Assembly (NCBI RefSeq): GCF_000876655.1
Contig: NZ_JYCN01000015.1
Location: 1 to 64,000, forward strand
Reading direction: 5' to 3'
Length of the DNA: 64,000 nucleotides
Source: Arthrobacter sp. SPG23
GTDB taxonomy: Bacteria > Actinomycetota > Actinomycetes > Actinomycetales > Micrococcaceae
The translations under genes were made by a program, and so were the position numbers. Below are positions 1-64,000 of the stretch, piece after piece (the first letter of the stretch is position 1; every line of letters begins with the position of its first letter). The notes beneath the pieces are model-generated. The model did not search any database, was not told the origin of the DNA, and saw nothing but the letters and a program-made list of their open reading frames with translations.

Positions 1-134
1 CAACAAACCCGTCGCCAGACGAAACGTTGCAAGGAACCAAAAAACTACATAACAACACCACAACTGCCCTAACAGGCAGAGCATGTTGTAACCACCAGAT
101 TTCCCGACCCCTAACCAGGGGTTGTGGAGCAAGG
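1..134 (+). other. 23S-5S internal transcribed spacer (partial)
   Basis: No coding signal is visible. The stretch is A-rich for this genome (an AAAAAACTACATAACAACACC segment) and ends directly at the 5S start. A short hairpin (ACCCCTAACCAGGGGTT, about 108-124) precedes 5S and could be a processing signal. Its identity follows from position rather than a family match. Confidence 0.6.
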
Positions 135-252
135 GTTACGGCGGTCATAGCGTGGGGGAAACGCCCGGTCCCATTCCGAACCCGGAAGCTAAGACCCACA
201 GCGCCGATGGTACTGCACCCGGGAGGGTGTGGGAGAGTAGGTCACCGCCGGA
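135..252 (+). rRNA. rrf: 5S ribosomal RNA
   Basis: Structural RNA of the large ribosomal subunit. The sequence begins GTTACGGCGGTCATAGCG, contains the conserved CCCGGTCCCATTCCGAACCCGG block and ends GTAGGTCACCGCCGG; the ends pair (GGCGGT near the 5' side, ACCGCC at the 3' side). About 118 nt is normal for 5S. It is the last gene of an rRNA operon; the 23S gene must lie left of the window, and bases 1-134 look like the 23S-5S spacer. Ends are approximate by a few bases. Confidence 0.96.
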
Positions 253-266
253 ACATCATTCAGGTC

Positions 267-302
267 GAGAGCCCCAACCACACGGTTGGGGCTCTCCCAC
301 TT
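267..302 (+). terminator. rRNA operon terminator
   Basis: A perfect 13-bp stem (267-279 GAGAGCCCCAACC with 284-296 GGTTGGGGCTCTC) has a 4-nt loop and is followed by CCACTTT, 15 nt after the 5S end. This is the usual position and form of an rRNA operon terminator. Confidence 0.9.
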
Positions 303-487
303 TAACCACCACACCAAAACTTTCACCCCTGTATGTGCATAGCGGCGGCTGTATCGCGAATGAATAACAAGGTTAGAATTTTGCCCTTTATCAAGGACCT
401 TTAAGATATCCTCGGGTTCGGACTGCTGACCGGCTCCACTGTGGCTGCGGCGGCGTTCCTGACTACAACTTTGGGGGATGTGGTTCG

Positions 488-2563
488 ATGAAGCATCGGG
501 GTATCTGGTCTACGGCGGCAATGCTTGCGCTCTGTTTTGCGATGGCGGTTCCGCCGGCCGCTTCGGCCATAGTTGACCCGCCGTCGCCGACGCTGACGGC
601 GGAGCCGACCACGGTGGCTCCGTCGGCGACATCAACTCCGTCCTCGACGCAGCCGACGGGGGACCCGACCCTTTCGCCGCCGAACGCCGCCCCTGAAACC
701 ATTTCATCTCCGAGCGCCACAGCAACAAATACGGAGGCTCCCGGCAGCGCCTCCCGAACCACTGTTCCGGAGGCCACGGTCTCAACACCCGGACAGGATG
801 CCATCGAGGCAGAATGGCAACGCCTAGGCGGCGCGGCGGGCGCGCTGGGTAATGCCGTCAGCGCAACAGAGTGCGGACTGAGCCAGGACGGATGCCGTCG
901 CCAGTTCCAGAATGGAAAGATTCATTGGACGGCCGGCACGGGTGCATTCGCTACTGCGGGGGACATCGGTGCAGTCTGGGCTGCCCACCAGGAGGAAGCC
1001 GGTCGAATCGGCTACCCGGTAGGGTCGGTGGCCTGCCAGCCGAGCCCCTCCATCTGCCAGCAGAGTTTCCAGCGAGGGTTCATCGTTTCGACCGGCGGCG
1101 TCGGGACTTTCGCCGTGTACTCCCCGTACTCGGCGGCTTGGACCGCGTACGGTGCCGCGGCCGGGAGACTTGGCGTCCCCGTCGCAGCAGAAAAATGCGA
1201 CGCTGGCGGCGCAGGCTGTTCACAGAGGTTCCAGCGCGGCTCGATCGTCTGGGCGGCAGGCAGCGGCACCGTTGCCCTCTACGATCCCTACTACAGTGTT
1301 TGGGCCGCAAACGGGATGGGAGCCGGAAGACTCGGCTACCCGGTCTCCAACGAACGCTGCACCGCCAGTGGTTCCGGCTGTGTGCAACAGTTTCAACGTG
1401 GCTATGTGGCGTGGGTCCCTGGCATCGGCACGACGCTGGTCACCGGGATCTACTCCTCAGTGTGGACCAATAACGGTAGTGAGTCCGGCCGCCTGGGCCT
1501 TCCGATAGCGTCGGAAGCCTGCGGGCTGGTAAATAGCGGATGCTTCCAGAGATTTAGTGGCGGGTCGATCTACTGGAACGCCGGCAACGGTGCGTACGCG
1601 GTGTACGGAGGCTATGCGCAGATCTGGAGCCAGTACGGCAAGGAAGCCGGCCGATTAGGCTATCCGGTGTCCGGTGAGCAGTGTGGACTTACAGGTCCGG
1701 GGTGCGTCCAGTCGTTCCAAGGCGGTTACGTATATTGGGCCGCGGGGATTGGATTCCATTCCGTATATGGTGTTTACGGCCAATTGTGGGGCGCAAAAAG
1801 AGCCCAAAACGGAGCCTTGGGCTACCCAGTGTCAGAGGAGTCCTGCCAGGTGAGTACCTGTGTCCAGCGTTTCGAGGGCGGGGCCATTCAATGGACAGCG
1901 GGCCAAGGAACTGCGCTTCGTTATTCGGAATGGGGATACTGCCGGGCGCTGAACGTTGGGGCTGCCAAATACTCGGGCGGGGGCGCTGCCCGGGTGTCGT
2001 TCGCGATATCCCAGGGCTATGGCACCACTCCCGTGACCTTCACCAACTGCGTGAAGCGCGATGGAAAATATGTTCACGACTGGACAGTCGGCGGATACGC
2101 CGGGGAAAGCGGATTCGCCCGGCCAGGGGTGGCAACAGGACCGACAACGGGGAAGTACTCTCCGACCGGATCGTATTCCATCACGCTGGCATTCGGTCTC
2201 TCGAATCCGGGAACGTCCCTCCCGTATCAGACACTCAATCCCTATTCCCGCTGGGGCGGACGCCTCAACACAAACTACAACAAGTATTTTGAATCCAGTG
2301 CAGATGTCTTCCCGGACGAAAACATGTGGTACTACGCCACCCGGCCGTCCGGAGATTACCGTCAAGGTGCTGTCATCAATTACAACCGCCCGCCGGATTC
2401 CAACATTGTGATGGATGCCGGATTCGCAATTTTCCTTCACGCAAATCCGGTTCCCACCTGGGGATGTATTTCTCTCAGCGAGGCCAATGTCGTCAGGTAT
2501 CTTCAATCCGCCAACTACGGGGACCGGCTCATCATGGGAGTCAGTAACGATGTCTTTGAATAG
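488..2563 (+). CDS. Secreted LGFP-repeat protein with C-terminal L,D-transpeptidase-like domain
   Basis: 691 aa. A Sec signal peptide (residues 1-27, ending AASA) is followed by a Ser/Thr/Pro-rich linker (about 28-105). Seven LGFP-type repeats follow (about 108-475), each with a (G)RLGYPV-like core and, in all seven, a pair of Cys about 7-8 residues apart. The C-terminal domain (about 545-691) has a TGKYSPTGSY segment and H651...GC660I, matching the His/Cys spacing of YkuD L,D-transpeptidases. In the known families, LGFP repeats tether proteins to the cell envelope and YkuD domains cross-link peptidoglycan, so envelope remodelling is a reasonable inference. The Cys pairs suggest disulfides outside the cell. 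The usual Arg after GC[IV] is replaced (GCISLS), so activity is uncertain. The lipoprotein gene overlaps its 3' end. Confidence 0.8.
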   Translation: MKHRGIWSTAAMLALCFAMAVPPAASAIVDPPSPTLTAEPTTVAPSATSTPSSTQPTGDPTLSPPNAAPETISSPSATATNTEAPGSASRTTVPEATVSTPGQDAIEAEWQRLGGAAGALGNAVSATECGLSQDGCRRQFQNGKIHWTAGTGAFATAGDIGAVWAAHQEEAGRIGYPVGSVACQPSPSICQQSFQRGFIVSTGGVGTFAVYSPYSAAWTAYGAAAGRLGVPVAAEKCDAGGAGCSQRFQRGSIVWAAGSGTVALYDPYYSVWAANGMGAGRLGYPVSNERCTASGSGCVQQFQRGYVAWVPGIGTTLVTGIYSSVWTNNGSESGRLGLPIASEACGLVNSGCFQRFSGGSIYWNAGNGAYAVYGGYAQIWSQYGKEAGRLGYPVSGEQCGLTGPGCVQSFQGGYVYWAAGIGFHSVYGVYGQLWGAKRAQNGALGYPVSEESCQVSTCVQRFEGGAIQWTAGQGTALRYSEWGYCRALNVGAAKYSGGGAARVSFAISQGYGTTPVTFTNCVKRDGKYVHDWTVGGYAGESGFARPGVATGPTTGKYSPTGSYSITLAFGLSNPGTSLPYQTLNPYSRWGGRLNTNYNKYFESSADVFPDENMWYYATRPSGDYRQGAVINYNRPPDSNIVMDAGFAIFLHANPVPTWGCISLSEANVVRYLQSANYGDRLIMGVSNDVFE

Positions 2564-3218
2564 GCGCAGAATCCGGAGGACTGTCCTGACGGTCCTGGCA
2601 GCCCTTGTCGCCGGCAGTGCCACGCTTGTTGCGTGCACTCCCGCGGGACCTGCGTCGGGCGGGGCAACATCATCGTCTGGCGAGAAGTCGGGCTCCTCGG
2701 GATCGTCGGCCAGCCCGAGCCCCTCGAACACGGCCCAAGTGGGAAGGGACGGGCGGACTGTTGACCCCGCAGCCAAGGCTGGATCCTGCACGCTGCTGAC
2801 GGAATCAGACATCAAAAGTGCTTTGTCCTCATGGGCAACCGGGCTCCAGCCTGGGCAGGGAGAAGTATCAACGGACCGAGATGGGACGGCGATAGACTCC
2901 TGCGTCTACGCACTGGAGTCGGGAGCCGGGACGGATCACAGCGCTGTCATCGAGCAAAGGGAGTTCAAGACCCCGCAAGACTTGGCTGCCAGCGCTCCAT
3001 TCGGCCTGTTGATGAAGGCGGAGGCAATATCGGGCTTGCGCGGGGACGCCAAGTACGGCGTGAACACGCTGACGGGGAGTACCGAGTACGTCGTCGTCTC
3101 GGTACTCGACAAGACCTCATCCAAGCTGCTCGTCTCCGTGCCGTCCGGCACAGCAGTACCAGAGGGCACGAATGCGAAGGAGATGCTGGTGGCACTTGCG
3201 AAGAAGGCCGGCTTCTAA
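2550..3218 (+). CDS. Putative lipoprotein (possibly DUF3558-like)
   Basis: 222 aa from ATG 2550, overlapping the previous gene by 14 nt, so translation is probably coupled. The N-terminus MSLNRRRIRR plus a hydrophobic stretch ends in a lipobox LVAC, giving a lipid-anchored extracytoplasmic protein. A Ser/Gly-rich linker follows, then a domain opening with CTLLTESDI and containing a second Cys (DSCVYA), a pattern resembling DUF3558 lipoproteins. The family call is tentative and no biochemical function is known to me. An in-frame ATG at 2415 would put 45 residues before the signal sequence, so I rejected it. Adjacent to the LGFP/transpeptidase gene, it may act on the same envelope process. Confidence 0.72.
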   Translation: MSLNRRRIRRTVLTVLAALVAGSATLVACTPAGPASGGATSSSGEKSGSSGSSASPSPSNTAQVGRDGRTVDPAAKAGSCTLLTESDIKSALSSWATGLQPGQGEVSTDRDGTAIDSCVYALESGAGTDHSAVIEQREFKTPQDLAASAPFGLLMKAEAISGLRGDAKYGVNTLTGSTEYVVVSVLDKTSSKLLVSVPSGTAVPEGTNAKEMLVALAKKAGF

Positions 3219-3293
3219 CAGACCCGCCTATGATCATGGTCACTGTTGCCGCCTCGTGTCTTCGGGCCGGTGCCCGCCCGGCCCTGCCTCGCC

Positions 3294-3299
3294 TAGAAT
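3294..3299 (+). promoter_or_regulatory. Candidate -10 element upstream of the TPR/RG-repeat gene
   Basis: TAGAAT at 3294-3299 fits an actinobacterial -10 hexamer. Eight bases later an ATG (3308) opens a 7-codon frame (MYGLRSA, stop ending at 3331). The main start at 3415 has its own GGGAGG ribosome site. No convincing -35 is visible. Confidence 0.4.
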
Positions 3300-3414
3300 T
3301 GGGTGAGATGTACGGACTTCGAAGCGCTTGATTTCGGGTTGCGTGACAGAACGAAACACGAATAGAGCGGCTGCAATCGCGCCAGTGGTCAGCTCATAAC
3401 GGGAGGTAGCCAAC

Positions 3415-5046
3415 ATGGCTGAGCACAACGGCGGAAATCGAAACGGTAAAGACCGCGGCGGCTACGGGGGCGGCCGGCCTTCGGGCGGGGGACCGTTCCG
3501 GGCATCGAATAATTCCGGCGGCGATCCCCGCGGATTCCGCTCCAAGGATGATCGCAGCGATCGTCCGTCGCGTGAGGGCGGGGAGCGTAAGCCGTTTGGT
3601 GATCGTCCGTCTCGTGAGGGCGGGGAACGTCGGAGCTTTGGTGGTGGCGGCGACCGCGACCGTAAGCCGTTTGGTGATCGTCCGCGCCGCGAGGGCGACG
3701 GCGAACGTCGCAGCTTCGGCGCCGGTGACCGTGACCGGAAGCCCTTCGGCGCCGGTGACCGTGACCGTAAGCCGTTTGGTGATCATCCGTCCCGTGAGGG
3801 CGGGGAACGTCGCAGCTTCGGTGCCGGTGACCGTGACCGTAAGCCGTTTGGTGATCGTCCGCGCCGCGAGGGCGACGGCGAACGTCGCAGCTTTGGTGGC
3901 GGCGATAACCGGAAGCCCTTTGGTGACCGCCAGGAGCGCGCGCCCAGGAGCTTTGACCGTGGCGAATCCGGCCCCCGCGACTTCGGACGCGACCGCCCCG
4001 AGGACCGGCCAGCCCGCGTACCCAACGCCCGCGACCTGCGCAGCGCCAACCGCCCGGACCGTGAGCGCTCTCCCCAGATTGATGAGGATGTCACAGGCCA
4101 GGAACTGGACCGCGCCACCAAGCACGAGATCAAGACCCTCGAACCCAAGAGCGCGGAGTGGGTTGCACGCCACCTGGTGATGGCAGGCCGCCTCATTGAC
4201 GAAGAACCGGAACTTGCCTTCCAGCATGCCCTGGCCGCCAGCCGCCGCGGCGGACGTCTCTCTGCTGTGCGCGAGGCAGTAGGCCTGACCGCCTACGCCG
4301 CAGGACACTACGGCGAAGCGCTGCGCGAGTTCCGCACCTACCGGCGGATCAGCGGCTCTAACGTGCACCTGCCCGTCATGGCCGACTGCGAACGCGGACT
4401 GGGGCGTCCGGACCGGGCCCTGGACGTCGCACGCTCCGAGGAAGCCAACGACCTCGACGCACCCGGCAAGGTTGAACTGGCCATCGTGGCCGCCGGGGCC
4501 CGCACGGACCTTGGCCAGTTGGACGCGGCAGTGGCCGAACTGGAAATCGCCCAGTTGGACATGAACCGCGCGTTCTCATACAGCCCCCGCCTCTTCCGCG
4601 CCTACGCAGACGCCCTCGCGGCAGTAGGCCGGACCGAGGAAGCCGCAAAGTGGCAGCGTCAGGCAGTGGTCGCGGAGAATGCGCTCGGCCTCGGCGCGGA
4701 CGAGGAACCGGACATCATCGACCTCGGCTGGGACGAGGAAGAGGAAGCCCGCGAAGAGGAAGCACGCCGCCGCCTGCTCGCCCAGCAGCAGGCTGAGAGC
4801 GCGCCTGCCGCTTCGCCGGGTGTCCGCGACGACAGCCAGTCGGCCGTCGTCGAGGCTGCCGCCTCCGACGCAGCTGCCATTGACGAAGGCTCCGACGACG
4901 CCGAAGCGGACTTCTTCGAATCCGACGACGCTGAATCGGATGAAGACTCCGTTGAAGAGGACGAACTCGAAGCCGGCACCACAGAGGATTCCGCCGACGA
5001 TGCCCGCGATGCGGATGCCGCGCAGCCGGACCACGAAAGGGAATAA
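3415..5046 (+). CDS. Arg/Gly-rich repeat protein with TPR domain and acidic tail
   Basis: 543 aa; the start is supported by GGGAGG nine bases upstream. Three regions are visible: a highly basic repeat region (about 43-175) built from units such as DRKPFGDRPSREGGERRSFG; an alpha-helical region (about 215-430) with TPR-like helices (AEWVARHLVMAGRLIDEEPELAFQ and following); and a strongly acidic Glu/Asp/Ser-rich tail (about 440-543). The central domain and position before a HAD phosphatase and tlyA match the Rv1691 TPR gene of mycobacteria. RG-type repeats are typical of RNA- or ribosome-associated proteins, so RNA binding is an inference. Repeats extend to the DNA level, so copy number may vary. 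The stop is 6 nt before the next start. Confidence 0.8.
   Translation: MAEHNGGNRNGKDRGGYGGGRPSGGGPFRASNNSGGDPRGFRSKDDRSDRPSREGGERKPFGDRPSREGGERRSFGGGGDRDRKPFGDRPRREGDGERRSFGAGDRDRKPFGAGDRDRKPFGDHPSREGGERRSFGAGDRDRKPFGDRPRREGDGERRSFGGGDNRKPFGDRQERAPRSFDRGESGPRDFGRDRPEDRPARVPNARDLRSANRPDRERSPQIDEDVTGQELDRATKHEIKTLEPKSAEWVARHLVMAGRLIDEEPELAFQHALAASRRGGRLSAVREAVGLTAYAAGHYGEALREFRTYRRISGSNVHLPVMADCERGLGRPDRALDVARSEEANDLDAPGKVELAIVAAGARTDLGQLDAAVAELEIAQLDMNRAFSYSPRLFRAYADALAAVGRTEEAAKWQRQAVVAENALGLGADEEPDIIDLGWDEEEEAREEEARRRLLAQQQAESAPAASPGVRDDSQSAVVEAAASDAAAIDEGSDDAEADFFESDDAESDEDSVEEDELEAGTTEDSADDARDADAAQPDHERE
3586..3930 (+). repeat. Coding tandem repeat (RG-rich unit)
   Basis: Near-identical DNA segments such as CGTAAGCCGTTTGGTGATCG recur within the TPR protein gene, alternating with GAGGGCGGGGAACGTCG-type segments. 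They encode [DR]KPFGDRPxREGGERRSFG variants. The units keep frame, indicating slippage or unequal recombination under coding constraint. Confidence 0.85.
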
Positions 5047-5052
5047 CTGCGC

Positions 5053-6045
5053 ATGAGCGGCGCCTCACTGATCTCGAGCTTCGACGCCCTGCTGTCGGAC
5101 CTTGACGGAGTTGTCTATGCCGGTCCCCACGCCATTCCGGGCGCCATTGAGGCGCTCCGCCAGCTGGCCGGAATCGACGTCGCACTTGGCTACGTGACCA
5201 ACAACGCGTCCCGGACCCCCGCGCAGGTGGCGGCCCATCTGCGCGAGCTTGGCGCGCCCGCGGAGGACGAGCAGGTGGTCAGTTCCTCGCAGGCTGCCGG
5301 CGAGCTGCTGGCGGGCCTCCTTCCGGCGGGTGCACGGGTCCTGGTGACAGGGAGCCCGGCCCTGGCGCATGAAGTGGAGCTGGTGGGACTGACGCCAGTC
5401 CACAGCGCCAAGGACAATCCGGTGGCCGTGGTCCAAGGGTTCAATCCCGAGATTGGCTGGAAGGACCTCGCCGAGGCCTCGTATGTCATAGCAGGCGGCG
5501 CCCTCTGGGTTGCCACCAACACGGACATGTCCATCCCGCAGGCCCGAGGCATCGCTCCGGGCAACGGAACCCTGGTGGCGGCCGTGGCGGCGGCCACCGG
5601 ACAGCGGCCGCTCGTGGCGGGAAAGCCGGAGGCGCCGCTGTTCCGCACCGCAGCCAAACGGCTAACCTCCGACCGGCCGCTGGTCGTGGGCGACAGGCTG
5701 GACACGGACATCCTCGGCGGGAACAACGCCGGCTTCGCCACCGTGGCGGTGCTCACCGGCGTCGACACCCGGGAATCCATCCTCGCCGCCCGCACGGCGG
5801 AGCGCCCGGACTACCTCATCAACGACCTCAGCGATCTGTACCGCCCGTACCCCACTGTGGAGGAGCACGACGGCGGCACGTTCCGCTGCGGTGCGGCTTC
5901 CGCCGTCGTGCGGGGAGAAGCAGTGCACATCAGCGGAGTTCCCGGTGACCTGGATTCGTGGCGGGCGGCCTGCTCGGCGTGGTGGACGGCGAATCCGCAG
6001 GCAGACGCTCCGCTGGCACCGTCCGTCGAGTGGCTGACGCACTAG
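5053..6045 (+). CDS. HAD-IIA family phosphatase
   Basis: 330 aa. The HAD motif I is near the N-terminus (LLSDLDGVVYAG, with nucleophile/acid D16 and D18). Motif II-like threonine is in YVTNNASRTP, and the C-terminal motif is in VVGDRLDTDILGGNNAG. This is the NagD/PGP architecture. The syntenic M. tuberculosis gene Rv1692 is described as a glycerol-3-phosphate phosphatase, so a sugar- or glycerol-phosphate substrate is plausible here but not shown. A short C-terminal extension (about 275-330) follows the catalytic domain. It lies 6 nt after the TPR gene and probably shares its transcript. The start has AAAGGGA upstream. Confidence 0.88.
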   Translation: MSGASLISSFDALLSDLDGVVYAGPHAIPGAIEALRQLAGIDVALGYVTNNASRTPAQVAAHLRELGAPAEDEQVVSSSQAAGELLAGLLPAGARVLVTGSPALAHEVELVGLTPVHSAKDNPVAVVQGFNPEIGWKDLAEASYVIAGGALWVATNTDMSIPQARGIAPGNGTLVAAVAAATGQRPLVAGKPEAPLFRTAAKRLTSDRPLVVGDRLDTDILGGNNAGFATVAVLTGVDTRESILAARTAERPDYLINDLSDLYRPYPTVEEHDGGTFRCGAASAVVRGEAVHISGVPGDLDSWRAACSAWWTANPQADAPLAPSVEWLTH

Positions 6046-6055
6046 GCCGACTCAC

Positions 6056-6061
6056 TAGACT
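6056..6061 (+). promoter_or_regulatory. -10 element of a probable leaderless transcript
   Basis: TAGACT ends 6 nt before ATG 6068, so transcription would begin at or next to the start codon. A CTGACG hexamer (6034-6039) gives a 16-bp spacer. No Shine-Dalgarno sequence precedes this start. Confidence 0.55.
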
Positions 6062-6067
6062 GGGAAC

Positions 6068-6268
6068 ATGACCGAGCTGAACAACTTGTCGGAAGCCGGC
6101 CGCAGCGTAAGCCGGGTGGGAGACGCGTCTGTTGACGCTGCCCTCAACCGTTTGACGGACATCCAGGGACTTCCCGTTGACGGGCATGCGGAGGCCTACT
6201 CAGCTCTTCATGATGCGCTGCTGGATGCGCTCAATGACGACGACCCGTCGGCTGAGGGTGACGCCTGA
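6068..6268 (+). CDS. Small conserved hypothetical protein (Rv1693-like position)
   Basis: 66 aa, acidic, no membrane segment or signal peptide. It sits between the HAD phosphatase and tlyA, stopping 2 nt before tlyA, the place occupied by a similarly small gene (Rv1693) in mycobacteria. The sequence shows alternating helical residues (SRVGDASVDAALNRL, AEAYSALHDALLDALND) suggesting a short helical bundle. I recognise no function. A -10 hexamer abutting the ATG suggests it heads its own transcript covering tlyA-nadK-recN. Confidence 0.72.
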   Translation: MTELNNLSEAGRSVSRVGDASVDAALNRLTDIQGLPVDGHAEAYSALHDALLDALNDDDPSAEGDA

Positions 6269-6270
6269 GT

Positions 6271-7083
6271 ATGGCGAGGCTTGATCAAATGCTCGTCACC
6301 CGGGGGCTGGCGAGGTCCCGCACCCACGCCGCGCGCCTGATTGCCGAAGGCAAAGTCAGCTCGGACGGCACGGTTCTCGCGAAAGCCTCGGTGCAGGTGG
6401 ACGACCTCACGCCCCTGGACGTTGCCGATGACGGGCGGGACACCTACGTCAGCAGGGCCGGCCACAAGCTGGCCGGTGCACTGGATGCCTTCCCGGACGT
6501 CACCGCCGAAGGAAAGCGTTGCCTGGACGCCGGCGCCTCCACCGGCGGCTTCACGGAGGTGCTCCTGCGGCGCGGCGCGGACCATGTGGTGGCTGTCGAC
6601 GTCGGACACGGGCAGCTGGTGCCCCAGCTCCGGGACGACCCCCGCGTATCCGTGCACGAGGGCCTCAACGTGCGCTACATGACGCCGGAAGGGATCGGCG
6701 GCCCCGCCGCGCTGACGGTCGCCGACCTGTCCTTCATCTCGCTGACCCTGGTGCTGGAACCGCTGGCGGCGTGCACGCATCCCGGCGGTGACCTGGTCCT
6801 GATGGTCAAACCCCAGTTCGAAATCGGCAAGGACCGGCTGGGCCGCACCGGAGTGGTGAACTCCGAGCGTGAACGCCGGATGGCGGTAGAGAAAGTCGCC
6901 AATGCGGCGCTGGACGCTGGGCTCGAACTACGCGGCCTCGCGGCAAGCCCGCTGCCCGGCCAGGACGGAAACGTCGAATACTTCCTGTGGATAAGGCGCA
7001 GGATCACTTCAGACTTGCCTAAGATCGAAGAGCGGGACGCAGCCGTTGCTGCGTTGCTCGGAACAATCTGGCCGAACCACTAG
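6271..7083 (+). CDS. tlyA: TlyA-family rRNA (cytidine-2'-O)-methyltransferase
   Basis: 270 aa. The N-terminal S4 RNA-binding domain (about 1-60, RLDQMLVTRGLARSRTHAA) is followed by an FtsJ-type Rossmann methyltransferase with the SAM loop CLDAGASTGGFTEVLL (about 88-103). TlyA enzymes methylate the 2'-OH of cytidines in 16S and 23S rRNA, which in mycobacteria affects capreomycin susceptibility. Length and architecture are typical. It is followed by nadK and recN, the standard actinobacterial order. Confidence 0.94.
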   Translation: MARLDQMLVTRGLARSRTHAARLIAEGKVSSDGTVLAKASVQVDDLTPLDVADDGRDTYVSRAGHKLAGALDAFPDVTAEGKRCLDAGASTGGFTEVLLRRGADHVVAVDVGHGQLVPQLRDDPRVSVHEGLNVRYMTPEGIGGPAALTVADLSFISLTLVLEPLAACTHPGGDLVLMVKPQFEIGKDRLGRTGVVNSERERRMAVEKVANAALDAGLELRGLAASPLPGQDGNVEYFLWIRRRITSDLPKIEERDAAVAALLGTIWPNH

Positions 7084-7096
7084 AAAGCGGAACCCG

Positions 7097-8119
7097 ATGA
7101 GCAGGCGTGTACTGGTCCTTGCCCACACCGGCCGCGAGGAATCACTGAAGGCTGCCTGGGAGGCGTGCATCCAGCTGCACGCCTCAGGCATTGTTCCGGT
7201 GATGCAAAAATCCGAACTCAAAGACATGGAGGGGTTTTTCGGCCGGCTCGAAGACCCCGTTGAGATCCTTCACGACCACATCCAGCTCCCCGACGTCGAG
7301 CTGGTCATGGTGCTCGGCGGGGACGGCACCATCCTCCGCGCCGCCGAACTCGTCCGGGAAGTGGACGTGCCGCTCCTGGGCGTCAACCTGGGCCATGTGG
7401 GCTTCCTCGCCGAGAGCGAGCGGGCAGACCTTGCGCAGACGGTGGAATGGATTGCGAGCCGCGACTATACGGTGGAAGAACGAATGACCATCGACGTCCA
7501 GGTCTGGGTCCGCGGTCAGAAGATCTGGCACACGTGGGCACTGAACGAGGCCGCCATCGAGAAAGGCAACCGGGAACGGATGCTTGAGGTGGTCACGGAA
7601 GTGGATGAGCGCCCGCTGACATCGTTCGGCTGCGACGGAGTGGTCATGGCAACGCCCACCGGCTCAACGGCCTATGCCTTCTCGGCGGGCGGTCCTGTGG
7701 TGTGGCCCGAGGTGGAAGCCCTGGTGATTGTTCCCATCAGTGCCCACGCGCTGTTCGCCAAGCCGTTGGTGGTCTCGCCCCGGTCCAGGCTGGCTGTGGA
7801 GGTCCTGAACCGGACCGACGCCCAGGGTGTGCTGTGGTGTGACGGCCGCCGTTCTGTGGACCTGCCGCCGGGCGCCCGCGTGGAAGTGACCCGATCGGCC
7901 ACGCCGGTGCGGCTCGCGCGGACGCACCAGACACCCTTCTCCGCAAGGCTGGTCCGTAAGTTCCAGCTGCCCATCCATGGCTGGCGCGGCCCCATGCCCC
8001 AGGCCGAGTCCGTCCACACCGGACCCGTGCCCATCATCCGAACCCCCAGGCCCATGGCGACGCCGCCGGGTCCCCGGCACGCCGGGACGTCCGAGACAGA
8101 TCCGACGACTGCGAAGTGA
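7097..8119 (+). CDS. nadK: NAD kinase
   Basis: 340 aa from ATG 7097, chosen because AAAGCGGA lies 7 nt upstream and the family usually starts just before the RRVLVLAHTGR strand; an in-frame ATG at 7046 lies inside tlyA. The GGDGT motif (VLGGDGTILRAAE, about 74-80) and the ATPTGSTAY motif (about 185) are diagnostic. It phosphorylates NAD to NADP using ATP or polyphosphate. A Pro-rich tail of about 40 residues extends past the core. Four bases separate it from recN. Confidence 0.95.
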   Translation: MSRRVLVLAHTGREESLKAAWEACIQLHASGIVPVMQKSELKDMEGFFGRLEDPVEILHDHIQLPDVELVMVLGGDGTILRAAELVREVDVPLLGVNLGHVGFLAESERADLAQTVEWIASRDYTVEERMTIDVQVWVRGQKIWHTWALNEAAIEKGNRERMLEVVTEVDERPLTSFGCDGVVMATPTGSTAYAFSAGGPVVWPEVEALVIVPISAHALFAKPLVVSPRSRLAVEVLNRTDAQGVLWCDGRRSVDLPPGARVEVTRSATPVRLARTHQTPFSARLVRKFQLPIHGWRGPMPQAESVHTGPVPIIRTPRPMATPPGPRHAGTSETDPTTAK

Positions 8120-8122
8120 ATC

Positions 8123-9862
8123 ATGCTTGAAGAACTGAGAATCCGCGACCTCGGCGTCATCACCGACGCAACCCTTCCGCTCGGCCCGGGCCTCAGCGTG
8201 GTGACCGGCGAGACCGGCGCCGGCAAGACCATGGTGGTCACCGCCGTCGGGCTCCTCCTGGGTGCCCGCTCGGATGCGGGTGCCGTACGCAGCGGCGCGA
8301 AGAGCGCCTCGGCGGAGGCCGTCCTGAAGCTGGACGCCGGCCACGCAGCCGTCGTACGCGCGTTGGAAGCCGGCGCTGACGTTGAAGAGTTCGACGGCGG
8401 CGCCGAACTGATCCTTGCCCGTCGCCTGGGTGCGGACGGACGCAGCCGTGCCTACCTTGGCGGCCGCGCCGCCCCCGTGGGGGTCCTCGCGGAGATCGGC
8501 GAAAGCCTGGTGGTGGTCCATGGCCAGTCGGACCAGATCCGGCTGAAGGGGGCGCTAGCCCAGCGCGGTGCCTTGGACAAGTTTGCCGGCGACGCCCTGG
8601 CGGGCCCGCTCGGTACGTATCAGTCGCTGTACAGCCACTGGAAGGCCAGCCAGGCGGAGCTGGACACGCTGCGTGGTGCCGCACGGGACAGGCTTCGGGA
8701 AGCGGAATCGCTGCAGATTGCCCTGGCAGAGATCGATGACGTGGATCCGCAGCCGGGGGAGGACGAGTCCCTCAAGGCGGAGGCCGTGAAACTCGCCAAT
8801 GTCGAGGAACTCAGGATTGCGGCAAACACCGCGCACCAGGCGCTCATCGCGGAGGACTACGGCGACGAGGGCGACGCCACCACGTTGGTGGACGCGGCGA
8901 AACGGACCCTGGAACATGTGGCCGAGCACGACGCCGAACTTGGCGCAGCCGCCGCACGCCTGGCCGAAGTCGGCTTCCTGCTGAACGACATCGCCACGGA
9001 ACTGGCGAGCTACCAGGCCGGGCTGGATTCGGAGGGGCCGGAGCGGCTCGCGGAAATCGAGGACCGGCGGGCTGCCCTGGCAAAGCTGGTCCGCAAGTAT
9101 GCCCCCAGCATCGACGAGGTCCTGGTGTGGGCGGAGAACGCGCGTGTCCGTTTCGATGAACTGCAGGACGACTCCACCCGGATCGAGGCGCTGGACGCAG
9201 AGGTCGCCCGGACCGAGGCTGAGCTGAAGAAGCAGGCCACCGCGATCAGCAAAATCCGCGGCAAGGCCGCCAAGGAGCTGTCGGCACGGGTCAGCGCCGA
9301 ATTGAAGGCCCTGGCCATGGCCGACGCGACCCTGGTGATCACCATCGAGCCCGCCGCGCAGCTGATGCCGTACGGCGCGGACGAGATCTCGTTCCTGCTC
9401 CAGCCCCACTCCGGCGCGCCGGCCCGTCCGCTGGGCAAGGGTGCCTCCGGGGGCGAGCTTTCCCGCGTGATGCTGGCCATCGAGGTGGTCCTCGCCGCAG
9501 TGGATCCGGTGCCCACCTTTGTGTTCGACGAAGTGGATGCCGGCGTGGGCGGACGGGCAGCCGTCGAGATCGGCCGGCGGCTGGCCATGCTGGCGCAGCA
9601 TGTGCAGGTCCTGGTGGTCACGCACCTTCCTCAGGTGGCCGCGTTCGCGGACCAGCACATCACCGTCACCAAAACATCCGTCAGAGGGGCCGACGGCGGC
9701 ACCGCCACCGGGTTCACCTCCAGCGATGTGCGGCTCCTCGATGGCCTTGAACGGGTCAAGGAGCTGGCCCGGATGCTGGCCGGCCAGGAAGATTCAGAAA
9801 CAGCCCAGGCCCACGCCCAGGAGTTGCTGGACGACGCCAAGCTGCTGCCGCAGCGGGCCTGA
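8123..9862 (+). CDS. recN: DNA repair protein RecN
   Basis: 579 aa SMC-like ATPase. Walker A GETGAGKT is near residue 31, a coiled-coil-rich middle covers about 165-380, the ABC signature region is GKGASGGELSRVMLA, and Walker B is TFVFDEVDAGVGG near 470. RecN acts at double-strand breaks, bridging DNA ends before RecA recombination. I see no LexA-type operator in the 4-nt gap to nadK, so it is probably read with the operon. Confidence 0.95.
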   Translation: MLEELRIRDLGVITDATLPLGPGLSVVTGETGAGKTMVVTAVGLLLGARSDAGAVRSGAKSASAEAVLKLDAGHAAVVRALEAGADVEEFDGGAELILARRLGADGRSRAYLGGRAAPVGVLAEIGESLVVVHGQSDQIRLKGALAQRGALDKFAGDALAGPLGTYQSLYSHWKASQAELDTLRGAARDRLREAESLQIALAEIDDVDPQPGEDESLKAEAVKLANVEELRIAANTAHQALIAEDYGDEGDATTLVDAAKRTLEHVAEHDAELGAAAARLAEVGFLLNDIATELASYQAGLDSEGPERLAEIEDRRAALAKLVRKYAPSIDEVLVWAENARVRFDELQDDSTRIEALDAEVARTEAELKKQATAISKIRGKAAKELSARVSAELKALAMADATLVITIEPAAQLMPYGADEISFLLQPHSGAPARPLGKGASGGELSRVMLAIEVVLAAVDPVPTFVFDEVDAGVGGRAAVEIGRRLAMLAQHVQVLVVTHLPQVAAFADQHITVTKTSVRGADGGTATGFTSSDVRLLDGLERVKELARMLAGQEDSETAQAHAQELLDDAKLLPQRA

Positions 9863-9893
9863 ACGGCACTGCGAGAACCATCACATCCGCTGG

Positions 9894-9943
9894 CCCGCCG
9901 CCCGCGTTTTACAGGTAAACCTTGATCAGTGTCCGGCGGCGGG
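9894..9943 (+). other. Inverted repeat in the recN-pyrG gap
   Basis: CCCGCCGCC (9894-9902) is perfectly complementary to GGCGGCGGG (9935-9943) across a 32-nt AT-richer loop. It could be a weak terminator for the nadK-recN transcript or a leader structure for pyrG; there is no T-tract, so the role is open. Confidence 0.35.
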
Positions 9944-9996
9944 GGAGACTGAGTCATTTGGGGAATCCGATTTTCGACCCGTGGAAGGCTCAATTG

Positions 9997-11775
9997 ATGA
10001 TAGGCTCGAATTCCGTGGTGCAGCGATCAAATTCCCGTGTAAATTCCCGGTTCCCGGGCTCGTCCAAGACGACCAAACACATCTTCGTCACCGGCGGTGT
10101 GGCGTCCTCGCTAGGCAAGGGACTGACGGCTTCAAGCCTCGGCCACCTGCTGCGGGCACGCGGTTTGTCTGTAACTATGCAGAAGCTCGATCCCTACCTG
10201 AACGTGGATCCGGGCACGATGAACCCCTTCCAGCACGGCGAAGTCTTCGTGACTGACGACGGCGCCGAGACGGACCTGGATGTCGGCCACTACGAGCGCT
10301 TCCTCGATGAAAACCTTGAAGGCTCGGCCAACGTCACGACCGGCCAGGTCTACTCCACGGTCATCGCCAAGGAACGCCGCGGCGAGTACCTCGGCGACAC
10401 CGTCCAGGTCATCCCGCACATCACGGATGAGATCAAGCGCCGGATGCGGCTTCCTGCCGAAGGCAAGAACGCTCCGGACGTCATCATCACCGAGATCGGC
10501 GGCACCGTTGGCGATATCGAGTCGCAGCCCTTCCTCGAGTCTGCCCGCCAGGTGCGCCAGGACATCGGCCGCAACAACGTCTTCTTCCTGCACGTGTCCC
10601 TGGTCCCGTACATCGGACCGTCCCAGGAACTGAAGACCAAGCCGACGCAGCACTCCGTTGCCGCGCTGCGCTCCATCGGCATTCAGCCCGAAGCGATCGT
10701 GATCCGTTCGGACCGCGAAGTCCCGCAGGCCATGCGCGACAAGATCGGCCGCATGTGCGACGTCGACATTGACGCCGTCATCGGCTGCCCGGATGCGCCG
10801 AGTATTTACGACATCCCCAAGACCCTCCACTCCCAGGGCCTGGACTCCTACATCGTCCGTGCACTGGACCTGCCGTTCAAGGATGTTGACTGGACCAGCT
10901 GGGACAAGCTGCTCGAAGCGGTCCACAACCCCAAGCACGAGGTGGAAATCGCGCTGGTCGGCAAGTACATCGACCTGCCGGACGCCTACCTTTCCGTCAC
11001 GGAGGCCCTGCGTGCGGGCGGCTTCGCCAACGACACCAAGGTCAAGATCCGCTGGGTCCCCTCGGACGAATGCGAAACCCACGAGGGCGCAGTCAACTCG
11101 CTCTCCGGCGTGGACGCCATCTGCGTACCCGGCGGATTCGGCATCCGCGGCCTCGAAGGCAAGCTCGGCGCGCTCAAGTTTGCCCGCGAAACCAAGCTGC
11201 CGGTCCTCGGCCTGTGCCTGGGCCTCCAGTGCATGGTCATCGAATACGCCCGGAACGTGGTGGGCCTCGAGGGCGCATCATCCAGCGAATTCGAACCGGA
11301 TTCCAAGTACCCGGTCATCGCCACGATGGAAGAGCAGCTGGACATCGTCGACGGCAAGGGCGACCTTGGCGGCACCATGCGCCTTGGCCTCTACGAAGCC
11401 AAGCTGGACGAAGGCTCCGTCGTCGCCGAAACCTACGGCACCACCAAGGTCAGCGAACGGCACCGCCACCGCTACGAAGTCAACAACAAGTACCGCGACC
11501 AGATTGCAGCGAAGGGGCTCGTGTTCTCCGGAACGTCCCCGGACGGCAAGCTGGTGGAGTACGTGGAGCTTCCCCGCGAAGTCCACCCGTACTACGTGGC
11601 CACCCAGGCGCACCCCGAACTCAGCTCCCGCCCCACGCGGCCGCACCCTTTGTTCGCGGGCCTCGTCAAGGCGGCCCTGGATCACCAGAAAGGCGGGGAC
11701 ATCCTCCCCGCCGTCAACAGTGCGGAAGCACCGGCTGAGGCCAGCGGTTCCGCCCGCAAGGTCTCGGCCAAGTAG
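9997..11775 (+). CDS. pyrG: CTP synthase
   Basis: 592 aa. It makes CTP from UTP, ATP and glutamine. The N-terminal amidoligase domain starts at [16 protein letters not shown] (about 27-43), and the glutamine amidotransferase domain carries the catalytic Cys in [17 protein letters not shown] and the His/Glu end motif near [10 protein letters not shown]. The start is ATG 9997, 8 nt after AAGG; a TTG at 9922 would add 25 residues without a better ribosome site. Relative to the shorter core, it carries about 25 extra N-terminal residues and an Ala/Ser-rich C-terminal tail. The NUDIX gene follows after 26 nt. Confidence 0.95.
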
Positions 11776-11801
11776 CAACAACTAAATCAAAGGACGGCGC
11801 G

Positions 11802-12464
11802 ATGCCCGGTAAGCCTGAAACCCCCCATGCTGCACGGCAGGTTTCGGATGCGCCGAGCCCGCGCCGTCTTTTGTCTTCCCGGAAGGTATACGAAGGCCGT
11901 ATCTGGGACGTTGTCAGCGACAGTTTCCAGCTCAGCGAAGACGGCGACGAGCTGGTGCGCGACTACATCGACCACCCCGGTGCGGTAGCGGTCCTGCCCA
12001 TGAACGAGGCCGGCGAAGTTCTGCTGATGAAGCAGTACCGGCATCCCGTGGGCATGGACCTGTGGGAGATCCCCGCCGGACTGCTGGATATTGAGGGCGA
12101 GGACTTCGTGGCGGGCGCCGCACGCGAGCTCGCCGAGGAAGCAGACCTGGTGGCCGGAACCTGGAACGTGCTGGCTGACTTCTTCAACTCTCCGGGATCC
12201 TCGAGCGAGGCGATCCGCATTTACCTCGCCCGGGATTTGAGTGACGTGCCGGATCATGAACTCCACGTCCGCACGGATGAGGAAGCGGAGATCGAACTGC
12301 ACTGGACGCCGTTGGAGGAAGCGGTGGCGGCCGTTCTGGAGGGCCGGCTGCACAACCCGTCCGCCGTCGTCGGAATTCTTGCCGCCGCGGCGGCACGCGC
12401 GGACGGGTTCGAGCATCTGCGTCCGGCAAACGCCCCCTGGCCCGCCCATCCCAGCCAGCGTTGA
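11802..12464 (+). CDS. NUDIX hydrolase, ADP-ribose pyrophosphatase type
   Basis: 220 aa. The Nudix box is [18 protein letters not shown] (about 93-110), keeping REUxEE but with Asp instead of the usual Gly near the end. The [13 protein letters not shown] lead-in is typical of ADP-ribose pyrophosphatases, and the pyrG-NUDIX-xerD order matches Rv1699-Rv1701, where the middle gene is an ADP-ribose hydrolase. AAAGGA lies upstream of the ATG. The stop overlaps the xerD start (TGATG), indicating translational coupling. Confidence 0.88.
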
Positions 12465-13501
12465 TGGGCAGCACCGTCACTCCCGCACCGGAACGTGCCG
12501 GTGCTGAACCAATGCGTGCTGAGCCAGTCCGTGCCGAACAAACACAGGCGGAAGAGGCGCGGCCCCGCAACGCCATAGACCGCGCCGTGAACGATTACCT
12601 CCAGCACATGGGAGTGGAGCGGGGGCTGGCTGCGAACACCCTGTCGGCCTACCGCCGCGACCTTGCCCGTTATGCAAACTACCTCGCCGCTTGCGGCCCG
12701 GTCCGCCCGGGCGACGTCACCCGGCGGCACGTTACCGGGTTTGTGCAGGCATTGTCCGACGGTTCCGACGGCGGGACTGCGCTCGGCGTCAGGTCCGCCG
12801 CGAGGACCGTCGTGGCGGTCCGCGGCCTCCATAAGTTCTGGGCACTCGAAGGAATGACGACGGCGGATCCCGCCAGCGATGTCCACCCGCCCATGCCCGG
12901 CAAGCGGCTGCCCAAGGCCATAAGCGTGGACGAGGTCACCCGGATCCTCGAAGCGGCCGGCACGGACACGGCAACTGGACTGCGGGACAGGGCCCTGCTG
13001 GAATTCCTCTATTCCACCGGTGCCCGCATCAGTGAGGCCGTGGGACTCGACGTCGACGACATATCCCTACAAACGGAGCAGGACGGCCCGGCAATTGTCA
13101 GGCTGTTCGGCAAGGGATCCAAGGAACGATTGGTGCCGTTGGGGTCCTACGGTGCCCGCGCCCTGGACGCCTACCTGGTGCGCGGCCGGCCGTTGCTGGC
13201 AGCCAAGGGCAAGGGCACGCCGGCGCTGTTCCTGAATGCCCGCGGCGGCCGGATCAGCCGGCAGAGCGCGTGGACCATCCTCAAGGCTGCTGCGGACAAG
13301 GCCAACATCACCAAGGATGTTTCGCCGCACACCCTCCGCCATTCCTTTGCAACGCACCTCCTGGAAGGCGGGGCGGATGTCCGCGTGGTCCAGGAGCTCC
13401 TGGGACATGCCTCCGTGACCACCACGCAGGTCTACACGCTGGTAACGGCTGACACGTTGCGGGAAATCTACGCCGCCGCCCACCCCCGGGCGCTGGGCTA
13501 A
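12464..13501 (+). CDS. xerD: Tyrosine recombinase XerD
   Basis: 345 aa. It resolves chromosome dimers at dif together with XerC. The SAM-like core-binding domain (about 38-135) precedes the catalytic domain, which shows Arg in STGARISE, Lys in [22 protein letters not shown] (His-x-x-Arg), [14 protein letters not shown] with the Gly-His pair and the nucleophilic Tyr. A poorly conserved Ala/Glu-rich extension of about 35 residues precedes the core, so a later start is possible. It ends the conserved Rv1691-Rv1701-like block; the next genes are accessory. Confidence 0.93.
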
Positions 13502-13626
13502 CTCGCCGGGCGCATGTCAAGGGCACTCTCTCAAAAGTATTTTTCTGTCGAATGTAATAACTGTGCCCCCGTCAGAAACTTAACAGTTAGCACGCAGGAA
13601 CACTGCTTTTAGGGGGAGGAATGTTG

Positions 13627-14121
13627 GTGGCAAGGGAGCGCTCATTCACGGCGCTGCATTCGCAAAACTTCGAACGTATCTACCGGTACATCGCGTATCG
13701 CATCAACGACGTGGACCGGGCCGAGGAACTCGCCGGAGACGTTTTCAGGATCGCCTGGGAGAAGGACCTCCCGGAAGAACCAGGGATCGGCTGGCTCGTT
13801 GCCGTCGCCCGGAACATAGTGGCCAACGAGTACAAGGGTCGCCACCGCCAGCAGCTTCTGCGCGAAGAGCTGCAGGAACGGGTAAAGACCGCAGCGGCTA
13901 CCAACGACAATGAAAGCGATGCCGTGGCGGCCGTCCTCGCGAAGCTTAGCGACAAACATCGCGAGGTCCTGATGCTCGCCTACTGGGACGGGCTGACCAC
14001 TGTTGAACTCGCCGAAAGCCTCGGCTGCTCCGTTTCCGCTGCGGGCGTCCGCCTGCACCGGGCACGGAAGGCATTCGCCGGCATGGTCCCGGCACACCTT
14101 ATGAACGAAAGGACGGCCTAG
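13627..14121 (+). CDS. ECF RNA polymerase sigma factor
   Basis: 164 aa from GTG 13627. Region 2 (FERIYRYIAYRINDVDRAEELAGDVFRIAWE) and region 4 (LSDKHREVLMLAYWDGLTTVELAESLGCSVSAAGVRLHRAR) are clear. The ribosome site GGGGGAGG (13612-13619) is 7 nt from GTG 13627 but only 1 nt from ATG 13621, so I prefer the GTG. The cognate regulator is probably the membrane protein encoded 2 nt downstream. The preceding 120 bp are AT-richer than average and probably contain the promoter, possibly autoregulated. Confidence 0.9.
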   Translation: MARERSFTALHSQNFERIYRYIAYRINDVDRAEELAGDVFRIAWEKDLPEEPGIGWLVAVARNIVANEYKGRHRQQLLREELQERVKTAAATNDNESDAVAAVLAKLSDKHREVLMLAYWDGLTTVELAESLGCSVSAAGVRLHRARKAFAGMVPAHLMNERTA

Positions 14122-14123
14122 CC

Positions 14124-15140
14124 ATGGATCGGATTGAACAGCTCATGAAAAACGCAAAACCGCAGATTCCCGGTCCGCGGCAGCACGCCGTTCCGGCGAA
14201 CCCCGACGCGATCTCCGCGGAACCCGCGGCGCAGGCAGCCCCCACGTTCTCCGGGACCTTCACGGACAGCTCCAAGATCACTGCACTGAACGGCGCGCGG
14301 CAGTCAAAACGCCGCACTGCCATCCGTGCGGGCGTCGCAGGACTGGCAGCGGCAGCCGTGGTGACCCTTGCTGTGGTGGCCGGCAACATGGGCGGCCTGA
14401 GCTCTCCGGCACCGGGACCGGCAGCCAGCAACACAGCCCCCGAGACAGGGCCTTCGCCTAGTGCATCCGCTAGCCAGAGTGGGACTACGGGAACAACTCC
14501 GGCCTCAGCGTCAGCTTCGGCAGTACCGTCCACGGCGGCATCCTCGGGACCGGCGTCCGTGCCGGTAGCTGCGTGGCAGACGTTTACTAGCGCAAACGGC
14601 AGCGTCTCCTTCGACTACCCCGCCGGCTGGAACGTGGTTCCGCTTCCGGGAGAGGGCGTTGGCAACATAGTGAAACTCCAAGTCACCGACAGTGCCGGAA
14701 AGCACGTCGCTGACCTTACCTACGGGGACATCGGCGGCGGCCTGGGTGGAGCCTGCAGCAGCGAACCCCGCCCCTACACCGTCCTGGATACCGTGGAGAT
14801 GCAGTTGCCGTACGACTCAGCGGCTAGCGACGTCACGCCGCGGTTCACCTTTAGGGCCCTCGAAAACGGATCCGGCGTAAATGCATCCTTCGGTATTACC
14901 ACCCGCAAGGCCGGCGCCGATGGGCAGTCGTGCATGTTCTACAACGTGGTGAACGGTCCCCAGGATTCACCTGTCTACATGTTCGCGGACTCGCTTCAGG
15001 TGAACTCCGCTCCTTCGCCGGACGGAGCAACGGGTGTTAAAACGTTTAGCACTATTGCCGAGGCGCGGGCCTACATGCAGTCGTCCGGTTACCTTGACGC
15101 CAAACGTATGATCACCTCGCTGAAGATCACCGCAGGCTGA
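14124..15140 (+). CDS. Membrane-anchored partner of the ECF sigma factor, unknown family
   Basis: 338 aa. A cytoplasmic N-terminus of about 60 residues precedes one membrane segment (about 68-88, AGVAGLAAAAVVTLAVVAG). A Ser/Thr/Pro/Ala-rich linker (about 95-148) leads to an extracytoplasmic domain with FTSANGSVSFDYPAGWNVV and two Cys (GGACSSEP, GQSCMFY). Its position 2 nt after an ECF sigma gene suggests anti-sigma or sensor function, but I do not see the HxxxCxxC zinc-binding anti-sigma motif, so that role is inferred from context only. Confidence 0.68.
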   Translation: MDRIEQLMKNAKPQIPGPRQHAVPANPDAISAEPAAQAAPTFSGTFTDSSKITALNGARQSKRRTAIRAGVAGLAAAAVVTLAVVAGNMGGLSSPAPGPAASNTAPETGPSPSASASQSGTTGTTPASASASAVPSTAASSGPASVPVAAWQTFTSANGSVSFDYPAGWNVVPLPGEGVGNIVKLQVTDSAGKHVADLTYGDIGGGLGGACSSEPRPYTVLDTVEMQLPYDSAASDVTPRFTFRALENGSGVNASFGITTRKAGADGQSCMFYNVVNGPQDSPVYMFADSLQVNSAPSPDGATGVKTFSTIAEARAYMQSSGYLDAKRMITSLKITAG

Positions 15141-15152
15141 GCCGGGCCGGGT

Positions 15153-15158
15153 TACGCT
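15153..15158 (+). promoter_or_regulatory. -10 element, probable leaderless NUDIX gene
   Basis: TACGCT lies 7 nt before ATG 15166 and there is no purine-rich ribosome site between them; transcription likely starts at or beside the start codon. Confidence 0.45.
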
Positions 15159-15165
15159 GTTGACC

Positions 15166-15663
15166 ATGACCTCCGCCCCCGTGACCCTGTGTTTCCTGCT
15201 TCGGGATCGACCTGGCGGCGGAACTGAGGTGCTCCTCGGCCTCAAGAAGACCGGCTTCGGCAGAGGCAAGATCGTGGGACTGGGCGGTCACGTGGAGCCG
15301 GGGGAGAGCGACGCCGAAGCGGTGTGCCGGGAGGTCTTCGAAGAAGCCGGCGTCACCGTGCTCGAGCGTGACCTGCGCCCGGCCGGCGTCGTGGAGTTTG
15401 TTTTCCCTGGCCGCCCGGAATGGAACATGTACACCACCCTGTTTACCACCCGCCGGTGGCAGGGCGAGCCGGCGGAAAGCCGCGAGATTGCGCCCGAATG
15501 GTTTGATGCGCTCTCGCTGCCGGTGGACCGCATGTGGCAGGATGCGGACCACTGGCTCCCGGTGGTGCTGGAAGGCCGGACGGTGGATATTGTGGTCACC
15601 CTCAACGCCGACAACGAAACGGTGGCTTCTTCCGTGAGCGTCCTGCGGAACCTCTCACAGTGA
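15166..15663 (+). CDS. NUDIX hydrolase, MutT/8-oxo-dGTP diphosphatase type
   Basis: 165 aa. A complete Nudix box is visible: GGHVEPGESDAEAVCREVFEEAGV (about 44-67). The FGRGKIVGLGGHVEPGE lead-in and length resemble the MTH1-like oxidised purine nucleotide hydrolases, which keep damaged nucleotides out of DNA; the exact substrate is not shown by sequence. The gene is read toward prpC on the other strand, with a strong hairpin between them. ATG 15166 is preferred over an in-frame TTG at 15160. Confidence 0.85.
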   Translation: MTSAPVTLCFLLRDRPGGGTEVLLGLKKTGFGRGKIVGLGGHVEPGESDAEAVCREVFEEAGVTVLERDLRPAGVVEFVFPGRPEWNMYTTLFTTRRWQGEPAESREIAPEWFDALSLPVDRMWQDADHWLPVVLEGRTVDIVVTLNADNETVASSVSVLRNLSQ

Positions 15664-15667
15664 AGAA

Positions 15668-15712
15668 CGACGCCGGCCCGGTCACCTCGGAAGGGTGACC
15701 GGGCCAGCGTCG
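15668..15712. terminator. Bidirectional terminator between NUDIX and prpC
   Basis: A 12-bp perfect stem (GGCCCGGTCACC with GGTGACCGGGCC) extends through one mismatch by 6 more pairs, with a 7-nt loop. It lies between convergent genes and can serve both; no long T-tract follows on either side. Confidence 0.7.
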
Positions 15713-15733
15713 TGCGATCCCAATGTTCAGCGT

Positions 15734-16873
15734 TTACGAAAGGTGTCGTTCCTCCACGCCGTTGTACTCGCTCAACGGACGGATCAGGGAGTTGGATTCC
15801 AGCTGTTCCATGATGTGCGCTGTCCAGCCAGTGATGCGGCTGGCAACAAACAGGGGAGTGAAGGTATCCGTGTCGAAGCCCATGAGGTGGTACGTGGGGC
15901 CGGTGGGATAGTCCAGGTTGGGCTTGATGCCCTTGGCCTCGTCCATGGCAGTTTCCAGCCCGTTGTAGAGTCCCAGGAGTTCGGGCCGGCCGTAGTGGGC
16001 AATCATTTTGTCCAGCGCGGCCTTCATGGTGGGGACACGGGAATCGCCGTGCTTGTAGACGCGGTGGCCGAAGCCCATGACCTTCTTCTTCTGGGCCAGG
16101 GCATCCTCCATCCAGGCCTTGGCCCGGGCGGCGGCCTCCTCCAGGGATTCTTCCGAGCGGATGCCGATCTCATCGAAGGTGTGCATGACTGCTTCGTTGG
16201 CGCCGCCGTGGAGCGCACCCTTGAGGGCTCCGATGGCTCCGGTCACGGCCGAGTGCAGGTCCGACAGCGTGGACGTGATCACCCGGGCCGTGAACGTGGA
16301 CGCGTTGAAGGAGTGCTCCGCGTACAGGATCATGGACACGTTGAATGCGTCCACCACCTCGGGCACCTGCTCTTCACCGAACGTCATCCAGAGGAAGTTG
16401 GCGTCGTATCCCAGATCGTCCCGGGGCTCCACCAGTTCCAGGCCATGGCGGCGGCGCTGGTCGTAGGCCACCACGGCCGGCATCGCGGCGAACAGGTCGA
16501 TGGCCTTCTTCATGTTGGATTCGCGCGAAGAATCCTCGGCGAGCGGATGCCGGGCGCCCATGACGGATGCCGCCGTCCGGCAGACATCCATCGGGTGGGA
16601 GGTCGTGGGGAGCGCATCGATGACCTGCTTGACCACCGGATCCAGTGCCCGGCCGGCACGCTCCTTGGCGGTGAACTCGGCCAGCTGCTCCGGCGTGGGC
16701 AGTTCACCGTTCCAGAGCAGGTAGGCCACTTCTTCGAAGCTGCACTTGGCTGCAAGTTCCTGGACCGGGTAGCCGCGGTACAGCAGCGAGTTGGTGTCGG
16801 GGTTGACCTTGGACACCGCGGTGTAGTCCACCACGACGCCGGCGAGGCCCTTTTTGATCTCATTTTCAGCCAT
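15734..16873 (-). CDS. prpC: 2-methylcitrate synthase
   Basis: 379 aa, citrate synthase fold. It condenses propionyl-CoA with oxaloacetate in the methylcitrate cycle. Catalytic His residues are visible in GALHGGANEAVM and GFGHRVYKHGDSR, and the CoA-binding/Asp region is PTYHLMGFDTDTFTPLF. The short length, the YRGYPVQELA motif and the partners prpB and prpD favour methylcitrate over citrate synthase. AAGGAG lies 7 nt upstream of the ATG. The gap to prpB is 65 nt. Last gene of the operon, ending at the shared terminator. Confidence 0.92.
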   Translation of the reverse strand: MAENEIKKGLAGVVVDYTAVSKVNPDTNSLLYRGYPVQELAAKCSFEEVAYLLWNGELPTPEQLAEFTAKERAGRALDPVVKQVIDALPTTSHPMDVCRTAASVMGARHPLAEDSSRESNMKKAIDLFAAMPAVVAYDQRRRHGLELVEPRDDLGYDANFLWMTFGEEQVPEVVDAFNVSMILYAEHSFNASTFTARVITSTLSDLHSAVTGAIGALKGALHGGANEAVMHTFDEIGIRSEESLEEAAARAKAWMEDALAQKKKVMGFGHRVYKHGDSRVPTMKAALDKMIAHYGRPELLGLYNGLETAMDEAKGIKPNLDYPTGPTYHLMGFDTDTFTPLFVASRITGWTAHIMEQLESNSLIRPLSEYNGVEERHLS

Positions 16874-16938
16874 GCTGAAACTCCTTCGTTCCTGATGCTG
16901 TGTGCCGGCCGAAGCCGGAAGTCCGGGATGGATGGGGG

Positions 16939-17844
16939 TCAGTTGGTACCGGGAATCCTGAAGTTGAAGACTCCGGTGTCGAAGCGGTTGTAGGCCTCGT
17001 AGTCCACAAGGTCGTACAGCCGCGCACGGGTCAGCATGCTCTTTACCTGTGCCTCCTGGGTGCCGTCGGACCTGATCGATTCCAGAGTACGCTCAGCTGC
17101 CCCCATGGCACTACGGAGAAGGGTGACCGGGTAGATGACCATGTTGACGCCCACGCCCTGGAGTTGCTCCACTGTGAACAGGGCGCTCTGGCCGAATTCG
17201 GTCATGTTGGCCAGGATCGGGACCTCGACGGCGTCGCGGATCGCCTGGAATTCGCTGAGGTCCTTCATGGCCTCCGGGAAGATGGCGTCCGCCCCGGCCT
17301 CCACGAGGGCCTTGGCCCGGTCCTGGGCGGCCTGGAGCCCGTCCGTGGCCCGGATGTCTGTCCTGGCCATGATCAGGAAGTTCGGATCCCTGCGGGCGTC
17401 CGCTGCTGCACGGATGCGTTTGGTGGCCGTATCCAGGTCCACCACGTTCTTGCCGTCCAGGTGTCCGCACCTCTTGGGGTTGAACTGGTCCTCGATGTGC
17501 AGGCCGGCGAGGCCTGCGTTCTCGATTTCCTGCACCGAGCGGGCCACGTTCATGGGCTCCCCGAAGCCCGTGTCGGCGTCGACGATGCTGGGCAGGTCGG
17601 TCATGCGGGCAATCTGGCCGGCGCGCGTCGCCACCTCGGTGAGCGTGGTCAGGCCGATGTCCGGCAGGCCGAGGTCGTTCGCCAGCACTGCGCCGGAAAT
17701 GTAGACCCCGGCGAAGCCCTTCTCTTCGATGAGCCTGGCCGAGAGCGGGTTGAACGCGCCGGGGAACTGCTGGATGGTCCCCGACGCCAGGAGCTCGCGG
17801 AACCGGATCCGCTTCTGCTCCGGTGTGACCTTCGAATACAGCAT
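16939..17844 (-). CDS. prpB: 2-methylisocitrate lyase
   Basis: 301 aa. It splits 2-methylisocitrate into pyruvate and succinate. The active-site motif KRCGHLDGK (about 125-133) and metal-binding DADTGFGEP (about 88-96) are the ICL/PEP-mutase signatures of PrpB. Its ATG overlaps the prpD stop by one base (TAATG), so the two are translationally coupled. Confidence 0.94.
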   Translation of the reverse strand: MLYSKVTPEQKRIRFRELLASGTIQQFPGAFNPLSARLIEEKGFAGVYISGAVLANDLGLPDIGLTTLTEVATRAGQIARMTDLPSIVDADTGFGEPMNVARSVQEIENAGLAGLHIEDQFNPKRCGHLDGKNVVDLDTATKRIRAAADARRDPNFLIMARTDIRATDGLQAAQDRAKALVEAGADAIFPEAMKDLSEFQAIRDAVEVPILANMTEFGQSALFTVEQLQGVGVNMVIYPVTLLRSAMGAAERTLESIRSDGTQEAQVKSMLTRARLYDLVDYEAYNRFDTGVFNFRIPGTN

Positions 17845-19364
17845 TAGAAGAGTCCCTTCGGGGCAGCCGCCAGGTCGATCACGCCGTCGGCAGCCTTGAT
17901 GTTCAGCTGGTCGAGTTCACCGGCGGCCAGTTCCGGGAGCCGGGCCGCGGCGGCGAGGAAGCGTTCGATCTCCTCTTCGGCTACGACGCCGGCCGCGAGG
18001 GTGCGGAACTTGTTGACGTACTGCTCCCGGGCGAATGGCCGGGCGCCGAGCGGGTGGGCATCGGCGACGGCGATCCCATCCGTGATGACCGTGCCGTCGT
18101 TGAGCGTGATCTCCACGGATCCGCCGAAGGCCTTCTCTGCGATGTCGAGGGAGTGGTAGCGGCGGGTCCATTCCGGGTCCTCGACAGTGGTGACCTTGTG
18201 CCATAGCTCCACGGTGTCGGGCCGGGCAGCCCGCTCCGGCGCGTAGGAGTCCACATGGTGCCAGGCGCCGTCCTGCAACGCGACCGTGAAGATGTACGGG
18301 ATCGAGTGGTCCAGCGTTTCGCGGCTGGCCGTGGGGCTGTACTTCTGCGGGTCGTTGGCGCCCGAGCCGATCACGTAGTGGGTGTGGTGGCTGGTCTTGA
18401 TCAGCACCGACTTCACGTTGGCCGGGTCGGTGACCTCGGGGCGCTCGCCGTGAAGCTTCCGGGCGAGGTCGATCCAGGCCTGTGCCTGGTATTCGGCGGA
18501 GTGTTCCTTGGTGTACGTGTCCAGGATGGCGCGCTTGGCTTCGCCGGGAGTGGGCAGCGGCACCATGTAGGAGGCGTCCGGTCCGTCCAGCATCCAGGCG
18601 ATGACTCCGTCTTCCCCTTCGTAGATCGGTACCGGCGACGTCTGGCCGCGCATGGAACGGTCCGCCGCTTCGACGGCCATCTTCCCGGCGAAGGCCGGTG
18701 CATGGGCCTTCCACGTGGAAATCTCGCCCTTGCGCGACTGGCGCGTGGCGGTGGTGGTGTGCAGGGCCTGGCCCACGGACTGGAAGATGGTCTCGACGTC
18801 GAGCCCCAGCAGGGTGCCGATGCCGGCGGCGGCGGAGGGGCCGAGGTGGGCCACGTGGTCGATCTTGTGCTTGTGCAGGCAGATGGCCTTGACCAGGTTC
18901 ACCTGGATTTCGTAACCGGTGGCGATGCCCCGGATCAGGTCCTGTCCGCTGGAGCCGACGTGCTGGGCGACGGCAAGGATCGGCGGGATGTTGTCGCCCG
19001 GGTGGGAGTAGTCCGCTGCCAGGAACGTGTCGTGGTAGTCGAGCTCACGGACAGCGACCCCGTTGGCCCAGGCGGCCCATTCCGGTGCCACGCGCTCGTC
19101 GATGCCGAAGACCTTGGATCCTTTGCCGCCGGTGGTGGGTCCGTGGGTGAGAGCCTGTGCCCGGGCCGCAACGATGGGGGCCCGGTTCAGGGACGCGATG
19201 GCCACCGAAGCGTTGTCGATCACGCGGTTGATCACCATGTCCGTGACCTCGTCCGTGACGGCGACGGGATCGGTGGCGACCTTGGCGATCTTGTAGGCGA
19301 GCTGGTCCTCGCGGGGCAGGTTTTCCTCGCTTTTGTAAACGCGGACGTGGTGTTCCTTAACCAT
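17844..19364 (-). CDS. prpD: 2-methylcitrate dehydratase
   Basis: 506 aa, MmgE/PrpD family. It dehydrates 2-methylcitrate to 2-methylaconitate, the middle step of the methylcitrate cycle. The start [12 protein letters not shown] at 19364 has AAGGAG with a 4-nt gap; a much longer in-frame reading lies inside the GntR gene in the wrong codon pattern and was rejected. Family motifs include [20 protein letters not shown] and [16 protein letters not shown]. Only 10 nt separate it from the regulator gene upstream, so regulator, dehydratase, lyase and synthase form one transcript. Confidence 0.94.
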
Positions 19365-19374
19365 GGTGCTCCTT

Positions 19375-20016
19375 CTAGTGAGGGGTATGCGTGACTTTGA
19401 CGTGGGAAAGACTGCGGTGGAGGTGAAGGGTGGTGGCGGCTTCGGCCAACCGGGGATTGCCTGCTGCGATCGCTTCGGCAATGGCGGCGTGCTCGGCGGC
19501 TGCCGCGGTAAGCCGCTGCGTGTCGTCGGCCGCCAGGCGGCGGACCCGGACCAGGTGCACGCGCAGGCTGCGCATGGCCTGCGCCAGATAGGAGTTGGAA
19601 ATGGCCGCGTCGATGGCCGCGTCAAGACGGCCCGCCAGCTCGTAGTAGGCGTGGCGGCCCGGATCGCTGCCGTTGATGAGTGCCGGGGCCTGGAGCAGCT
19701 CGAGCCGGAGCTTCTCGAAGGTTGCGGAGTCGCCGCGCTCGGCGGCCAGGGCGGCCGCCTTGCCTTCCAGGGTTTCGCGCAGTTCGAAAAGTTCGTCGAT
19801 GTCTTCCAGCGAGATGTCGGTGACGACGACGCCGCGGCCGCCCGCCGTCGTCGTCAGGCCCTCCGCGGTGAGCCGGCTCAGGGCTTCCCGCAGCGGCGTG
19901 CGGGAGATGCCGAGGCGCTCGGACTGCTCCACTTCCGCGAGGACAGTTCCGGGGAGGAGACGCCATTCGATGATGTCATCGCGTAATGCCGCGTAGGCCC
20001 TGTCGCTGGCGCGCAA
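19375..20016 (-). CDS. GntR-family (FadR/FCD) regulator of the prp genes
   Basis: 213 aa. The N-terminal winged helix-turn-helix (about 5-68) has the GntR signature [20 protein letters not shown]. The C-terminal helical FCD domain (about 75-205) binds small carboxylates in this family and carries Asp/His residues suited to a metal site. The start is TTG 20016, supported by a strong GGAGG 7 nt upstream. As first gene of the prp operon and next to two GTGTATACAC-type palindromes, it is the likely autoregulated repressor of both divergent units. Its ligand may be a methylcitrate-cycle acid; that is inference. Confidence 0.88.
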
Positions 20017-20048
20017 TCTCTGCCTCCTTCATTGGTTGACGATCTTCA

Positions 20049-20058
20049 GTGTATACAC
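20049..20058. promoter_or_regulatory. GntR operator, regulator-proximal site
   Basis: GTGTATACAC is a perfect 10-bp palindrome, 33 nt upstream of the GntR TTG start. The form matches the short TNGTNNNACNA-type operators of FadR-subfamily regulators. Confidence 0.7.
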
Positions 20059-20110
20059 AGAAGAGTATTCTGCCCAGCAATTGCTCCATTTTGGCGAATA
20101 TTCTTTAGAT

Positions 20111-20120
20111 TTGTATACAC
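20111..20120. promoter_or_regulatory. GntR operator, prpE-proximal site
   Basis: TTGTATACAC repeats the TGTATACA palindromic core of the first site 62 bp away. It lies just upstream of the proposed prpE -35 hexamer, suitable for control of that promoter or for looping with the first site. Confidence 0.7.
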
Positions 20121-20126
20121 GGACAC

Positions 20127-20156
20127 TTGTGCCCGCTTCCCGGCCCGGACTAGCAT
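20127..20156 (+). promoter_or_regulatory. Candidate prpE promoter
   Basis: TTGTGC (20127-20132) and TAGCAT (20151-20156) are separated by 18 nt. The predicted start of transcription is near 20163, about 30 nt before the preferred ATG. Confidence 0.45.
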
Positions 20157-20192
20157 GGCCCTCATCACAATGTCGTGGACGGGATGCATTTC

Positions 20193-22094
<1,902 letters not shown>

Positions 22095-22134
22095 CAGTCA
22101 GAGGCATCAGCCGCGCGCTCGCCGGCGCTGAACT

Positions 22135-22845
22135 TCAGGCCCGGTTCCAGCGGTATTCGTTCTCCGGCCTGCCCGGCGCACCGTAGCGGGCAGTCCGGGA
22201 GACTGTTCCGGCGTCCGCGAGGTATTCGAGGTACCGCCGGGCCGTCACGCGGGACATCCCCAGTGCATCCATGACCTCGGTGGCCGAGACAGCGTCCGCC
22301 TGCCGCTTCATGAACTCCTGCACAGCGTCCAGGGTCGAGGTCGACAGGCCCTTGGGAAGCGGCAGCTCACTCGGCGCCCGCAGGCTCGCGAAAGCCTGGT
22401 CTACGTCGCTTTGCGATGCTCCGGACCTGGCCCCGCCCGCACCGGCCGCAAGCTGGTCCCGGAACTGCCGGTAGCTGGCCAGCTTGTCCGCAAAAGTGGC
22501 ATAGGTGAACGGCTTGATGAGGTACTGCACCACTCCGATGGACACGGCACTGCGCACGATATTCAGTTCACGCACGGCGGTGATCGCAATGATGTCCGGC
22601 AACAGTCCTGATGCCCGCATCCGCCGGGCGATGTCCAGGCCATGGAGGTCGGGAAGGTTCATGTCCAGCAGCACCAGTTCCACGGGATTGCCAGCGGCAG
22701 CAAATTCCGTCAGGAGACGCAGCGCCGATTGGCCGTCAGGGGCCGTGCCCGCCAGGGAAAAGCCTTCGAGCCTCCCCACGTAGGCACCGTGCGCTGCCGC
22801 GGCTACCGGTTCGTCCTCAACGACGAGGACCCGGATATCGCTCAT
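22135..22845 (-). CDS. CitB/DcuR-type response regulator
   Basis: 236 aa. The receiver domain (about 1-120) has acidic DE near residue 11, phospho-acceptor Asp in LVLLDMNLPDLHGL and Lys in LIKPFTYATF. The C-terminal half carries a helix-turn-helix (SATEVMDALGMSRVTARRYLEYLADAG) typical of regulators partnered with CitA/DcuS sensors of di- and tricarboxylates. The start overlaps the kinase stop by 4 nt. It most likely activates the dctA-type transporter gene that lies just beyond the kinase. Confidence 0.9.
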   Translation of the reverse strand: MSDIRVLVVEDEPVAAAAHGAYVGRLEGFSLAGTAPDGQSALRLLTEFAAAGNPVELVLLDMNLPDLHGLDIARRMRASGLLPDIIAITAVRELNIVRSAVSIGVVQYLIKPFTYATFADKLASYRQFRDQLAAGAGGARSGASQSDVDQAFASLRAPSELPLPKGLSTSTLDAVQEFMKRQADAVSATEVMDALGMSRVTARRYLEYLADAGTVSRTARYGAPGRPENEYRWNRA

Positions 22846-24473
22846 GAAGTCTCCTTGGTGGTGCCTGCTGCGGGAAGGAAGATATGGAAATGGGCGCCGC
22901 GCGGGTTGGTGATGGCCACGGTGCCGCCCAGCCGGTGGACGGCCTGACGGACCAGCGCCAGGCCCAGCCCCCGGCCGTACGTGCCGGTCGCCTTGGTGCT
23001 GAACCCGTGCCGGAACACGTCGTCCACGGCATCGGGGTCGATTCCGTGTCCGGAGTCCTCCACCGTGATCTCCACGCCCCGGACCCCGGACTCCACCGAC
23101 AACTCCACCCATTTGGGGGCCGGAGCGTCGGCCGCTGCGTCGATGGCGTTGTCAAGGAGGTTGCCAAGAATGGTCACCAGGTCCTGGACGGCCACACCGG
23201 CCGTACCGGCAGTGCTGTTTGCCTGCAGGCCCAGTTCAACGCCGCGTTCGTGTGCCTCGGCCGCCTTGCCCATGAGGAGTGCGCTCAGCACGGGCTCTTC
23301 CATGGCACCCACCATCTCATCCGTGAGCTGCTGGCTGAGCTCCAGGTCCTTGGTGGCGAAATCCAGTGCCTCGTCCGCCCGTCCCAGCTCCATCAGCGAA
23401 ACGATCGTGTGGAGGCGGTTGGCGTGCTCATGGGTTTGGGCGCGCAGTGCGTCCGACAGGGTACGCATGGTTTCCAGTTCGCTGCCCAGCGACTCGATCT
23501 CCGTGCGGTCGCGGATGGTTGCCACGGTCCCGAATACGGCCGGGCGCTGCCGTCCGGCCGATGAGACCGGCCCCACCGCTGGTCCCTGGTTGACCACCAG
23601 GACACGCGGGCCGGCCAGGTGGATTTCGTCCTGGGCTGCCCGGCCGGACTCGAACAGGTCCTTCAAGCTGGGTGCCAGCGGGAGACTGCCGAGCAGGGCT
23701 GCGTCGCCCGGATCGCCCCCGGACGGCCGCGGTGCGAGCCCCAGCAGCTCGGCCGCCTGGTCGTTGTACATCACCACCCGGCCCTTGGGATCGATGAGGA
23801 TCACCCCCTCGCGAACGGAATGCAGGACGGACTCGTAGTACGCGAACAGCTGGGCGAGCTGCTCGGGTCCCCAGCCCCGCGTGACATTGCGCAGATACCG
23901 GCCCAGCAGCCAGGACGCCACCGAGCCGCCCACCAGGAGGGCAAAGGCTATGGCCAGCAGCGCCGGCAGGCGGCCGGAGACGGCAACGTCCACCGTCCGC
24001 ACCGTCACCCCCGCTGCCACCAGGGCCTTGACGTTTCCCGACGCGTCCTTGACCGGCGCTATGGTCCGTACCGAGGGGCCCAATGTCCCGGCCGTGATTT
24101 CGGTGAACACCTGTCCGTTCAGGGCGGCGTCGATGGATCCGATATACGGCTTGCCGAGTTCCTCGTCGCGCGGATGCGTCCAACGGGTCCGGTCCGGAGC
24201 CATGATGGTAATGAAATCCGCGTCGGCGTCGCTCATCACGTGCAGGGCGTAGGGCTGCAGCACCGCGGACGGGTCGGCGGACCCCGCTGCCTGCAGGACC
24301 AGGGGGTTGTCCGCAATGGCCGTGGCGATGCCGGACATCCGCCGGCCGGCTTCGTCGTAGGCATGGTCGCGGGCGTCGATAAAGGTGGCCGTCCCGACTA
24401 TCGCGGTCAGCGCCAGCATGAACAGCAAATGCGCCACGAACAGCCGGCGCGCGATGCTCCACTTATGCCTCAT
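22842..24473 (-). CDS. CitA/DcuS-type sensor histidine kinase
   Basis: 543 aa. A first membrane segment (about 9-29), an extracytoplasmic PAS-like ligand domain (about 30-170), a second membrane segment (about 173-195) and a cytoplasmic PAS domain (about 215-330) precede the kinase core, with the phospho-acceptor region RAQTHEHANRLHTI and the ATP-binding NLLDNAIDAA, HGIDP and GRGLGLALV boxes. This layout is standard for carboxylate sensors. ATG 24473 has GGAAGG 5 nt upstream and gives a normal N-terminus. The dctA homologue is divergent, 140 bp away, which points to C4-dicarboxylates as the signal. Confidence 0.91.
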   Translation of the reverse strand: MRHKWSIARRLFVAHLLFMLALTAIVGTATFIDARDHAYDEAGRRMSGIATAIADNPLVLQAAGSADPSAVLQPYALHVMSDADADFITIMAPDRTRWTHPRDEELGKPYIGSIDAALNGQVFTEITAGTLGPSVRTIAPVKDASGNVKALVAAGVTVRTVDVAVSGRLPALLAIAFALLVGGSVASWLLGRYLRNVTRGWGPEQLAQLFAYYESVLHSVREGVILIDPKGRVVMYNDQAAELLGLAPRPSGGDPGDAALLGSLPLAPSLKDLFESGRAAQDEIHLAGPRVLVVNQGPAVGPVSSAGRQRPAVFGTVATIRDRTEIESLGSELETMRTLSDALRAQTHEHANRLHTIVSLMELGRADEALDFATKDLELSQQLTDEMVGAMEEPVLSALLMGKAAEAHERGVELGLQANSTAGTAGVAVQDLVTILGNLLDNAIDAAADAPAPKWVELSVESGVRGVEITVEDSGHGIDPDAVDDVFRHGFSTKATGTYGRGLGLALVRQAVHRLGGTVAITNPRGAHFHIFLPAAGTTKETS

Positions 24474-24613
24474 TCCAACCTTCCACGACCAATATGAACG
24501 CAACGGTGAGCCAGGTCACGCCATGCCCAATGATGGATATCACACCGGACGGACGTGCAGAGCCCAGAGACTGTGCCGCAACGTCTTCCAGATTATCCAT
24601 AAGGAGACACATC

Positions 24614-25951
24614 ATGGCTTCTCAACGAGGAGAGTCAGCTGCGCCTGTCAAGGCAAAGCGCAAAGGACTCGACAAGTCGCACTACCTCTACATTGCCGTC
24701 ATCGTTGCCGTGATCCTCGGCGCAGTGATCGGCCTCATGTTCCCGGAAGTCGGCAAATCACTCAAACCGCTGGGCGACGGCTTCATCAAGCTGATCAAGA
24801 TGATGATCGCTCCGGTGATCTTCTGCACCATCGTCCTGGGCATCGGCTCCATAGCGAAGGCTGCCACTGTCGGCAAGGTGGGCGGCCTGGCGCTGGGCTA
24901 CTTCATCGTCATGTCCACCTTCGCGCTGGCCATCGGCCTCGTGGTGGGCAACCTCATCCACCCCGGCGAAGGCCTCAAGCTGACGCCGTACGATCCCAAT
25001 AAGAAGGCCGCCACCGACAGCACGGTTGACTTCCTGCTGGGCATCATCCCGGGCGACATTCCGGTGCTGCCCACCCTGCTGGCCGCGATCCTCGTCGGCT
25101 TCGCACTGCAGAAAATGGGCCCCCAGGGTGCCCCCATCCTCAAGGCCATCGGCCACGGCCAGGCGCTTGTCTTCCGCATCCTCATCATGGTCATGTGGCT
25201 GGCGCCGGTTGGTGCCTTCGGTGCCATCGCCGCAGTTGTCGGCGCCACCGGCTTCCAGGCGATCGTGAGCATGTTCACCCTGATGCTGGCGTTCTACATC
25301 ACCTGCGCACTGTTCATCGTCGTCATCCTCGGCGGCCTCCTGCAGGTCGTGGCCGGCGTCAACATCTTCCGCCTCATGAAGTACCTGGCCCGGGAATACC
25401 TGCTGATCTTCTCCACGTCCTCCTCCGAAGCCGCCCTGCCGCGCCTCATCGCCAAGATGGAACACCTCGGTGTGTCCAAGCCGGTCGTGGGCGTGACGGT
25501 TCCCACCGGATACTCCTTCAACCTTGACGGCACCGCCATCTACCTGACCATGGCATCCCTGTTCGTGGCGAACGCCATGGGCACCCCGCTGGACCTTGGC
25601 GCGCAGATTTCCCTGCTGATCTTCATGATCATCGCTTCCAAGGGTGCAGCAGGCGTCACCGGCGCCGGCCTGGCCACCCTGGCTGCAGGCCTGCAGGCCC
25701 ACAAGCCCGAGCTGCTTGGCGGCGTCGGCATGATCGTCGGCATCGACCGGTTTATGTCCGAGGCCCGCGCCCTGACCAACTTCACGGGGAACGCCGTGGC
25801 CACGGTCCTGATCGGCACCTGGGTCAAGGAAATCGACGGCGGCCAGGTGGAGCGTGTCCTGTCCGGCGAAGAGCCCTTCGACGAGCAGACCATGATCGCC
25901 GGCCACCACACCGAACAGGAAGTTGCGGCACCGGCTCCGGCCCGCGCCTGA
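24614..25951 (+). CDS. dctA: C4-dicarboxylate/cation symporter (DctA, DAACS family)
   Basis: 445 aa polytopic membrane protein, importing succinate, fumarate or malate with protons or sodium. Family signatures are the Ser-rich hairpin STSSSEAALPRL and the substrate/cation region YSFNLDGTAIYLTMA, plus NFTGNAVAT near the C-terminus. The start is ATG 24614 with AAGGAGA 6-7 nt upstream; an in-frame reading beginning at 24494 is not supported. Location beside a CitAB-type two-component system supports dicarboxylate transport and regulated expression. A strong terminator follows. Confidence 0.93.
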   Translation: MASQRGESAAPVKAKRKGLDKSHYLYIAVIVAVILGAVIGLMFPEVGKSLKPLGDGFIKLIKMMIAPVIFCTIVLGIGSIAKAATVGKVGGLALGYFIVMSTFALAIGLVVGNLIHPGEGLKLTPYDPNKKAATDSTVDFLLGIIPGDIPVLPTLLAAILVGFALQKMGPQGAPILKAIGHGQALVFRILIMVMWLAPVGAFGAIAAVVGATGFQAIVSMFTLMLAFYITCALFIVVILGGLLQVVAGVNIFRLMKYLAREYLLIFSTSSSEAALPRLIAKMEHLGVSKPVVGVTVPTGYSFNLDGTAIYLTMASLFVANAMGTPLDLGAQISLLIFMIIASKGAAGVTGAGLATLAAGLQAHKPELLGGVGMIVGIDRFMSEARALTNFTGNAVATVLIGTWVKEIDGGQVERVLSGEEPFDEQTMIAGHHTEQEVAAPAPARA

Positions 25952-26001
25952 ACTGCCCCCTGAACGGCCGGACCGAACCAACGGCCCAAGCCAACAACTG
26001 A

Positions 26002-26040
26002 ACCGCCCGTGCAGGATCATCCTGCACGGGCGGTCTTTTT
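26002..26040 (+). terminator. Intrinsic terminator after dctA
   Basis: A perfect 14-bp stem (ACCGCCCGTGCAGG with CCTGCACGGGCGGT), 5-nt loop, then CTTTTTTG. Textbook Rho-independent form. Confidence 0.93.
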
Positions 26041-26211
26041 GCGCCGGGCCCACCAACCTTCGACCTTTACCAGAAGGTCAAGGCTCAGGCAAGGGCGCGT
26101 GTCAAGTTCCGTTGAATCGCGGATGCGGCGCTGTAACCTTGGTGGGAAGAACCATAGGCGCTGAACACTCAGCGGCAGGACATCAACGTCATCGAAAGTG
26201 TGGATAGATAC

Positions 26212-27111
26212 GTGAGCAGCGAACAGGGTTCAGCAACTCTGGAAGGCACCGAACTCGACCTGGAAGACGCCGTCATGGGTCCTACCGGTCGCCCCTACCG
26301 CGAATTTCCCGAGCCTGCGCCGCTCTCGTCCCATGGCCCCGCCCGTGTGATCGCCATGGTGAACCAGAAGGGCGGCGTCGGCAAGACGACCTCCACCATT
26401 AATCTGGCCGCCGCGCTCGCCGAATACGGCCGCCGTGTCCTGCTGGTGGACTTCGACCCCCAAGGCGCGCTGTCCGCAGGCCTTGGGACCAATCCGCACG
26501 AACTGGACCTGACGGTCTACAACGTCCTGATGGACCGCAAAGTGGACATCCGGGACGCCATCCAGCACACCGGCGTCGAAAACGTCGACCTGCTGCCCGC
26601 GAACATCGACCTTTCTGCCGCGGAAGTGCAGCTTGTCAATGAAGTGGCGCGTGAACAAGTGCTGGACCGCGCCCTGAAGAAGGTTGAGGACGAATACGAC
26701 GTCGTCCTGATTGACTGCCAGCCGTCGCTTGGCCTGCTGACGGTCAACGCCCTCACCGCGGCGCACGGCGTCATCATCCCGCTGATCTGCGAATTCTTTG
26801 CACTCCGTGCCGTGGCGCTGCTGGTGGAAACCATCGACAAGGTCCAGGACCGGCTGAACCCCAGGCTCCAGGTGGACGGCGTGCTGGCCACGATGTACGA
26901 TGCCCGCACGCTGCACAGCCGGGAAGTCATCAGCAGGTTGGTGGAAGCCTTCGGGGACAAGGTCTTCGAGACTGTCATCAAGCGCTCCATCAAGTTTGCC
27001 GATGCCACAGTGGCCGCGGAACCAATCACCAGCTACGCCGCCAACCACATCGGTGCCGACGCGTACCGGCGCCTGGCCAAGGAACTGATTTCGCGCGGCG
27101 GCGCGCCCTAG
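26212..27111 (+). CDS. ParA-family ATPase of the scpAB locus
   Basis: 299 aa. The deviant Walker A motif is KGGVGKTTSTINLAAAL (about 50-66), Walker A' is LLVDFDPQGALS, and Walker B is VVLIDCQPSLGLLTVNAL. About 40 residues precede the ATPase core. No parB lies beside it. The position just upstream of scpA and scpB matches Rv1708, a ParA paralogue distinct from the oriC-linked parA. It may act on chromosome organisation together with condensin. GTG 26212 is preferred; GTG 26200 is in frame. Confidence 0.85.
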   Translation: MSSEQGSATLEGTELDLEDAVMGPTGRPYREFPEPAPLSSHGPARVIAMVNQKGGVGKTTSTINLAAALAEYGRRVLLVDFDPQGALSAGLGTNPHELDLTVYNVLMDRKVDIRDAIQHTGVENVDLLPANIDLSAAEVQLVNEVAREQVLDRALKKVEDEYDVVLIDCQPSLGLLTVNALTAAHGVIIPLICEFFALRAVALLVETIDKVQDRLNPRLQVDGVLATMYDARTLHSREVISRLVEAFGDKVFETVIKRSIKFADATVAAEPITSYAANHIGADAYRRLAKELISRGGAP

Positions 27112-27119
27112 CCAAGGTC

Positions 27120-28013
27120 GTGGCACTGGCAGGCACCCCGCTCGCACCCGCGGGCCCGCACGCGGACCCGGCGGAACTCCCGGCAGCCGACCCGCTGGCC
27201 GGGTCCGGGAAAAAACCCGGCTTCGAAGTCCGGCTCGTCAACTTCACCGGCCCCTTTGACCTGCTGCTCGGCCTGATCAGCAAACACCAGCTGGACATCA
27301 CCGAGGTGGCCCTGGCCACGGTGACCGACGAATTCATCAAGTACATCAGGAACCTCCAGCAGCTGGGCGAGGAGTGGGCGCTTGACGAGGCCAGTGAGTT
27401 CCTGGTCATCGCAGCTACGCTCCTCGACCTCAAGGCCGCCCGGCTCCTGCCGGCAGGGGAAGTCGAGGACGACGAAGATGTCGCCTTGCTCGAAGCACGT
27501 GACCTCCTCTTCGCCCGCCTGCTCCAGTACAAGGCCTTCAAACAGGTGGCCGGACTGATCAACTCCACGCTTGAACTCGAAGCCCGCAGTTTTCCCCGCC
27601 AGGTTGCCCTTGAAGAGCACTTCGCGGCGCTGCTTCCGGAACTCGTGTGGCGGCACACGCCCGGGCAGTTCGCCGCCCTGGCGGAAGCCGCGCTGAAGCC
27701 CAAGGAAGCAGCCCCGAGCGAGGTTGGACTGGCGCACCTGCACGGGAGTGCCGTCAGCGTGAAGGAACAGGCTGAAATCCTGGGACTGATGCTCCAGGCA
27801 GGACGGCCGTTGTCCTTCCGGGCACTGATCGCGGACGCCGAGTCGACGCTGGTTGTGGTGGCCCGGTTCCTGGCACTCCTGGAAATGTTCAGGGACAAGG
27901 CGGTAGCGTTCGACCAGCTCCTCCCGCTGGGCGACCTGACGGTCCACTGGACGGCGGGACGCGATGACTGGAGCAGCGAAAATCTCACCGAGGAATACGA
28001 GGAGCAGCCGTGA
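27120..28013 (+). CDS. scpA: Segregation and condensation protein A
   Basis: 297 aa kleisin that bridges SMC heads. The N-terminal core starts FEVRLVNFTGPFDLLLGLISKHQLDITEVALA, typical of ScpA, and the C-terminal winged helix covers about 215-285. GTG 27120 begins 8 nt after the ParA stop; AAGG lies very close to it, so the first 25 Ala/Pro-rich residues are less certain. It overlaps scpB by 4 nt (GTGA). Confidence 0.9.
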   Translation: MALAGTPLAPAGPHADPAELPAADPLAGSGKKPGFEVRLVNFTGPFDLLLGLISKHQLDITEVALATVTDEFIKYIRNLQQLGEEWALDEASEFLVIAATLLDLKAARLLPAGEVEDDEDVALLEARDLLFARLLQYKAFKQVAGLINSTLELEARSFPRQVALEEHFAALLPELVWRHTPGQFAALAEAALKPKEAAPSEVGLAHLHGSAVSVKEQAEILGLMLQAGRPLSFRALIADAESTLVVVARFLALLEMFRDKAVAFDQLLPLGDLTVHWTAGRDDWSSENLTEEYEEQP

Positions 28014-28693
28014 GCGCCAACGCCCCGGATCCCGCAACCGCCGGGGAAGCTGACAGCGGCTTGAACGTCGCCGAACTTCCCGGCGGCGCACGTGCCGCCA
28101 TCGAGGCGGTGCTGATGGTCATTGACCAGCCGGCCACCGCCGTCGAACTGGCCGCCGGGCTCAATCTCACGGTTGACGCCGTGGAGCAGCTCCTCGCGGA
28201 ACTTCAGCGTGAGTATAACGGCTATACTGTTAATGCCCCGGACTCGGACGTTGCCACTGTTATCAACACTGTTGGCCACAAATCCAGACCCCGGGGTTTT
28301 GAATTGCGGAATATCGCCGGAGGCTGGCGCATCTATTCCCGTGCGGATTTCGCCGACGTCGTAGGCGGGTTCGTTCTGGAAGGACAGACAGCCAGGCTGA
28401 CGCAGGCGGCGCTGGAAACGCTCGCCGTCATCGCTTACCGCCAGCCCGTCTCAAGGGCCAGGGTGTCTGCAATTCGAGGAGTTAATGTTGACTCTGTCGT
28501 GCGGACGCTGATGCAGCGGGGACTGATTGAAGACTCGGGGACCGATCCCGAATCCGGAGCCGTCCTCTACCGCACGACGTCGTATTTCCTGGAACGCATG
28601 GGAATCGGCTCGGTGGCTGAGTTGCCGCAGCTTTCACCCCATCTTCCAGGGCTTGAAGGCATCGAAGAGTTCTACGACGCCGGAAGAATGTAG
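28010..28693 (+). CDS. scpB: Segregation and condensation protein B
   Basis: 227 aa. Two winged-helix domains are expected: the first around AAIEAVLMVIDQPATAVELAA (about 24-45) and the second around ALETLAVIAYRQPVSRARVSAIRGVNVDSVVRTLMQRGLI (about 130-170), the latter being the ScpB signature. It forms the SMC-ScpAB condensin with scpA. The gene overlaps scpA by 4 nt. Confidence 0.93.
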   Translation: MSANAPDPATAGEADSGLNVAELPGGARAAIEAVLMVIDQPATAVELAAGLNLTVDAVEQLLAELQREYNGYTVNAPDSDVATVINTVGHKSRPRGFELRNIAGGWRIYSRADFADVVGGFVLEGQTARLTQAALETLAVIAYRQPVSRARVSAIRGVNVDSVVRTLMQRGLIEDSGTDPESGAVLYRTTSYFLERMGIGSVAELPQLSPHLPGLEGIEEFYDAGRM

Positions 28694-28745
28694 GCAGTAT
28701 CCATGCCTGCGCACGAGTATCCACCAGGGCGGACTAAATTCGCCC

Positions 28746-28783
28746 GGCTGGCTAGTGTTGTCGGGAGACAACCATCGCCGGCC
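28746..28783 (+). other. Symmetric hairpin upstream of the pseudouridine synthase gene
   Basis: GGCTGGC (28746-28752) and GCCGGCC (28777-28783) pair with one wobble, and inside them GTTGTC and GACAAC form a perfect 6-bp stem around GGGA, leaving a symmetric 4x4 internal loop. It lies 20 nt before the start. It may be a leader structure; a TAGTGT -10-like hexamer inside it is a competing reading. Confidence 0.35.
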
Positions 28784-28803
28784 AACATAACGAAGGACGG
28801 GTC

Positions 28804-30015
28804 ATGACACAGGCGGGACGCCAGGGTTCACCACGTAACAGTTCGGGACGCAACAGCGCCGAACAGAGCAAAGCGGGACAGAAAAGGGCCGGACGCAATC
28901 CGGTGCAGGGCGGTGCCGGCCGTGCCGGCGGCGCAGGCTACAAGGGAGGCGGCGACCGCCCCTTCAAGCGCCCCAAGCCCCGCGAAGAGGCATTCGTCGA
29001 TCCGGACCTGCAGGGTCCGGCCGGCGCACCGGCAGACCGCCCGGCGGCCGGCGACTGGAAACAGGGCAAACCTGCCGCCCGGAAGCCCGGTTCGCGCAAG
29101 CCCGGCGCCGGCAAGGTGCCCGGCACTCCCGGCGCACTGAAGCCCAAGCCGCGGTCCGCTGCAGCCAAGACATTCGGCACGCGCGCCTTCGGCGGCGAAC
29201 GGTTCGGACAGAACCTCGGCGCCGTCCGCAAGCCTTCGCGCAAGCGCGGACCCCGCGGCGATGTTCCGCAGTCCGAAATGCACGACGCCGACGGCGTCCG
29301 CCTGCAGAAAGTCATGGCCTCCGCCGGCGTCGCTTCACGGCGCGTGTGCGAGGAAATGATCTCCGAAGGCCGCGTCGAAGTGGACGGCAAGGTGGTCACT
29401 GAACTCGGCGTCCGCGTCGACCCGAAAACGGCAGTGATCCACGTCGACGGCCTGCGCATCCAGCTGGACGAAAACATGGTCTACATGGTGTTCAACAAGC
29501 CCAAGGGCGTTGTGTCCACCATGGAGGACCCGGACGGCCGTCCGTGCATCAGCGACTTCGTCCGCAACACCCACGGCGAACGCCTCTTCCACGTGGGACG
29601 GCTCGACGTCGCCACCGAGGGGCTGCTGCTGTTGACCAACGACGGCGAACTCGCCAACCGTTTGACGCACCCGTCCTACGAGGTACCCAAGACGTACCTG
29701 GTCCAGGTCCGGGGCCCCTTCCCGCAGGGAATCGGCGCGCAGCTGAAGGCCGGCGTTGAACTCGAGGACGGGTTCGCGTCGGTGGACTCGTTCAAGCTGG
29801 TGGACTCCACTCCGGGCCACGTGCTGATCGAGGTCGTGCTGCACTCCGGCAAGAACCGCATCGTGCGCCGTCTCTTTGACGCCGTCGGCTTCCCCGTGCT
29901 CCGGCTCGTGCGCGTCAAGGTGGGTCCCATTGGCCTGGGAGACCAGCGCCAGGGCAGTATCCGCAACCTCGGCAAGCAGGAAGTCGGCCACCTGCTGGCA
30001 TCCGTAGGGCTGTAG
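28804..30015 (+). CDS. RluB/RsuA-type 23S rRNA pseudouridine synthase with basic N-terminal extension
   Basis: 403 aa. An extension of about 158 residues rich in Lys, Arg, Gly, Pro and Ala precedes the S4 domain (about 160-205, VRLQKVMASAGVASRRVCEE). The catalytic domain has the Asp motif HVGRLDVATEGLLLLTNDGEL and ends with the KNRIVRRLFDAVGFPVLRL block. The core family member is about 240 aa, so the extension is lineage-type elaboration likely to bind RNA or ribosomes non-specifically. It follows scpB and precedes tyrA by 3 nt, matching Rv1711 placement. Confidence 0.9.
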   Translation: MTQAGRQGSPRNSSGRNSAEQSKAGQKRAGRNPVQGGAGRAGGAGYKGGGDRPFKRPKPREEAFVDPDLQGPAGAPADRPAAGDWKQGKPAARKPGSRKPGAGKVPGTPGALKPKPRSAAAKTFGTRAFGGERFGQNLGAVRKPSRKRGPRGDVPQSEMHDADGVRLQKVMASAGVASRRVCEEMISEGRVEVDGKVVTELGVRVDPKTAVIHVDGLRIQLDENMVYMVFNKPKGVVSTMEDPDGRPCISDFVRNTHGERLFHVGRLDVATEGLLLLTNDGELANRLTHPSYEVPKTYLVQVRGPFPQGIGAQLKAGVELEDGFASVDSFKLVDSTPGHVLIEVVLHSGKNRIVRRLFDAVGFPVLRLVRVKVGPIGLGDQRQGSIRNLGKQEVGHLLASVGL

Positions 30016-30018
30016 CGC

Positions 30019-31128
30019 ATGTCTGCCTTCCGCACCCACGGCCGCGGGCACCTGAACGGACCTGTGGTGGTTATTGGCACGGGGCTGCTGGGAACCAGCA
30101 TCGGCCTGGGGCTCCGTGGCCGCGGAGTATCCGTGTTCCTGTCCGACCCGTCGCCCACCAACCAGGCAGTCGCTGTCGATATCGGGGCAGGCCTTCCGTT
30201 GTCGCGCCTTGGCGACGAGCAGCCCGAACTCGTTGTGGTGGCCGCGCCGCCGGATGTCACGGCGGACGTGGTGGAACGCTCACTGGCTGATTACCCCGGC
30301 GCAACAGTGGTGGACATCGCCAGTGTGAAGGCGGGCATCCTGGCCGACCTCCGCGGGCGGGGTGTGGATCTATCCCGCTACGTGGGGACGCATCCGATGG
30401 CCGGCCGGGAGAAGTCCGGGCCGGTGGCGGCCCGCGGTGAGCTGTTTACCTCCATGCCGTGGGTGGTTTGCCCTTCCGGGGAAACCTCGCCCGGTGCATT
30501 GCAGGCCGCCCGTGCCCTGGCAACCGACCTCGGCGCAGTGGTGGTGCAGTTCGGTGCCGAAGAACATGACCACGCCGTGGCGCTTGTGTCGCATCTTCCC
30601 CAGGTGATGTCTTCGCTGGTGGCCAGCCGGCTGCAGGGCACGCCCCTCCACGCCCTGTCCCTGGCCGGAAACGGCCTGCGCGACGTCACCCGCATTGCTG
30701 CCAGCGACCCCACGCTGTGGGTTCAGATCCTCGGCGCGAATGCCGGCCCAGTGGTCGAAATCCTGCACGGGGTCCGGGAGGACCTCAACCGGCTGATCGG
30801 TACCCTCGAAGATCCTACGGCCCCCGGCGCCCGCCTCGACCTGGCACAGCTGATCAGCGAGGGCAACGCCGGGCAGGCCCGTATTCCGGGCAAGCACGGC
30901 GGACCTCCGCAGGCCTATTCCTGGTTGACCGTCCTGGTGGACGACCGGCCGGGCCAGATTGCCCGCCTCCTGACGGAGATCGGCGAAATCGGGGTCAACC
31001 TTGAAGACCTGCGGCTGGATCACTCCTCCGGGCAGAATGTAGGAATGGTGGAACTGTCCGTTTTGCCCAACAAACATGATCTGCTCATCGAAGCTCTCAA
31101 CGACCGTGGATGGCGGGTACTGCAGTAA
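30019..31128 (+). CDS. tyrA: Prephenate dehydrogenase with ACT domain
   Basis: 369 aa. It oxidises prephenate (or arogenate) in tyrosine synthesis. The NAD-binding Rossmann loop is VIGTGLLGTSIGLGLRGRG (about 18-36), the THPMAGREKSG substrate motif is near 129, and a C-terminal ACT-like domain (about 300-369, WLTVLVDDRPGQIARLL) suggests allosteric control by an aromatic amino acid. Its stop overlaps the cmk start by one base (TAATG). A class II DAHP synthase of the same pathway lies elsewhere in the window. Confidence 0.92.
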   Translation: MSAFRTHGRGHLNGPVVVIGTGLLGTSIGLGLRGRGVSVFLSDPSPTNQAVAVDIGAGLPLSRLGDEQPELVVVAAPPDVTADVVERSLADYPGATVVDIASVKAGILADLRGRGVDLSRYVGTHPMAGREKSGPVAARGELFTSMPWVVCPSGETSPGALQAARALATDLGAVVVQFGAEEHDHAVALVSHLPQVMSSLVASRLQGTPLHALSLAGNGLRDVTRIAASDPTLWVQILGANAGPVVEILHGVREDLNRLIGTLEDPTAPGARLDLAQLISEGNAGQARIPGKHGGPPQAYSWLTVLVDDRPGQIARLLTEIGEIGVNLEDLRLDHSSGQNVGMVELSVLPNKHDLLIEALNDRGWRVLQ

Positions 31129-31841
31129 TGACACAGGAACTCATCGAAACCGTGCCCATGCTTCGCCAGGGCAGGCCGCTGGTGGTGGCCATCGACGGCC
31201 CTTCGGGATCCGGAAAATCCAGTGTGAGCAGGGAAGTGGCGCGACGCCTCCGCCTGGCCTACCTGGACACCGGCGCCATGTACCGGGCGCTCACCTGGTA
31301 CTGCCTGGACAGGGGTATCGACCTGGGCGACGCCGCCGCCATCGAGCAGGCCTCCGAGGACCTGCCGCTGGTCGTCAGCACCACCCCGAACGAAGAATAC
31401 GTACGGGTCGGCGGCGTCGACGTCACCCAGGCCATCCGGGAACCGGCCATCTCCTCGGCCGTCAGTGCCATCGCCACCACCCTCGGCGCACGGAAGGAAC
31501 TGGTCCGCCGGCAACGTGAGCTGATCGAGGTCCACCACCGCCGCATCGTGGTGGAAGGACGGGACATCACCACCGTTGTGGCGCCCGGCGCCGAAGTCCG
31601 CATGCTGCTGACCGCCAGCGAGGAGGCCCGGCTTCGCCGCCGGGGCGTCCAACTGGGCGGCACGCAGAGTGCCGAACAGCTGGCGGCCCAGGTCACCCAG
31701 CGCGACGCCAAGGACTCCACGGTGGTCAATTTCACCACGGCGGCCGACGGCGTTGTCACCCTGGATTCCTCGGATCTGGACTTCGACGGCACCGTTGACG
31801 CGGCCCTGGGCATCGTCAACAAGGTCCTCAACCGTGACTGA
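31128..31841 (+). CDS. cmk: Cytidylate kinase
   Basis: 237 aa. It phosphorylates CMP/dCMP. The P-loop is AIDGPSGSGKSS (about 18-29), YLDTGAMYRALT follows at about 44, and RREVLVEGRD-type IVVEGRDITTVV lies near 140. ATG 31128 overlaps the tyrA stop; an upstream GTG at 31110 is in frame but lies inside tyrA and adds nothing typical. It overlaps the next GTG start by 8 nt. Confidence 0.93.
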   Translation: MTQELIETVPMLRQGRPLVVAIDGPSGSGKSSVSREVARRLRLAYLDTGAMYRALTWYCLDRGIDLGDAAAIEQASEDLPLVVSTTPNEEYVRVGGVDVTQAIREPAISSAVSAIATTLGARKELVRRQRELIEVHHRRIVVEGRDITTVVAPGAEVRMLLTASEEARLRRRGVQLGGTQSAEQLAAQVTQRDAKDSTVVNFTTAADGVVTLDSSDLDFDGTVDAALGIVNKVLNRD

Positions 31842-32586
31842 CGCCGGCGGCCGGCGTCCGGGCCCGCCCGCAGCGGGCGGCGCCCTGCCCGGTGCGTGGA
31901 CCATGGCCTGGAGCCGCCCGGTCGGCTGGATGCTGGACCACGTCGTCTACCGGACAACAGTCCACGGACGGGACAACGTTCCGGCAGTTGGGCCTGTGAT
32001 CTTCGCCGGCAACCACATCAGTTTCCTGGACGGGCCCGTGATGTTCGGCGCATCACCGCGCCCCATGCACATCCTCGTCAAGAAGGAAATGTTCAAGGGG
32101 TTCCTCGGGCGCGTCCTCACGGCCTCGGGCCAGCTTCCGGTGGACCGTTCAGGCGACCGTGCTGCGCTGCAGCTAAGCAAGAGCGCGCTCGACGCAGGCA
32201 GGTGCGTGGGCATCCTTCCTGAAGGAACCCGGGGGAGCGGCGAAGCCTCCAGCATAAATAACGGGGTGGCCTGGCTCGCGCTGAACTCCGGCGCGTCCGT
32301 GGTTCCCGTCGCCATCCTGGGCACCAGGATCGGCGGCGAACACGTCGACGCCGTTCCGCGGCCGGGCCGGAGGCTGCACGTCAGCTTCGGCAAGCCCCTG
32401 GCTGTAGGGCGCAGGCCCGGCGACACAGGGCGTGTTTCAATGGACAGGGCGGGAAACGAGATCCGCGCTGCACTGGCACGGCATGTCCAGCAAGCGATTC
32501 AACTCAGCGGGCAGCCTTTGCCCGGCGCGGATTCCCCGCAAGAACGTCATGAAGAAGTAGCCGGGACGCCGGCAGATCACCACTAA
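31834..32586 (+). CDS. 1-acyl-sn-glycerol-3-phosphate acyltransferase-like protein
   Basis: 250 aa. PlsC-type acyltransferase motifs are present: NHISFLD (NHx4D, about 66-72) and the [10 protein letters not shown] substrate motif (about 128-137). Family members acylate lysophosphatidate at the membrane. The GTG start overlaps cmk by 8 nt; an internal ATG (31903, MAWSRPVG) is possible. The cmk-plsC-der order is common in actinobacteria. A second, separate PlsC homologue is encoded at 48809-49588. Confidence 0.86.
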
Positions 32587-32596
32587 GGAAAGTGCA

Positions 32597-34147
32597 ATGA
32601 GCGATACGACTCAAACCTCCGGCAAATTTGGCGCCGGCGAAGACGAATACACGCCCACCGGCACGGACCAGGTGGCGGAGCATCTTGCTGCCCTGGACGA
32701 TGACGAGGCCGAGCTTCGCGCCGCCTCCCTCCGGGCCGGCCTGGACGATTACGAACTCGACGAAGAAGACGCCGCCCTCCTGAGCGGTCATTACGACGAC
32801 CAGGACTTCGACGGTCCGGTCAAGCTCGATCCGGTCCTGGCCATCATCGGCCGGCCGAACGTGGGCAAGTCCACGCTGGTGAACCGTATCCTGGGCCGCC
32901 GCGAAGCCGTGGTGGAGGACACTCCGGGTGTCACGCGTGACCGTGTGATGTACTCGGCCACCTGGAACGGCCGGAACTTCACGGTTGTCGACACCGGCGG
33001 CTGGGAGCACGATGCCCGCGGCATCCACGCCCGCGTGGCCGAACAGGCCGAGATGGCTGTGGAACTCGCCGACGCCGTGCTGTTCGTCGTGGACTCCGCC
33101 GTAGGCGCGACCGCCACGGACGAAGCCGTCGTGAAGATGCTCCGGAAATCCAAGAAGCCGGTCATCATGGTGGCCAACAAAGTGGATGACTTTGCGCAGG
33201 AAGCCGACTCGGCAACGCTCTGGGGCCTCGGCTTCGGCGAACCGTACCCGGTATCGGCACTGCACGGCCGGGGTGTCGCCGACCTCCTCGACCACGTCAT
33301 GGACACTCTGCCCGAGTACTCGACCATCGAAGGACTGGAGCGCTCCGGCGGCCCGCGCCGCATCGCCCTGATCGGGCGACCCAACGTGGGCAAGTCCTCG
33401 CTGCTGAACAAGCTCGCCGGTTCCGAACGCGTTGTCGTGGACAACACCGCCGGCACCACGCGCGACCCCGTCGATGAGTTCATCGAACTCGGCGGACGCA
33501 CGTGGCGCTTCGTCGATACCGCCGGCATCCGCCGACGCCAGCACATGGCGCAGGGCGCAGACTTCTACGCCTCACTGCGTACGCAGAGCGCCCTCGAAAA
33601 GGCGGAGGTCGCCGTCGTGCTCCTCGCCGTGGACGAGGTGCTCAGTGAACAGGATGTCCGCATCCTGCAGCTGGCCATCGAATCCGGCCGGGCACTTGTC
33701 CTTGCGTTCAACAAATGGGACCTGCTGGACGACGAACGCCGCACCTACCTTGAGCGCGAAATCGAGCAGGACCTGGCCCACGTCGCCTGGGCGCCGCGGG
33801 TCAACATTTCGGCCCTGACCGGCTGGCACAAGGACCGACTGGTTCCTGCACTGGACACTGCACTGGAAAGCTGGGACAAGCGAATCCCCACCGGACGCCT
33901 GAACGCCTTCCTCGGCGAACTGGTGGCTGCGCACCCGCACCCGGTCCGCGGCGGCAAGCAGCCCCGCATCCTTTTCGGCACCCAGGCGTCCAGCCGTCCG
34001 CCGAAGTTCGTCCTGTTCACCACCGGTTTCCTGGATCCGGGATACCGCCGCTTTATCACCCGGCGTCTTCGCGAGACCTTCGGTTTCGAGGGAACGCCGA
34101 TCGAGGTCAACATGCGTGTCCGCGAAAAGCGTGGCAAGAAGCGTTAA
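32597..34147 (+). CDS. der: Ribosome biogenesis GTPase Der
   Basis: 516 aa. Tandem GTPase domains each have a P-loop ([12 protein letters not shown] about 90-101; [12 protein letters not shown] about 258-269), DTGG and DTAGI switch motifs and NKVD/NKWD specificity motifs. A C-terminal KH-like domain ends in basic REKRGKKR. An acidic N-terminal extension of about 75 residues is common in actinobacteria. Der works in 50S subunit assembly. AAGGAAAG lies upstream of the ATG. It ends the conserved block before a tRNA gene. Confidence 0.96.
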
Positions 34148-34297
34148 TTACGACACACCTCGCCCGTGTCACCCGCAAAGTGTCACAGGCACCCTCCGGA
34201 ATCGTGTAAGCTTTTGGAGGTGGTTCGGCCGGACTGCTGAGGTAAAAATCCCGGGGCAACCCAGGAGGAAAACCGAGGCGGAGAACGGCGGAACTAA
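34148..34297 (+). promoter_or_regulatory. Leader/promoter region of tRNA-Pro
   Basis: No coding sequence is seen. GTGTCAC occurs twice (34166-34172 and 34180-34186, 14 bp apart), followed by TAAGCT (34207-34212) as a possible -10. The repeats could be a regulator site or chance. Confidence 0.35.
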
Positions 34298-34374
<77 letters not shown>

Positions 34375-34380
34375 GCAACA

Positions 34381-34428
34381 AAACCGCGCCGCTCCGGGAG
34401 TTATCCCGGAGCGGCGCGGTTTTTTGTT
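34381..34428 (+). terminator. Terminator after tRNA-Pro
   Basis: A perfect 19-bp stem (34381-34399 with 34404-34422), 4-nt loop and a T-rich tail (TTTTTTGTTTT). Confidence 0.95.
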
Positions 34429-34472
34429 TTTCATTCCTTCGGGCCGCGGCCGGGTGCACTGTTCCCTGCGCC

Positions 34473-35363
34473 CTACTTGAGGAACTTGGACGTCCTCCGG
34501 TCCGCGAGGATCTTGCCGCCTGTCTGGCAGCGCGGGCAGTATTGCAGCGCCCTGTCGGCAAACGACACTTCCCGGACCGTGTCTCCGCAGACGGGGCAGG
34601 CCTGGCCGGTCCGGCCGTGGACGCGCATGGTGCTCCGTTTCGCGTCCTTCAGCTCATTCGGCGCCTTTCCCACGGCCTCTGCCACGGCGGCACCTAGAAT
34701 GTCGTGGACAGAGTCGTAAAGGACGCGGACTGCCTCCGCGTCCAACGACTTTGCGATGGCGAAGGGTGAAATCCGGGCCGCGTGGAGGATTTCGTCGCTG
34801 TAGGCGTTGCCGATCCCGGCGATCACCCCCTGGTTCCGTAACAGTCCCTTAATTTGCTGGCTGCTTGAGGAAAGAATTCCGGCGAACTCATTAAGTCCGA
34901 ACGTGTCGCTCAACGGATCAGGGCCCAACGTCGCGACGCCGGGGATCTGCTCCGGATCCCGGACCACGTAGAGGGCCAGGCTTTTCCTGGTACCTGCCTC
35001 GGTGAGGTCGATCCCCAGATGGGATTCTCCGCCGTCGGGTTCGGGTCCGCTCCTGGCAAACTCCAGCCTCGCGGCAATATACCCCTTGCCCCGCGCCAGG
35101 ACGGCGTTCGACGGCGATTCGGTGTACCGCAGCCACCCCGCCTTGGCCAGGTGGAAGGCGAGATAGATTCCGTCCGCATCCAGGATGATGAACTTTCCCC
35201 GGCGCTGGACATCGGAAATGGTGCGGCCTTCCAGCGCTGTATACGGCGGGTCCGCGGTCTTGAGGGCGGCGAAGGACACGATCTGGATTTTCGTCAGCAC
35301 GGCTCCACGAAGCCGGGCGCCCAGGAAAGCGCTCAGCCCGGCCACTTCGGGAAGTTCTGGCAT
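34473..35363 (-). CDS. Fpg/Nei-family DNA glycosylase
   Basis: 296 aa from the MPELPEV start, whose Pro2 and Glu3 are the catalytic N-terminus of this family after Met removal. The H2TH region includes IKGLLRNQGVIAGIGNAYSDEIL, and the C-terminal zinc finger is CPVCG...CPRCQTGGK. It excises oxidised bases and nicks the strand. Whether it is MutM-like or Nei-like cannot be set from sequence alone. An in-frame upstream extension of 20 residues was rejected because it would block the Pro2 nucleophile. Confidence 0.92.
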   Translation of the reverse strand: MPELPEVAGLSAFLGARLRGAVLTKIQIVSFAALKTADPPYTALEGRTISDVQRRGKFIILDADGIYLAFHLAKAGWLRYTESPSNAVLARGKGYIAARLEFARSGPEPDGGESHLGIDLTEAGTRKSLALYVVRDPEQIPGVATLGPDPLSDTFGLNEFAGILSSSSQQIKGLLRNQGVIAGIGNAYSDEILHAARISPFAIAKSLDAEAVRVLYDSVHDILGAAVAEAVGKAPNELKDAKRSTMRVHGRTGQACPVCGDTVREVSFADRALQYCPRCQTGGKILADRRTSKFLK

Positions 35364-35510
35364 GCCACTACTGTGCCACAAGGGCCCGACGGAGGCCTCC
35401 CTGCCGGGGCAGTTGATATGCATATACTTTCAGCGGCGGCTTGTTCTGCAGACCTCCGTTGACATTGCTGATTGACCAACATTCCTGGTTGACCCGATGA
35501 AAGGCCCCTG

Positions 35511-35897
35511 ATGAGCAACATTCCCGAAGACCTGTCCTACACTGCCGAACACGAGTGGGTTTCCGCCCCGAGCGCTGACGGCGTGGTGCGGGTGGGCATC
35601 ACTGATTTTGCCCAGGACGCACTGGGTGACGTCGTGTACGCGCAGATGCCCGAAGTCGGCACCAAAGTGACGGCCAACGAAGTTGTGGGCGAGGTTGAGT
35701 CCACCAAGAGCGTCAGCGACATCTATGCTCCCGTGAGCGGGGAAGTCGTCGCCAGGAACGAGGCCCTGGACACCGACTCCGCGCTAATCAACAGCGATCC
35801 TTACGGCGAGGGCTGGCTGATTGAGGTCAAGCTGGCTGAGGCCGACGCGGTGGAGTCCCTGCTCAGTGCATCGGAGTACGAACAACAGGTAGGCTAA
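35511..35897 (+). CDS. gcvH: Glycine cleavage system H protein
   Basis: 128 aa. The lipoyl-lysine motif is [20 protein letters not shown] (about 61-80), the [11 protein letters not shown]-terminus is family-typical. It shuttles the aminomethyl group in glycine cleavage. The genes for P, T and L proteins are not in this window. It opens a five-gene block, gcvH-garA-merR-DUF151-merR, that matches Rv1826-Rv1830. Confidence 0.95.
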
Positions 35898-36032
35898 AGA
35901 TAACCGGCATGGAGGTCCGGCTGTTGAGGGATTAACAGCCGGACAACACGCCGTAGGACCGGATCTGCCAGGCTTTTCCGGAGGGCACGCGTTGTTTGCA
36001 GGGGGACATCTGCAACGGAAGAGGAGGAATCC

Positions 36033-36509
36033 ATGGTTGGTCACGAAAATAGCCACAGCGGTGGTGATTACGGCACGGGCGGAGTGAAGGCTTCGGAGAC
36101 CACCTCGATCCACCTCACGCCAATCCGTGACGAGCCGATCATCGCGCCCAAGCTCTCTCCGGAGGAGCGGGTCGCAGTGGAAGCCCTTCCTTACGGCTCA
36201 GCGCTCCTGGTCGCCCATAGCGGCCCCAACACCGGTGCCCGCTTCCTGCTGGACTCCGACGTCACCACTGCCGGGCGGCACCCGGACGCGGACATCTTCC
36301 TTGACGACGTCACGGTGTCCCGCCGCCACGTCGAATTCCGCCGCACGGCACGAAGCTTCGAAGTGGTTGATACGGGCAGCCTCAACGGCACCTACGTCAA
36401 CCATGACCGCGTGGACAGCGTGGAACTCAAATCAGGAAATGAAGTCCAGATCGGCAAGTTCCGGCTCACTTTCTACCTCAGCCCTGCCCGCGCAGCAGGC
36501 AACGTCTGA
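36033..36509 (+). CDS. garA: FHA-domain metabolic regulator (GarA/OdhI type)
   Basis: 158 aa. The FHA domain covers about 60-150 with GRHPDADIFLDDVTVSRRH and the GSLNGTYVNHDRV loop. The N-terminal segment contains ETTSIH, equivalent to the ETTS phospho-acceptor motif of mycobacterial GarA and corynebacterial OdhI, which when unphosphorylated inhibits 2-oxoglutarate dehydrogenase and when phosphorylated by Ser/Thr kinases folds onto its own FHA domain. Kinase-dependent control of the TCA cycle is therefore expected here; a kinase gene (pknL) lies about 15 kb away. Confidence 0.92.
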   Translation: MVGHENSHSGGDYGTGGVKASETTSIHLTPIRDEPIIAPKLSPEERVAVEALPYGSALLVAHSGPNTGARFLLDSDVTTAGRHPDADIFLDDVTVSRRHVEFRRTARSFEVVDTGSLNGTYVNHDRVDSVELKSGNEVQIGKFRLTFYLSPARAAGNV

Positions 36510-36526
36510 TCCCGGGGTAGTTGCCT

Positions 36527-37249
36527 GTGGCACTGGCACAACCGGAACGGCGCGGACCCCAGGTCCTGAACATCGGGGAAGTACTCGCGCAGCTGAGCGA
36601 CGACTTTCCCGGCATGACCGCGTCCAAAATCAGGTTCCTTGAAGAAAAAGGCCTGATCAACCCGCAACGCACCCCCGCCGGCTACCGGCAGTATGCAGAC
36701 ACGGACGTTGAGCGGCTCCGGTTTGTGCTGGCCCTTCAGCGGGACCAGTATCTCCCGCTGAAGGTCATCAAGGATTACCTCGACGCCATTGACCGTGGTG
36801 AACGCCCGGAGAACCTGCCGCCCGGCGTCACAGTGTCTCCTCGGATCGTGTCTGACGAACTCGCCACCGAGCTGCAGAACAAAGTACGCAGGCTGAGCGA
36901 GGACCAGCTGCGCGCCGAGTCCGGCGCCAGCGTGCCGCTGCTGCGGTCCCTCCTCGAATTCGGCCTGATCGGCCACGTCAACGGGAAGTTCGATGAACAC
37001 GCCCTGCAGGTGGCCCGCGCCTGCGTGCAGCTGGAAAGCCACGGCCTCGAACCCCGGCACCTGCGGCCGTTCCAGGCCGCCGCGGAGCGGGAGTTCGGGC
37101 TGGTGGAGCGTGCCGTTGCGCCGCTGACCTCCCGCAAGGACGCAGCTTCCCATGCCCGTGCTGCCGAGGCAGCCCGGGAAATCAGTGATCTCTGCCTGAC
37201 GCTGCACCGTGCCCTGGTGCAGGACCGTATATCGCGAATGGATATCTGA
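36527..37249 (+). CDS. ftsR: MerR-family regulator, FtsR-like
   Basis: 240 aa from GTG 36527 (GGGGTAG is 8 nt upstream; TTG 36521 is in frame). The N-terminal winged helix has SKIRFLEEKGLINPQRTPAGYRQY (about 30-53). In Corynebacterium the equivalent gene between garA and the DUF151 gene is FtsR, an activator of ftsZ transcription, so a cell division role is inferred by synteny. Its stop overlaps the next ATG by one base. Confidence 0.87.
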   Translation: MALAQPERRGPQVLNIGEVLAQLSDDFPGMTASKIRFLEEKGLINPQRTPAGYRQYADTDVERLRFVLALQRDQYLPLKVIKDYLDAIDRGERPENLPPGVTVSPRIVSDELATELQNKVRRLSEDQLRAESGASVPLLRSLLEFGLIGHVNGKFDEHALQVARACVQLESHGLEPRHLRPFQAAAEREFGLVERAVAPLTSRKDAASHARAAEAAREISDLCLTLHRALVQDRISRMDI

Positions 37250-37752
37250 TGATTGAAGTCGAGATCGTGGGTGTGAGGATCGAACTGCCTTCTAACCAGC
37301 CGCTGGTGCTGCTGCGGGAGATCCACGGGGAAAGGCACGTGCCTATCTGGATTGGCACCCCGGAAGCCAGCGCCATTGCGTTGGCCCAGCAGGGTGTGGT
37401 GCCACCGCGGCCCATGACGCACGATCTCCTGATCGATGTTGTCGAGTCGCTGGGCCACTCCATTGTCAGTGTGAACATCGTCGCCGTCGAAGACAATATC
37501 TTCTACGGACAGCTTCAGTTCGAAAACGGCACCACCGTCAGTTCCAGGGCCTCGGATGCCCTTGCCCTGGCGTTGCGGGCCAAGTGCCGCATCTGGTGCG
37601 CCGACTCCGTCATGGATGAGGCCGGGGTCAGGATCACGGAGCATGACGAGGGTGAAGACACCGAGCCTGGTCCCACCGTGGACGAAGAGCGCGAACTGCG
37701 GCGGTTCAGGGAGTTCCTGGACGACGTGGAACCGGAAGACTTCGACGGCTGA
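37249..37752 (+). CDS. Bifunctional nuclease domain protein (DUF151)
   Basis: 167 aa. The conserved DUF151 core spans about 1-130 with LPLVLLREIHGERHVPIWIGTPEASAIALA-like sequence, GRPMTHDLLIDVVESLGH and SRASDALALALR. Some members have nuclease activity in vitro, but the role in actinobacteria is unclear. A Glu/Asp-rich C-terminal tail follows. Overlaps ftsR by one base and so is translationally coupled. Confidence 0.88.
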   Translation: MIEVEIVGVRIELPSNQPLVLLREIHGERHVPIWIGTPEASAIALAQQGVVPPRPMTHDLLIDVVESLGHSIVSVNIVAVEDNIFYGQLQFENGTTVSSRASDALALALRAKCRIWCADSVMDEAGVRITEHDEGEDTEPGPTVDEERELRRFREFLDDVEPEDFDG

Positions 37753-37993
37753 GATCACGTTAAGGTTAAAGTTGAGGCTGAAAGTTTCGACACGCCCCTG
37801 AAATGGGGCCAACGTCTTTGACCTTGGGGCGTGGCGGGCCTAACGTCGAAGTTATCAAGTTCCCATTGCATACAACAGCCGCGCAAGTCACACTGGAATG
37901 TGCAGCCACGGCTGAATTACACGGATGAATTTCAGATCCGCGATCGCTGTTGCTGCGACTTCCTTAGGGGAGCATAAGACGAGGAGGGTCCAC

Positions 37994-38590
37994 GTGAGTC
38001 CGAAAGGCGAAGCGGGCGAGCTAAAGCAGGCTTCAACGACAGGCGTTGCCCTGCCCGCGAGCGGTGCTCAGGGCCTCCTCTTCACGGAAGACCTCCCCGT
38101 CCTGGACGAAGACGCGGGTTACCGCGGACCGACCGCCTGCAAGGCCGCAGGGATCACCTACCGCCAGCTGGACTACTGGGCACGCACCGGCCTGGTTGAG
38201 CCCGCCGTCCGGGGCGCTGCAGGTTCCGGTTCCCAGCGTCTCTACGGCTTCCGCGACATCCTGGTGCTGAAGGTAGTCAAGCGACTGCTGGATACAGGAG
38301 TCTCACTGCAGCAGATCCGGTCCGCCGTGGAGCACTTGCGCGAACGCGGCGTCGAGGACCTGGCGCAGATTACCCTCATGAGTGACGGCGCGAGCGTCTA
38401 CGAGTGCACGTCTGCGGATGAGGTCATTGACCTGGTCCAGGGCGGCCAGGGCGTTTTCGGCATTGCAGTCGGCCGGGTATGGCGCGAAGTGGAAGGGAGC
38501 CTCGCGGCGCTTCCCAGCGAGCACGCCGTCGAGCAGTCCTTTCCGGATGACGAGCTCAGCAAGCGCAGGGCCGCCCGCAAGACCGGCTAA
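37994..38590 (+). CDS. Second MerR-family regulator (Rv1830-like)
   Basis: 198 aa from GTG 37994, chosen because GGAGGG lies 6 nt upstream; a reading from ATG 37925 lacks a ribosome site. The MerR wing region is GYRGPTACKAAGITYRQLDYWARTGLVEP (about 40-68), with SQRLYGFRDILVLKVVKRLLDTGVSLQQI after it. Family regulators of this subgroup bind palindromic promoters as dimers. A 241-bp gap from DUF151 suggests its own promoter. A strong bidirectional terminator follows. Confidence 0.86.
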   Translation: MSPKGEAGELKQASTTGVALPASGAQGLLFTEDLPVLDEDAGYRGPTACKAAGITYRQLDYWARTGLVEPAVRGAAGSGSQRLYGFRDILVLKVVKRLLDTGVSLQQIRSAVEHLRERGVEDLAQITLMSDGASVYECTSADEVIDLVQGGQGVFGIAVGRVWREVEGSLAALPSEHAVEQSFPDDELSKRRAARKTG

Positions 38591-38633
38591 AACCGCAAGT
38601 GCGCCTGACACCGTGCCTTAGCGGACCCGCAAG

Positions 38634-38677
38634 CAACAGAAAGGCCGCCTTCCGGATGGAAGGCGGCCTTTCTGTTG
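38634..38677. terminator. Bidirectional terminator between merR and parA-like gene
   Basis: A perfect 20-bp inverted repeat (38634-38653 with 38658-38677) with a 4-nt loop. AAAGGCC/GGCCTTT arms give A/T tracts on both strands, suitable for the convergent genes. Confidence 0.9.
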
Positions 38678-38734
38678 AGTTCTTGTACCGGGTGAGTCCG
38701 GGTGCTGCCTTCGACGGCGTCCCTGGGGTATCCG

Positions 38735-39571
38735 CTACCGAAGGCTGCGTTCGCGGAGGGCCCCGGCGGAATCCGCGCCGTTGGAGGCCAGGAGGTTGTC
38801 GAGGAGCGTGTTGAAGAGGCTGGCCGCGTTCTTGGCGGAATCGCCCGGCCAGTGGTGCACGGAATGCGCCGCACCCTGGATTTGCTGCCAGTTTGCCTGT
38901 TCCGGGATGTGCGGGGTCAGCAGCAGTTCGCCGAACATCGACTGCATCTCGGCGAGGCGGAAGGCGTGCTCGGACGAACCCGAGCGTACGCGGTTGGCAA
39001 TAATGCCTGCAGGGGAGAGGCTGGGTGCGAACTCCTGGCGGAACAGCTGGATGGCGCGCATGGTGCGCTCCGTTCCGGCCACTGAAAACAACCCGGGCTC
39101 GGCAACGAGGGCCACTTTGTCGCTTGCGGACCATGCCATCCGGGTCAACCCGTTCAGCGAGGGCGGGCAGTCAACAAGGATCAGCTGGTACTTGTCCGTG
39201 CCGGCCAGAACCGTCGAGAGCCTGCGCAGATCCCTGCGGCCCAGGTCCGGTCGGTCGTAAATGCCGGTATATGCGGAGCCCACAGCAACGTCCAGCACGG
39301 CGGGCCGGGCTCCGTTGTAGTTTTCCCGGGCCACCCACCCGCTGGTGACCACGTTCTCCGCAAGCTTGGCGCGGCGCGGACTCTTGAGCATCCGGCCGAT
39401 GTCCAGCTGGTCGTCCGGCTGGACACCGAGTGCCGTGCTGGCATCCGCATGCGGATCGAGGTCCACCACGAGGGTGGGGATGCCGGCGGCCAGGGCCGCA
39501 GATGCCAATCCGGTGGTGACGGAAGTTTTGCCGACCCCGCCTTTGAGGCTGCTGATGCTGACTACTTGCAC
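38735..39571 (-). CDS. Orphan ParA/MinD-type ATPase
   Basis: 278 aa. Deviant Walker A is SSLKGGVGKTSVTTGLASA (about 7-25) and Walker A' region LVVDLDPHADASTALG; the Walker B region is LILVDCPPSLNGL. There is no ParB or centromere-like repeat alongside. It is a second ParA paralogue in this window, so plasmid-type partitioning is unlikely. GTG 39571 is preferred over TTG 39583. The partner and cargo are unknown. Confidence 0.84.
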   Translation of the reverse strand: MQVVSISSLKGGVGKTSVTTGLASAALAAGIPTLVVDLDPHADASTALGVQPDDQLDIGRMLKSPRRAKLAENVVTSGWVARENYNGARPAVLDVAVGSAYTGIYDRPDLGRRDLRRLSTVLAGTDKYQLILVDCPPSLNGLTRMAWSASDKVALVAEPGLFSVAGTERTMRAIQLFRQEFAPSLSPAGIIANRVRSGSSEHAFRLAEMQSMFGELLLTPHIPEQANWQQIQGAAHSVHHWPGDSAKNAASLFNTLLDNLLASNGADSAGALRERSLR

Positions 39572-39877
39572 TTGAAAAACCAATACCTAACGCCGGTTGC
39601 CGTGGTGGGGTAGTGCCGGCTCCGGCTCCCCGGAGCGGAGGGCGCGCGTAAGCACCCCCGAACCATCATATGTTGCCGCGGTGTCGGATCCCGTTTCATC
39701 AGGCGTGTGTGCGGCGCATCCCACGCTGCCGTCAGGGTCCCCGCCGGTTGGCCCTGCCTAATCCCGCTGAGATGACGGATAATCTTGTGATGGTCGACAC
39801 AATGATTTGTGTTTCCACGCGCCCGTCTTACACACTGTGACCACTTATCGATACACCCGCAATGATGCAGGAGAAGT
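39572..39877. other. Divergent intergenic region, parA-like gene and pyc
   Basis: 306 bp with no coding signal. It contains a palindrome at 39797-39812 and a GATAAT-like hexamer near 39779-39784. The pyc ribosome site is CAGGAGA about 6 nt before ATG 39878. Confidence 0.5.
39797..39812. promoter_or_regulatory. Palindromic candidate operator upstream of pyc
   Basis: ACACAA-TGAT-TTGTGT is a perfect 6+6 inverted repeat with a 4-nt spacer, 66 bp before the pyc start. The form fits a dimeric repressor or activator, but I cannot name it. Confidence 0.5.
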
Positions 39878-42800
39878 ATGTTTTCCAAAATTCTGGTGGC
39901 TAACCGCGGCGAAATCGCGATCCGCGCCTTCCGTGCCGGCTACGAGCTGGGCGCCAAGACTGTAGCCGTGTTCCCCAACGAGGACCGTAACTCCATCCAC
40001 CGCCAGAAGGCTGATGAAGCGTACCTGATCGGTGAAGAGGGCCACCCTGTCCGCGCGTACCTGGACGTTGACGAAGTGGTCCGCGTGGCCAAGGAGTCCG
40101 GCGCCGACGCCATTTACCCCGGCTATGGCTTCCTTTCCGAGAACCCGCGGCTGGCCCGGGCTGCCAAAGAGGCCGGTATCACCTTTGTCGGCCCGCCGGC
40201 GGAGGTCCTTGAACTGGCCGGAAACAAGGTCGCCGCCCTCGAAGCGGCGCGCGCCGCCGGCGTTCCCGTCCTTAAGTCCAGCCAGCCTTCAAAGGACCTG
40301 GACGAGCTGATCGCGGCCGCGGATGAAATCGGCTTTCCCATTTTCGCCAAGGCCGTAGCCGGCGGCGGAGGTCGCGGCATGCGCCGCGTGGACACCCGCG
40401 AGGCTCTTCCCGAGGCGCTGCAGGCTGCCATGCGCGAGGCCGACGCCGCATTCGGTGATCCCACCATGTTCCTGGAACAGGCCGTTCTCCGCCCCCGCCA
40501 CATTGAGGTCCAGATCCTGGCCGATGCCGAGGGCAACATCATGCACCTCTTCGAACGCGATTGCTCCATCCAGCGCCGCCACCAGAAGGTGGTGGAGATC
40601 GCTCCGGCCCCGAACCTGGATGAAGGGATCCGCCAGGCGCTCTACCGCGATGCGGTGAAGTTCGCCAAGGCGCTCAATTACGTCAACGCCGGTACCGTGG
40701 AGTTCCTCGTGGACACCGTCGGGGAACGCGCCGGCCAGCACGTGTTCATCGAGATGAACCCGCGCATCCAGGTGGAGCACACGGTCACCGAGGAAGTCAC
40801 CGACGTGGACCTGGTCCAGGCCCAGCTGCGCATCGCGTCCGGCGAGACGCTCGCTGATCTTGGCCTGTCGCAGGACACCGTCCAGCTCAAGGGCGCCGCA
40901 CTGCAGTGCCGCATCACCACCGAGGATCCGGCCAACGGCTTCCGGCCCGACGTCGGGAAGATCACCGGTTACCGTTCCGCCGGCGGTGCCGGCGTACGGC
41001 TCGACGGCGGCACCGTCTACTCGGGTGCCGAGATCAGCCCGCACTTCGACTCCATGCTGGTCAAGCTGACCTGCCGCGGCCGCGACTACCCTGCAGCCGT
41101 GGCCAGGGCGCGGCGTGCCTTGGCTGAATTCCGCATCCGCGGCGTATCCACCAACATCTCCTTCCTCCAGGCTGTCCTGGACGATAAGGACTTCATTGCC
41201 GGCGATGTGGCCACCAGCTTCATCGATGAGCGCCCTGAGCTGCTCAAGGCCCGCGTTTCCGCGGACCGCGGCACCAAGCTTCTGACCTGGCTGGCAGAGG
41301 TCACCGTCAACAAGCCCAATGGCGACCTCACGGTCCACTCGGACCCCGCAGCCAAGCTGCCCGCCGTCGGGGACACCCCCGCCCCCAGGGGTTCGCGCCA
41401 GCGCCTGGTCGAGCTGGGTCCCGAGGGATTTGCCAAGGCCCTGCGCGAGCAGCAGGCCGTCGCCGTCACCGACACCACCTTCCGTGACGCCCACCAGTCA
41501 CTGCTTGCCACCCGGGTCCGTACCCGCGACCTCGTGGCGGCCGGCCCTGCCGTGTCCTCACTGCTTCCCGAACTGCTGTCCGTGGAGGCCTGGGGCGGTG
41601 CCACGTACGACGTCGCCCTGAGGTTCCTCGGCGAGGATCCGTGGGACAGGCTGGCCGCGCTGCGCAAAGCACTGCCGAACATCTGCCTGCAGATGCTGCT
41701 CCGCGGGCGCAACACCGTGGGCTACACCCCTTACCCCGAGGAAGTCACCGAGGCATTCGTCAACGAGGCCGCAGCAACCGGCATCGACATCTTCCGGATC
41801 TTCGACGCCCTTAACGACGTCAACCAGATGGCTCCGGCCATCCGGGCTGTCCGGGCCACCGGCACCGCCGTCGCGGAAGTTGCCCTCTGCTACACGGGCG
41901 ACATGCTCGATCCGGACGAAAAGCTCTACACGCTGGACTACTACCTCGAGCTGGCGCAGAAGATCGTCGACGCCGGCGCCCACATCCTCGCCATCAAGGA
42001 CATGGCCGGGCTGCTGCGTCCGGCCGCCGCTGCGAAGCTTGTGGCGGCCTTGCGGGAACGCTTTGACCTCCCGGTCCACCTGCACACCCACGACACCGCA
42101 GGCGGGCAGCTGGCCACGCTCCTGGCAGCCGTGGACGCGGGAGTGGACGCAGTGGACGTCGCGTCGGCTTCGCTGGCCGGCACCACCAGCCAGCCCTCGG
42201 CCTCCGCCCTGGTTGCCGCCCTGGCCCACACGCCGCGCGACACCGGCCTGGGCCTGGCCAAGGTCAGCTCACTGGAACCCTACTGGGAGGCCGTGCGGCG
42301 CGTCTACGCTCCGTTCGAGTCAGGCCTGCCAGGCCCCACCGGCCGTGTCTACCAGCACGAGATCCCGGGCGGCCAGCTCTCCAACCTGCGGCAGCAGGCC
42401 ATGGCCCTCGGCCTCGGCGAACGGTTCGAGGCCATCGAGGACATGTACACCGCAGCCGACCGCATCCTGGGCCGGCTCGTGAAAGTCACCCCGTCCTCGA
42501 AGGTGGTGGGCGACCTTGCCCTGCATCTCGTTGGCCTCAATGCCGATCCTGCGGACTTCAACGAAAACCCGCAGAATTACGACATTCCGGACTCCGTCAT
42601 CGGCTTCCTCTCCGGCGAACTGGGCGACCCTCCCGGAGGCTGGCCGGAGCCGTTCCGCACCAAAGCCCTCCAGGGCCGCAGCATCAAGGTACGGGACGCC
42701 GAGCTGAGCGCCGAGGACAGTGCAGCGTTGAAGGGCGACTCCAAGACCCGCCAGCAGACCCTCAACCGCCTGCTTTTCGAGGGCCCCACCAAGGACTACC

Positions 42801-43273
42801 AGAAGAGCGTGGAGACCTACGGCAACCTCTCCGTCCTGGACACCCGTGACTACCTCTTCGGCCTCCAGCGCGGAGCCGAGCACGAGATCGAACTCGAGAA
42901 GGGCGTACGGCTGATCGCCTCCCTCGAAGCCGTATCGGAGCCGGACGAGAAGGGCATGCGCACCGTCATGTGCACGCTCAACGGACAGTCCAGGCCCGTT
43001 GTGGTCCGCGACCGCTCCGTGGTCAGCAATGTCAAGGCAGCCGAAAAAGCGGATGCCAGCCAGCCGGGCCACGTTGCCGCACCGTTCGCCGGTGCTGTGA
43101 CCCTCACGGTCAAGGTGGGCGACGCCGTCAACGCAGGCGACACCGTTGCCACCATCGAGGCCATGAAGATGGAGGCCTCCATCACGACGCCGGTGGCCGG
43201 CACCGTTTCGCGCCTCGCAGTCGGCGCCGTGGAACAGGTACAGGGCGGAGACCTGCTGCTCGTCGTCGAGTAA
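39878..43273 (+). CDS. pyc: Pyruvate carboxylase
   Basis: 1131 aa, full length. The domain order is biotin carboxylase (about 1-450, with the GGGGRGMRR ATP loop and EMNPRIQVEHTVTE), carboxyltransferase (about 520-790, with DATFRDAHQSL-type DTTFRDAHQSLLATRVRT and the metal-binding HTHDTAGG), and C-terminal biotinyl carrier (about 1060-1131) with the biotin lysine in AMKM. It makes oxaloacetate from pyruvate and bicarbonate, the main anaplerotic route on sugars, lactate and pyruvate. It also supplies oxaloacetate for the methylcitrate cycle encoded in this window. Confidence 0.97.
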   Translation: MFSKILVANRGEIAIRAFRAGYELGAKTVAVFPNEDRNSIHRQKADEAYLIGEEGHPVRAYLDVDEVVRVAKESGADAIYPGYGFLSENPRLARAAKEAGITFVGPPAEVLELAGNKVAALEAARAAGVPVLKSSQPSKDLDELIAAADEIGFPIFAKAVAGGGGRGMRRVDTREALPEALQAAMREADAAFGDPTMFLEQAVLRPRHIEVQILADAEGNIMHLFERDCSIQRRHQKVVEIAPAPNLDEGIRQALYRDAVKFAKALNYVNAGTVEFLVDTVGERAGQHVFIEMNPRIQVEHTVTEEVTDVDLVQAQLRIASGETLADLGLSQDTVQLKGAALQCRITTEDPANGFRPDVGKITGYRSAGGAGVRLDGGTVYSGAEISPHFDSMLVKLTCRGRDYPAAVARARRALAEFRIRGVSTNISFLQAVLDDKDFIAGDVATSFIDERPELLKARVSADRGTKLLTWLAEVTVNKPNGDLTVHSDPAAKLPAVGDTPAPRGSRQRLVELGPEGFAKALREQQAVAVTDTTFRDAHQSLLATRVRTRDLVAAGPAVSSLLPELLSVEAWGGATYDVALRFLGEDPWDRLAALRKALPNICLQMLLRGRNTVGYTPYPEEVTEAFVNEAAATGIDIFRIFDALNDVNQMAPAIRAVRATGTAVAEVALCYTGDMLDPDEKLYTLDYYLELAQKIVDAGAHILAIKDMAGLLRPAAAAKLVAALRERFDLPVHLHTHDTAGGQLATLLAAVDAGVDAVDVASASLAGTTSQPSASALVAALAHTPRDTGLGLAKVSSLEPYWEAVRRVYAPFESGLPGPTGRVYQHEIPGGQLSNLRQQAMALGLGERFEAIEDMYTAADRILGRLVKVTPSSKVVGDLALHLVGLNADPADFNENPQNYDIPDSVIGFLSGELGDPPGGWPEPFRTKALQGRSIKVRDAELSAEDSAALKGDSKTRQQTLNRLLFEGPTKDYQKSVETYGNLSVLDTRDYLFGLQRGAEHEIELEKGVRLIASLEAVSEPDEKGMRTVMCTLNGQSRPVVVRDRSVVSNVKAAEKADASQPGHVAAPFAGAVTLTVKVGDAVNAGDTVATIEAMKMEASITTPVAGTVSRLAVGAVEQVQGGDLLLVVE

Positions 43274-43294
43274 CACGCACATCAAGTCAGACAC

Positions 43295-43336
43295 AACGGA
43301 AGGGCCTCCCGGCATTCGCCGGGAGGCCCTTCCGTT
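43295..43336 (+). terminator. Terminator after pyc
   Basis: A perfect 19-bp stem (AACGGAAGGGCCTCCCGGC paired with 43318-43336), 4-nt loop, followed by TAAC. It can also serve the opposite gene. Confidence 0.9.
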
Positions 43337-43390
43337 TAACAATCAATGCCGTAAATCAACCAGTCCGGCAACCGCCGGGACGGACCAGCG

Positions 43391-45229
43391 CTAGTGCTGT
43401 CCGGACGGCTCCGTGCGTGCCGGGCGCGGTGCAGCATACATTTCGCCGATGACCGATTCGAAGTCCTTCATCACCTGGGCCCGCTTGACCTTCATGGACG
43501 GGGTGAGGTGACCGGATGCCTCGGTGAAATCGGACGGCACGATCCGGAACGACTTGATGGCCTCCGCCTGGGACACGGACTGGTTGGCGCGGGTAATCAG
43601 GTCCTGGACGGCTGCCTTCACCACCGGATTGCCGGCCGCCTCCGCAACGGTGGTGCCGGCCGGCAGGCCGTGACGCTGCAGCCAACCCGGCAGGGCTTCC
43701 TCATCGAGGGTGACCAAGGCGCCGATGAACGGCATGTTGTCTCCCACCACCAGGACCTGTGAGACGAGGGCGTCGGCACGGATCTGGTCTTCCAGCAGGG
43801 CGGGCACCACGTTCTTGCCGCTGGCTGTCACGATGATTTCCTTCTTGCGGCCCGTGATGGTCAGGAAGCCGTCTGCATCCATTTGACCGATGTCGCCTGT
43901 GCGGAACCAGCCGTCCACGAAGGTGTCGGCGGCGAGGTCGTCGCGCTTGTAGTAGCCGCGCATCACGCAGACGCCCTTGGCGAGGATCTCGCCGTCGTCT
44001 GCTATTTTCACTGCATTTCCCGGCAGGGGAGCGCCCACCGTCCCGATCCTGATGAGCGACGGAGTATTGACGGTGATCGGCGCAGTGGTTTCGGTCAGGC
44101 CGTAGCCTTCGAGGATCTGCATGCCGATGCCCTGGAAGAAGTGCCCCAGGCGTTCTCCCAGCGGACCGCCGCCGGACACTGCGTGGGCCACCTGGCCGCC
44201 CATGGCCGCGCGAAGCTTGCTGTAGACGAGCTTGTCGAACAGCGCGTGGCGGACTTTGAGGCCGAACCCGATGGAACCGGCCTGCCGGGCCCGCGAGTAG
44301 GCGATGGCGGTGTCTGCGGCCTTGTGGAAGATAGCACCCTTGCCGCCGTCCTCGGCCTTTGTCAGCGCGGAGTTGTAGACCTTTTCGAATACGCGCGGCA
44401 CGGCGAGGATGAACGTGGGCTTGTAGCTCTGCAGATCCGGCAGGAGGTGCTTGATGTCGGGGGTGTGCGCCACGGTGACGCCGGCTGCCACGGCCAGGAC
44501 GGAGATAAACCGTGCGAACACGTGGGCCAGCGGCAGGAACATGATGGTCCGCGCCTGCTCGTGGACTATGCCTGACAACGACGTGGCGAGGGCGTTCTCG
44601 GACAGCTCCACGAAGTTGCCGTGCGTCAGTTCGCAGCCCTTGGGCCTTCCGGTGGTGCCTGAGGTGTAGATGATCGTCGCGACGTCGGCCAGGGAAGCCA
44701 GGCTCCGGCGGGCTTCCAAGTCCTCGTCGCTGACCGCGGTCCCCGCGGAGCGCAGCTCGTCCAGCCCGGCACCCTCAAGCTGCCAGACGTGGGCGAGGGA
44801 GGAAAGTCCCTCGGACGTGGCTGCCTGCCGGATGACGTCCTCGTGGTGCGCCGACTCGCCAAAGGCGGCGACGGCACCGGAGTCGCCCAGGTTCCAGGCA
44901 ACCTGGCTGGGGGAGGACGTTTCGTAAATGGGAACGGAGATGCCGCCCGCGAACCAGATGGCAAAGTCCACCAGCGCCCACTCGTAGCGGGTGCGGGACA
45001 TGATGCCGACACGGTCTCCGGCGGCCACGCCGCTTGCCATGAGTCCCTTGGCCAGGACGCGGACGTCGGCGAGGAAATCCGTGGCAGAAATGTCCTGCCA
45101 CTGTCCGGCGGCATCGAGCCGCGAAAACAGGGAAGGGTTCGAGGCCTTGGCGGCCTGCCGCAACACCAGGTCGGTGATGTTGGTTTCCGGGGGTACGTTC
45201 ACCAAGGGCGGAACACTGAATTCGCGCAC
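43391..45229 (-). CDS. Long-chain fatty acid-CoA ligase
   Basis: 612 aa from GTG 45229, which has AAAGGAG 5 nt upstream; the in-frame ATG at 45250 has none. ANL-family motifs are IIYTSGTTGRPKGCELTH (about 190-207), GYGLTETTAPI (about 385) and DGWFRTGDIG, with the C-terminal lysine region TPSMKVKRAQV. It activates fatty acids for lipid synthesis or degradation. Homology to FadD15 of mycobacteria and location near plsC-aroG-pknL match the Rv2187-Rv2173 order. Confidence 0.9.
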   Translation of the reverse strand: MREFSVPPLVNVPPETNITDLVLRQAAKASNPSLFSRLDAAGQWQDISATDFLADVRVLAKGLMASGVAAGDRVGIMSRTRYEWALVDFAIWFAGGISVPIYETSSPSQVAWNLGDSGAVAAFGESAHHEDVIRQAATSEGLSSLAHVWQLEGAGLDELRSAGTAVSDEDLEARRSLASLADVATIIYTSGTTGRPKGCELTHGNFVELSENALATSLSGIVHEQARTIMFLPLAHVFARFISVLAVAAGVTVAHTPDIKHLLPDLQSYKPTFILAVPRVFEKVYNSALTKAEDGGKGAIFHKAADTAIAYSRARQAGSIGFGLKVRHALFDKLVYSKLRAAMGGQVAHAVSGGGPLGERLGHFFQGIGMQILEGYGLTETTAPITVNTPSLIRIGTVGAPLPGNAVKIADDGEILAKGVCVMRGYYKRDDLAADTFVDGWFRTGDIGQMDADGFLTITGRKKEIIVTASGKNVVPALLEDQIRADALVSQVLVVGDNMPFIGALVTLDEEALPGWLQRHGLPAGTTVAEAAGNPVVKAAVQDLITRANQSVSQAEAIKSFRIVPSDFTEASGHLTPSMKVKRAQVMKDFESVIGEMYAAPRPARTEPSGQH

Positions 45230-45441
45230 GATAGCTCCTTTGTTATCCATAGACCCGCAGGGGGTACTGATAACACTAGTACGCCCGTTGCGGAGGTGTG
45301 TCCTGTTTCACCTACTGGCGAGTAACTTTACGGTTAAGTGCCTGAAACCCGCCACTCCCGCCCGCCGGGAGCCGTCCCCGGTGGCGTCTCCGGGGCCCTG
45401 CCTGGCAGGGCTGGCTCCGTCGGAAAACGGGGGCCGGGCAA

Positions 45442-45447
45442 TAGACT
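45442..45447 (+). promoter_or_regulatory. -10 element of glucokinase gene
   Basis: TAGACT lies 8 nt before ATG 45456. AGGGA between them could serve as a weak ribosome site, but the layout resembles other near-leaderless starts in the window. Confidence 0.45.
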
Positions 45448-45455
45448 AGGGAACC

Positions 45456-46547
45456 ATGCACACACCTTCGCCCGGCGACCTGCCCAGACCCTATCGACGG
45501 ACCGCCGCCTGGCGCCGCAGGAAGCCCGCCGGGCAGGATGCGCTGGCCGCCAGTCAGAGCTTCCGTGAGCATCTCCGGCTGGGGCGCAAAGGGCTGGCGA
45601 TCGGCGTGGACATCGGAGGCACGAAGGTTGCTGCCGGCGTGGTCGATGCCGACGGCCGCATCCTCAGCCAGGCCAGGCGCTCCACGCCCGGGAACGACCC
45701 GCGGGCGGTCGAACAGGTGATTGTGGAACTCGTGGAGGAGTTGAGCCGCGGCCACCGCATCTGGTCGGTGGGAATCGGCGCGGCCGGGTGGATGGACCTC
45801 GACGGCGGGACGGTGCTGTTCAGCCCGCACCTCGCCTGGCGCAATGAGCCGCTCCGGGACAACCTCCAGCGCCTGCTCCGCCGTCCGGTGCTCCTGACCA
45901 ACGACGCCGATGCTGCCGCGTGGGCGGAATGGCGCTTTGGTGCCGGGCAGGGACAGAGCAGGCTCGTCTGCATCACCCTCGGTACGGGGATCGGCGGTGC
46001 CATGGTGATGGACGGCCGGCTGGAACGCGGCCGCTTTGGCGTCGCGGGTGAATTCGGCCACCAGATCATCATGCCCGGCGGCCACCGCTGCGAATGTGGA
46101 AACCGCGGCTGCTGGGAACAGTACGCGTCCGGAAACGCCCTGGGCCGCGAAGCCCGCGAACTGGCCGCTGCCAATTCGCCCGTGGCACAGGAACTCCTGA
46201 AGGCCGTGGACGGTCACGTGGACCGCATCACCGGGGCCATTGTGACGGAACTGGCCAAGGCGGGGGACCCCACCTCCCGGGAGCTGCTGGAGGACGTCGG
46301 GGAGTGGCTGGGCCTGGGGCTGGCCAACCTGGCTGCCGCGCTGGACCCTGGAAAGTTCGTGATCGGCGGAGGCCTGTGCGATGCGGGGGAACTGCTGGTT
46401 GCCCCGGCGCGGAAGGCCTTTGCCCGCAACCTGACCGGGCGCGGGTTCCGGCCGGCGGCGGAGATCGCACTGGCAGCGCTGGGGCCCAACGCCGGGCTCA
46501 TCGGGGCCGCAGACCTGTCGCGTGTCAGCAGCAGGATGCACGGCTAA
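45456..46547 (+). CDS. glkA: ROK-family glucokinase
   Basis: 363 aa. The phosphate-binding motif is IGVDIGGTKVAAGVVD (about 48-63), the ROK signature region is GEFGHQIIMPGGHRCECGNRGCWEQYASG with the zinc-binding CxCGNxGCxE residues (about 211-218) and catalytic Asp in NDADAAA. It phosphorylates glucose (or a related hexose) with ATP. An N-terminal extension of about 45 basic residues precedes the usual start and has no known role; a downstream start is possible. Confidence 0.89.
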   Translation: MHTPSPGDLPRPYRRTAAWRRRKPAGQDALAASQSFREHLRLGRKGLAIGVDIGGTKVAAGVVDADGRILSQARRSTPGNDPRAVEQVIVELVEELSRGHRIWSVGIGAAGWMDLDGGTVLFSPHLAWRNEPLRDNLQRLLRRPVLLTNDADAAAWAEWRFGAGQGQSRLVCITLGTGIGGAMVMDGRLERGRFGVAGEFGHQIIMPGGHRCECGNRGCWEQYASGNALGREARELAAANSPVAQELLKAVDGHVDRITGAIVTELAKAGDPTSRELLEDVGEWLGLGLANLAAALDPGKFVIGGGLCDAGELLVAPARKAFARNLTGRGFRPAAEIALAALGPNAGLIGAADLSRVSSRMHG

Positions 46548-46578
46548 CAGCGGATTCAGCGGGCCTCGGCCCAACAAG

Positions 46579-47118
46579 CTAAACCCGGGCTCCGTCGTCG
46601 TGCTCGTCCTTTTCCTGCGGCAGCTGCATGATCAGGTAGATCACCGACACGACGAACGCGGCGACGATACCCAAAATCGCCATCAGCGGCGCGGACCTCC
46701 AGAACATTGCGGACAGCACCAGCGCGACTGGCCCGCCCACGGCTCCCAGCCAGGCCAGAACGGTCAGCGGATCCGTACCGGCCAGGCTCGGCGGTTCCTC
46801 CGGAACGAATGGCTCGTCATCATCGGCCTCGTAGTCACGCGGGCCGCTACCGGCGTCCGTTCCTTCCACGCCTGCGCGGTCCGTCCCGGGCTGCGGGCCG
46901 TGTACGGCGGCCCCGCGTTCGGACGCCGGGGGCTCGGTCGGAGCTGTGCCCGCCAGGCCCAGGGGATCGAAGTCACGGAACGGCCGTTTGCTTGGCCCGA
47001 TGCCGTCCCCTCCGGGAGCCGGAGTGTCGGTGCCCTCGAGGCGGGCGACAAGGTCGAGCCAGACGGCGTCGTCCTGGTTGGCGCTCTGGTCCGAGGAATT
47101 GGAGTCGGATCTGGTCAT
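46579..47118 (-). CDS. Small membrane protein, unknown function
   Basis: 179 aa. A long acidic, Pro/Gly/Asp-rich soluble N-terminus (about 1-120) precedes two membrane segments (about 122-143 and 145-167), ending in a charged tail. The overlap of 4 nt with the upstream hydrolase gene (ATGA) shows it is the last gene of a three-gene operon. I do not recognise a family; the two-segment C-terminus resembles DUF308-like or envelope-anchored regulators only in layout. Confidence 0.75.
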   Translation of the reverse strand: MTRSDSNSSDQSANQDDAVWLDLVARLEGTDTPAPGGDGIGPSKRPFRDFDPLGLAGTAPTEPPASERGAAVHGPQPGTDRAGVEGTDAGSGPRDYEADDDEPFVPEEPPSLAGTDPLTVLAWLGAVGGPVALVLSAMFWRSAPLMAILGIVAAFVVSVIYLIMQLPQEKDEHDDGARV

Positions 47119-47912
47119 CGGCCGTGTCCTTCAGGGCTAGCGGGGAAGGCGTCCACGTTTCCCGAAACCACGGCGCGGATGAAGTCCGTGGTCCCGCTGA
47201 AAATCTCCTCGGCGTCGTTGTCCAAGGTGGCTACATGGTAGCTGTTTTCCAAGGCGCTCATGTGGAGCCCGGCGTTGGTGAGGCCCCGGCGCAGCGCCAC
47301 GATGCTCGAGTCGGACACCACATGGTCCACTGTGGAGCGGAACACGCGGACGGGTGCAGTGATCCGGGGCAGCAGCCGCCGGGTGTCCTTGAACATCTTG
47401 TTGAGCTCGTGGGCCGCCGCCACCGGTGTCCGAGGGTACGCGCCCTCGTCAGTGTCCGGTTTGAGGATGTCATTGGCAATGGCGGGAGTGCTCTTCAGGA
47501 CCAGCTTCAGGATGCCGGCAAGCGGCGCGCGGGGATCATCGATGACCAGGCCGGGATTGACCACAATCGTGCCCGCCACCGGACGCAGTGCCGCCACCCT
47601 CAAGGCCAGGGCCCCTCCCATGGACAGTCCTGCCGTGAACACGTGGTCGCATTCGGCCTCGAGCTCGAGGTAGGCCTTGTCGTAGGCGGAATACCACTGC
47701 TGCCAACGGGTCCTGGCGAGTTCCTGCCAGCTGGTGCCGTGTCCCGGCAGGAGCGGCATGCGCACGGCAAATCCGGCGTCGGCCAGCGATTGCGCCCAAG
47801 CCCGCACGCCGTGCGGGCTTCCGGTGAAGCCATGTGAGACGGCAACGCCGATTGAGGGGCCGACGCCGGTAAAGGGACTGCTCAAGGGGCTGTGGTCGGC
47901 GGCGATGCTCAT
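47115..47912 (-). CDS. Alpha/beta hydrolase (carboxylesterase-like), copy 2
   Basis: 265 aa. The nucleophile elbow is AGLSMGGALALR, with the oxyanion HGFTGSPHGVRAWAQSL motif at the N-terminus, Asp in STVDHVV and His in ENSYHVATLDNDAEEI. The length and HGFTGSP start resemble EstD/lipase-like carboxylesterases. It overlaps by 4 nt with the paralogue upstream and 4 nt with the membrane protein downstream. Substrate unknown; lipid or acyl ester is likely. Confidence 0.88.
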   Translation of the reverse strand: MSIAADHSPLSSPFTGVGPSIGVAVSHGFTGSPHGVRAWAQSLADAGFAVRMPLLPGHGTSWQELARTRWQQWYSAYDKAYLELEAECDHVFTAGLSMGGALALRVAALRPVAGTIVVNPGLVIDDPRAPLAGILKLVLKSTPAIANDILKPDTDEGAYPRTPVAAAHELNKMFKDTRRLLPRITAPVRVFRSTVDHVVSDSSIVALRRGLTNAGLHMSALENSYHVATLDNDAEEIFSGTTDFIRAVVSGNVDAFPASPEGHGR

Positions 47913-48697
47913 GGTGTCTCCGAGGATACGTGGTGGGGCGCGTGCTCATGGAAGAAGGCGGCCGAATGTTCGAAGATGGCAGGGGCATCGTTGTCCAGCG
48001 TGGCCACGTGCCCGCTCCTGGGCAGCGGCACCACGCGAAGCTCCGCCGACCCCAGCCGTCGCCTGATCAGCTCAAGGGACGACGGCGGCACCACCTCGTC
48101 GGTCTCTGACTTGAAAACCAAAACCGGCGCAGTTACCCGCGGCAGTCCGCGGCTGGCAGCTGCAAACAGTTTCTTCAACTGGTGGACAGCGGCGAGCGGC
48201 GTCCGCGAATAGTCGCCGTCCTCCGTCGTGGCCGCGGTGGGGTTGGCTTCCACGATCGGTACCGTGGTCCGCTGGACGTACTTCAGGATGCCGATGATCC
48301 TCACCCTGCGGTCGTAGAAGCTGAGCCCGGGATTGACCACGGCTACGCCGGCAACCGGATGGCGGGACGCCGTGCGCAGGGCGACGGCGCCTCCCATGGA
48401 GAGGCCGGCGACGTAGCAGGTGTCCGTCCGGCCCGCGAGCTCAAGGTAGGCGGCCTCGAACGCGCCGGCCCATTCGCGCCAGCCGGAACGGGCCAGTTCG
48501 CGCCAGTCCGTTCCGTGTCCGGGCAGGAGCGGGACGGAGACGGCGAAACCCTGCTCGGCGAGGTGCAGTGCCCACGGCATGACGCTGAGCGGACTGCCCG
48601 TGAAGCCGTGGCAAATGGCAACGCCGATCCTCGCGTTAGGTCCATGGCCGGGGTAGCTGAAAGCGGCAGGCACAGTCGGTTTGCTGCTTTCTCTCAT
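47909..48697 (-). CDS. Alpha/beta hydrolase (carboxylesterase-like), copy 1
   Basis: 262 aa. A paralogue of the next gene: same HGFTGSPLSVMPWALHL start, AGLSMGGAVALRT nucleophile elbow, and SGHVATLDNDAPAIFEHS end motif. The pair arose by tandem duplication. It heads the three-gene operon; the region before ATG 48697 lacks a clear Shine-Dalgarno and a near-leaderless start is possible. It lies divergent to plsC, consistent with lipid metabolism. Confidence 0.88.
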   Translation of the reverse strand: MRESSKPTVPAAFSYPGHGPNARIGVAICHGFTGSPLSVMPWALHLAEQGFAVSVPLLPGHGTDWRELARSGWREWAGAFEAAYLELAGRTDTCYVAGLSMGGAVALRTASRHPVAGVAVVNPGLSFYDRRVRIIGILKYVQRTTVPIVEANPTAATTEDGDYSRTPLAAVHQLKKLFAAASRGLPRVTAPVLVFKSETDEVVPPSSLELIRRRLGSAELRVVPLPRSGHVATLDNDAPAIFEHSAAFFHEHAPHHVSSETP

Positions 48698-48808
48698 GTG
48701 CCCATCGTGTCACCATTCGCCGCAAATCTCACTAGAGTAGGGTTGCATTGAAGTGCTGGCCGGAGCCGACGGAGGGCCGGCCGGACGCCTTCCGGAGAGG
48801 TACACCAC

Positions 48809-49588
48809 GTGTTTTATTGGTTCATGAAGACGTTCGTTCTGGGACCGGTGCTGAAGCTCCTGTTCCGGCCCTGGGTCAAGGGGCTCGACAACGTCCCCGC
48901 GGAAGGCGCCGCCATCCTGGCGTCCAACCATTTGTCGTTCTCCGACTCCATCTTTATGCCACTGATGGTGCCGCGTCCCGTGATCTTCCTGGCGAAATCG
49001 GAGTACTTCACCGGCACGGGCCTCAAAGGCAGGCTGACTGCACTCTTCTTTCGGCTGACAAACCAGCTGCCCATGGACCGTTCCGGGGGAGCGGCGTCGG
49101 CGGCATCGCTGAACGCCGGCATGGACGTCCTGTCGCATGGTTCGCTGCTGGGCATTTATCCCGAAGGGACCCGCAGCCCCGATTCGCGGCTGTACCGCGG
49201 AAAAGTCGGTGTCGCGAAACTCGCCCTGCAGGCGAGGGTTCCCGTGATTCCGGTTGCCATGATTGGAACAGACAAGGTCCAGCCCATCGGAAAGCGGATG
49301 CCGAACATCAGGCGCATCGGCATGATCTTCGGTGAACCGCTGGACTTCAGCCGCTACTACGGCATGGAAGAGGACCGGCTGATCCAGCGGTCCGTGACCG
49401 ACGAAATCATGTACGAACTCATGCGCCTGTCCGGGCAGGAGTACGTGGACGAGTACGCGGCGGTGGTCAAACTGCGCCTGGCTGGGAAGCCCGCGGACGG
49501 CTCCAACGGCTCCAACGGCTCCAACGGCTCCAACGGCTCCAACGGCTCCGGCGGCGGCAGCGGTCCCGCAGGGCCGGGCCAGGCCTGA
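48809..49588 (+). CDS. plsC: 1-acyl-sn-glycerol-3-phosphate acyltransferase
   Basis: 259 aa. NHLSFSD (NHx4D, about 41-47) and YPEGTRSPD (about 112-120) are the catalytic and substrate motifs; it makes phosphatidic acid at the membrane. GTG 48809 is supported by GGAGAGG 8 nt upstream. TAGAGT near 48733 is a plausible -10. The C-terminal tail is a run of Ser-Asn-Gly triplets encoded by a 9-bp tandem repeat and is unlikely to be catalytic. It sits before aroG as Rv2182c does. Confidence 0.91.
   Translation: MFYWFMKTFVLGPVLKLLFRPWVKGLDNVPAEGAAILASNHLSFSDSIFMPLMVPRPVIFLAKSEYFTGTGLKGRLTALFFRLTNQLPMDRSGGAASAASLNAGMDVLSHGSLLGIYPEGTRSPDSRLYRGKVGVAKLALQARVPVIPVAMIGTDKVQPIGKRMPNIRRIGMIFGEPLDFSRYYGMEEDRLIQRSVTDEIMYELMRLSGQEYVDEYAAVVKLRLAGKPADGSNGSNGSNGSNGSNGSGGGSGPAGPGQA
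49499..49549 (+). repeat. 9-bp tandem repeat in the plsC 3' end
   Basis: Five exact copies of GGCTCCAAC plus a partial sixth. Each copy encodes Gly-Ser-Asn in frame, so copy changes keep the reading frame; slippage-prone. Confidence 0.92.
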
Positions 49589-49654
49589 CGCCGGTTCTGT
49601 GACGGCGGTTTGGGTCGAATGACGGTTGCGGTGCGGAAACCCGGATACGGGAAC

Positions 49655-49660
49655 TAGTCT
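49655..49660 (+). promoter_or_regulatory. -10 element of a probable leaderless DAHP synthase gene
   Basis: TAGTCT ends 6 nt before GTG 49667; no ribosome site precedes the GTG. The transcript would start at the GTG. Confidence 0.55.
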
Positions 49661-49666
49661 TAGAGT

Positions 49667-51058
49667 GTGACTGAGCTATCCGCAAAACCTGCCTCCCTGC
49701 TGACCAGTACCGCCCAGAGCGGTGCCGCCAACTATCCGGGACTGGACCACTGGCGGGAGCTGCCGGTTTCCCAGCAGCCCAGCTGGCAAAACAAAGAGGT
49801 CTTCGACGCGTCCGTGAAGGAACTTTCCGTCCTTCCGCCGCTCGTGTTTGCCGGTGAGGTGGACATCCTCCGTGAGAGGCTCGCCGCTGCCGCACAGGGC
49901 AAGGCGTTCCTGCTCCAGGGCGGAGACTGCGCCGAAACCTTTGAAGCCGCAACCGCGGACAAGATCAGTGCGAGGGTCAAGACGATCCTGCAGATGGCCG
50001 TCGTGCTGACCTACGGCGCGGCGATGCCCGTGATCAAGATGGGCCGCATGGCGGGCCAGTTCGCCAAGCCGCGCTCCTCCAACGATGAAACGCGCGAAGG
50101 CCTCACGCTCCCGGCCTACCGCGGCGACATCGTCAACGGCTATGACTTCACGCCCGAGTCCCGCGCCCATGACGCCAGCCGGATGCTCAAGGCCTACCAC
50201 ACCTCGGCGTCCACCTTGAACCTGATCCGTGCCTTCACTCAGGGCGGTTTCGCCGACCTGCGTCTCGTCCACCAGTGGAACAAGGGCTTCACGGAGAACC
50301 CGGCGCACGCACGCTACGAGTCGCTGGCGCGCGACATCGACCGGGCCATCAAGTTCATGGCCTCCTGCGGGGCGGACTTCGAGGCACTCAAGCGCGTGGA
50401 GTTCTACGCGAGCCACGAGGCCCTGCTGCTGGACTACGAACGCGCCCTGACCCGCATCGACTCGCGGACCGGCCTGCCGTACGACACTTCGGCGCATTTC
50501 CTGTGGATCGGCGAACGCACCCGCGAACTGGACCACGCCCACGTGGACTTCCTGTCCCGCGTCCGCAACCCGATCGGTGTCAAGCTGGGCCCCTCCACTT
50601 CCGGCGACGATGCCCTGCGGCTCATCGACAAGCTTGATCCGGACCGCGAACCCGGCCGCCTGACCTTCATCACCCGGATGGGCGCCGGCAACATCCGCGA
50701 GAAGCTGCCCGCCATCGTTGAAAAGGTCACGGCATCCGGTGCGCAGGTCCTCTGGGTCACCGATCCCATGCACGGGAACACGGTCACGTCACCCAACGGC
50801 TACAAGACCCGTAACTTCGATGACGTCATCGACGAAGTGCGCGGCTTCTTTGAGGTGCACCACTCGCTGGGCACCGTTCCGGGCGGCCTGCATGTCGAGA
50901 TGACCGGCGACGACGTCGCGGAGTGCCTCGGCGGCGCCGACCCCATCGACCAGGAGGCATTCCTGGACCGGTACGAATCAGTCTGCGATCCGCGCCTGAA
51001 CCACATGCAGTCCCTGGAAATGGCCTTCCTCGTCGCAGGGGCGCTGTCCAAGCGCTGA
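49667..51058 (+). CDS. aroG: Class II 3-deoxy-7-phosphoheptulonate synthase
   Basis: 463 aa. It joins phosphoenolpyruvate and erythrose 4-phosphate in the first step of aromatic synthesis. Class II motifs include LLQGGDCAETFE (Cys and Glu, about 82-93), KMGRMAGQFAKPRSS and TDPMHGNTV. Actinobacterial class II enzymes are inhibited by aromatic amino acids, often with chorismate mutase. The GTG start has a -10 hexamer right before it, so the mRNA is probably leaderless. The convergent kinase gene and a shared terminator follow, as in the Rv2178c-Rv2176 order. Confidence 0.95.
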   Translation: MTELSAKPASLLTSTAQSGAANYPGLDHWRELPVSQQPSWQNKEVFDASVKELSVLPPLVFAGEVDILRERLAAAAQGKAFLLQGGDCAETFEAATADKISARVKTILQMAVVLTYGAAMPVIKMGRMAGQFAKPRSSNDETREGLTLPAYRGDIVNGYDFTPESRAHDASRMLKAYHTSASTLNLIRAFTQGGFADLRLVHQWNKGFTENPAHARYESLARDIDRAIKFMASCGADFEALKRVEFYASHEALLLDYERALTRIDSRTGLPYDTSAHFLWIGERTRELDHAHVDFLSRVRNPIGVKLGPSTSGDDALRLIDKLDPDREPGRLTFITRMGAGNIREKLPAIVEKVTASGAQVLWVTDPMHGNTVTSPNGYKTRNFDDVIDEVRGFFEVHHSLGTVPGGLHVEMTGDDVAECLGGADPIDQEAFLDRYESVCDPRLNHMQSLEMAFLVAGALSKR

Positions 51059-51096
51059 CCCGCTGCAGGGGTTGACCCAACGCACCCTGATTAAAC

Positions 51097-51135
51097 AAAA
51101 GCTCCGCCCGGCTGGACCAGCCGGGCGGAGCTTTT
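51097..51135. terminator. Bidirectional terminator between aroG and pknL
   Basis: AAAAGCTCCGCCCGGCTG pairs with CAGCCGGGCGGAGCTTTT (18 bp, 3-nt loop), with A and T tracts on the two sides. Confidence 0.92.
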
Positions 51136-51173
51136 TCTGCGGGAGCCTTCTCCGGGCGGCCTGCGGGCAGTGC

Positions 51174-53318
51174 TCAGACGACGGTGAGGGTGACGACGGA
51201 GCCTTCAGGGACCTGGGTGTTCACCGGATCCTGGTCACGGACGGTGCCGAAGAAACCGCCCAGGATATTGTTGACCCGTACTTCGAATCCGAGTTTCTCC
51301 AACGCCTTGCGTGCATCATTTGCCTGCTTGCCGATATAACTGGGCACGTCCACGAGTTTGGGCCCCTTGGACACCGTGAGGGTCACCGTTTGCCCCCGGG
51401 TGAGCGTGCCGGAGGACGGGTCCTGGGCCACCACGGCCCCCTTGGGGACCTTCTTGTCGTTAACCGTTTGCGGTGAAATCACTGCCTTCAAACCGGCGGC
51501 CTCAAGGGCCTTGACTGCCGCTCCCTGTTCCTGCCCGCGGACGTCCGGCACCGGAACGGGTTCGGGCCCCTTGGAGACAGTGAGGCTGACGGGCGTACCA
51601 TGCCGTGCCGGGGTGCCCGCCGCCGGATCCTGGGCGAGGACAGTGCCAGCCGGCTCGGATTCGCTGTAGGTCTCCGTGACGGTTCCCAGGGCCATTTCGG
51701 CGCCGTTGAGTTCATTCTTTGCCTCATCCAGCGATTTGCCGCTCATCCCGGGCACTGGAAAAAGCTGGGGGCCCTTGGAAACAAACAACGAAACCACCTG
51801 GAACTTGCGGATCTCCCGCCCCGCCTCAGGTTCGGTGCCCACGACGAGCCCGGCCCGGATGTCGTCGTCGAAAACGTCCTTGGTGGTGGACTGGAACCCC
51901 GCCGTGCCAAGCAGTTGCTGCGCCTCGGCTACGGTTTTGTTGGCCACCCTGGGAATGGTCCCCGGGGAGCCGGGTCCCATGCCGAAGAACCAGCCGGCGC
52001 CCGTTGCCAGCAGTGCTGCGATTACCAGGATGATGATCCAGAGAAGGCCGCGACGACGCGGGTTGCCTTCGCGGAGGGACCGTACCGGAGTGGAGGCTGC
52101 TTTGGACTGTGCTTTGGCGGCGTCGCGGTCCTGCCTGCGTTGTGCCCGCTTACTCAGGGGGACCGCGGTGTCCGGTTCATCATCACCCGGCTCGCCGAAA
52201 GCGGGCTCCGGCCCGCCCGGGGCGGCCAGGGGGCCGAACTGGCCCGGCCGGGGCGACGCCGACAGCACCGTGGTGGGGTTGCTCTGGCGGGAAATGATTT
52301 CCGTTGGATGCTGTCCGGCGGAGAGGATTTCCGTGTGGTCCTGGCGTACCTGGGCCTGCGACCCGGAGGGAGGATTCGCGGACGGGTTGCCCGGCGGGTG
52401 CGCGGGCGGGCGGAGCCCCGCCGGCGAATGGGCGACGGCGGCGATGGCGGCCGGGGGCTGGAGGTCCAGTTCCGCGTCGGTCAGGTTGGTCCGGATGTGC
52501 CGGAGCTCCGACAGGAGCGCATTGCCGTCGAGCGGGCGCTGCTCAGGGTCCCTTGCCGTGCACCACTGCACCAGCTCATCCACTTCGGCAGCGAGTCCCG
52601 GCACCACCGCAGAGGGGGCCTCCACTGTCGAATTCACGTGCTGATAGGCCACCTGGATGGGGACTTCACCGTCGAAAGGCTGCTTTCCGGTGATCATTTC
52701 GTACAGCATGATGCCCACCGAGTAGATGTCGCTGCGGGCATCCGCCTGCCGCCCGAGCACGAGCTCCGGTGAAAGGTACGCCACGGTGCCGATCAGCGCC
52801 CCGGTGCTCGTTGAAGCAGTGACCGCGCGGGCCAGTCCGAAGTCACCCACCTTGATTCGGCCGTCGTCCGCGATCAGGACGTTCTCGGGCTTGATATCCC
52901 GGTGGATCAACCCCGCCGCGTGTGCCGCGCCAAGCCCTTCAACCACGGGGTCGATCAGTGCCAGGGCAAGCCGCGGTGAGAGCGCCCCTTTTTCCTTGAT
53001 GACGTCCCTGAGCGTGTGGCCCTTGATGTACTCCATCACCAGGTAGGCGGTGTGCCCGTCGCTGCCTTGGTCAAGGACGCCCACCACGTGGGCGTGCGAC
53101 AACTTGGCGGCGGCCTTCGCTTCCCGGCCAAGCCTGTCCAGGAAGTTGCCGTCGTTAACGAGGTGCGGATGGAGGACTTTCAGTGCGACATCGCGCTCCA
53201 GTCGCTGGTCCGTTGCCAGGTAAACGGTGGACATTCCGCCTCGCGCCAGCCTGGACTGCACCCGGTAACGGTTGTCCACCAGCGTTCCAACGAGGGGGTC
53301 CGACACTTTATCCTGCAC
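51174..53318 (-). CDS. pknL: PASTA-domain Ser/Thr protein kinase (PknL type)
   Basis: 714 aa. The kinase domain (about 16-275) has ARGGMSTVYLA, the ATP lysine in VALKVL, HRDIKPENVLI, and DFGLA. A Pro/Ser-rich juxtamembrane linker leads to one membrane segment (about 427-447, LLWIIILVIAALLATGAGW) and four extracytoplasmic PASTA domains (about 450-714). PASTA domains bind peptidoglycan fragments, so the enzyme couples wall state to phosphorylation. Position between aroG and an Rv2175c homologue identifies the PknL orthologue by synteny. The transglycosylase upstream may be a functional partner; GarA is another possible substrate. Confidence 0.94.
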   Translation of the reverse strand: MQDKVSDPLVGTLVDNRYRVQSRLARGGMSTVYLATDQRLERDVALKVLHPHLVNDGNFLDRLGREAKAAAKLSHAHVVGVLDQGSDGHTAYLVMEYIKGHTLRDVIKEKGALSPRLALALIDPVVEGLGAAHAAGLIHRDIKPENVLIADDGRIKVGDFGLARAVTASTSTGALIGTVAYLSPELVLGRQADARSDIYSVGIMLYEMITGKQPFDGEVPIQVAYQHVNSTVEAPSAVVPGLAAEVDELVQWCTARDPEQRPLDGNALLSELRHIRTNLTDAELDLQPPAAIAAVAHSPAGLRPPAHPPGNPSANPPSGSQAQVRQDHTEILSAGQHPTEIISRQSNPTTVLSASPRPGQFGPLAAPGGPEPAFGEPGDDEPDTAVPLSKRAQRRQDRDAAKAQSKAASTPVRSLREGNPRRRGLLWIIILVIAALLATGAGWFFGMGPGSPGTIPRVANKTVAEAQQLLGTAGFQSTTKDVFDDDIRAGLVVGTEPEAGREIRKFQVVSLFVSKGPQLFPVPGMSGKSLDEAKNELNGAEMALGTVTETYSESEPAGTVLAQDPAAGTPARHGTPVSLTVSKGPEPVPVPDVRGQEQGAAVKALEAAGLKAVISPQTVNDKKVPKGAVVAQDPSSGTLTRGQTVTLTVSKGPKLVDVPSYIGKQANDARKALEKLGFEVRVNNILGGFFGTVRDQDPVNTQVPEGSVVTLTVV

Positions 53319-53344
53319 CTTACGATCCTAAGTGCTACACGGAA

Positions 53345-53377
53345 ACGGGCCCGAATCGACATGCGATCCGGACCCGT
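53345..53377. terminator. Hairpin between the LysM/SLT and kinase genes
   Basis: ACGGGCCCGAATCG pairs with CGATCCGGACCCGT (14 bp, two G-U type steps), 5-nt loop. Read on the minus strand it lies after the LysM gene and before pknL; no T-tract, so partial termination or processing. Confidence 0.55.
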
Positions 53378-53420
53378 ATCGTTACCCTCGCGGCACCGGA
53401 TTCACCAGTGCCGGCACGGT

Positions 53421-54788
53421 TTAGCCGAAGTTCTTCTTGTGCGCCTTGATCGCTGCCACGTATGCCTTCGTGTCGTCGAACATGCCGTTCTTGCTGACCG
53501 AGTACTGGCCCTGGTAGTAGCCTGCGATGGCGTGGTCCAGGTCCTTGCTGGAGTTGATCAGCTGGCGGATAATCGCCACGCCTGCCGTGGCGTTGTCGTA
53601 CGGGTCGAGCAGGTTCAGCTTGCGTCCCACGAGGTCGGAGGCCCATTGGCCCGATGTCGGGATGACCTGCATCGTGCCGATGGCGTTGGCGGGCGAGACG
53701 GCGCGCTGGTCGAAGCCGGACTCCTGGTAGGCGAAGGCCAGGGCAAGCGAGGGATCAACGCCCATCCGGCGTGCCGTGTCCGCGACGATCGACTTCATCT
53801 GTTCCCGGGTGGGTACGGGGGAAGCGTTGAGCAGGGCCTTGTTCTGGTTTGCGGACGAGACCACAGCAGCGGGGTACGTGAAGCCCAGGAATGAACCCGG
53901 CACCAGGGGAGTGACGCTGCCGGCCGGCTGGATCGACGACCCGCCGGGGATGGCCAGTTTGTTGCCGGGGTAGATAACGCTGGTCATGGTCAGCTTGTTC
54001 GCCGACAGGATATCCGAGAGCTTGACCCCGTGCTTGGCGGCGATGGCGGACAACGTATCGCCGGACTTCACGGTGTAGGAGCCGGAACTGGGGGCCGGTG
54101 CCGGAGCGGGAGCCGCCGGAGCCGGTGCGGCCGGTGCCGGAGCCGGTGCGGCCGGTGCCGGTGCGGAGGCCTGGCCGCTGCCGATCTTGATCTTCTGGCC
54201 CGGGTAGATGATGGAGCTCATGTTGAGGCCGTTCCAGCTCAGCACCTCGGACAACTTGACGCCGTGCCGTGCCGCGATGGCGCCCAAAGTGTCACCGGAC
54301 TTGACGGTGTAGACGCTGCCGCCCGTGCTGGCAAGGGCGGGAGCCGCCGGCTTGGACGCGGGAGCGGAGGGGGCAGGAGCCGAACCGGTCAGCTTGATTT
54401 TCTGGCCCGGGTAAATGATGGTGTTCGGCTGCAGGTTGTTGAGCTTCAGGACGGCGTTGGTGTCCAGGCCGTAGCGACCCGCTATCCCGCTGATGGTGTC
54501 ACCGCGCGCAATGGTGTACTCGGCCGGCGCGGAGGGCTGGGCGGGGCGCAGGGATGCGGGGATGGCAGTGGAGACCGATGCTGCGGGAATGACTCCGGAC
54601 TTCAGTGCCGCTTCCTGGGCCTGGATTGCCGCAGCGAGCGTTGCGGGCACGGTCCGCGGACGGGTTTCCGCCGCCGCCGGCTGGGCGATGGCCAGCGAGG
54701 AGAGGACGACTGCCGGGAGAGCGGCCGTCGTGGCCGCAATCATAGGCAGGCTCGGCCTGGGGTGCTGCTTTGGCGATCGGGTCGTCAT
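53421..54788 (-). CDS. Secreted LysM/lytic transglycosylase
   Basis: 455 aa. Signal peptide (1-40), three LysM domains (about 91-134, 160-203, 238-281, each with YT(V/I)(K/A)xGDT start and YPGxK end), an Ala-Pro spacer before the third LysM (about 208-233), and a C-terminal SLT domain (331-455) with catalytic Glu356 in AYQESGFD and AIGTMQVIPTSG. It cleaves peptidoglycan glycan strands and binds the wall. In the compared mycobacterial order no such gene lies between pknL and the Rv2175c homologue, so it is an insertion at this spot or a family rearrangement. ATG 54788 has GAGGA upstream. Confidence 0.92.
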   Translation of the reverse strand: MTTRSPKQHPRPSLPMIAATTAALPAVVLSSLAIAQPAAAETRPRTVPATLAAAIQAQEAALKSGVIPAASVSTAIPASLRPAQPSAPAEYTIARGDTISGIAGRYGLDTNAVLKLNNLQPNTIIYPGQKIKLTGSAPAPSAPASKPAAPALASTGGSVYTVKSGDTLGAIAARHGVKLSEVLSWNGLNMSSIIYPGQKIKIGSGQASAPAPAAPAPAPAAPAPAAPAPAPAPSSGSYTVKSGDTLSAIAAKHGVKLSDILSANKLTMTSVIYPGNKLAIPGGSSIQPAGSVTPLVPGSFLGFTYPAAVVSSANQNKALLNASPVPTREQMKSIVADTARRMGVDPSLALAFAYQESGFDQRAVSPANAIGTMQVIPTSGQWASDLVGRKLNLLDPYDNATAGVAIIRQLINSSKDLDHAIAGYYQGQYSVSKNGMFDDTKAYVAAIKAHKKNFG

Positions 54789-55031
54789 GGGAGTGATCCT
54801 CTTCTCAGCGGCGAATGCTGTCGGTCAGGCCGTTGTTACGAATGATACTAGTGTTACTAAAGTTAGTGTTGATGCAAATGTGATCTATGTGAATCTCTCA
54901 CGAATTGTCGGTTAGCACAAGAAATCCTTGGCATTGGATATATGCCTTTTTTCGGAGTGTCGATTTAGGCCATCACGCCGCCGCTTCGCGCTGACTAGGC
55001 GCAATAGCGCCCGCCGTGGCAATCTTGATCC
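54789..55031. promoter_or_regulatory. AT-rich divergent control region, LysM/SLT and Rv2175c-like genes
   Basis: 243 bp with no coding signal. About 54835-54960 is far more AT-rich than the rest of the window. Read on the minus strand it holds GTAACA at two places 18 bp apart, next to CACTAAC and CTAACC variants, and a TAGTAT candidate -10. The repeats recall response-regulator sites of wall-hydrolase promoters (MtrA type), but the spacing is not canonical. Confidence 0.4.
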
Positions 55032-55385
55032 GTGAGTACTGTAGAAAGCCTTGTAGGCGAATGGCTGCCGCTGCCCGACGTTGCAGAAATGATGAACGTT
55101 TCCATCACTAAGGTCCACGGATTGCTGGACGAAAAGGCGCTAGTGGCCCTGAGGGTCGGCGAACGCCGGATCAGGTGCGTTCCCGCCGGCTTTATGCAGG
55201 ACGGCCATCCCGTAGAGAGCCTGAAGGGGACGATTGTGGTCCTCTCGGATGCGGGCTATTCCGATGAAGAACTCATTACGTGGCTGTTCACTCCGGATGA
55301 ATCACTGCGGGGCCGTCCGATTGATGCCCTGCGCGAAGGCCGGAAGACCGAGATCCGCCGCCGGGCACAGTCCCTCGCCTGGTAG
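55032..55385 (+). CDS. Rv2175c-family DNA-binding protein
   Basis: 117 aa. The N-terminal winged helix-turn-helix (about 9-60, LPLPDVAEMMNVSITKVHGLL) and the C-terminal motif GYSDEELITWLFTPDESLRGRPIDALREG...RRAQSLAW match the mycobacterial Rv2175c protein, a DNA-binding substrate of PknL. The Thr-containing start MSTVES could carry a phosphosite. GTG 55032 has no ribosome site. Convergent with idsA. The PknL-substrate relation is inferred from synteny. Confidence 0.87.
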   Translation: MSTVESLVGEWLPLPDVAEMMNVSITKVHGLLDEKALVALRVGERRIRCVPAGFMQDGHPVESLKGTIVVLSDAGYSDEELITWLFTPDESLRGRPIDALREGRKTEIRRRAQSLAW

Positions 55386-55426
55386 TCCGCGTCCCGCAGC
55401 ACTGTTGATGCATGGCGGGCGCCGTG

Positions 55427-55455
55427 GCCGCGCCGCCGGCGTCAGGCGGCGCGGC
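55427..55455. terminator. GC-rich hairpin between Rv2175c-like gene and idsA
   Basis: GCCGCGCCGCC pairs with GGCGGCGCGGC, 7-nt loop, overlapping the idsA stop. No T-tract, so termination efficiency is doubtful. Confidence 0.45.
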
Positions 55456-56536
55456 TGACCGTCGCCTCGGCGAGTTTCCGCAAGGCGGTCTTGGGGAGGT
55501 CTTCCAGCGGCAGCAGGTCAAGTTCGGCAAAGGCGGCGCGGCCGAATTCCTCGATCAGCACTTCAGTGGCCTGGAGAGCGCCGCAGTCCACAATGATGCG
55601 GCGGATTTCCTCCACATCAGTGTCGGTCAGGTCGGGGCTGCCGAGTTTAGCATCGAGGAAACGGGATTCCTCCGGGGAAGCCTGGTCGAGGGCGAAGGCG
55701 ACGAGGACCGTGCGTTTCCCTTCCCGGAGGTCATCGCCGGCGGGCTTGCCGGTGGTAACGGGATCACCGAATACGCCGAGTACGTCGTCCCGGAGCTGGA
55801 AGGCTTCACCAAGCGGCAGGGCGAACGCTGAATAACCGCGAAGCAGTTCATCGGAGGCGCCGGCCAGGGCACCTCCGAGGGCGAGCGGGTGCTCGGTGGA
55901 GTATTTCGCCGATTTGAACCGGATGATGGACTGGGCCCTGCTGACGGCTCCCGCCCGGTCGCGCATGGGGCCTGCGACTTCTTCCAGGATGTCAAGGTAC
56001 TGGCCCGCCATTACTTCGGCGCGCATCAGGTTGAAGATCAGCCGGGCCTGGCTGCCCGAGGCCGCCGCCTGGCCAATGTCCGTGAACGTTTCCTCGCTGA
56101 AGGAAAGGCAGAGGTCGCCGGTCAGTATGGCTGCGGCATGGCCAAAGCGTTCGCTGTCCAGGGCCCAGCCCTGGTCCACATGCAGTTGGCTGAACCGCCG
56201 GTGCACACTGGGGCCGCCGCGCCGGGTATCTGAACGGTCGATGATGTCATCATGAATCAGCGCCGCCGCCTGGAAGAGCTCCAGTGCGGATCCGGCGGTG
56301 ACCACCTCGGCGGCAGCGGGCTCTCCGCCGGCCCCGCGCCAACCCCAGTAGCACATCAGTGCACGCAGCCGCTTGCCGCCGGTGACCAGGTTGGAGATGG
56401 AGCCCATCAGCGGATCAATGTCCTGCGAAATGGCGGACATCACAGACTGGCGTGTGGCCAGGAAGTCATTGAGCTTGCCGGCGACGGCGGCTACGAAGGC
56501 CGTCTGTTCAAGGCGCAGCTGCTCCGCGACCGTCAC
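55442..56536 (-). CDS. idsA: Polyprenyl (geranylgeranyl) diphosphate synthase
   Basis: 364 aa. It condenses isoprenyl diphosphates. The first Asp-rich motif is LIHDDIIDRSDTRRG (about 96-110) and the second is LRDDVLGVFGD (about 245-255). The chain length product is not decided by sequence alone; synteny with idsA2 (Rv2173) suggests a C15-C20 product for carotenoids, quinones or wall lipid carriers. Overlaps the lipoprotein gene upstream by 4 nt (GTGA). Confidence 0.9.
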   Translation of the reverse strand: MTVAEQLRLEQTAFVAAVAGKLNDFLATRQSVMSAISQDIDPLMGSISNLVTGGKRLRALMCYWGWRGAGGEPAAAEVVTAGSALELFQAAALIHDDIIDRSDTRRGGPSVHRRFSQLHVDQGWALDSERFGHAAAILTGDLCLSFSEETFTDIGQAAASGSQARLIFNLMRAEVMAGQYLDILEEVAGPMRDRAGAVSRAQSIIRFKSAKYSTEHPLALGGALAGASDELLRGYSAFALPLGEAFQLRDDVLGVFGDPVTTGKPAGDDLREGKRTVLVAFALDQASPEESRFLDAKLGSPDLTDTDVEEIRRIIVDCGALQATEVLIEEFGRAAFAELDLLPLEDLPKTALRKLAEATVSRAA

Positions 56537-57063
56537 TTCGCGGACTCAGCTGCGACGTTGGCGCCGATGGTGAACGTGGAGACCCCGCCGGTTTCCACCA
56601 CCGCAATGTTCACTGTTTCATTGTCACCGCGCAGGAAATCCTTTGACGCGACGGCGCCCACGTTCTCGCCCGGCACCGCTTTGAAGCCCTGGGCCTCCAA
56701 CTCCTTTGTATAGAAAGCCATGACGGCGGCGGCGGGAGAGCCGATGTTGCCCACCAGGGCCGCGGTGGCCGGAGTAGACGTCTTGTCAAAGCTGCTGGAG
56801 ACCACCCTTGCGCCCGGCATCACGGGCAGCAGCTTTTCCGGGAAGCCGGCGACGAGTGCGCCAACGGCCGCGGTGGTCCCGGGCGACGCGGTAGGGCTGG
56901 CCGGGGCTGTGGTGGTTACCTGCCCGGTGGCGGAAGCTGAAGCGCTGGCGGTCCCGGTGGCCTTGGCTCCGGGATCGGCGGGGGTGCACGCCGCCAGGGC
57001 AAGCACCGCGCCAGCCACAATCACGGCGCGGCCCGCAGGCTTAAGCTTTCCAATTACCTTCAC
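56533..57063 (-). CDS. Putative lipoprotein, unknown function
   Basis: 176 aa from GTG 57063, with AGGAGG 9 nt upstream. The hydrophobic N-terminus ends in a lipobox LAAC; a Ser/Thr/Ala-rich linker follows. The C-terminal part (about 75-176) has a PEKLLPVMPGARVVSSS motif and a compact alpha/beta-like pattern. No family is recognised. Translationally coupled to idsA by a 4-nt overlap, so it is probably co-expressed. Confidence 0.75.
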   Translation of the reverse strand: MKVIGKLKPAGRAVIVAGAVLALAACTPADPGAKATGTASASASATGQVTTTAPASPTASPGTTAAVGALVAGFPEKLLPVMPGARVVSSSFDKTSTPATAALVGNIGSPAAAVMAFYTKELEAQGFKAVPGENVGAVASKDFLRGDNETVNIAVVETGGVSTFTIGANVAAESAK

Positions 57064-57124
57064 AGGGACAGTCCTCCTGGTGTTGTTGCCGGATGCAGCC
57101 TCCAGTTTAGTCAGTACCACGGCA

Positions 57125-57130
57125 TAGGAT
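57125..57130 (+). promoter_or_regulatory. -10 element, probable leaderless dinB
   Basis: TAGGAT is 7 nt before GTG 57138 with no ribosome site between them. The divergent lipoprotein start is 74 bp away. Confidence 0.5.
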
Positions 57131-57137
57131 TGAAGGC

Positions 57138-58364
57138 GTGGGGTCGGAACAGGATAAACAGCAGCTCGAAGCGACCCTCCGGGAGCTCCGTCGGAGCAGC
57201 ATCATGCATGTGGACATGGACGCTTTTTTCGTCTCAGTGGAACTCCGGAGCCGCCCGGAACTGGTCGGAAAACCGGTCATCGTCGGGTATCCCGCGGACC
57301 GTTCGGTGGTGCTGTCGGCTTCGTACGAGGCCCGGAAATTTGGCGTCAAGTCCGCGATGCCCATGGCCATAGCGGCGCGCATGTGCCCGTCGGCGATCAT
57401 CATCGAGCCAAGGCACAAGCTCTACTACGAGGTTTCCGCGCAGCTAATGGCCATCTTCGGCTCGATCACGGACCTGGTGGAGCCGCTGAGCGTCGACGAA
57501 GCCTTCCTTGACGTCGGCGGAGCCATCCGCAGGCTCGGGAGTCCGCGCGAGATCGGCGGGATCATACGTCGGCGCGTGCGGGAAGAACTCGGCATCACCG
57601 CGTCCGTCGGCATTGCGGCCAGCAAGTTCGTGGCCAAGATAGCGTCCACCCGGTGCAAGCCGGACGGACTCCTGCTGATCGGGCCGGATGAGACCGTGGC
57701 CTATCTGCACAGCCTTCCCGTCAACGCGTTGTGGGGCGTGGGGGCCAAGACCGGCGAGGTGTTGGCCCGCATGGGAATCCGCACCGTGGCGGATGTTGCC
57801 GCAACGCCGCCGTCCGCCCTGAAGAAGCTGCTCGGGGCGTCGGGGGAGCACGTGTACCGGTTGTCCTGGGGGATTGATCCCCGGCCCGTGACTCCGGTCC
57901 GCCTCGAGAAGAGCATCGGTGCCGAGGAAACGTTCGCCGTGGATACAGCCGACGACGCCCTCCTCCACCGAGAGCTGCTGCGCCTTTCGCACCGGACAGC
58001 CGAGCGGCTGCGAAGCACCGGAATGGTGGCCAGGACCATCTCCCTCAAGCTCCGGTATACGGATTTCTCCACCATCACGCGCAGCCGGACGGTGCACGCC
58101 CCGGTGGACAGCGCCCAGCTGATCTATGCCGTCACGGTCCAGCTCCTCGAGTCGCTCGGCCCGCGGGCCATGACGGTACGCCTTGTCGGCGTGAGGGCCG
58201 AGCAGCTTGAGGATGCTGCGCAGACCTCGCTGCAGCTGAGCCTGGACCGCCGCGACGACAACTGGCGGGCGGCGGAACAAGCCCTGGACAGGGTGGCGGA
58301 AAAGTTCGGTTCGAAGTCGGTGCTCCCAGCCCGGTTGCTGGATCCCCACAACGCGGCCGACTGA
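57138..58364 (+). CDS. dinB: DNA polymerase IV (Y family)
   Basis: 408 aa. The catalytic carboxylates are in HVDMDAFFVSVE (about 23-34) and SVDEAFLDV (about 119-127); the helix-hairpin-helix is near 195 and the little-finger domain covers about 250-355. Error-prone translesion polymerase. A LexA box of the form CGAAC-N4-GTTCG is not visible upstream. A hairpin terminator follows. Confidence 0.94.
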   Translation: MGSEQDKQQLEATLRELRRSSIMHVDMDAFFVSVELRSRPELVGKPVIVGYPADRSVVLSASYEARKFGVKSAMPMAIAARMCPSAIIIEPRHKLYYEVSAQLMAIFGSITDLVEPLSVDEAFLDVGGAIRRLGSPREIGGIIRRRVREELGITASVGIAASKFVAKIASTRCKPDGLLLIGPDETVAYLHSLPVNALWGVGAKTGEVLARMGIRTVADVAATPPSALKKLLGASGEHVYRLSWGIDPRPVTPVRLEKSIGAEETFAVDTADDALLHRELLRLSHRTAERLRSTGMVARTISLKLRYTDFSTITRSRTVHAPVDSAQLIYAVTVQLLESLGPRAMTVRLVGVRAEQLEDAAQTSLQLSLDRRDDNWRAAEQALDRVAEKFGSKSVLPARLLDPHNAAD

Positions 58365-58690
58365 CCGCCCTCACCCGCAACGGACAGTGGCTTTTCGGCC
58401 GGCCGGTGTACCGGGAAGGCGCCCGTCCCACAGGCGCCCGGACGCTGCCCCGGCAGCCCTGCGGCAGCGTCTTTCAGAACAGGGCGCAACAAACTATCCT
58501 TAGATATACATAGATTTCGAACGTCTGGACATACTAAAAAGCCTTCCTGGTCCGCCCGCCGTCCGAATGCGTGGAATCCGGTGTTCCGATATACGGTGGC
58601 CGGGAACCTCCTGCGCATGCCGGTCGTTATCGGATTGACAACATTAAGGCCACGGCAGGTCCGGACGTTGGCCGACTTAAGGAGGTCGTG
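58365..58690 (+). other. Intergenic region dinB-DUF3040
   Basis: 326 bp, no convincing gene. It holds the dinB terminator (58441-58474) and an AT-rich stretch (about 58490-58540, ACTATCCTTAGATATACATA) likely to contain the promoter of the DUF3040 gene. A reading on the minus strand through this area lacks a start site and codon bias. Confidence 0.55.
58441..58474 (+). terminator. Terminator after dinB
   Basis: GACGCTGCC pairs with GGCAGCGTC (9 bp), loop 13 nt with a further CGGCAG/CTGC step, followed by TTTC. Confidence 0.6.
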
Positions 58691-59062
58691 ATGCCGCTCT
58701 CGGAGCACGAACAGAAGTTGCTCGAGCAGTTGGAGAAGCAGCTGCACGAGGACGATCCGAAGTTTGCCAATTCAATGGGATCGGATCCGGGCCGTAACTG
58801 GTCCACGCGCCACATCGTGATCGGCGTGCTGGCCACCTTGGCCGGTGTCCTCCTCCTGCTGGTGGGCGTATCACTTCAGAGCATTTTTGTGGGTGTCCTC
58901 GGATTTATCGTGATGGGAGCCGGAGTCTATTTCGCAACGATGCGCAGCTCCGCCGCCGGGAAAGCGAAATCAACCGGTGGCAAGAAAGCCGGCAAGGGGC
59001 GCAGCTCATTCATGAGCAGCCTTGAGGAACGCTGGGACGAACGCCGCCGCGGCGAACCGTAA
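58691..59062 (+). CDS. DUF3040 membrane protein
   Basis: 123 aa. The N-terminus MPLSEHEQKLLEQLEKQLHEDDPKFA is the DUF3040 signature; two membrane segments follow (about 41-60 and 62-82), then a basic Lys/Arg-rich tail. GGAGG lies 5 nt upstream of ATG 58691; a longer in-frame reading starting at 58571 has no ribosome site. The gene commonly neighbours mraZ in actinobacteria, but its function is not known to me. Confidence 0.88.
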   Translation: MPLSEHEQKLLEQLEKQLHEDDPKFANSMGSDPGRNWSTRHIVIGVLATLAGVLLLLVGVSLQSIFVGVLGFIVMGAGVYFATMRSSAAGKAKSTGGKKAGKGRSSFMSSLEERWDERRRGEP

Positions 59063-59106
59063 AAGCCCGGCCACAACGAACCGACGGTGACGGCCGTCCT
59101 TTAATC

Positions 59107-59122
59107 CTCCACTTTGCACCAC
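59107..59122 (-). promoter_or_regulatory. Inverted MraZ-box pair, distal
   Basis: Read on the minus strand: GTGGTG-CAAA-GTGGAG, two half-sites with a 10-bp period, the same spacing as the direct boxes at the mraZ promoter. Confidence 0.55.
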
Positions 59123-59144
59123 CTGCCCCTGGCAGGCCTGCAGG

Positions 59145-59168
59145 AAGACCCGCCCAGGCGGGTCTTTT
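59145..59168 (+). terminator. Terminator after DUF3040 gene
   Basis: AAGACCCGCC pairs with GGCGGGTCTT (up to 10 bp, inner pairs opened by the tight loop), followed by TTGC. Confidence 0.7.
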
Positions 59169-59271
59169 GCATTTAAACCCCCCATTCACGGGCGCGACAC
59201 CGGCGGCGGCCGGGCGGCCCGCCGTCGTACTTCCCCTGGGCGCCCGTGCGCGCCACCCGACGCTGAAATCC

Positions 59272-59287
59272 CTCCACTTTCCACCAC
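59272..59287 (-). promoter_or_regulatory. Inverted MraZ-box pair, proximal
   Basis: Read on the minus strand: GTGGTG-GAAA-GTGGAG, again 10-bp period; 14 of 16 bases or more shared with the distal inverted pair. Confidence 0.55.
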
Positions 59288-59353
59288 CGGCCGTTAACCC
59301 CGGAATTACGGGGAAGGATTCCTCCAATCCAAGGACGAATCTTCCGTGTCGCG

Positions 59354-59381
59354 TTGACTGTGGAGCGATGTGGAGTAAAGT
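59354..59381 (+). promoter_or_regulatory. mraZ promoter
   Basis: TTGACT (59354-59359) and TAAAGT (59376-59381) with a 16-nt spacer. The three GTGGAG boxes fall in and just after the spacer, so bound MraZ would block RNA polymerase. Confidence 0.65.
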
Positions 59382-59385
59382 GGAG
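59360..59385 (+). promoter_or_regulatory. Three direct MraZ boxes
   Basis: GTGGAG repeats at 59360, 59370 and 59380 with exact 10-bp spacing. MraZ proteins bind short G-rich direct repeats with 10-bp period upstream of their own genes, so autoregulation is expected. Confidence 0.75.
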
Positions 59386-59449
59386 CAGGTAAGAGGGTAG
59401 TGGCAGCACAGGGGACGTGCAGCTCCTGACGACAGACAGGCGGGTGGCC

Positions 59450-59878
59450 ATGTTTCTTGGCACTCATTCGCCGCGTTTGGACGAAAAGGGGCGGATCATC
59501 CTCCCAGCGAAGTTCCGCGAGGAACTTGCCAGCGGACTGGTACTCACAAGAGGCCAGGAACGCTGCATCTACGTCTTCAGTGAGCGGGAATTCGAACGGA
59601 TTCACGAGCAAATGCGGGAGGCGCCCATCTCCTCCAAGCAGACTCGTGACTACATCCGGGTTTTTCTCTCTGGAGCCTCGGACGAGGTACCTGACAAGCA
59701 GGGGCGCGTGACTATTCCTCCCGCGCTCCGGGCATATGCAGGTCTTGGCAGGGAGCTTGCCGTTATCGGCGCCGGCTCCCGCGCGGAGATCTGGGATGCC
59801 CAGGCCTGGAACGAGTACCTGGCTGAGAAGGAAACCTCCTTCTCAGAAACCGACGACGCCATCCCGGGAATCTTCTGA
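59450..59878 (+). CDS. mraZ: Transcriptional regulator MraZ
   Basis: 142 aa. Two AbrB-like SpoVT repeats: [24 protein letters not shown] (about 1-24) and [23 protein letters not shown] (about 76-98), each with the DxKGR(I/V)x(L/I)P motif. It is the repressor that heads the division and wall (dcw) cluster. The ATG at 59450 gives the family's standard N-terminus; an upstream in-frame TG start would add 11 residues. Boxes with 10-bp period lie just upstream. The gap to rsmH contains a large RNA structure. Confidence 0.95.
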
Positions 59879-59899
59879 GGCCCGGAGGCGGCAACGGAA

Positions 59900-60012
59900 G
59901 CGCTTCTTGAACGAGATCTCCAGCCGCCCATCCGAACGTTGTCCTGGCTCACTTCCCCGGAGCCAGGCTGACGCCCGGATAGGCGCGGATGGGGATCTGG
60001 CTTAAGAAGCGC
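59900..60012 (+). ncRNA. Long stem-loop in the mraZ-rsmH leader (mraW-RNA-like candidate)
   Basis: 59900-59950 pairs with 59960-60012 around a 9-nt loop. In one register 44 of 51 positions pair (four as G-U), with only seven mismatched positions and a 2-nt bulge (59981-59982). Helix parts: 11 bp at the base (from GCGCTTCTT/AAGAAGCGC), 9 bp AGATCTCCA/TGGGGATCT, then CCGC/GCGG, ATCCG/CGGAT, CGTT/GACG, and an 8-bp CCTGGCTC/GAGCCAGG hairpin. It starts 21 nt after the mraZ stop and ends 54 nt before rsmH. A structured RNA named the mraW motif is reported upstream of this gene in some actinobacteria; a match was not tested. Confidence 0.6.
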
Positions 60013-60066
60013 ACCAAGGACCACCGAGGCCCGCAACGGCGAACATAGGCACGAAAGGACGAAGGT

Positions 60067-61065
60067 ATGAGCGATCCCAACCAGCCAAAACCCACGTCCG
60101 AACGCCATGTGCCGGTCCTCAAGGACCGGTGCATCAATTTGTTGGCCCCGGGAATCGAAGCGGCCCGCAAGCGGGGCGAGACGCCCGTGGTCATCGACGC
60201 AACACTGGGAATGGGCGGCCACTCCGAAGCCCTGCTCCAGCGCTTTCCGGACCTCCACCTGATCGGGATCGACCGCGACGAAGAAGCGCTGGCCCTCGCC
60301 GGGGAGCGGCTTAGGCCCTTCGCGGACCGCACCGACCTGGTCCACGCTGTTTACGACGAGATCCCGGACGTTCTCCGGGATCTTGGCGTTACGGAAGTCC
60401 ACGGGGTCCTCATGGACCTGGGGGTCTCCTCCCTCCAGCTGGACGAACGCGAACGCGGCTTTGCCTACTCCTTTGATGCACCCCTGGACATGCGCATGGA
60501 CACCGGCCGCGGCCAGACTGCCGCGGACGTGGTGAACAACTACAGCGAAGAGGACCTTGTCCGCATCATCCGCAAGTGGGGTGAGGAGAAGTTCGCCGGC
60601 AGGATCGCAAACCGCATCGTGGCTGCACGTGAGTCGAAGCCGTTCACCACCACTGGCGAACTGGTTGACACCATCCGGGCCGTGGTTCCGGCCGGCGCGG
60701 CAAAGACCGGGGGGCACCCGGCCAAACGGACCTTCCAGGCCCTGCGGATCGAAGTCAACGAAGAACTTGATGTCCTGGAACGGGCTGTGCCGGCCGCGGT
60801 GGACGCACTCGCCATGGGAGGCCGCGTGGTGGTGATGTCCTACCACTCGCTGGAGGACAAGATCGTCAAGAAGGTTTTCCAAGCCGGCTCCAAGTCCTCA
60901 GCGCCGTTGGGGTTCCCGGTGGAACTGGAAGAACACAAGCCTGAGCTCAAGACCCTGACCAAGGGCACCGAGGTGCCCACCGCCGATGAAGTCGCCGAAA
61001 ACCCGCGCGCAGCGTCCGCCCGTTTGCGGGCAGTTGAACGAATCAAAGCCAGGAGGGCCGCATGA
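60067..61065 (+). CDS. rsmH: 16S rRNA m4C1402 methyltransferase RsmH
   Basis: 332 aa. It N4-methylates C1402 of 16S rRNA. The N-terminus [13 protein letters not shown] and SAM-binding [16 protein letters not shown] (about 40-55) plus [17 protein letters not shown] and [11 protein letters not shown] are signature blocks. AAAGGA lies 9-10 nt upstream of the ATG. It overlaps ftsL by 4 nt (ATGA). Located as in other dcw clusters. Confidence 0.96.
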
Positions 61066-61730
61066 GCACCGCCGCTGCTAAGAACTTCCCAGTCGTGTCC
61101 GGCACGGCGGCCCGTGCCCTCACGGGGATCAAGCCTTCCGGAGGATCCGAACGGAAACTGCGGACCCCGCTGTCCGTGGTCCGGTCCACTCCGCGCAAGC
61201 GCAGGGCACCCTTCGTGGTGCTCTGCTTCGCGCTGCTGGCCGTGGCGCTGATGGCGGTCCTGGTGCTCAATATCTCCGTGTCAACAGCGCAGTACCAGCT
61301 GGTGCAGCTCCGCAGTGAGCAGTCCACGCTGACAAAGCAGAACCAGGACCTGACACAGCAGGTCCAGAACTTCGACGCTCCCCAGAACCTGGCTGCCAAG
61401 GCCACTGAATTGGGCATGGTGGCTTCCACCGGCAAGGGCCAGATCGATCTGTCCACGTTGACTGTCAGCGGCAGTCCGAAGCCCGCAGTGAAGGGAGACA
61501 AGCCCGGAGCCATCATCGCTGCGCCGGCTGTCGCCGGTCAGCTCACGGTGGTTCCGCCCGCTACTACCAAGGACCCGTTGGCCGCCCGTAAGCCCGCAGA
61601 GGCAGCAGCCGCCCCTGCGGCAGCAGCTCCCGCCCCTGCCGCTGCGGCCCCGGCAGCTGCCCCGAAGCCGGGTGTTGATCTCCACGGCGGATCCGTGCCG
61701 GCGCCGAAGCAAAAAACGCCGGGACAGTAA
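61062..61730 (+). CDS. ftsL: FtsL-like division protein
   Basis: 222 aa bitopic membrane protein. A cytoplasmic N-terminus of about 48 residues precedes one membrane segment (about 49-72, [22 protein letters not shown]) and a leucine/glutamine-rich coiled coil (about 80-112, [25 protein letters not shown]), the FtsL/DivIC layout. The rest is an Ala/Pro-rich extracytoplasmic tail ending in PKQKTPGQ. It forms the FtsQLB complex that activates septal wall synthesis. Sequence conservation is low in this family, so position between rsmH and ftsI is the main support. Confidence 0.88.
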
Positions 61731-61774
61731 CTGACAGGACTGACCACCCAGTACGCAAGCAGCAAGGACTCACC

Positions 61775-63577
61775 GTGGCGAAGAGCACCGGCAAGAAAAC
61801 AACCGCAAAAGTGCCCAACGCCACCAGACGGCTCCGCCTCGGCCTGGGCATGATGCTGGCGTTGCTGCTTGTTGTCGGCGGCAAGCTGTTCATGGTCCAA
61901 GGGCTGGATATCGGCGGAATGGCCGAGGCCGCACTGAACAACCGCCTCACCCCGATTGAGCTCCCTGCCGAGCGCGGCAGCATCCTGGACGCCAACGGAA
62001 CAGTCCTCGCCAACAGTGTCATCCGCTACAACGTGGTGGTGGATCAGCGCGTCAACACCAAGACCGAGTCATTCAAGCGCCTGGACACCGTCGGCGGGAA
62101 GGACGAGCTCGTCACCGTGTCCAGGGACAAAGGCATCCAGGAGTTGGCTGCGGTGCTGGGGCAGGACCCGGCAGACGTCAAGGACGCACTGACGGGGGAG
62201 AAGCCCTACTACATCGTGGCGAAGGACCTTAAGCCCGACATGGAGGACCGGATCTCCAAGCTGCAGATTCCGGGAATCGTCACCGTCGGCACCAGCAAGC
62301 GCGTCTACCCCAACGGCGCCGTAGCCGGCGGCATCATCGGGTTCCTGCAGGACGGGACAACCGGCCAGGCGGGGCTGGAGCAGACACAGGATGACGTACT
62401 CAAGGGAACGCCCGGCAAGAGGCTCTTCGAGATCGGAGCCGACGGCCTGCGCATCCCGGTTGGCGTGGATGAACTGACGCCCGCCGTCGACGGCAAGGAC
62501 ATCCGCCTCACCCTCAACTCGGACCTGCAGTACTTTGCCCAGCAGGCCATCCAGAACCAGTCGGACAAGCTGAGCGCCGAATGGGGCGTCATCATTGTCC
62601 AGGACATCAAGACCGGCAACATCATCGCCATGGCAGACACCAACGCCCCGGACCCCAACGACCCCGGCAAGGTGGCCGCCAAGGACCGCGGCGTTCGTTC
62701 CGTGACAGCCGCCTACGAGCCGGGTTCCGTGGAAAAGATGATCACCGCCGCGTCCGTCATCGAAGAAGGCAAGTCCAGCCCGTTGGATCATTTCACCATC
62801 CCGCCGTCCCTCGTCGTGGACGGCCAGGTCTTCACGGACTCATTCGACCACGGGACCGAAGAACGGACCCTGGCCGGCATCCTGGGCTGGTCCATGAATA
62901 CCGGAACTGTCATGGCCGGCCAGCGACTCACCAAGGAACAACGCCACGACTGGCTGCAGAAGTTCGGGATCGGCGAAGCACCCGACATCGGTCTTCCCGC
63001 CGAAGCGAGCGGCATCCTCACGCCGGCTGACCAATGGGACGGCCGGCAGGAGTACACCGTGCTGTTCGGTCAGGGCGTTTCGCAATCCACCCTGCAGACC
63101 GTCCGCGCCTACCAGTCGATTGCCAACGACGGGGTGATGCTTCAGCCGCGCCTGATCGACAGCTACATCAGCCCGGACGGAACCGAGGAGAAGGTCCCGG
63201 CGAAGGAAAGCCGGCAGATCGTGTCAAAGGAAACGGCCAAGCAGGTGCGGGACATCCTGGAGAGCGCAGTGACCGAAGGCCAGATCAAGGATGCGGCCAT
63301 TGACGGTTACCGCGTCGGCGCCAAGACGGGAACCTCCGAATCACCGTGCGATGACGGTAAATCCGGGTACTGCGGCTACACGGCCTCCATGGTGGGGATG
63401 GCGCCGATGGACAATCCGCGGTTTATTGTTGAAGTTGTCCTGCAGCGTCCCAAAGGCAGTATCTATGGAATCACCAATGGTCCGGTGTTCCGCTCCGTGA
63501 TGAGCCAGACCCTGCGGACATACAATGTCCCGCCATCAACGGGCGAGCCGGTCAGGCTGCCCCAATACGTCAAGTAG
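61775..63577 (+). CDS. ftsI: Septal penicillin-binding protein (FtsI/PbpB)
   Basis: 600 aa. One N-terminal membrane segment (about 19-40) and a PBP dimerisation region (ELPAERGSILDANGTVLA, about 63-80) precede the transpeptidase domain. Active-site motifs: SxxK as GSVEKM (Ser about 318), SxN as SMNTGT (about 372) and KTG as GAKTGTSE (about 515). It cross-links septal peptidoglycan. GTG 61775 lacks a strong ribosome site but gives a basic N-terminus normal for the family. A Cys pair (SPCDDGKSGYCGY) near the KTG motif may form a disulfide. Confidence 0.95.
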   Translation: MAKSTGKKTTAKVPNATRRLRLGLGMMLALLLVVGGKLFMVQGLDIGGMAEAALNNRLTPIELPAERGSILDANGTVLANSVIRYNVVVDQRVNTKTESFKRLDTVGGKDELVTVSRDKGIQELAAVLGQDPADVKDALTGEKPYYIVAKDLKPDMEDRISKLQIPGIVTVGTSKRVYPNGAVAGGIIGFLQDGTTGQAGLEQTQDDVLKGTPGKRLFEIGADGLRIPVGVDELTPAVDGKDIRLTLNSDLQYFAQQAIQNQSDKLSAEWGVIIVQDIKTGNIIAMADTNAPDPNDPGKVAAKDRGVRSVTAAYEPGSVEKMITAASVIEEGKSSPLDHFTIPPSLVVDGQVFTDSFDHGTEERTLAGILGWSMNTGTVMAGQRLTKEQRHDWLQKFGIGEAPDIGLPAEASGILTPADQWDGRQEYTVLFGQGVSQSTLQTVRAYQSIANDGVMLQPRLIDSYISPDGTEEKVPAKESRQIVSKETAKQVRDILESAVTEGQIKDAAIDGYRVGAKTGTSESPCDDGKSGYCGYTASMVGMAPMDNPRFIVEVVLQRPKGSIYGITNGPVFRSVMSQTLRTYNVPPSTGEPVRLPQYVK

Positions 63578-63654
63578 CACGTCCACAACATCGTACGCAC
63601 CACGGGAACGTCCCCTACGCCCGGTGTGATCCACTAGCGCCAACGGAGATCCAC

Positions 63655-64000
63655 TTGTCAGAGCATCATGCCCCAGGCAGTACCGACGCAACGAGCGGCA
63701 CGGTTCCCGGTTCCGGGTTCCGGCCGACCGCCGTTGCCGCGGTGCCCCTCGGCACCATCGGCGAGTCTGTCGGCGTCGTCGTCCCGGGAGCGTCCAGTTC
63801 CGTCCCCGTTACCGGGATTTCACTGAATTCCCGGACAGTCCAGCCGGGTGACCTTTATGTCGCCCTGCCCGGTGCCACGAGGCACGGAGCCGACTTCGTG
63901 TCGCAGGCCGTCACGGCAGGTGCCGTTGCGGTACTGACGGACGACGACGGCGCCAGGCTCCTGGCGTTGTCCGCTGACACTCCCGTGCCGGTCCTGGTGG
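63655..64000 (+). CDS. murE: UDP-MurNAc-tripeptide synthetase MurE (partial, runs off the window)
   Basis: About 115 codons from TTG 63655, which has GGAG 6 nt upstream, open to the window end. The translation begins MSEHHAPGSTDATSG, and then reads VTGISLNSRTVQPGDLYVAL (about 53-72) and GATRHGADFVSQAVTAGAVAVLTD, the MurE N-terminal substrate domain. MurE adds the third peptide residue (Lys or diaminopimelate) in peptidoglycan synthesis. Its place after ftsI is standard in dcw clusters. The ATPase domain lies outside the window. Confidence 0.85.
   Translation, partial: MSEHHAPGSTDATSGTVPGSGFRPTAVAAVPLGTIGESVGVVVPGASSSVPVTGISLNSRTVQPGDLYVALPGATRHGADFVSQAVTAGAVAVLTDDDGARLLALSADTPVPVLV

Follow-up and report, generated by a model that had tools for sequence, protein, structure and literature searches.

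What is a very long, almost palindromic stem-loop doing between mraZ and rsmH in the division operon of Arthrobacter sp. SPG23, and which of the two genes does it serve? The stem-loop had been noticed in a 64,000-nt stretch of this genome (the window) in a preliminary description made from the letters alone. That description proposed that it may be the mraW RNA motif, or a processing or attenuation element separating the output of mraZ from that of rsmH. We followed up these proposals by folding, by covariance searches and by comparison with relatives.

A single-copy hairpin between mraZ and rsmH

According to the list of open reading frames, a gap of 188 nt separates the mraZ stop (59878) from the rsmH start (60067). 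The features of the locus are:

59450-59878, + strand: mraZ (open reading frame; TIGR00242 above cut-off at 59450-59860)
59900-60012, + strand: predicted mraW RNA element, the entire hairpin, 46 predicted pairs (fold, RF01746 and genus-held-out model)
60067-61065, + strand: rsmH, also called mraW (open reading frame), followed by an ftsL-like frame at 61062-61730 and an ftsI-like frame at 61775-63577

The names rsmH, ftsL and ftsI are carried over from the preliminary description and agree with position; they are presumably right. A homologue of the window's rsmH protein was found in 19 of 21, 10 of 10 and 30 of 30 genomes in three genome sets.

The minimum-energy fold of 59900-60012 has 46 predicted pairs and an energy of -73.0 kcal/mol. 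No such value was reached by 5112 stretches of 113 nt taken from both strands of the window at a step of 25, a comparison slightly biased toward the hairpin, which is exactly placed while the 5112 others lie on a grid. With its flanks (59880-60030) the hairpin folds at -84.6, while dinucleotide shuffles average -56.5 (sd 4.2; z -6.7) and 0 of 200 were as low. The shuffles and the window-wide control rule out a chance fold, as the preliminary description had supposed in calling the structure beyond chance. Its coordinates, gap size and anatomy for 59900-60012 also hold: the 44 of 51 paired positions that it counted are within two pairs of the 46-pair fold, in which the 11-bp base, the 9-bp helix and the 8-bp apical helix were each found again.

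A repeat search of 59300-60300 reported the outer arms of the hairpin as the sole inverted repeat. The hairpin occurs in a single copy in its own genome, where the other 27 matches are 14-28 nt long with E of at least 0.6, and on this ground a mobile palindrome or mobile repeat was rejected. That so long a near-palindrome should be a mobile element or a chance inverted repeat has, in our estimate, a vanishingly small probability, given the single genome copy and the same placement and covariation across the class that are described below.

Identity as the mraW RNA

An Rfam scan of the window at gathering thresholds returned only 5S rRNA and tRNA. The 6C RNA of actinobacteria, whose C-rich hairpin loops give it a likeness to mraW RNA, was not among these hits. 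A permissive scan of 59300-60300 gave RF01746 (mraW) at 59907-60009, covering model positions 1-107 of 107, with E 3.2e-9. The score of 49.5 bits is 0.5 bit below the gathering score of 50. Within the window's family, RF01746 matched at E 0.01 in 141 of 149 genomes, 70 above the cut-off and 71 below it, and three of eight genomes of the same genus (G009, G063 and G086; the window's own genome is included in the eight) were above. Because 141 of the 149 family genomes match and yet only 70 pass, the shortfall of the window copy looks like a matter of threshold.

A new covariance model was built from 30 members of the family, none of them from the window's own genus, and found the element at 59895-60022 on the + strand with 97.8 bits (E 3.5e-27). 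On the - strand it scored 44.7 bits, as expected for a near-palindrome. The features of RF01746 are present at the locus, namely the position upstream of rsmH (mraW), between mraZ and rsmH, and the conserved ACUUCCCC apical loop at 59951-59958. The outer stem and the occurrence in actinobacteria are further points of likeness.

Judged by sequence, the hairpin is thus almost certainly the mraW RNA of the Arthrobacter sp. SPG23 genome, and the first proposal of the preliminary description is borne out by the full-length match. The window copy is an ordinary member of a known RNA, and the useful part of this work is comparative. The mraW RNA is one of 104 candidate structured RNAs published in 2010, its range being given as Actinomycetales in the accessible text (Weinberg et al. 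2010, PMC2864571), and an accessible passage of a later paper states that its function remains unknown (PMC5640933). No function is given in the accessible parts of the literature that is found under its name or as RF01746. The mraW RNA literature found by name, mostly open-access and consulted in excerpts, likewise holds no mention of a basal helix, twin loops, a strand test or persistence in genomes that have no mraZ.

Covariation and strand

Covariation was measured in two sets of relatives. The first was a plain MAFFT alignment of 53 family members with an RNAalifold structure from which one isolated pair was dropped. Twelve loci with a wrongly picked CTTCCC or false hits were left out of it, as were L018, L025, L026, L028, L029, L032, L035, L037 and L038, whose genera were already present. 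In this set 95.1% of cells were paired and 19 of 25 pairs had changes on both sides. None of 500 shuffles, which ignore relatedness, reached any of five measures, and sliding the partner by one column lowered pairing to 53%. The compensatory changes whose absence from related genomes the preliminary description had named as evidence against its structure are therefore present. Among eight members of the window's genus, whose sequences are close, both-side changes were seen in only 5 of 38 predicted pairs.

The second set held 79 distinct rows from 80 named loci of Corynebacterium, mycobacteria-type and related species. Here 96.9% of cells were paired (best of 300 shuffles, which again ignore relatedness, 90.0) and 165 cells had both-side changes (best shuffle 59). 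Both-side changes fell in 15 of 25 pairs, a count that the best of the 300 shuffles also reached.

The imperfect pairs bear on the strand. In the 53 rows there were 69 G-U and 29 A-C cells, one nearly always wobble pair being excluded. The G-U share was 0.70 against 0.57 in shuffled columns, with 0 of 1000 as high, and taken pair by pair G-U was ahead in 10 of 24, A-C in 4, with a tie in 10. In the second set 232 G-U stood against 17 A-C, 71 of these G-U belonging to one fixed pair. From the excess of G-U over A-C we conclude that the hairpin acts as RNA, in the sense orientation of mraZ and rsmH.

Four layers of the hairpin

The alignments and the fold divide the hairpin into four predicted layers that differ in constraint: a basal helix, an internal module, a middle stem and an apical loop.

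59900-59910, + strand: basal helix, 5' arm; predicted pairs with 60002-60012; unpaired in the Rfam model
60002-60012, + strand: basal helix, 3' arm (fold and covariation)
59914-59922 with 59990-59998, + strand: 9-bp helix (fold)
59914-59927, + strand: internal module, 5' strand AGAUCUCCAGCCGC, with U59919 of the U.G pair and G59923 opposite A59989
59985-59998, + strand: internal module, 3' strand GCGGAUGGGGAUCU, including G59993
59928-59941, + strand: middle stem, 5' strand (alignment and fold), variable in sequence and length
59969-59983, + strand: middle stem, 3' strand (alignment and fold)
59943-59967, + strand: apical hairpin CCUGGCUC-ACUUCCCCG-GAGCCAGG, with an 8-bp helix of 59943-59950 and 59960-59967
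59952-59958, + strand: CUUCCCC loop, invariant in the 53 alignment rows

The basal helix is free in sequence and covaries: its nine family pairs (alignment columns 26-34, which are 59904-59912 with 60000-60008) all changed on both sides. The stem of the window copy is about 11 pairs longer than that of RF01746. Because these basal positions covary in the family and yet stand unpaired in the Rfam structure line, we regard the RF01746 model as too short.

The internal module is largely fixed. Two of its pairs are invariant in the 53 rows, and in each of the five that follow no more than 7 of 53 rows show a change, while the outer pairs 59914-59998 and 59916-59996 do vary. The U59919.G59993 wobble was kept in 51 of 53 rows, and a U.G is found in the corresponding helix in 71 of the 79 rows of the second set.

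The CUUCCCC loop and its doubling

The DNA form of the loop, CTTCCCC, was present in 291 of 307 counted gaps, at least twice in 41 of them, against an expectation of 0.024 per gap under mononucleotide shuffling; because the genome samples of the family, class, phylum, f9 and named-locus searches overlap and are partly hand-picked, the 307 gaps are not independent and give no rate for the class. They derive from 319 gaps that were read, from which L179-L190, 12 f24 genomes retrieved through their mraZ, were excluded. L001-L008, L078, L101, L102, L138, L221-L229, L255, L256, L262 and L263 had been removed before the count. Presence of CTTCCCC in a gap is no proof of a loop, as in L129 of genus g60, where the copy lies away from the stem. 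The 16 gaps that lack CTTCCCC belong to six genomes of genus g3 and ten of g60.

A second copy of the loop takes two forms, and some relatives differ in this from the RF01746 description. In the first, a second hairpin stands on the same base stem (L111, L112 and L115 of genus g4; L117 and L126). In the second, found in family f24, the copy lies 21-27 nt downstream, where the 3' sequence either stays unpaired or folds into a short hairpin. Three g4 genomes, G133 and G148 with no Rfam match and G082 with a weak one, proved to be of the twin-loop kind, and the new model scored them at 66-74 bits. Twin loops were also observed in L121, L127, L264 and most of the f24 loci that were read, some of them with a weak Rfam match or none.

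No binding partner for CUUCCCC was found. Complementarity of the loop averaged 7.74 of 9 with the mraZ 5' leader against 7.45 for shuffled sequence (114 loci) and 6.25 of 9 with the rsmH leader against 6.21 (257 loci), little or no excess in either case, and pairing of the loop with the mraZ or rsmH leader was dropped as unconvincing on these near-shuffled values. The same values count against the reading that the apical hairpin is cut out, in the manner of UpsM, and works in trans as a small RNA that pairs through CUUCCCC with GGGGAAG-type ribosome sites elsewhere. A conserved and repeated loop would suit such an RNA, and a small RNA from a dcw leader is known from another phylum, according to the accessible text of PMC5089854; we nevertheless consider it improbable.

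Distribution and loss

In the class, 175 of 246 genomes matched RF01746 at E 0.01, 65 of them above the cut-off, and in family f9 all 61 genomes searched matched at E 0.01. A phylum-wide draw of 198 genomes gave 11 matches at E 0.001, all but one from the window's class. The match lay between mraZ and rsmH in all 122 RF01746 loci that were checked, 121 of them by script; the remaining one (L252) was settled by its listed match at contig positions 1114-1215, between two gene hits. Of the 80 loci of the second set, 76 have the start of the predicted hairpin beyond the mraZ stop. The control, Thermus composti, gave a match at E 0.01 in the family, class and f9 searches and none at E 0.001 in the phylum-wide search.

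Several single hits were set aside. L262 (G504, outside the class, 28.4 bits) was taken as a chance match, and at the weak second RF01746 hits L101 and L102 no mraZ or rsmH was found. In genus g308, weak RF01746 hits at L255 (2050-2130) and L256 (about 2003-2039) fall on a hairpin with a CCUUCCCCG loop directly after the stop of an open frame. These g308 hairpins, which follow a stop codon and have a loop like that of the element, are more likely look-alikes; they may be terminators or may have converged on the loop independently, and they were not accepted as mraW RNA. On the 3.6 kb contig of G287, a second, partial RF01746 hit (L263, about 366-407, - strand, 34.1 bits) has a strong stem and a CACCUUCCCCGG loop. 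In L078 (G035) the element and rsmH each occur twice on a single contig, with an N run in between and 76% identity of the rsmH stretches over 292 nt, which is probably a case of mis-scaffolding or a divergent duplicate.

In genus g3, six of eight genomes have neighbouring mraZ and rsmH with no RF01746 match and no CTTCCC in the gap, and the new model found 0 of 6. These genomes (L109, L110, L113, L114, L116 and L120) have a gap of only about 58-75 nt in four cases; the other two g3 genomes gave weak RF01746 matches. Because the element is missing from these six genomes and the loop has decayed in 11 of 12 genomes of g60 (see below), we read the element as dispensable in some lineages.

Genomes that have no mraZ

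Family f24 and its genus g60, both of which we take to be Streptomyces-like, allow the element to be followed where mraZ is gone. TIGR00242 (mraZ) was found in 33 of 81 f24 genomes, in 10 of 17 genera, and was missing in 48 of 81. We read 42 f24 rsmH loci, 18 with mraZ and 24 that lack it. All 18 loci with mraZ have CTTCCCC between mraZ and rsmH. In 12 of 12 mraZ-less loci from g136, g137, g143, g144, g147 and g148 the motif lies at most 420 nt before rsmH, with at least two copies in 11. When eight of these 12 were folded, CUUCCCC stood in an apical loop in seven; the eighth, L201, for which a longer stretch was folded, did otherwise.

In the mraZ-less g60 the loop has decayed in 11 of 12 genomes. 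Only L119 has CTTCCCC in a stem, and the base stem is kept in several. The loci L118 and L128-L137 form an apparent decay series, with mraZ lost, the base stem still there in several and the loop decayed. The decay of the loop in g60 had suggested MraZ itself as the reader of the loop, an idea that was dropped when g136, g137, g143, g144, g147 and g148 were found to keep the motif in the absence of mraZ.

Loss of mraZ, it appears, need not remove the element from its place before rsmH, though it can also decay in that setting. Because it is kept before rsmH in mraZ-less f24 genomes, we think it likely that it serves rsmH downstream rather than mraZ. The proposal that the element separates the output of mraZ from that of rsmH is weakened by this persistence as an account of its sole role.

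Transcription through the hairpin

One promoter-like site was found in 59200-60120:

59354-59381, + strand: likely promoter of the mraZ-rsmH operon, TTGACT, 16 nt, TAAAGT

Three GTGGAG repeats with 10-nt spacing (59360, 59370 and 59380) overlap its hexamers, and similar ones stand before mraZ of relatives; those at 59354-59385 resemble MraZ boxes. Further upstream of mraZ, 59106-59123 and 59271-59288 carry near-identical copies of CCTCCACTTTSCACCACC, the reverse complement of the same GTGG-type repeat, and these may be distal sites of the same regulator.

No second promoter was found in 59200-60120, nor any terminator-like site, and no U run follows the stem; rsmH is therefore probably transcribed from the mraZ promoter, through the hairpin. 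So strong a hairpin between genes of the same operon might be expected to act as a transcription attenuator or terminator, and attenuation was also suggested in the preliminary description. That part of its proposal is not supported: the mark of an intrinsic terminator or attenuator, a G+C-rich stem with a U run behind it, was found 0 times in 59200-60120, and a terminator was rejected on this ground. Termination needs no fixed loop or module, and an attenuator would starve rsmH, because no second promoter is seen. We regard attenuation as very unlikely.

A published 5' end falls inside the motif in a relative. In Corynebacterium glutamicum, the accessible text of PMC3890552 gives a 5' end of mraW at 2,266,932, inside the motif (2,267,021-2,266,916, minus strand) and in its 3' arm, and its authors interpret it as a transcription start. 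The end lies 16 nt from the motif end, which we infer to be model position 91 and, barring an indel, G59993 of the window. A small-RNA study of the same species lists the mraW motif at cg2377 among mRNA leaders (PMC4046766, accessible part), and in C. diphtheriae the motif lies upstream of a mapped start (PMC5784534, accessible part).

The C. glutamicum and C. diphtheriae libraries were, by the available descriptions, treated for primary (triphosphate) ends (PMC3890552, PMC5784534). The authors call the 5' end a start because their libraries enriched such ends, and the libraries speak for a start site rather than a cut. The 3' arm may then be a second transcription start for rsmH, in C. glutamicum at this place and in C. 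diphtheriae downstream of the motif, and the stem the DNA or RNA context of its promoter. Before the corresponding place, TANNNT was found in none of 79 relatives of one set and in 1 of 53 of the other, C. glutamicum not being among the rows. The single promoter-like site of 59200-60120 lies upstream of mraZ, and the excess of G-U over A-C is unexpected for a DNA element. A second start is in our judgement an unlikely account of the hairpin.

A possible processing site

The long helix with a fixed module at the position of the 5' end could be a site for a double-strand-specific RNase. A feature of RNase III substrates, a near-continuous helix of at least about two turns, is present in the predicted 46-pair fold. 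In C. glutamicum, according to the accessible account, RNase III cuts the mraZ mRNA in the mraZ coding region and not in this gap (Maeda 2016).

In the mechanism that we propose, the mraW RNA would be a cis-acting element in the leader of rsmH-ftsL-ftsI, transcribed from the mraZ promoter. A double-strand-specific endonuclease of the RNase III type would cut the internal module. The rsmH mRNA would thereby gain a 5' end of its own, and its level would no longer be tied to that of mraZ. Either the cutting or the translation of rsmH would be gated by a trans-acting factor that recognizes the CUUCCCC loop. On the features named, processing of the RNase III type at the module is a tentative proposal that we rate somewhat short of evenly balanced. 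The identity as mraW RNA and the processing mechanism, taken jointly, we rate just short of it.

The main rival to processing is binding without cutting, in which a protein (possibly RsmH, or another RNA-binding protein) sits on the module and the loop and sets rsmH translation or mRNA decay with no cleavage. Two sequence-fixed parts within an otherwise freely covarying structure fit a bound protein, as do the 41 of 307 gaps with at least two copies of CTTCCCC and the retention of the element with rsmH in f24. The rsmH start, however, is 54 nt past the hairpin, the likely ribosome site lies outside the stem, and the distance from hairpin to rsmH varies widely in relatives. We consider binding of this kind rather unlikely, and continue with processing as the preferred reading.

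Discussion

Two described systems invite comparison with processing of the mraW RNA. UpsM of Rhodobacter sphaeroides lies before mraZ, arises by way of a Rho-independent terminator and is processed by RNase E, according to the accessible text (PMC5089854). Like the mraW RNA, it is described there as a structured leader RNA of a division operon whose first gene is mraZ. The mraW RNA, in contrast, lies after mraZ and has no terminator that we could find. The cleavage of mraZ mRNA in C. glutamicum (Maeda 2016), as far as its accessible account goes, shares with our proposal the RNase III, the operon and the actinobacterial host. It differs in place, the cut being in the mraZ coding region whereas the predicted hairpin follows the mraZ stop in 76 of the 80 loci of the second set.

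Compared with the RF01746 description, what is new here is the covarying basal helix, the largely fixed module with a U.G near the published 5' end, the frequency and doubling of the loop, and the persistence of the element in f24 genomes that lack mraZ. For annotation, the Rfam cut-off misses many copies, 71 of the 141 matching family genomes, and the RF01746 model lacks the basal helix.

At its widest, our reading would make the mraW RNA a two-part processing switch, consisting of a fixed cut module with a near-obligatory U.G and of one or two CUUCCCC loops read by a class-wide factor. Such a switch would set the rsmH-ftsL-ftsI mRNA independently of mraZ. It would have been doubled in its loop in several lineages, would have disappeared from some members of one genus in the window's family, and would be decaying in one large mraZ-less genus. 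In this full form the reading is possible and, on balance, doubtful. If true, it predicts a cut at the U.G module, a CUUCCCC-binding factor, and an effect on rsmH and not on mraZ. One conserved RNA would then control the division operon in a class that includes Corynebacterium, mycobacteria-type species and what we take to be a Streptomyces-like family.
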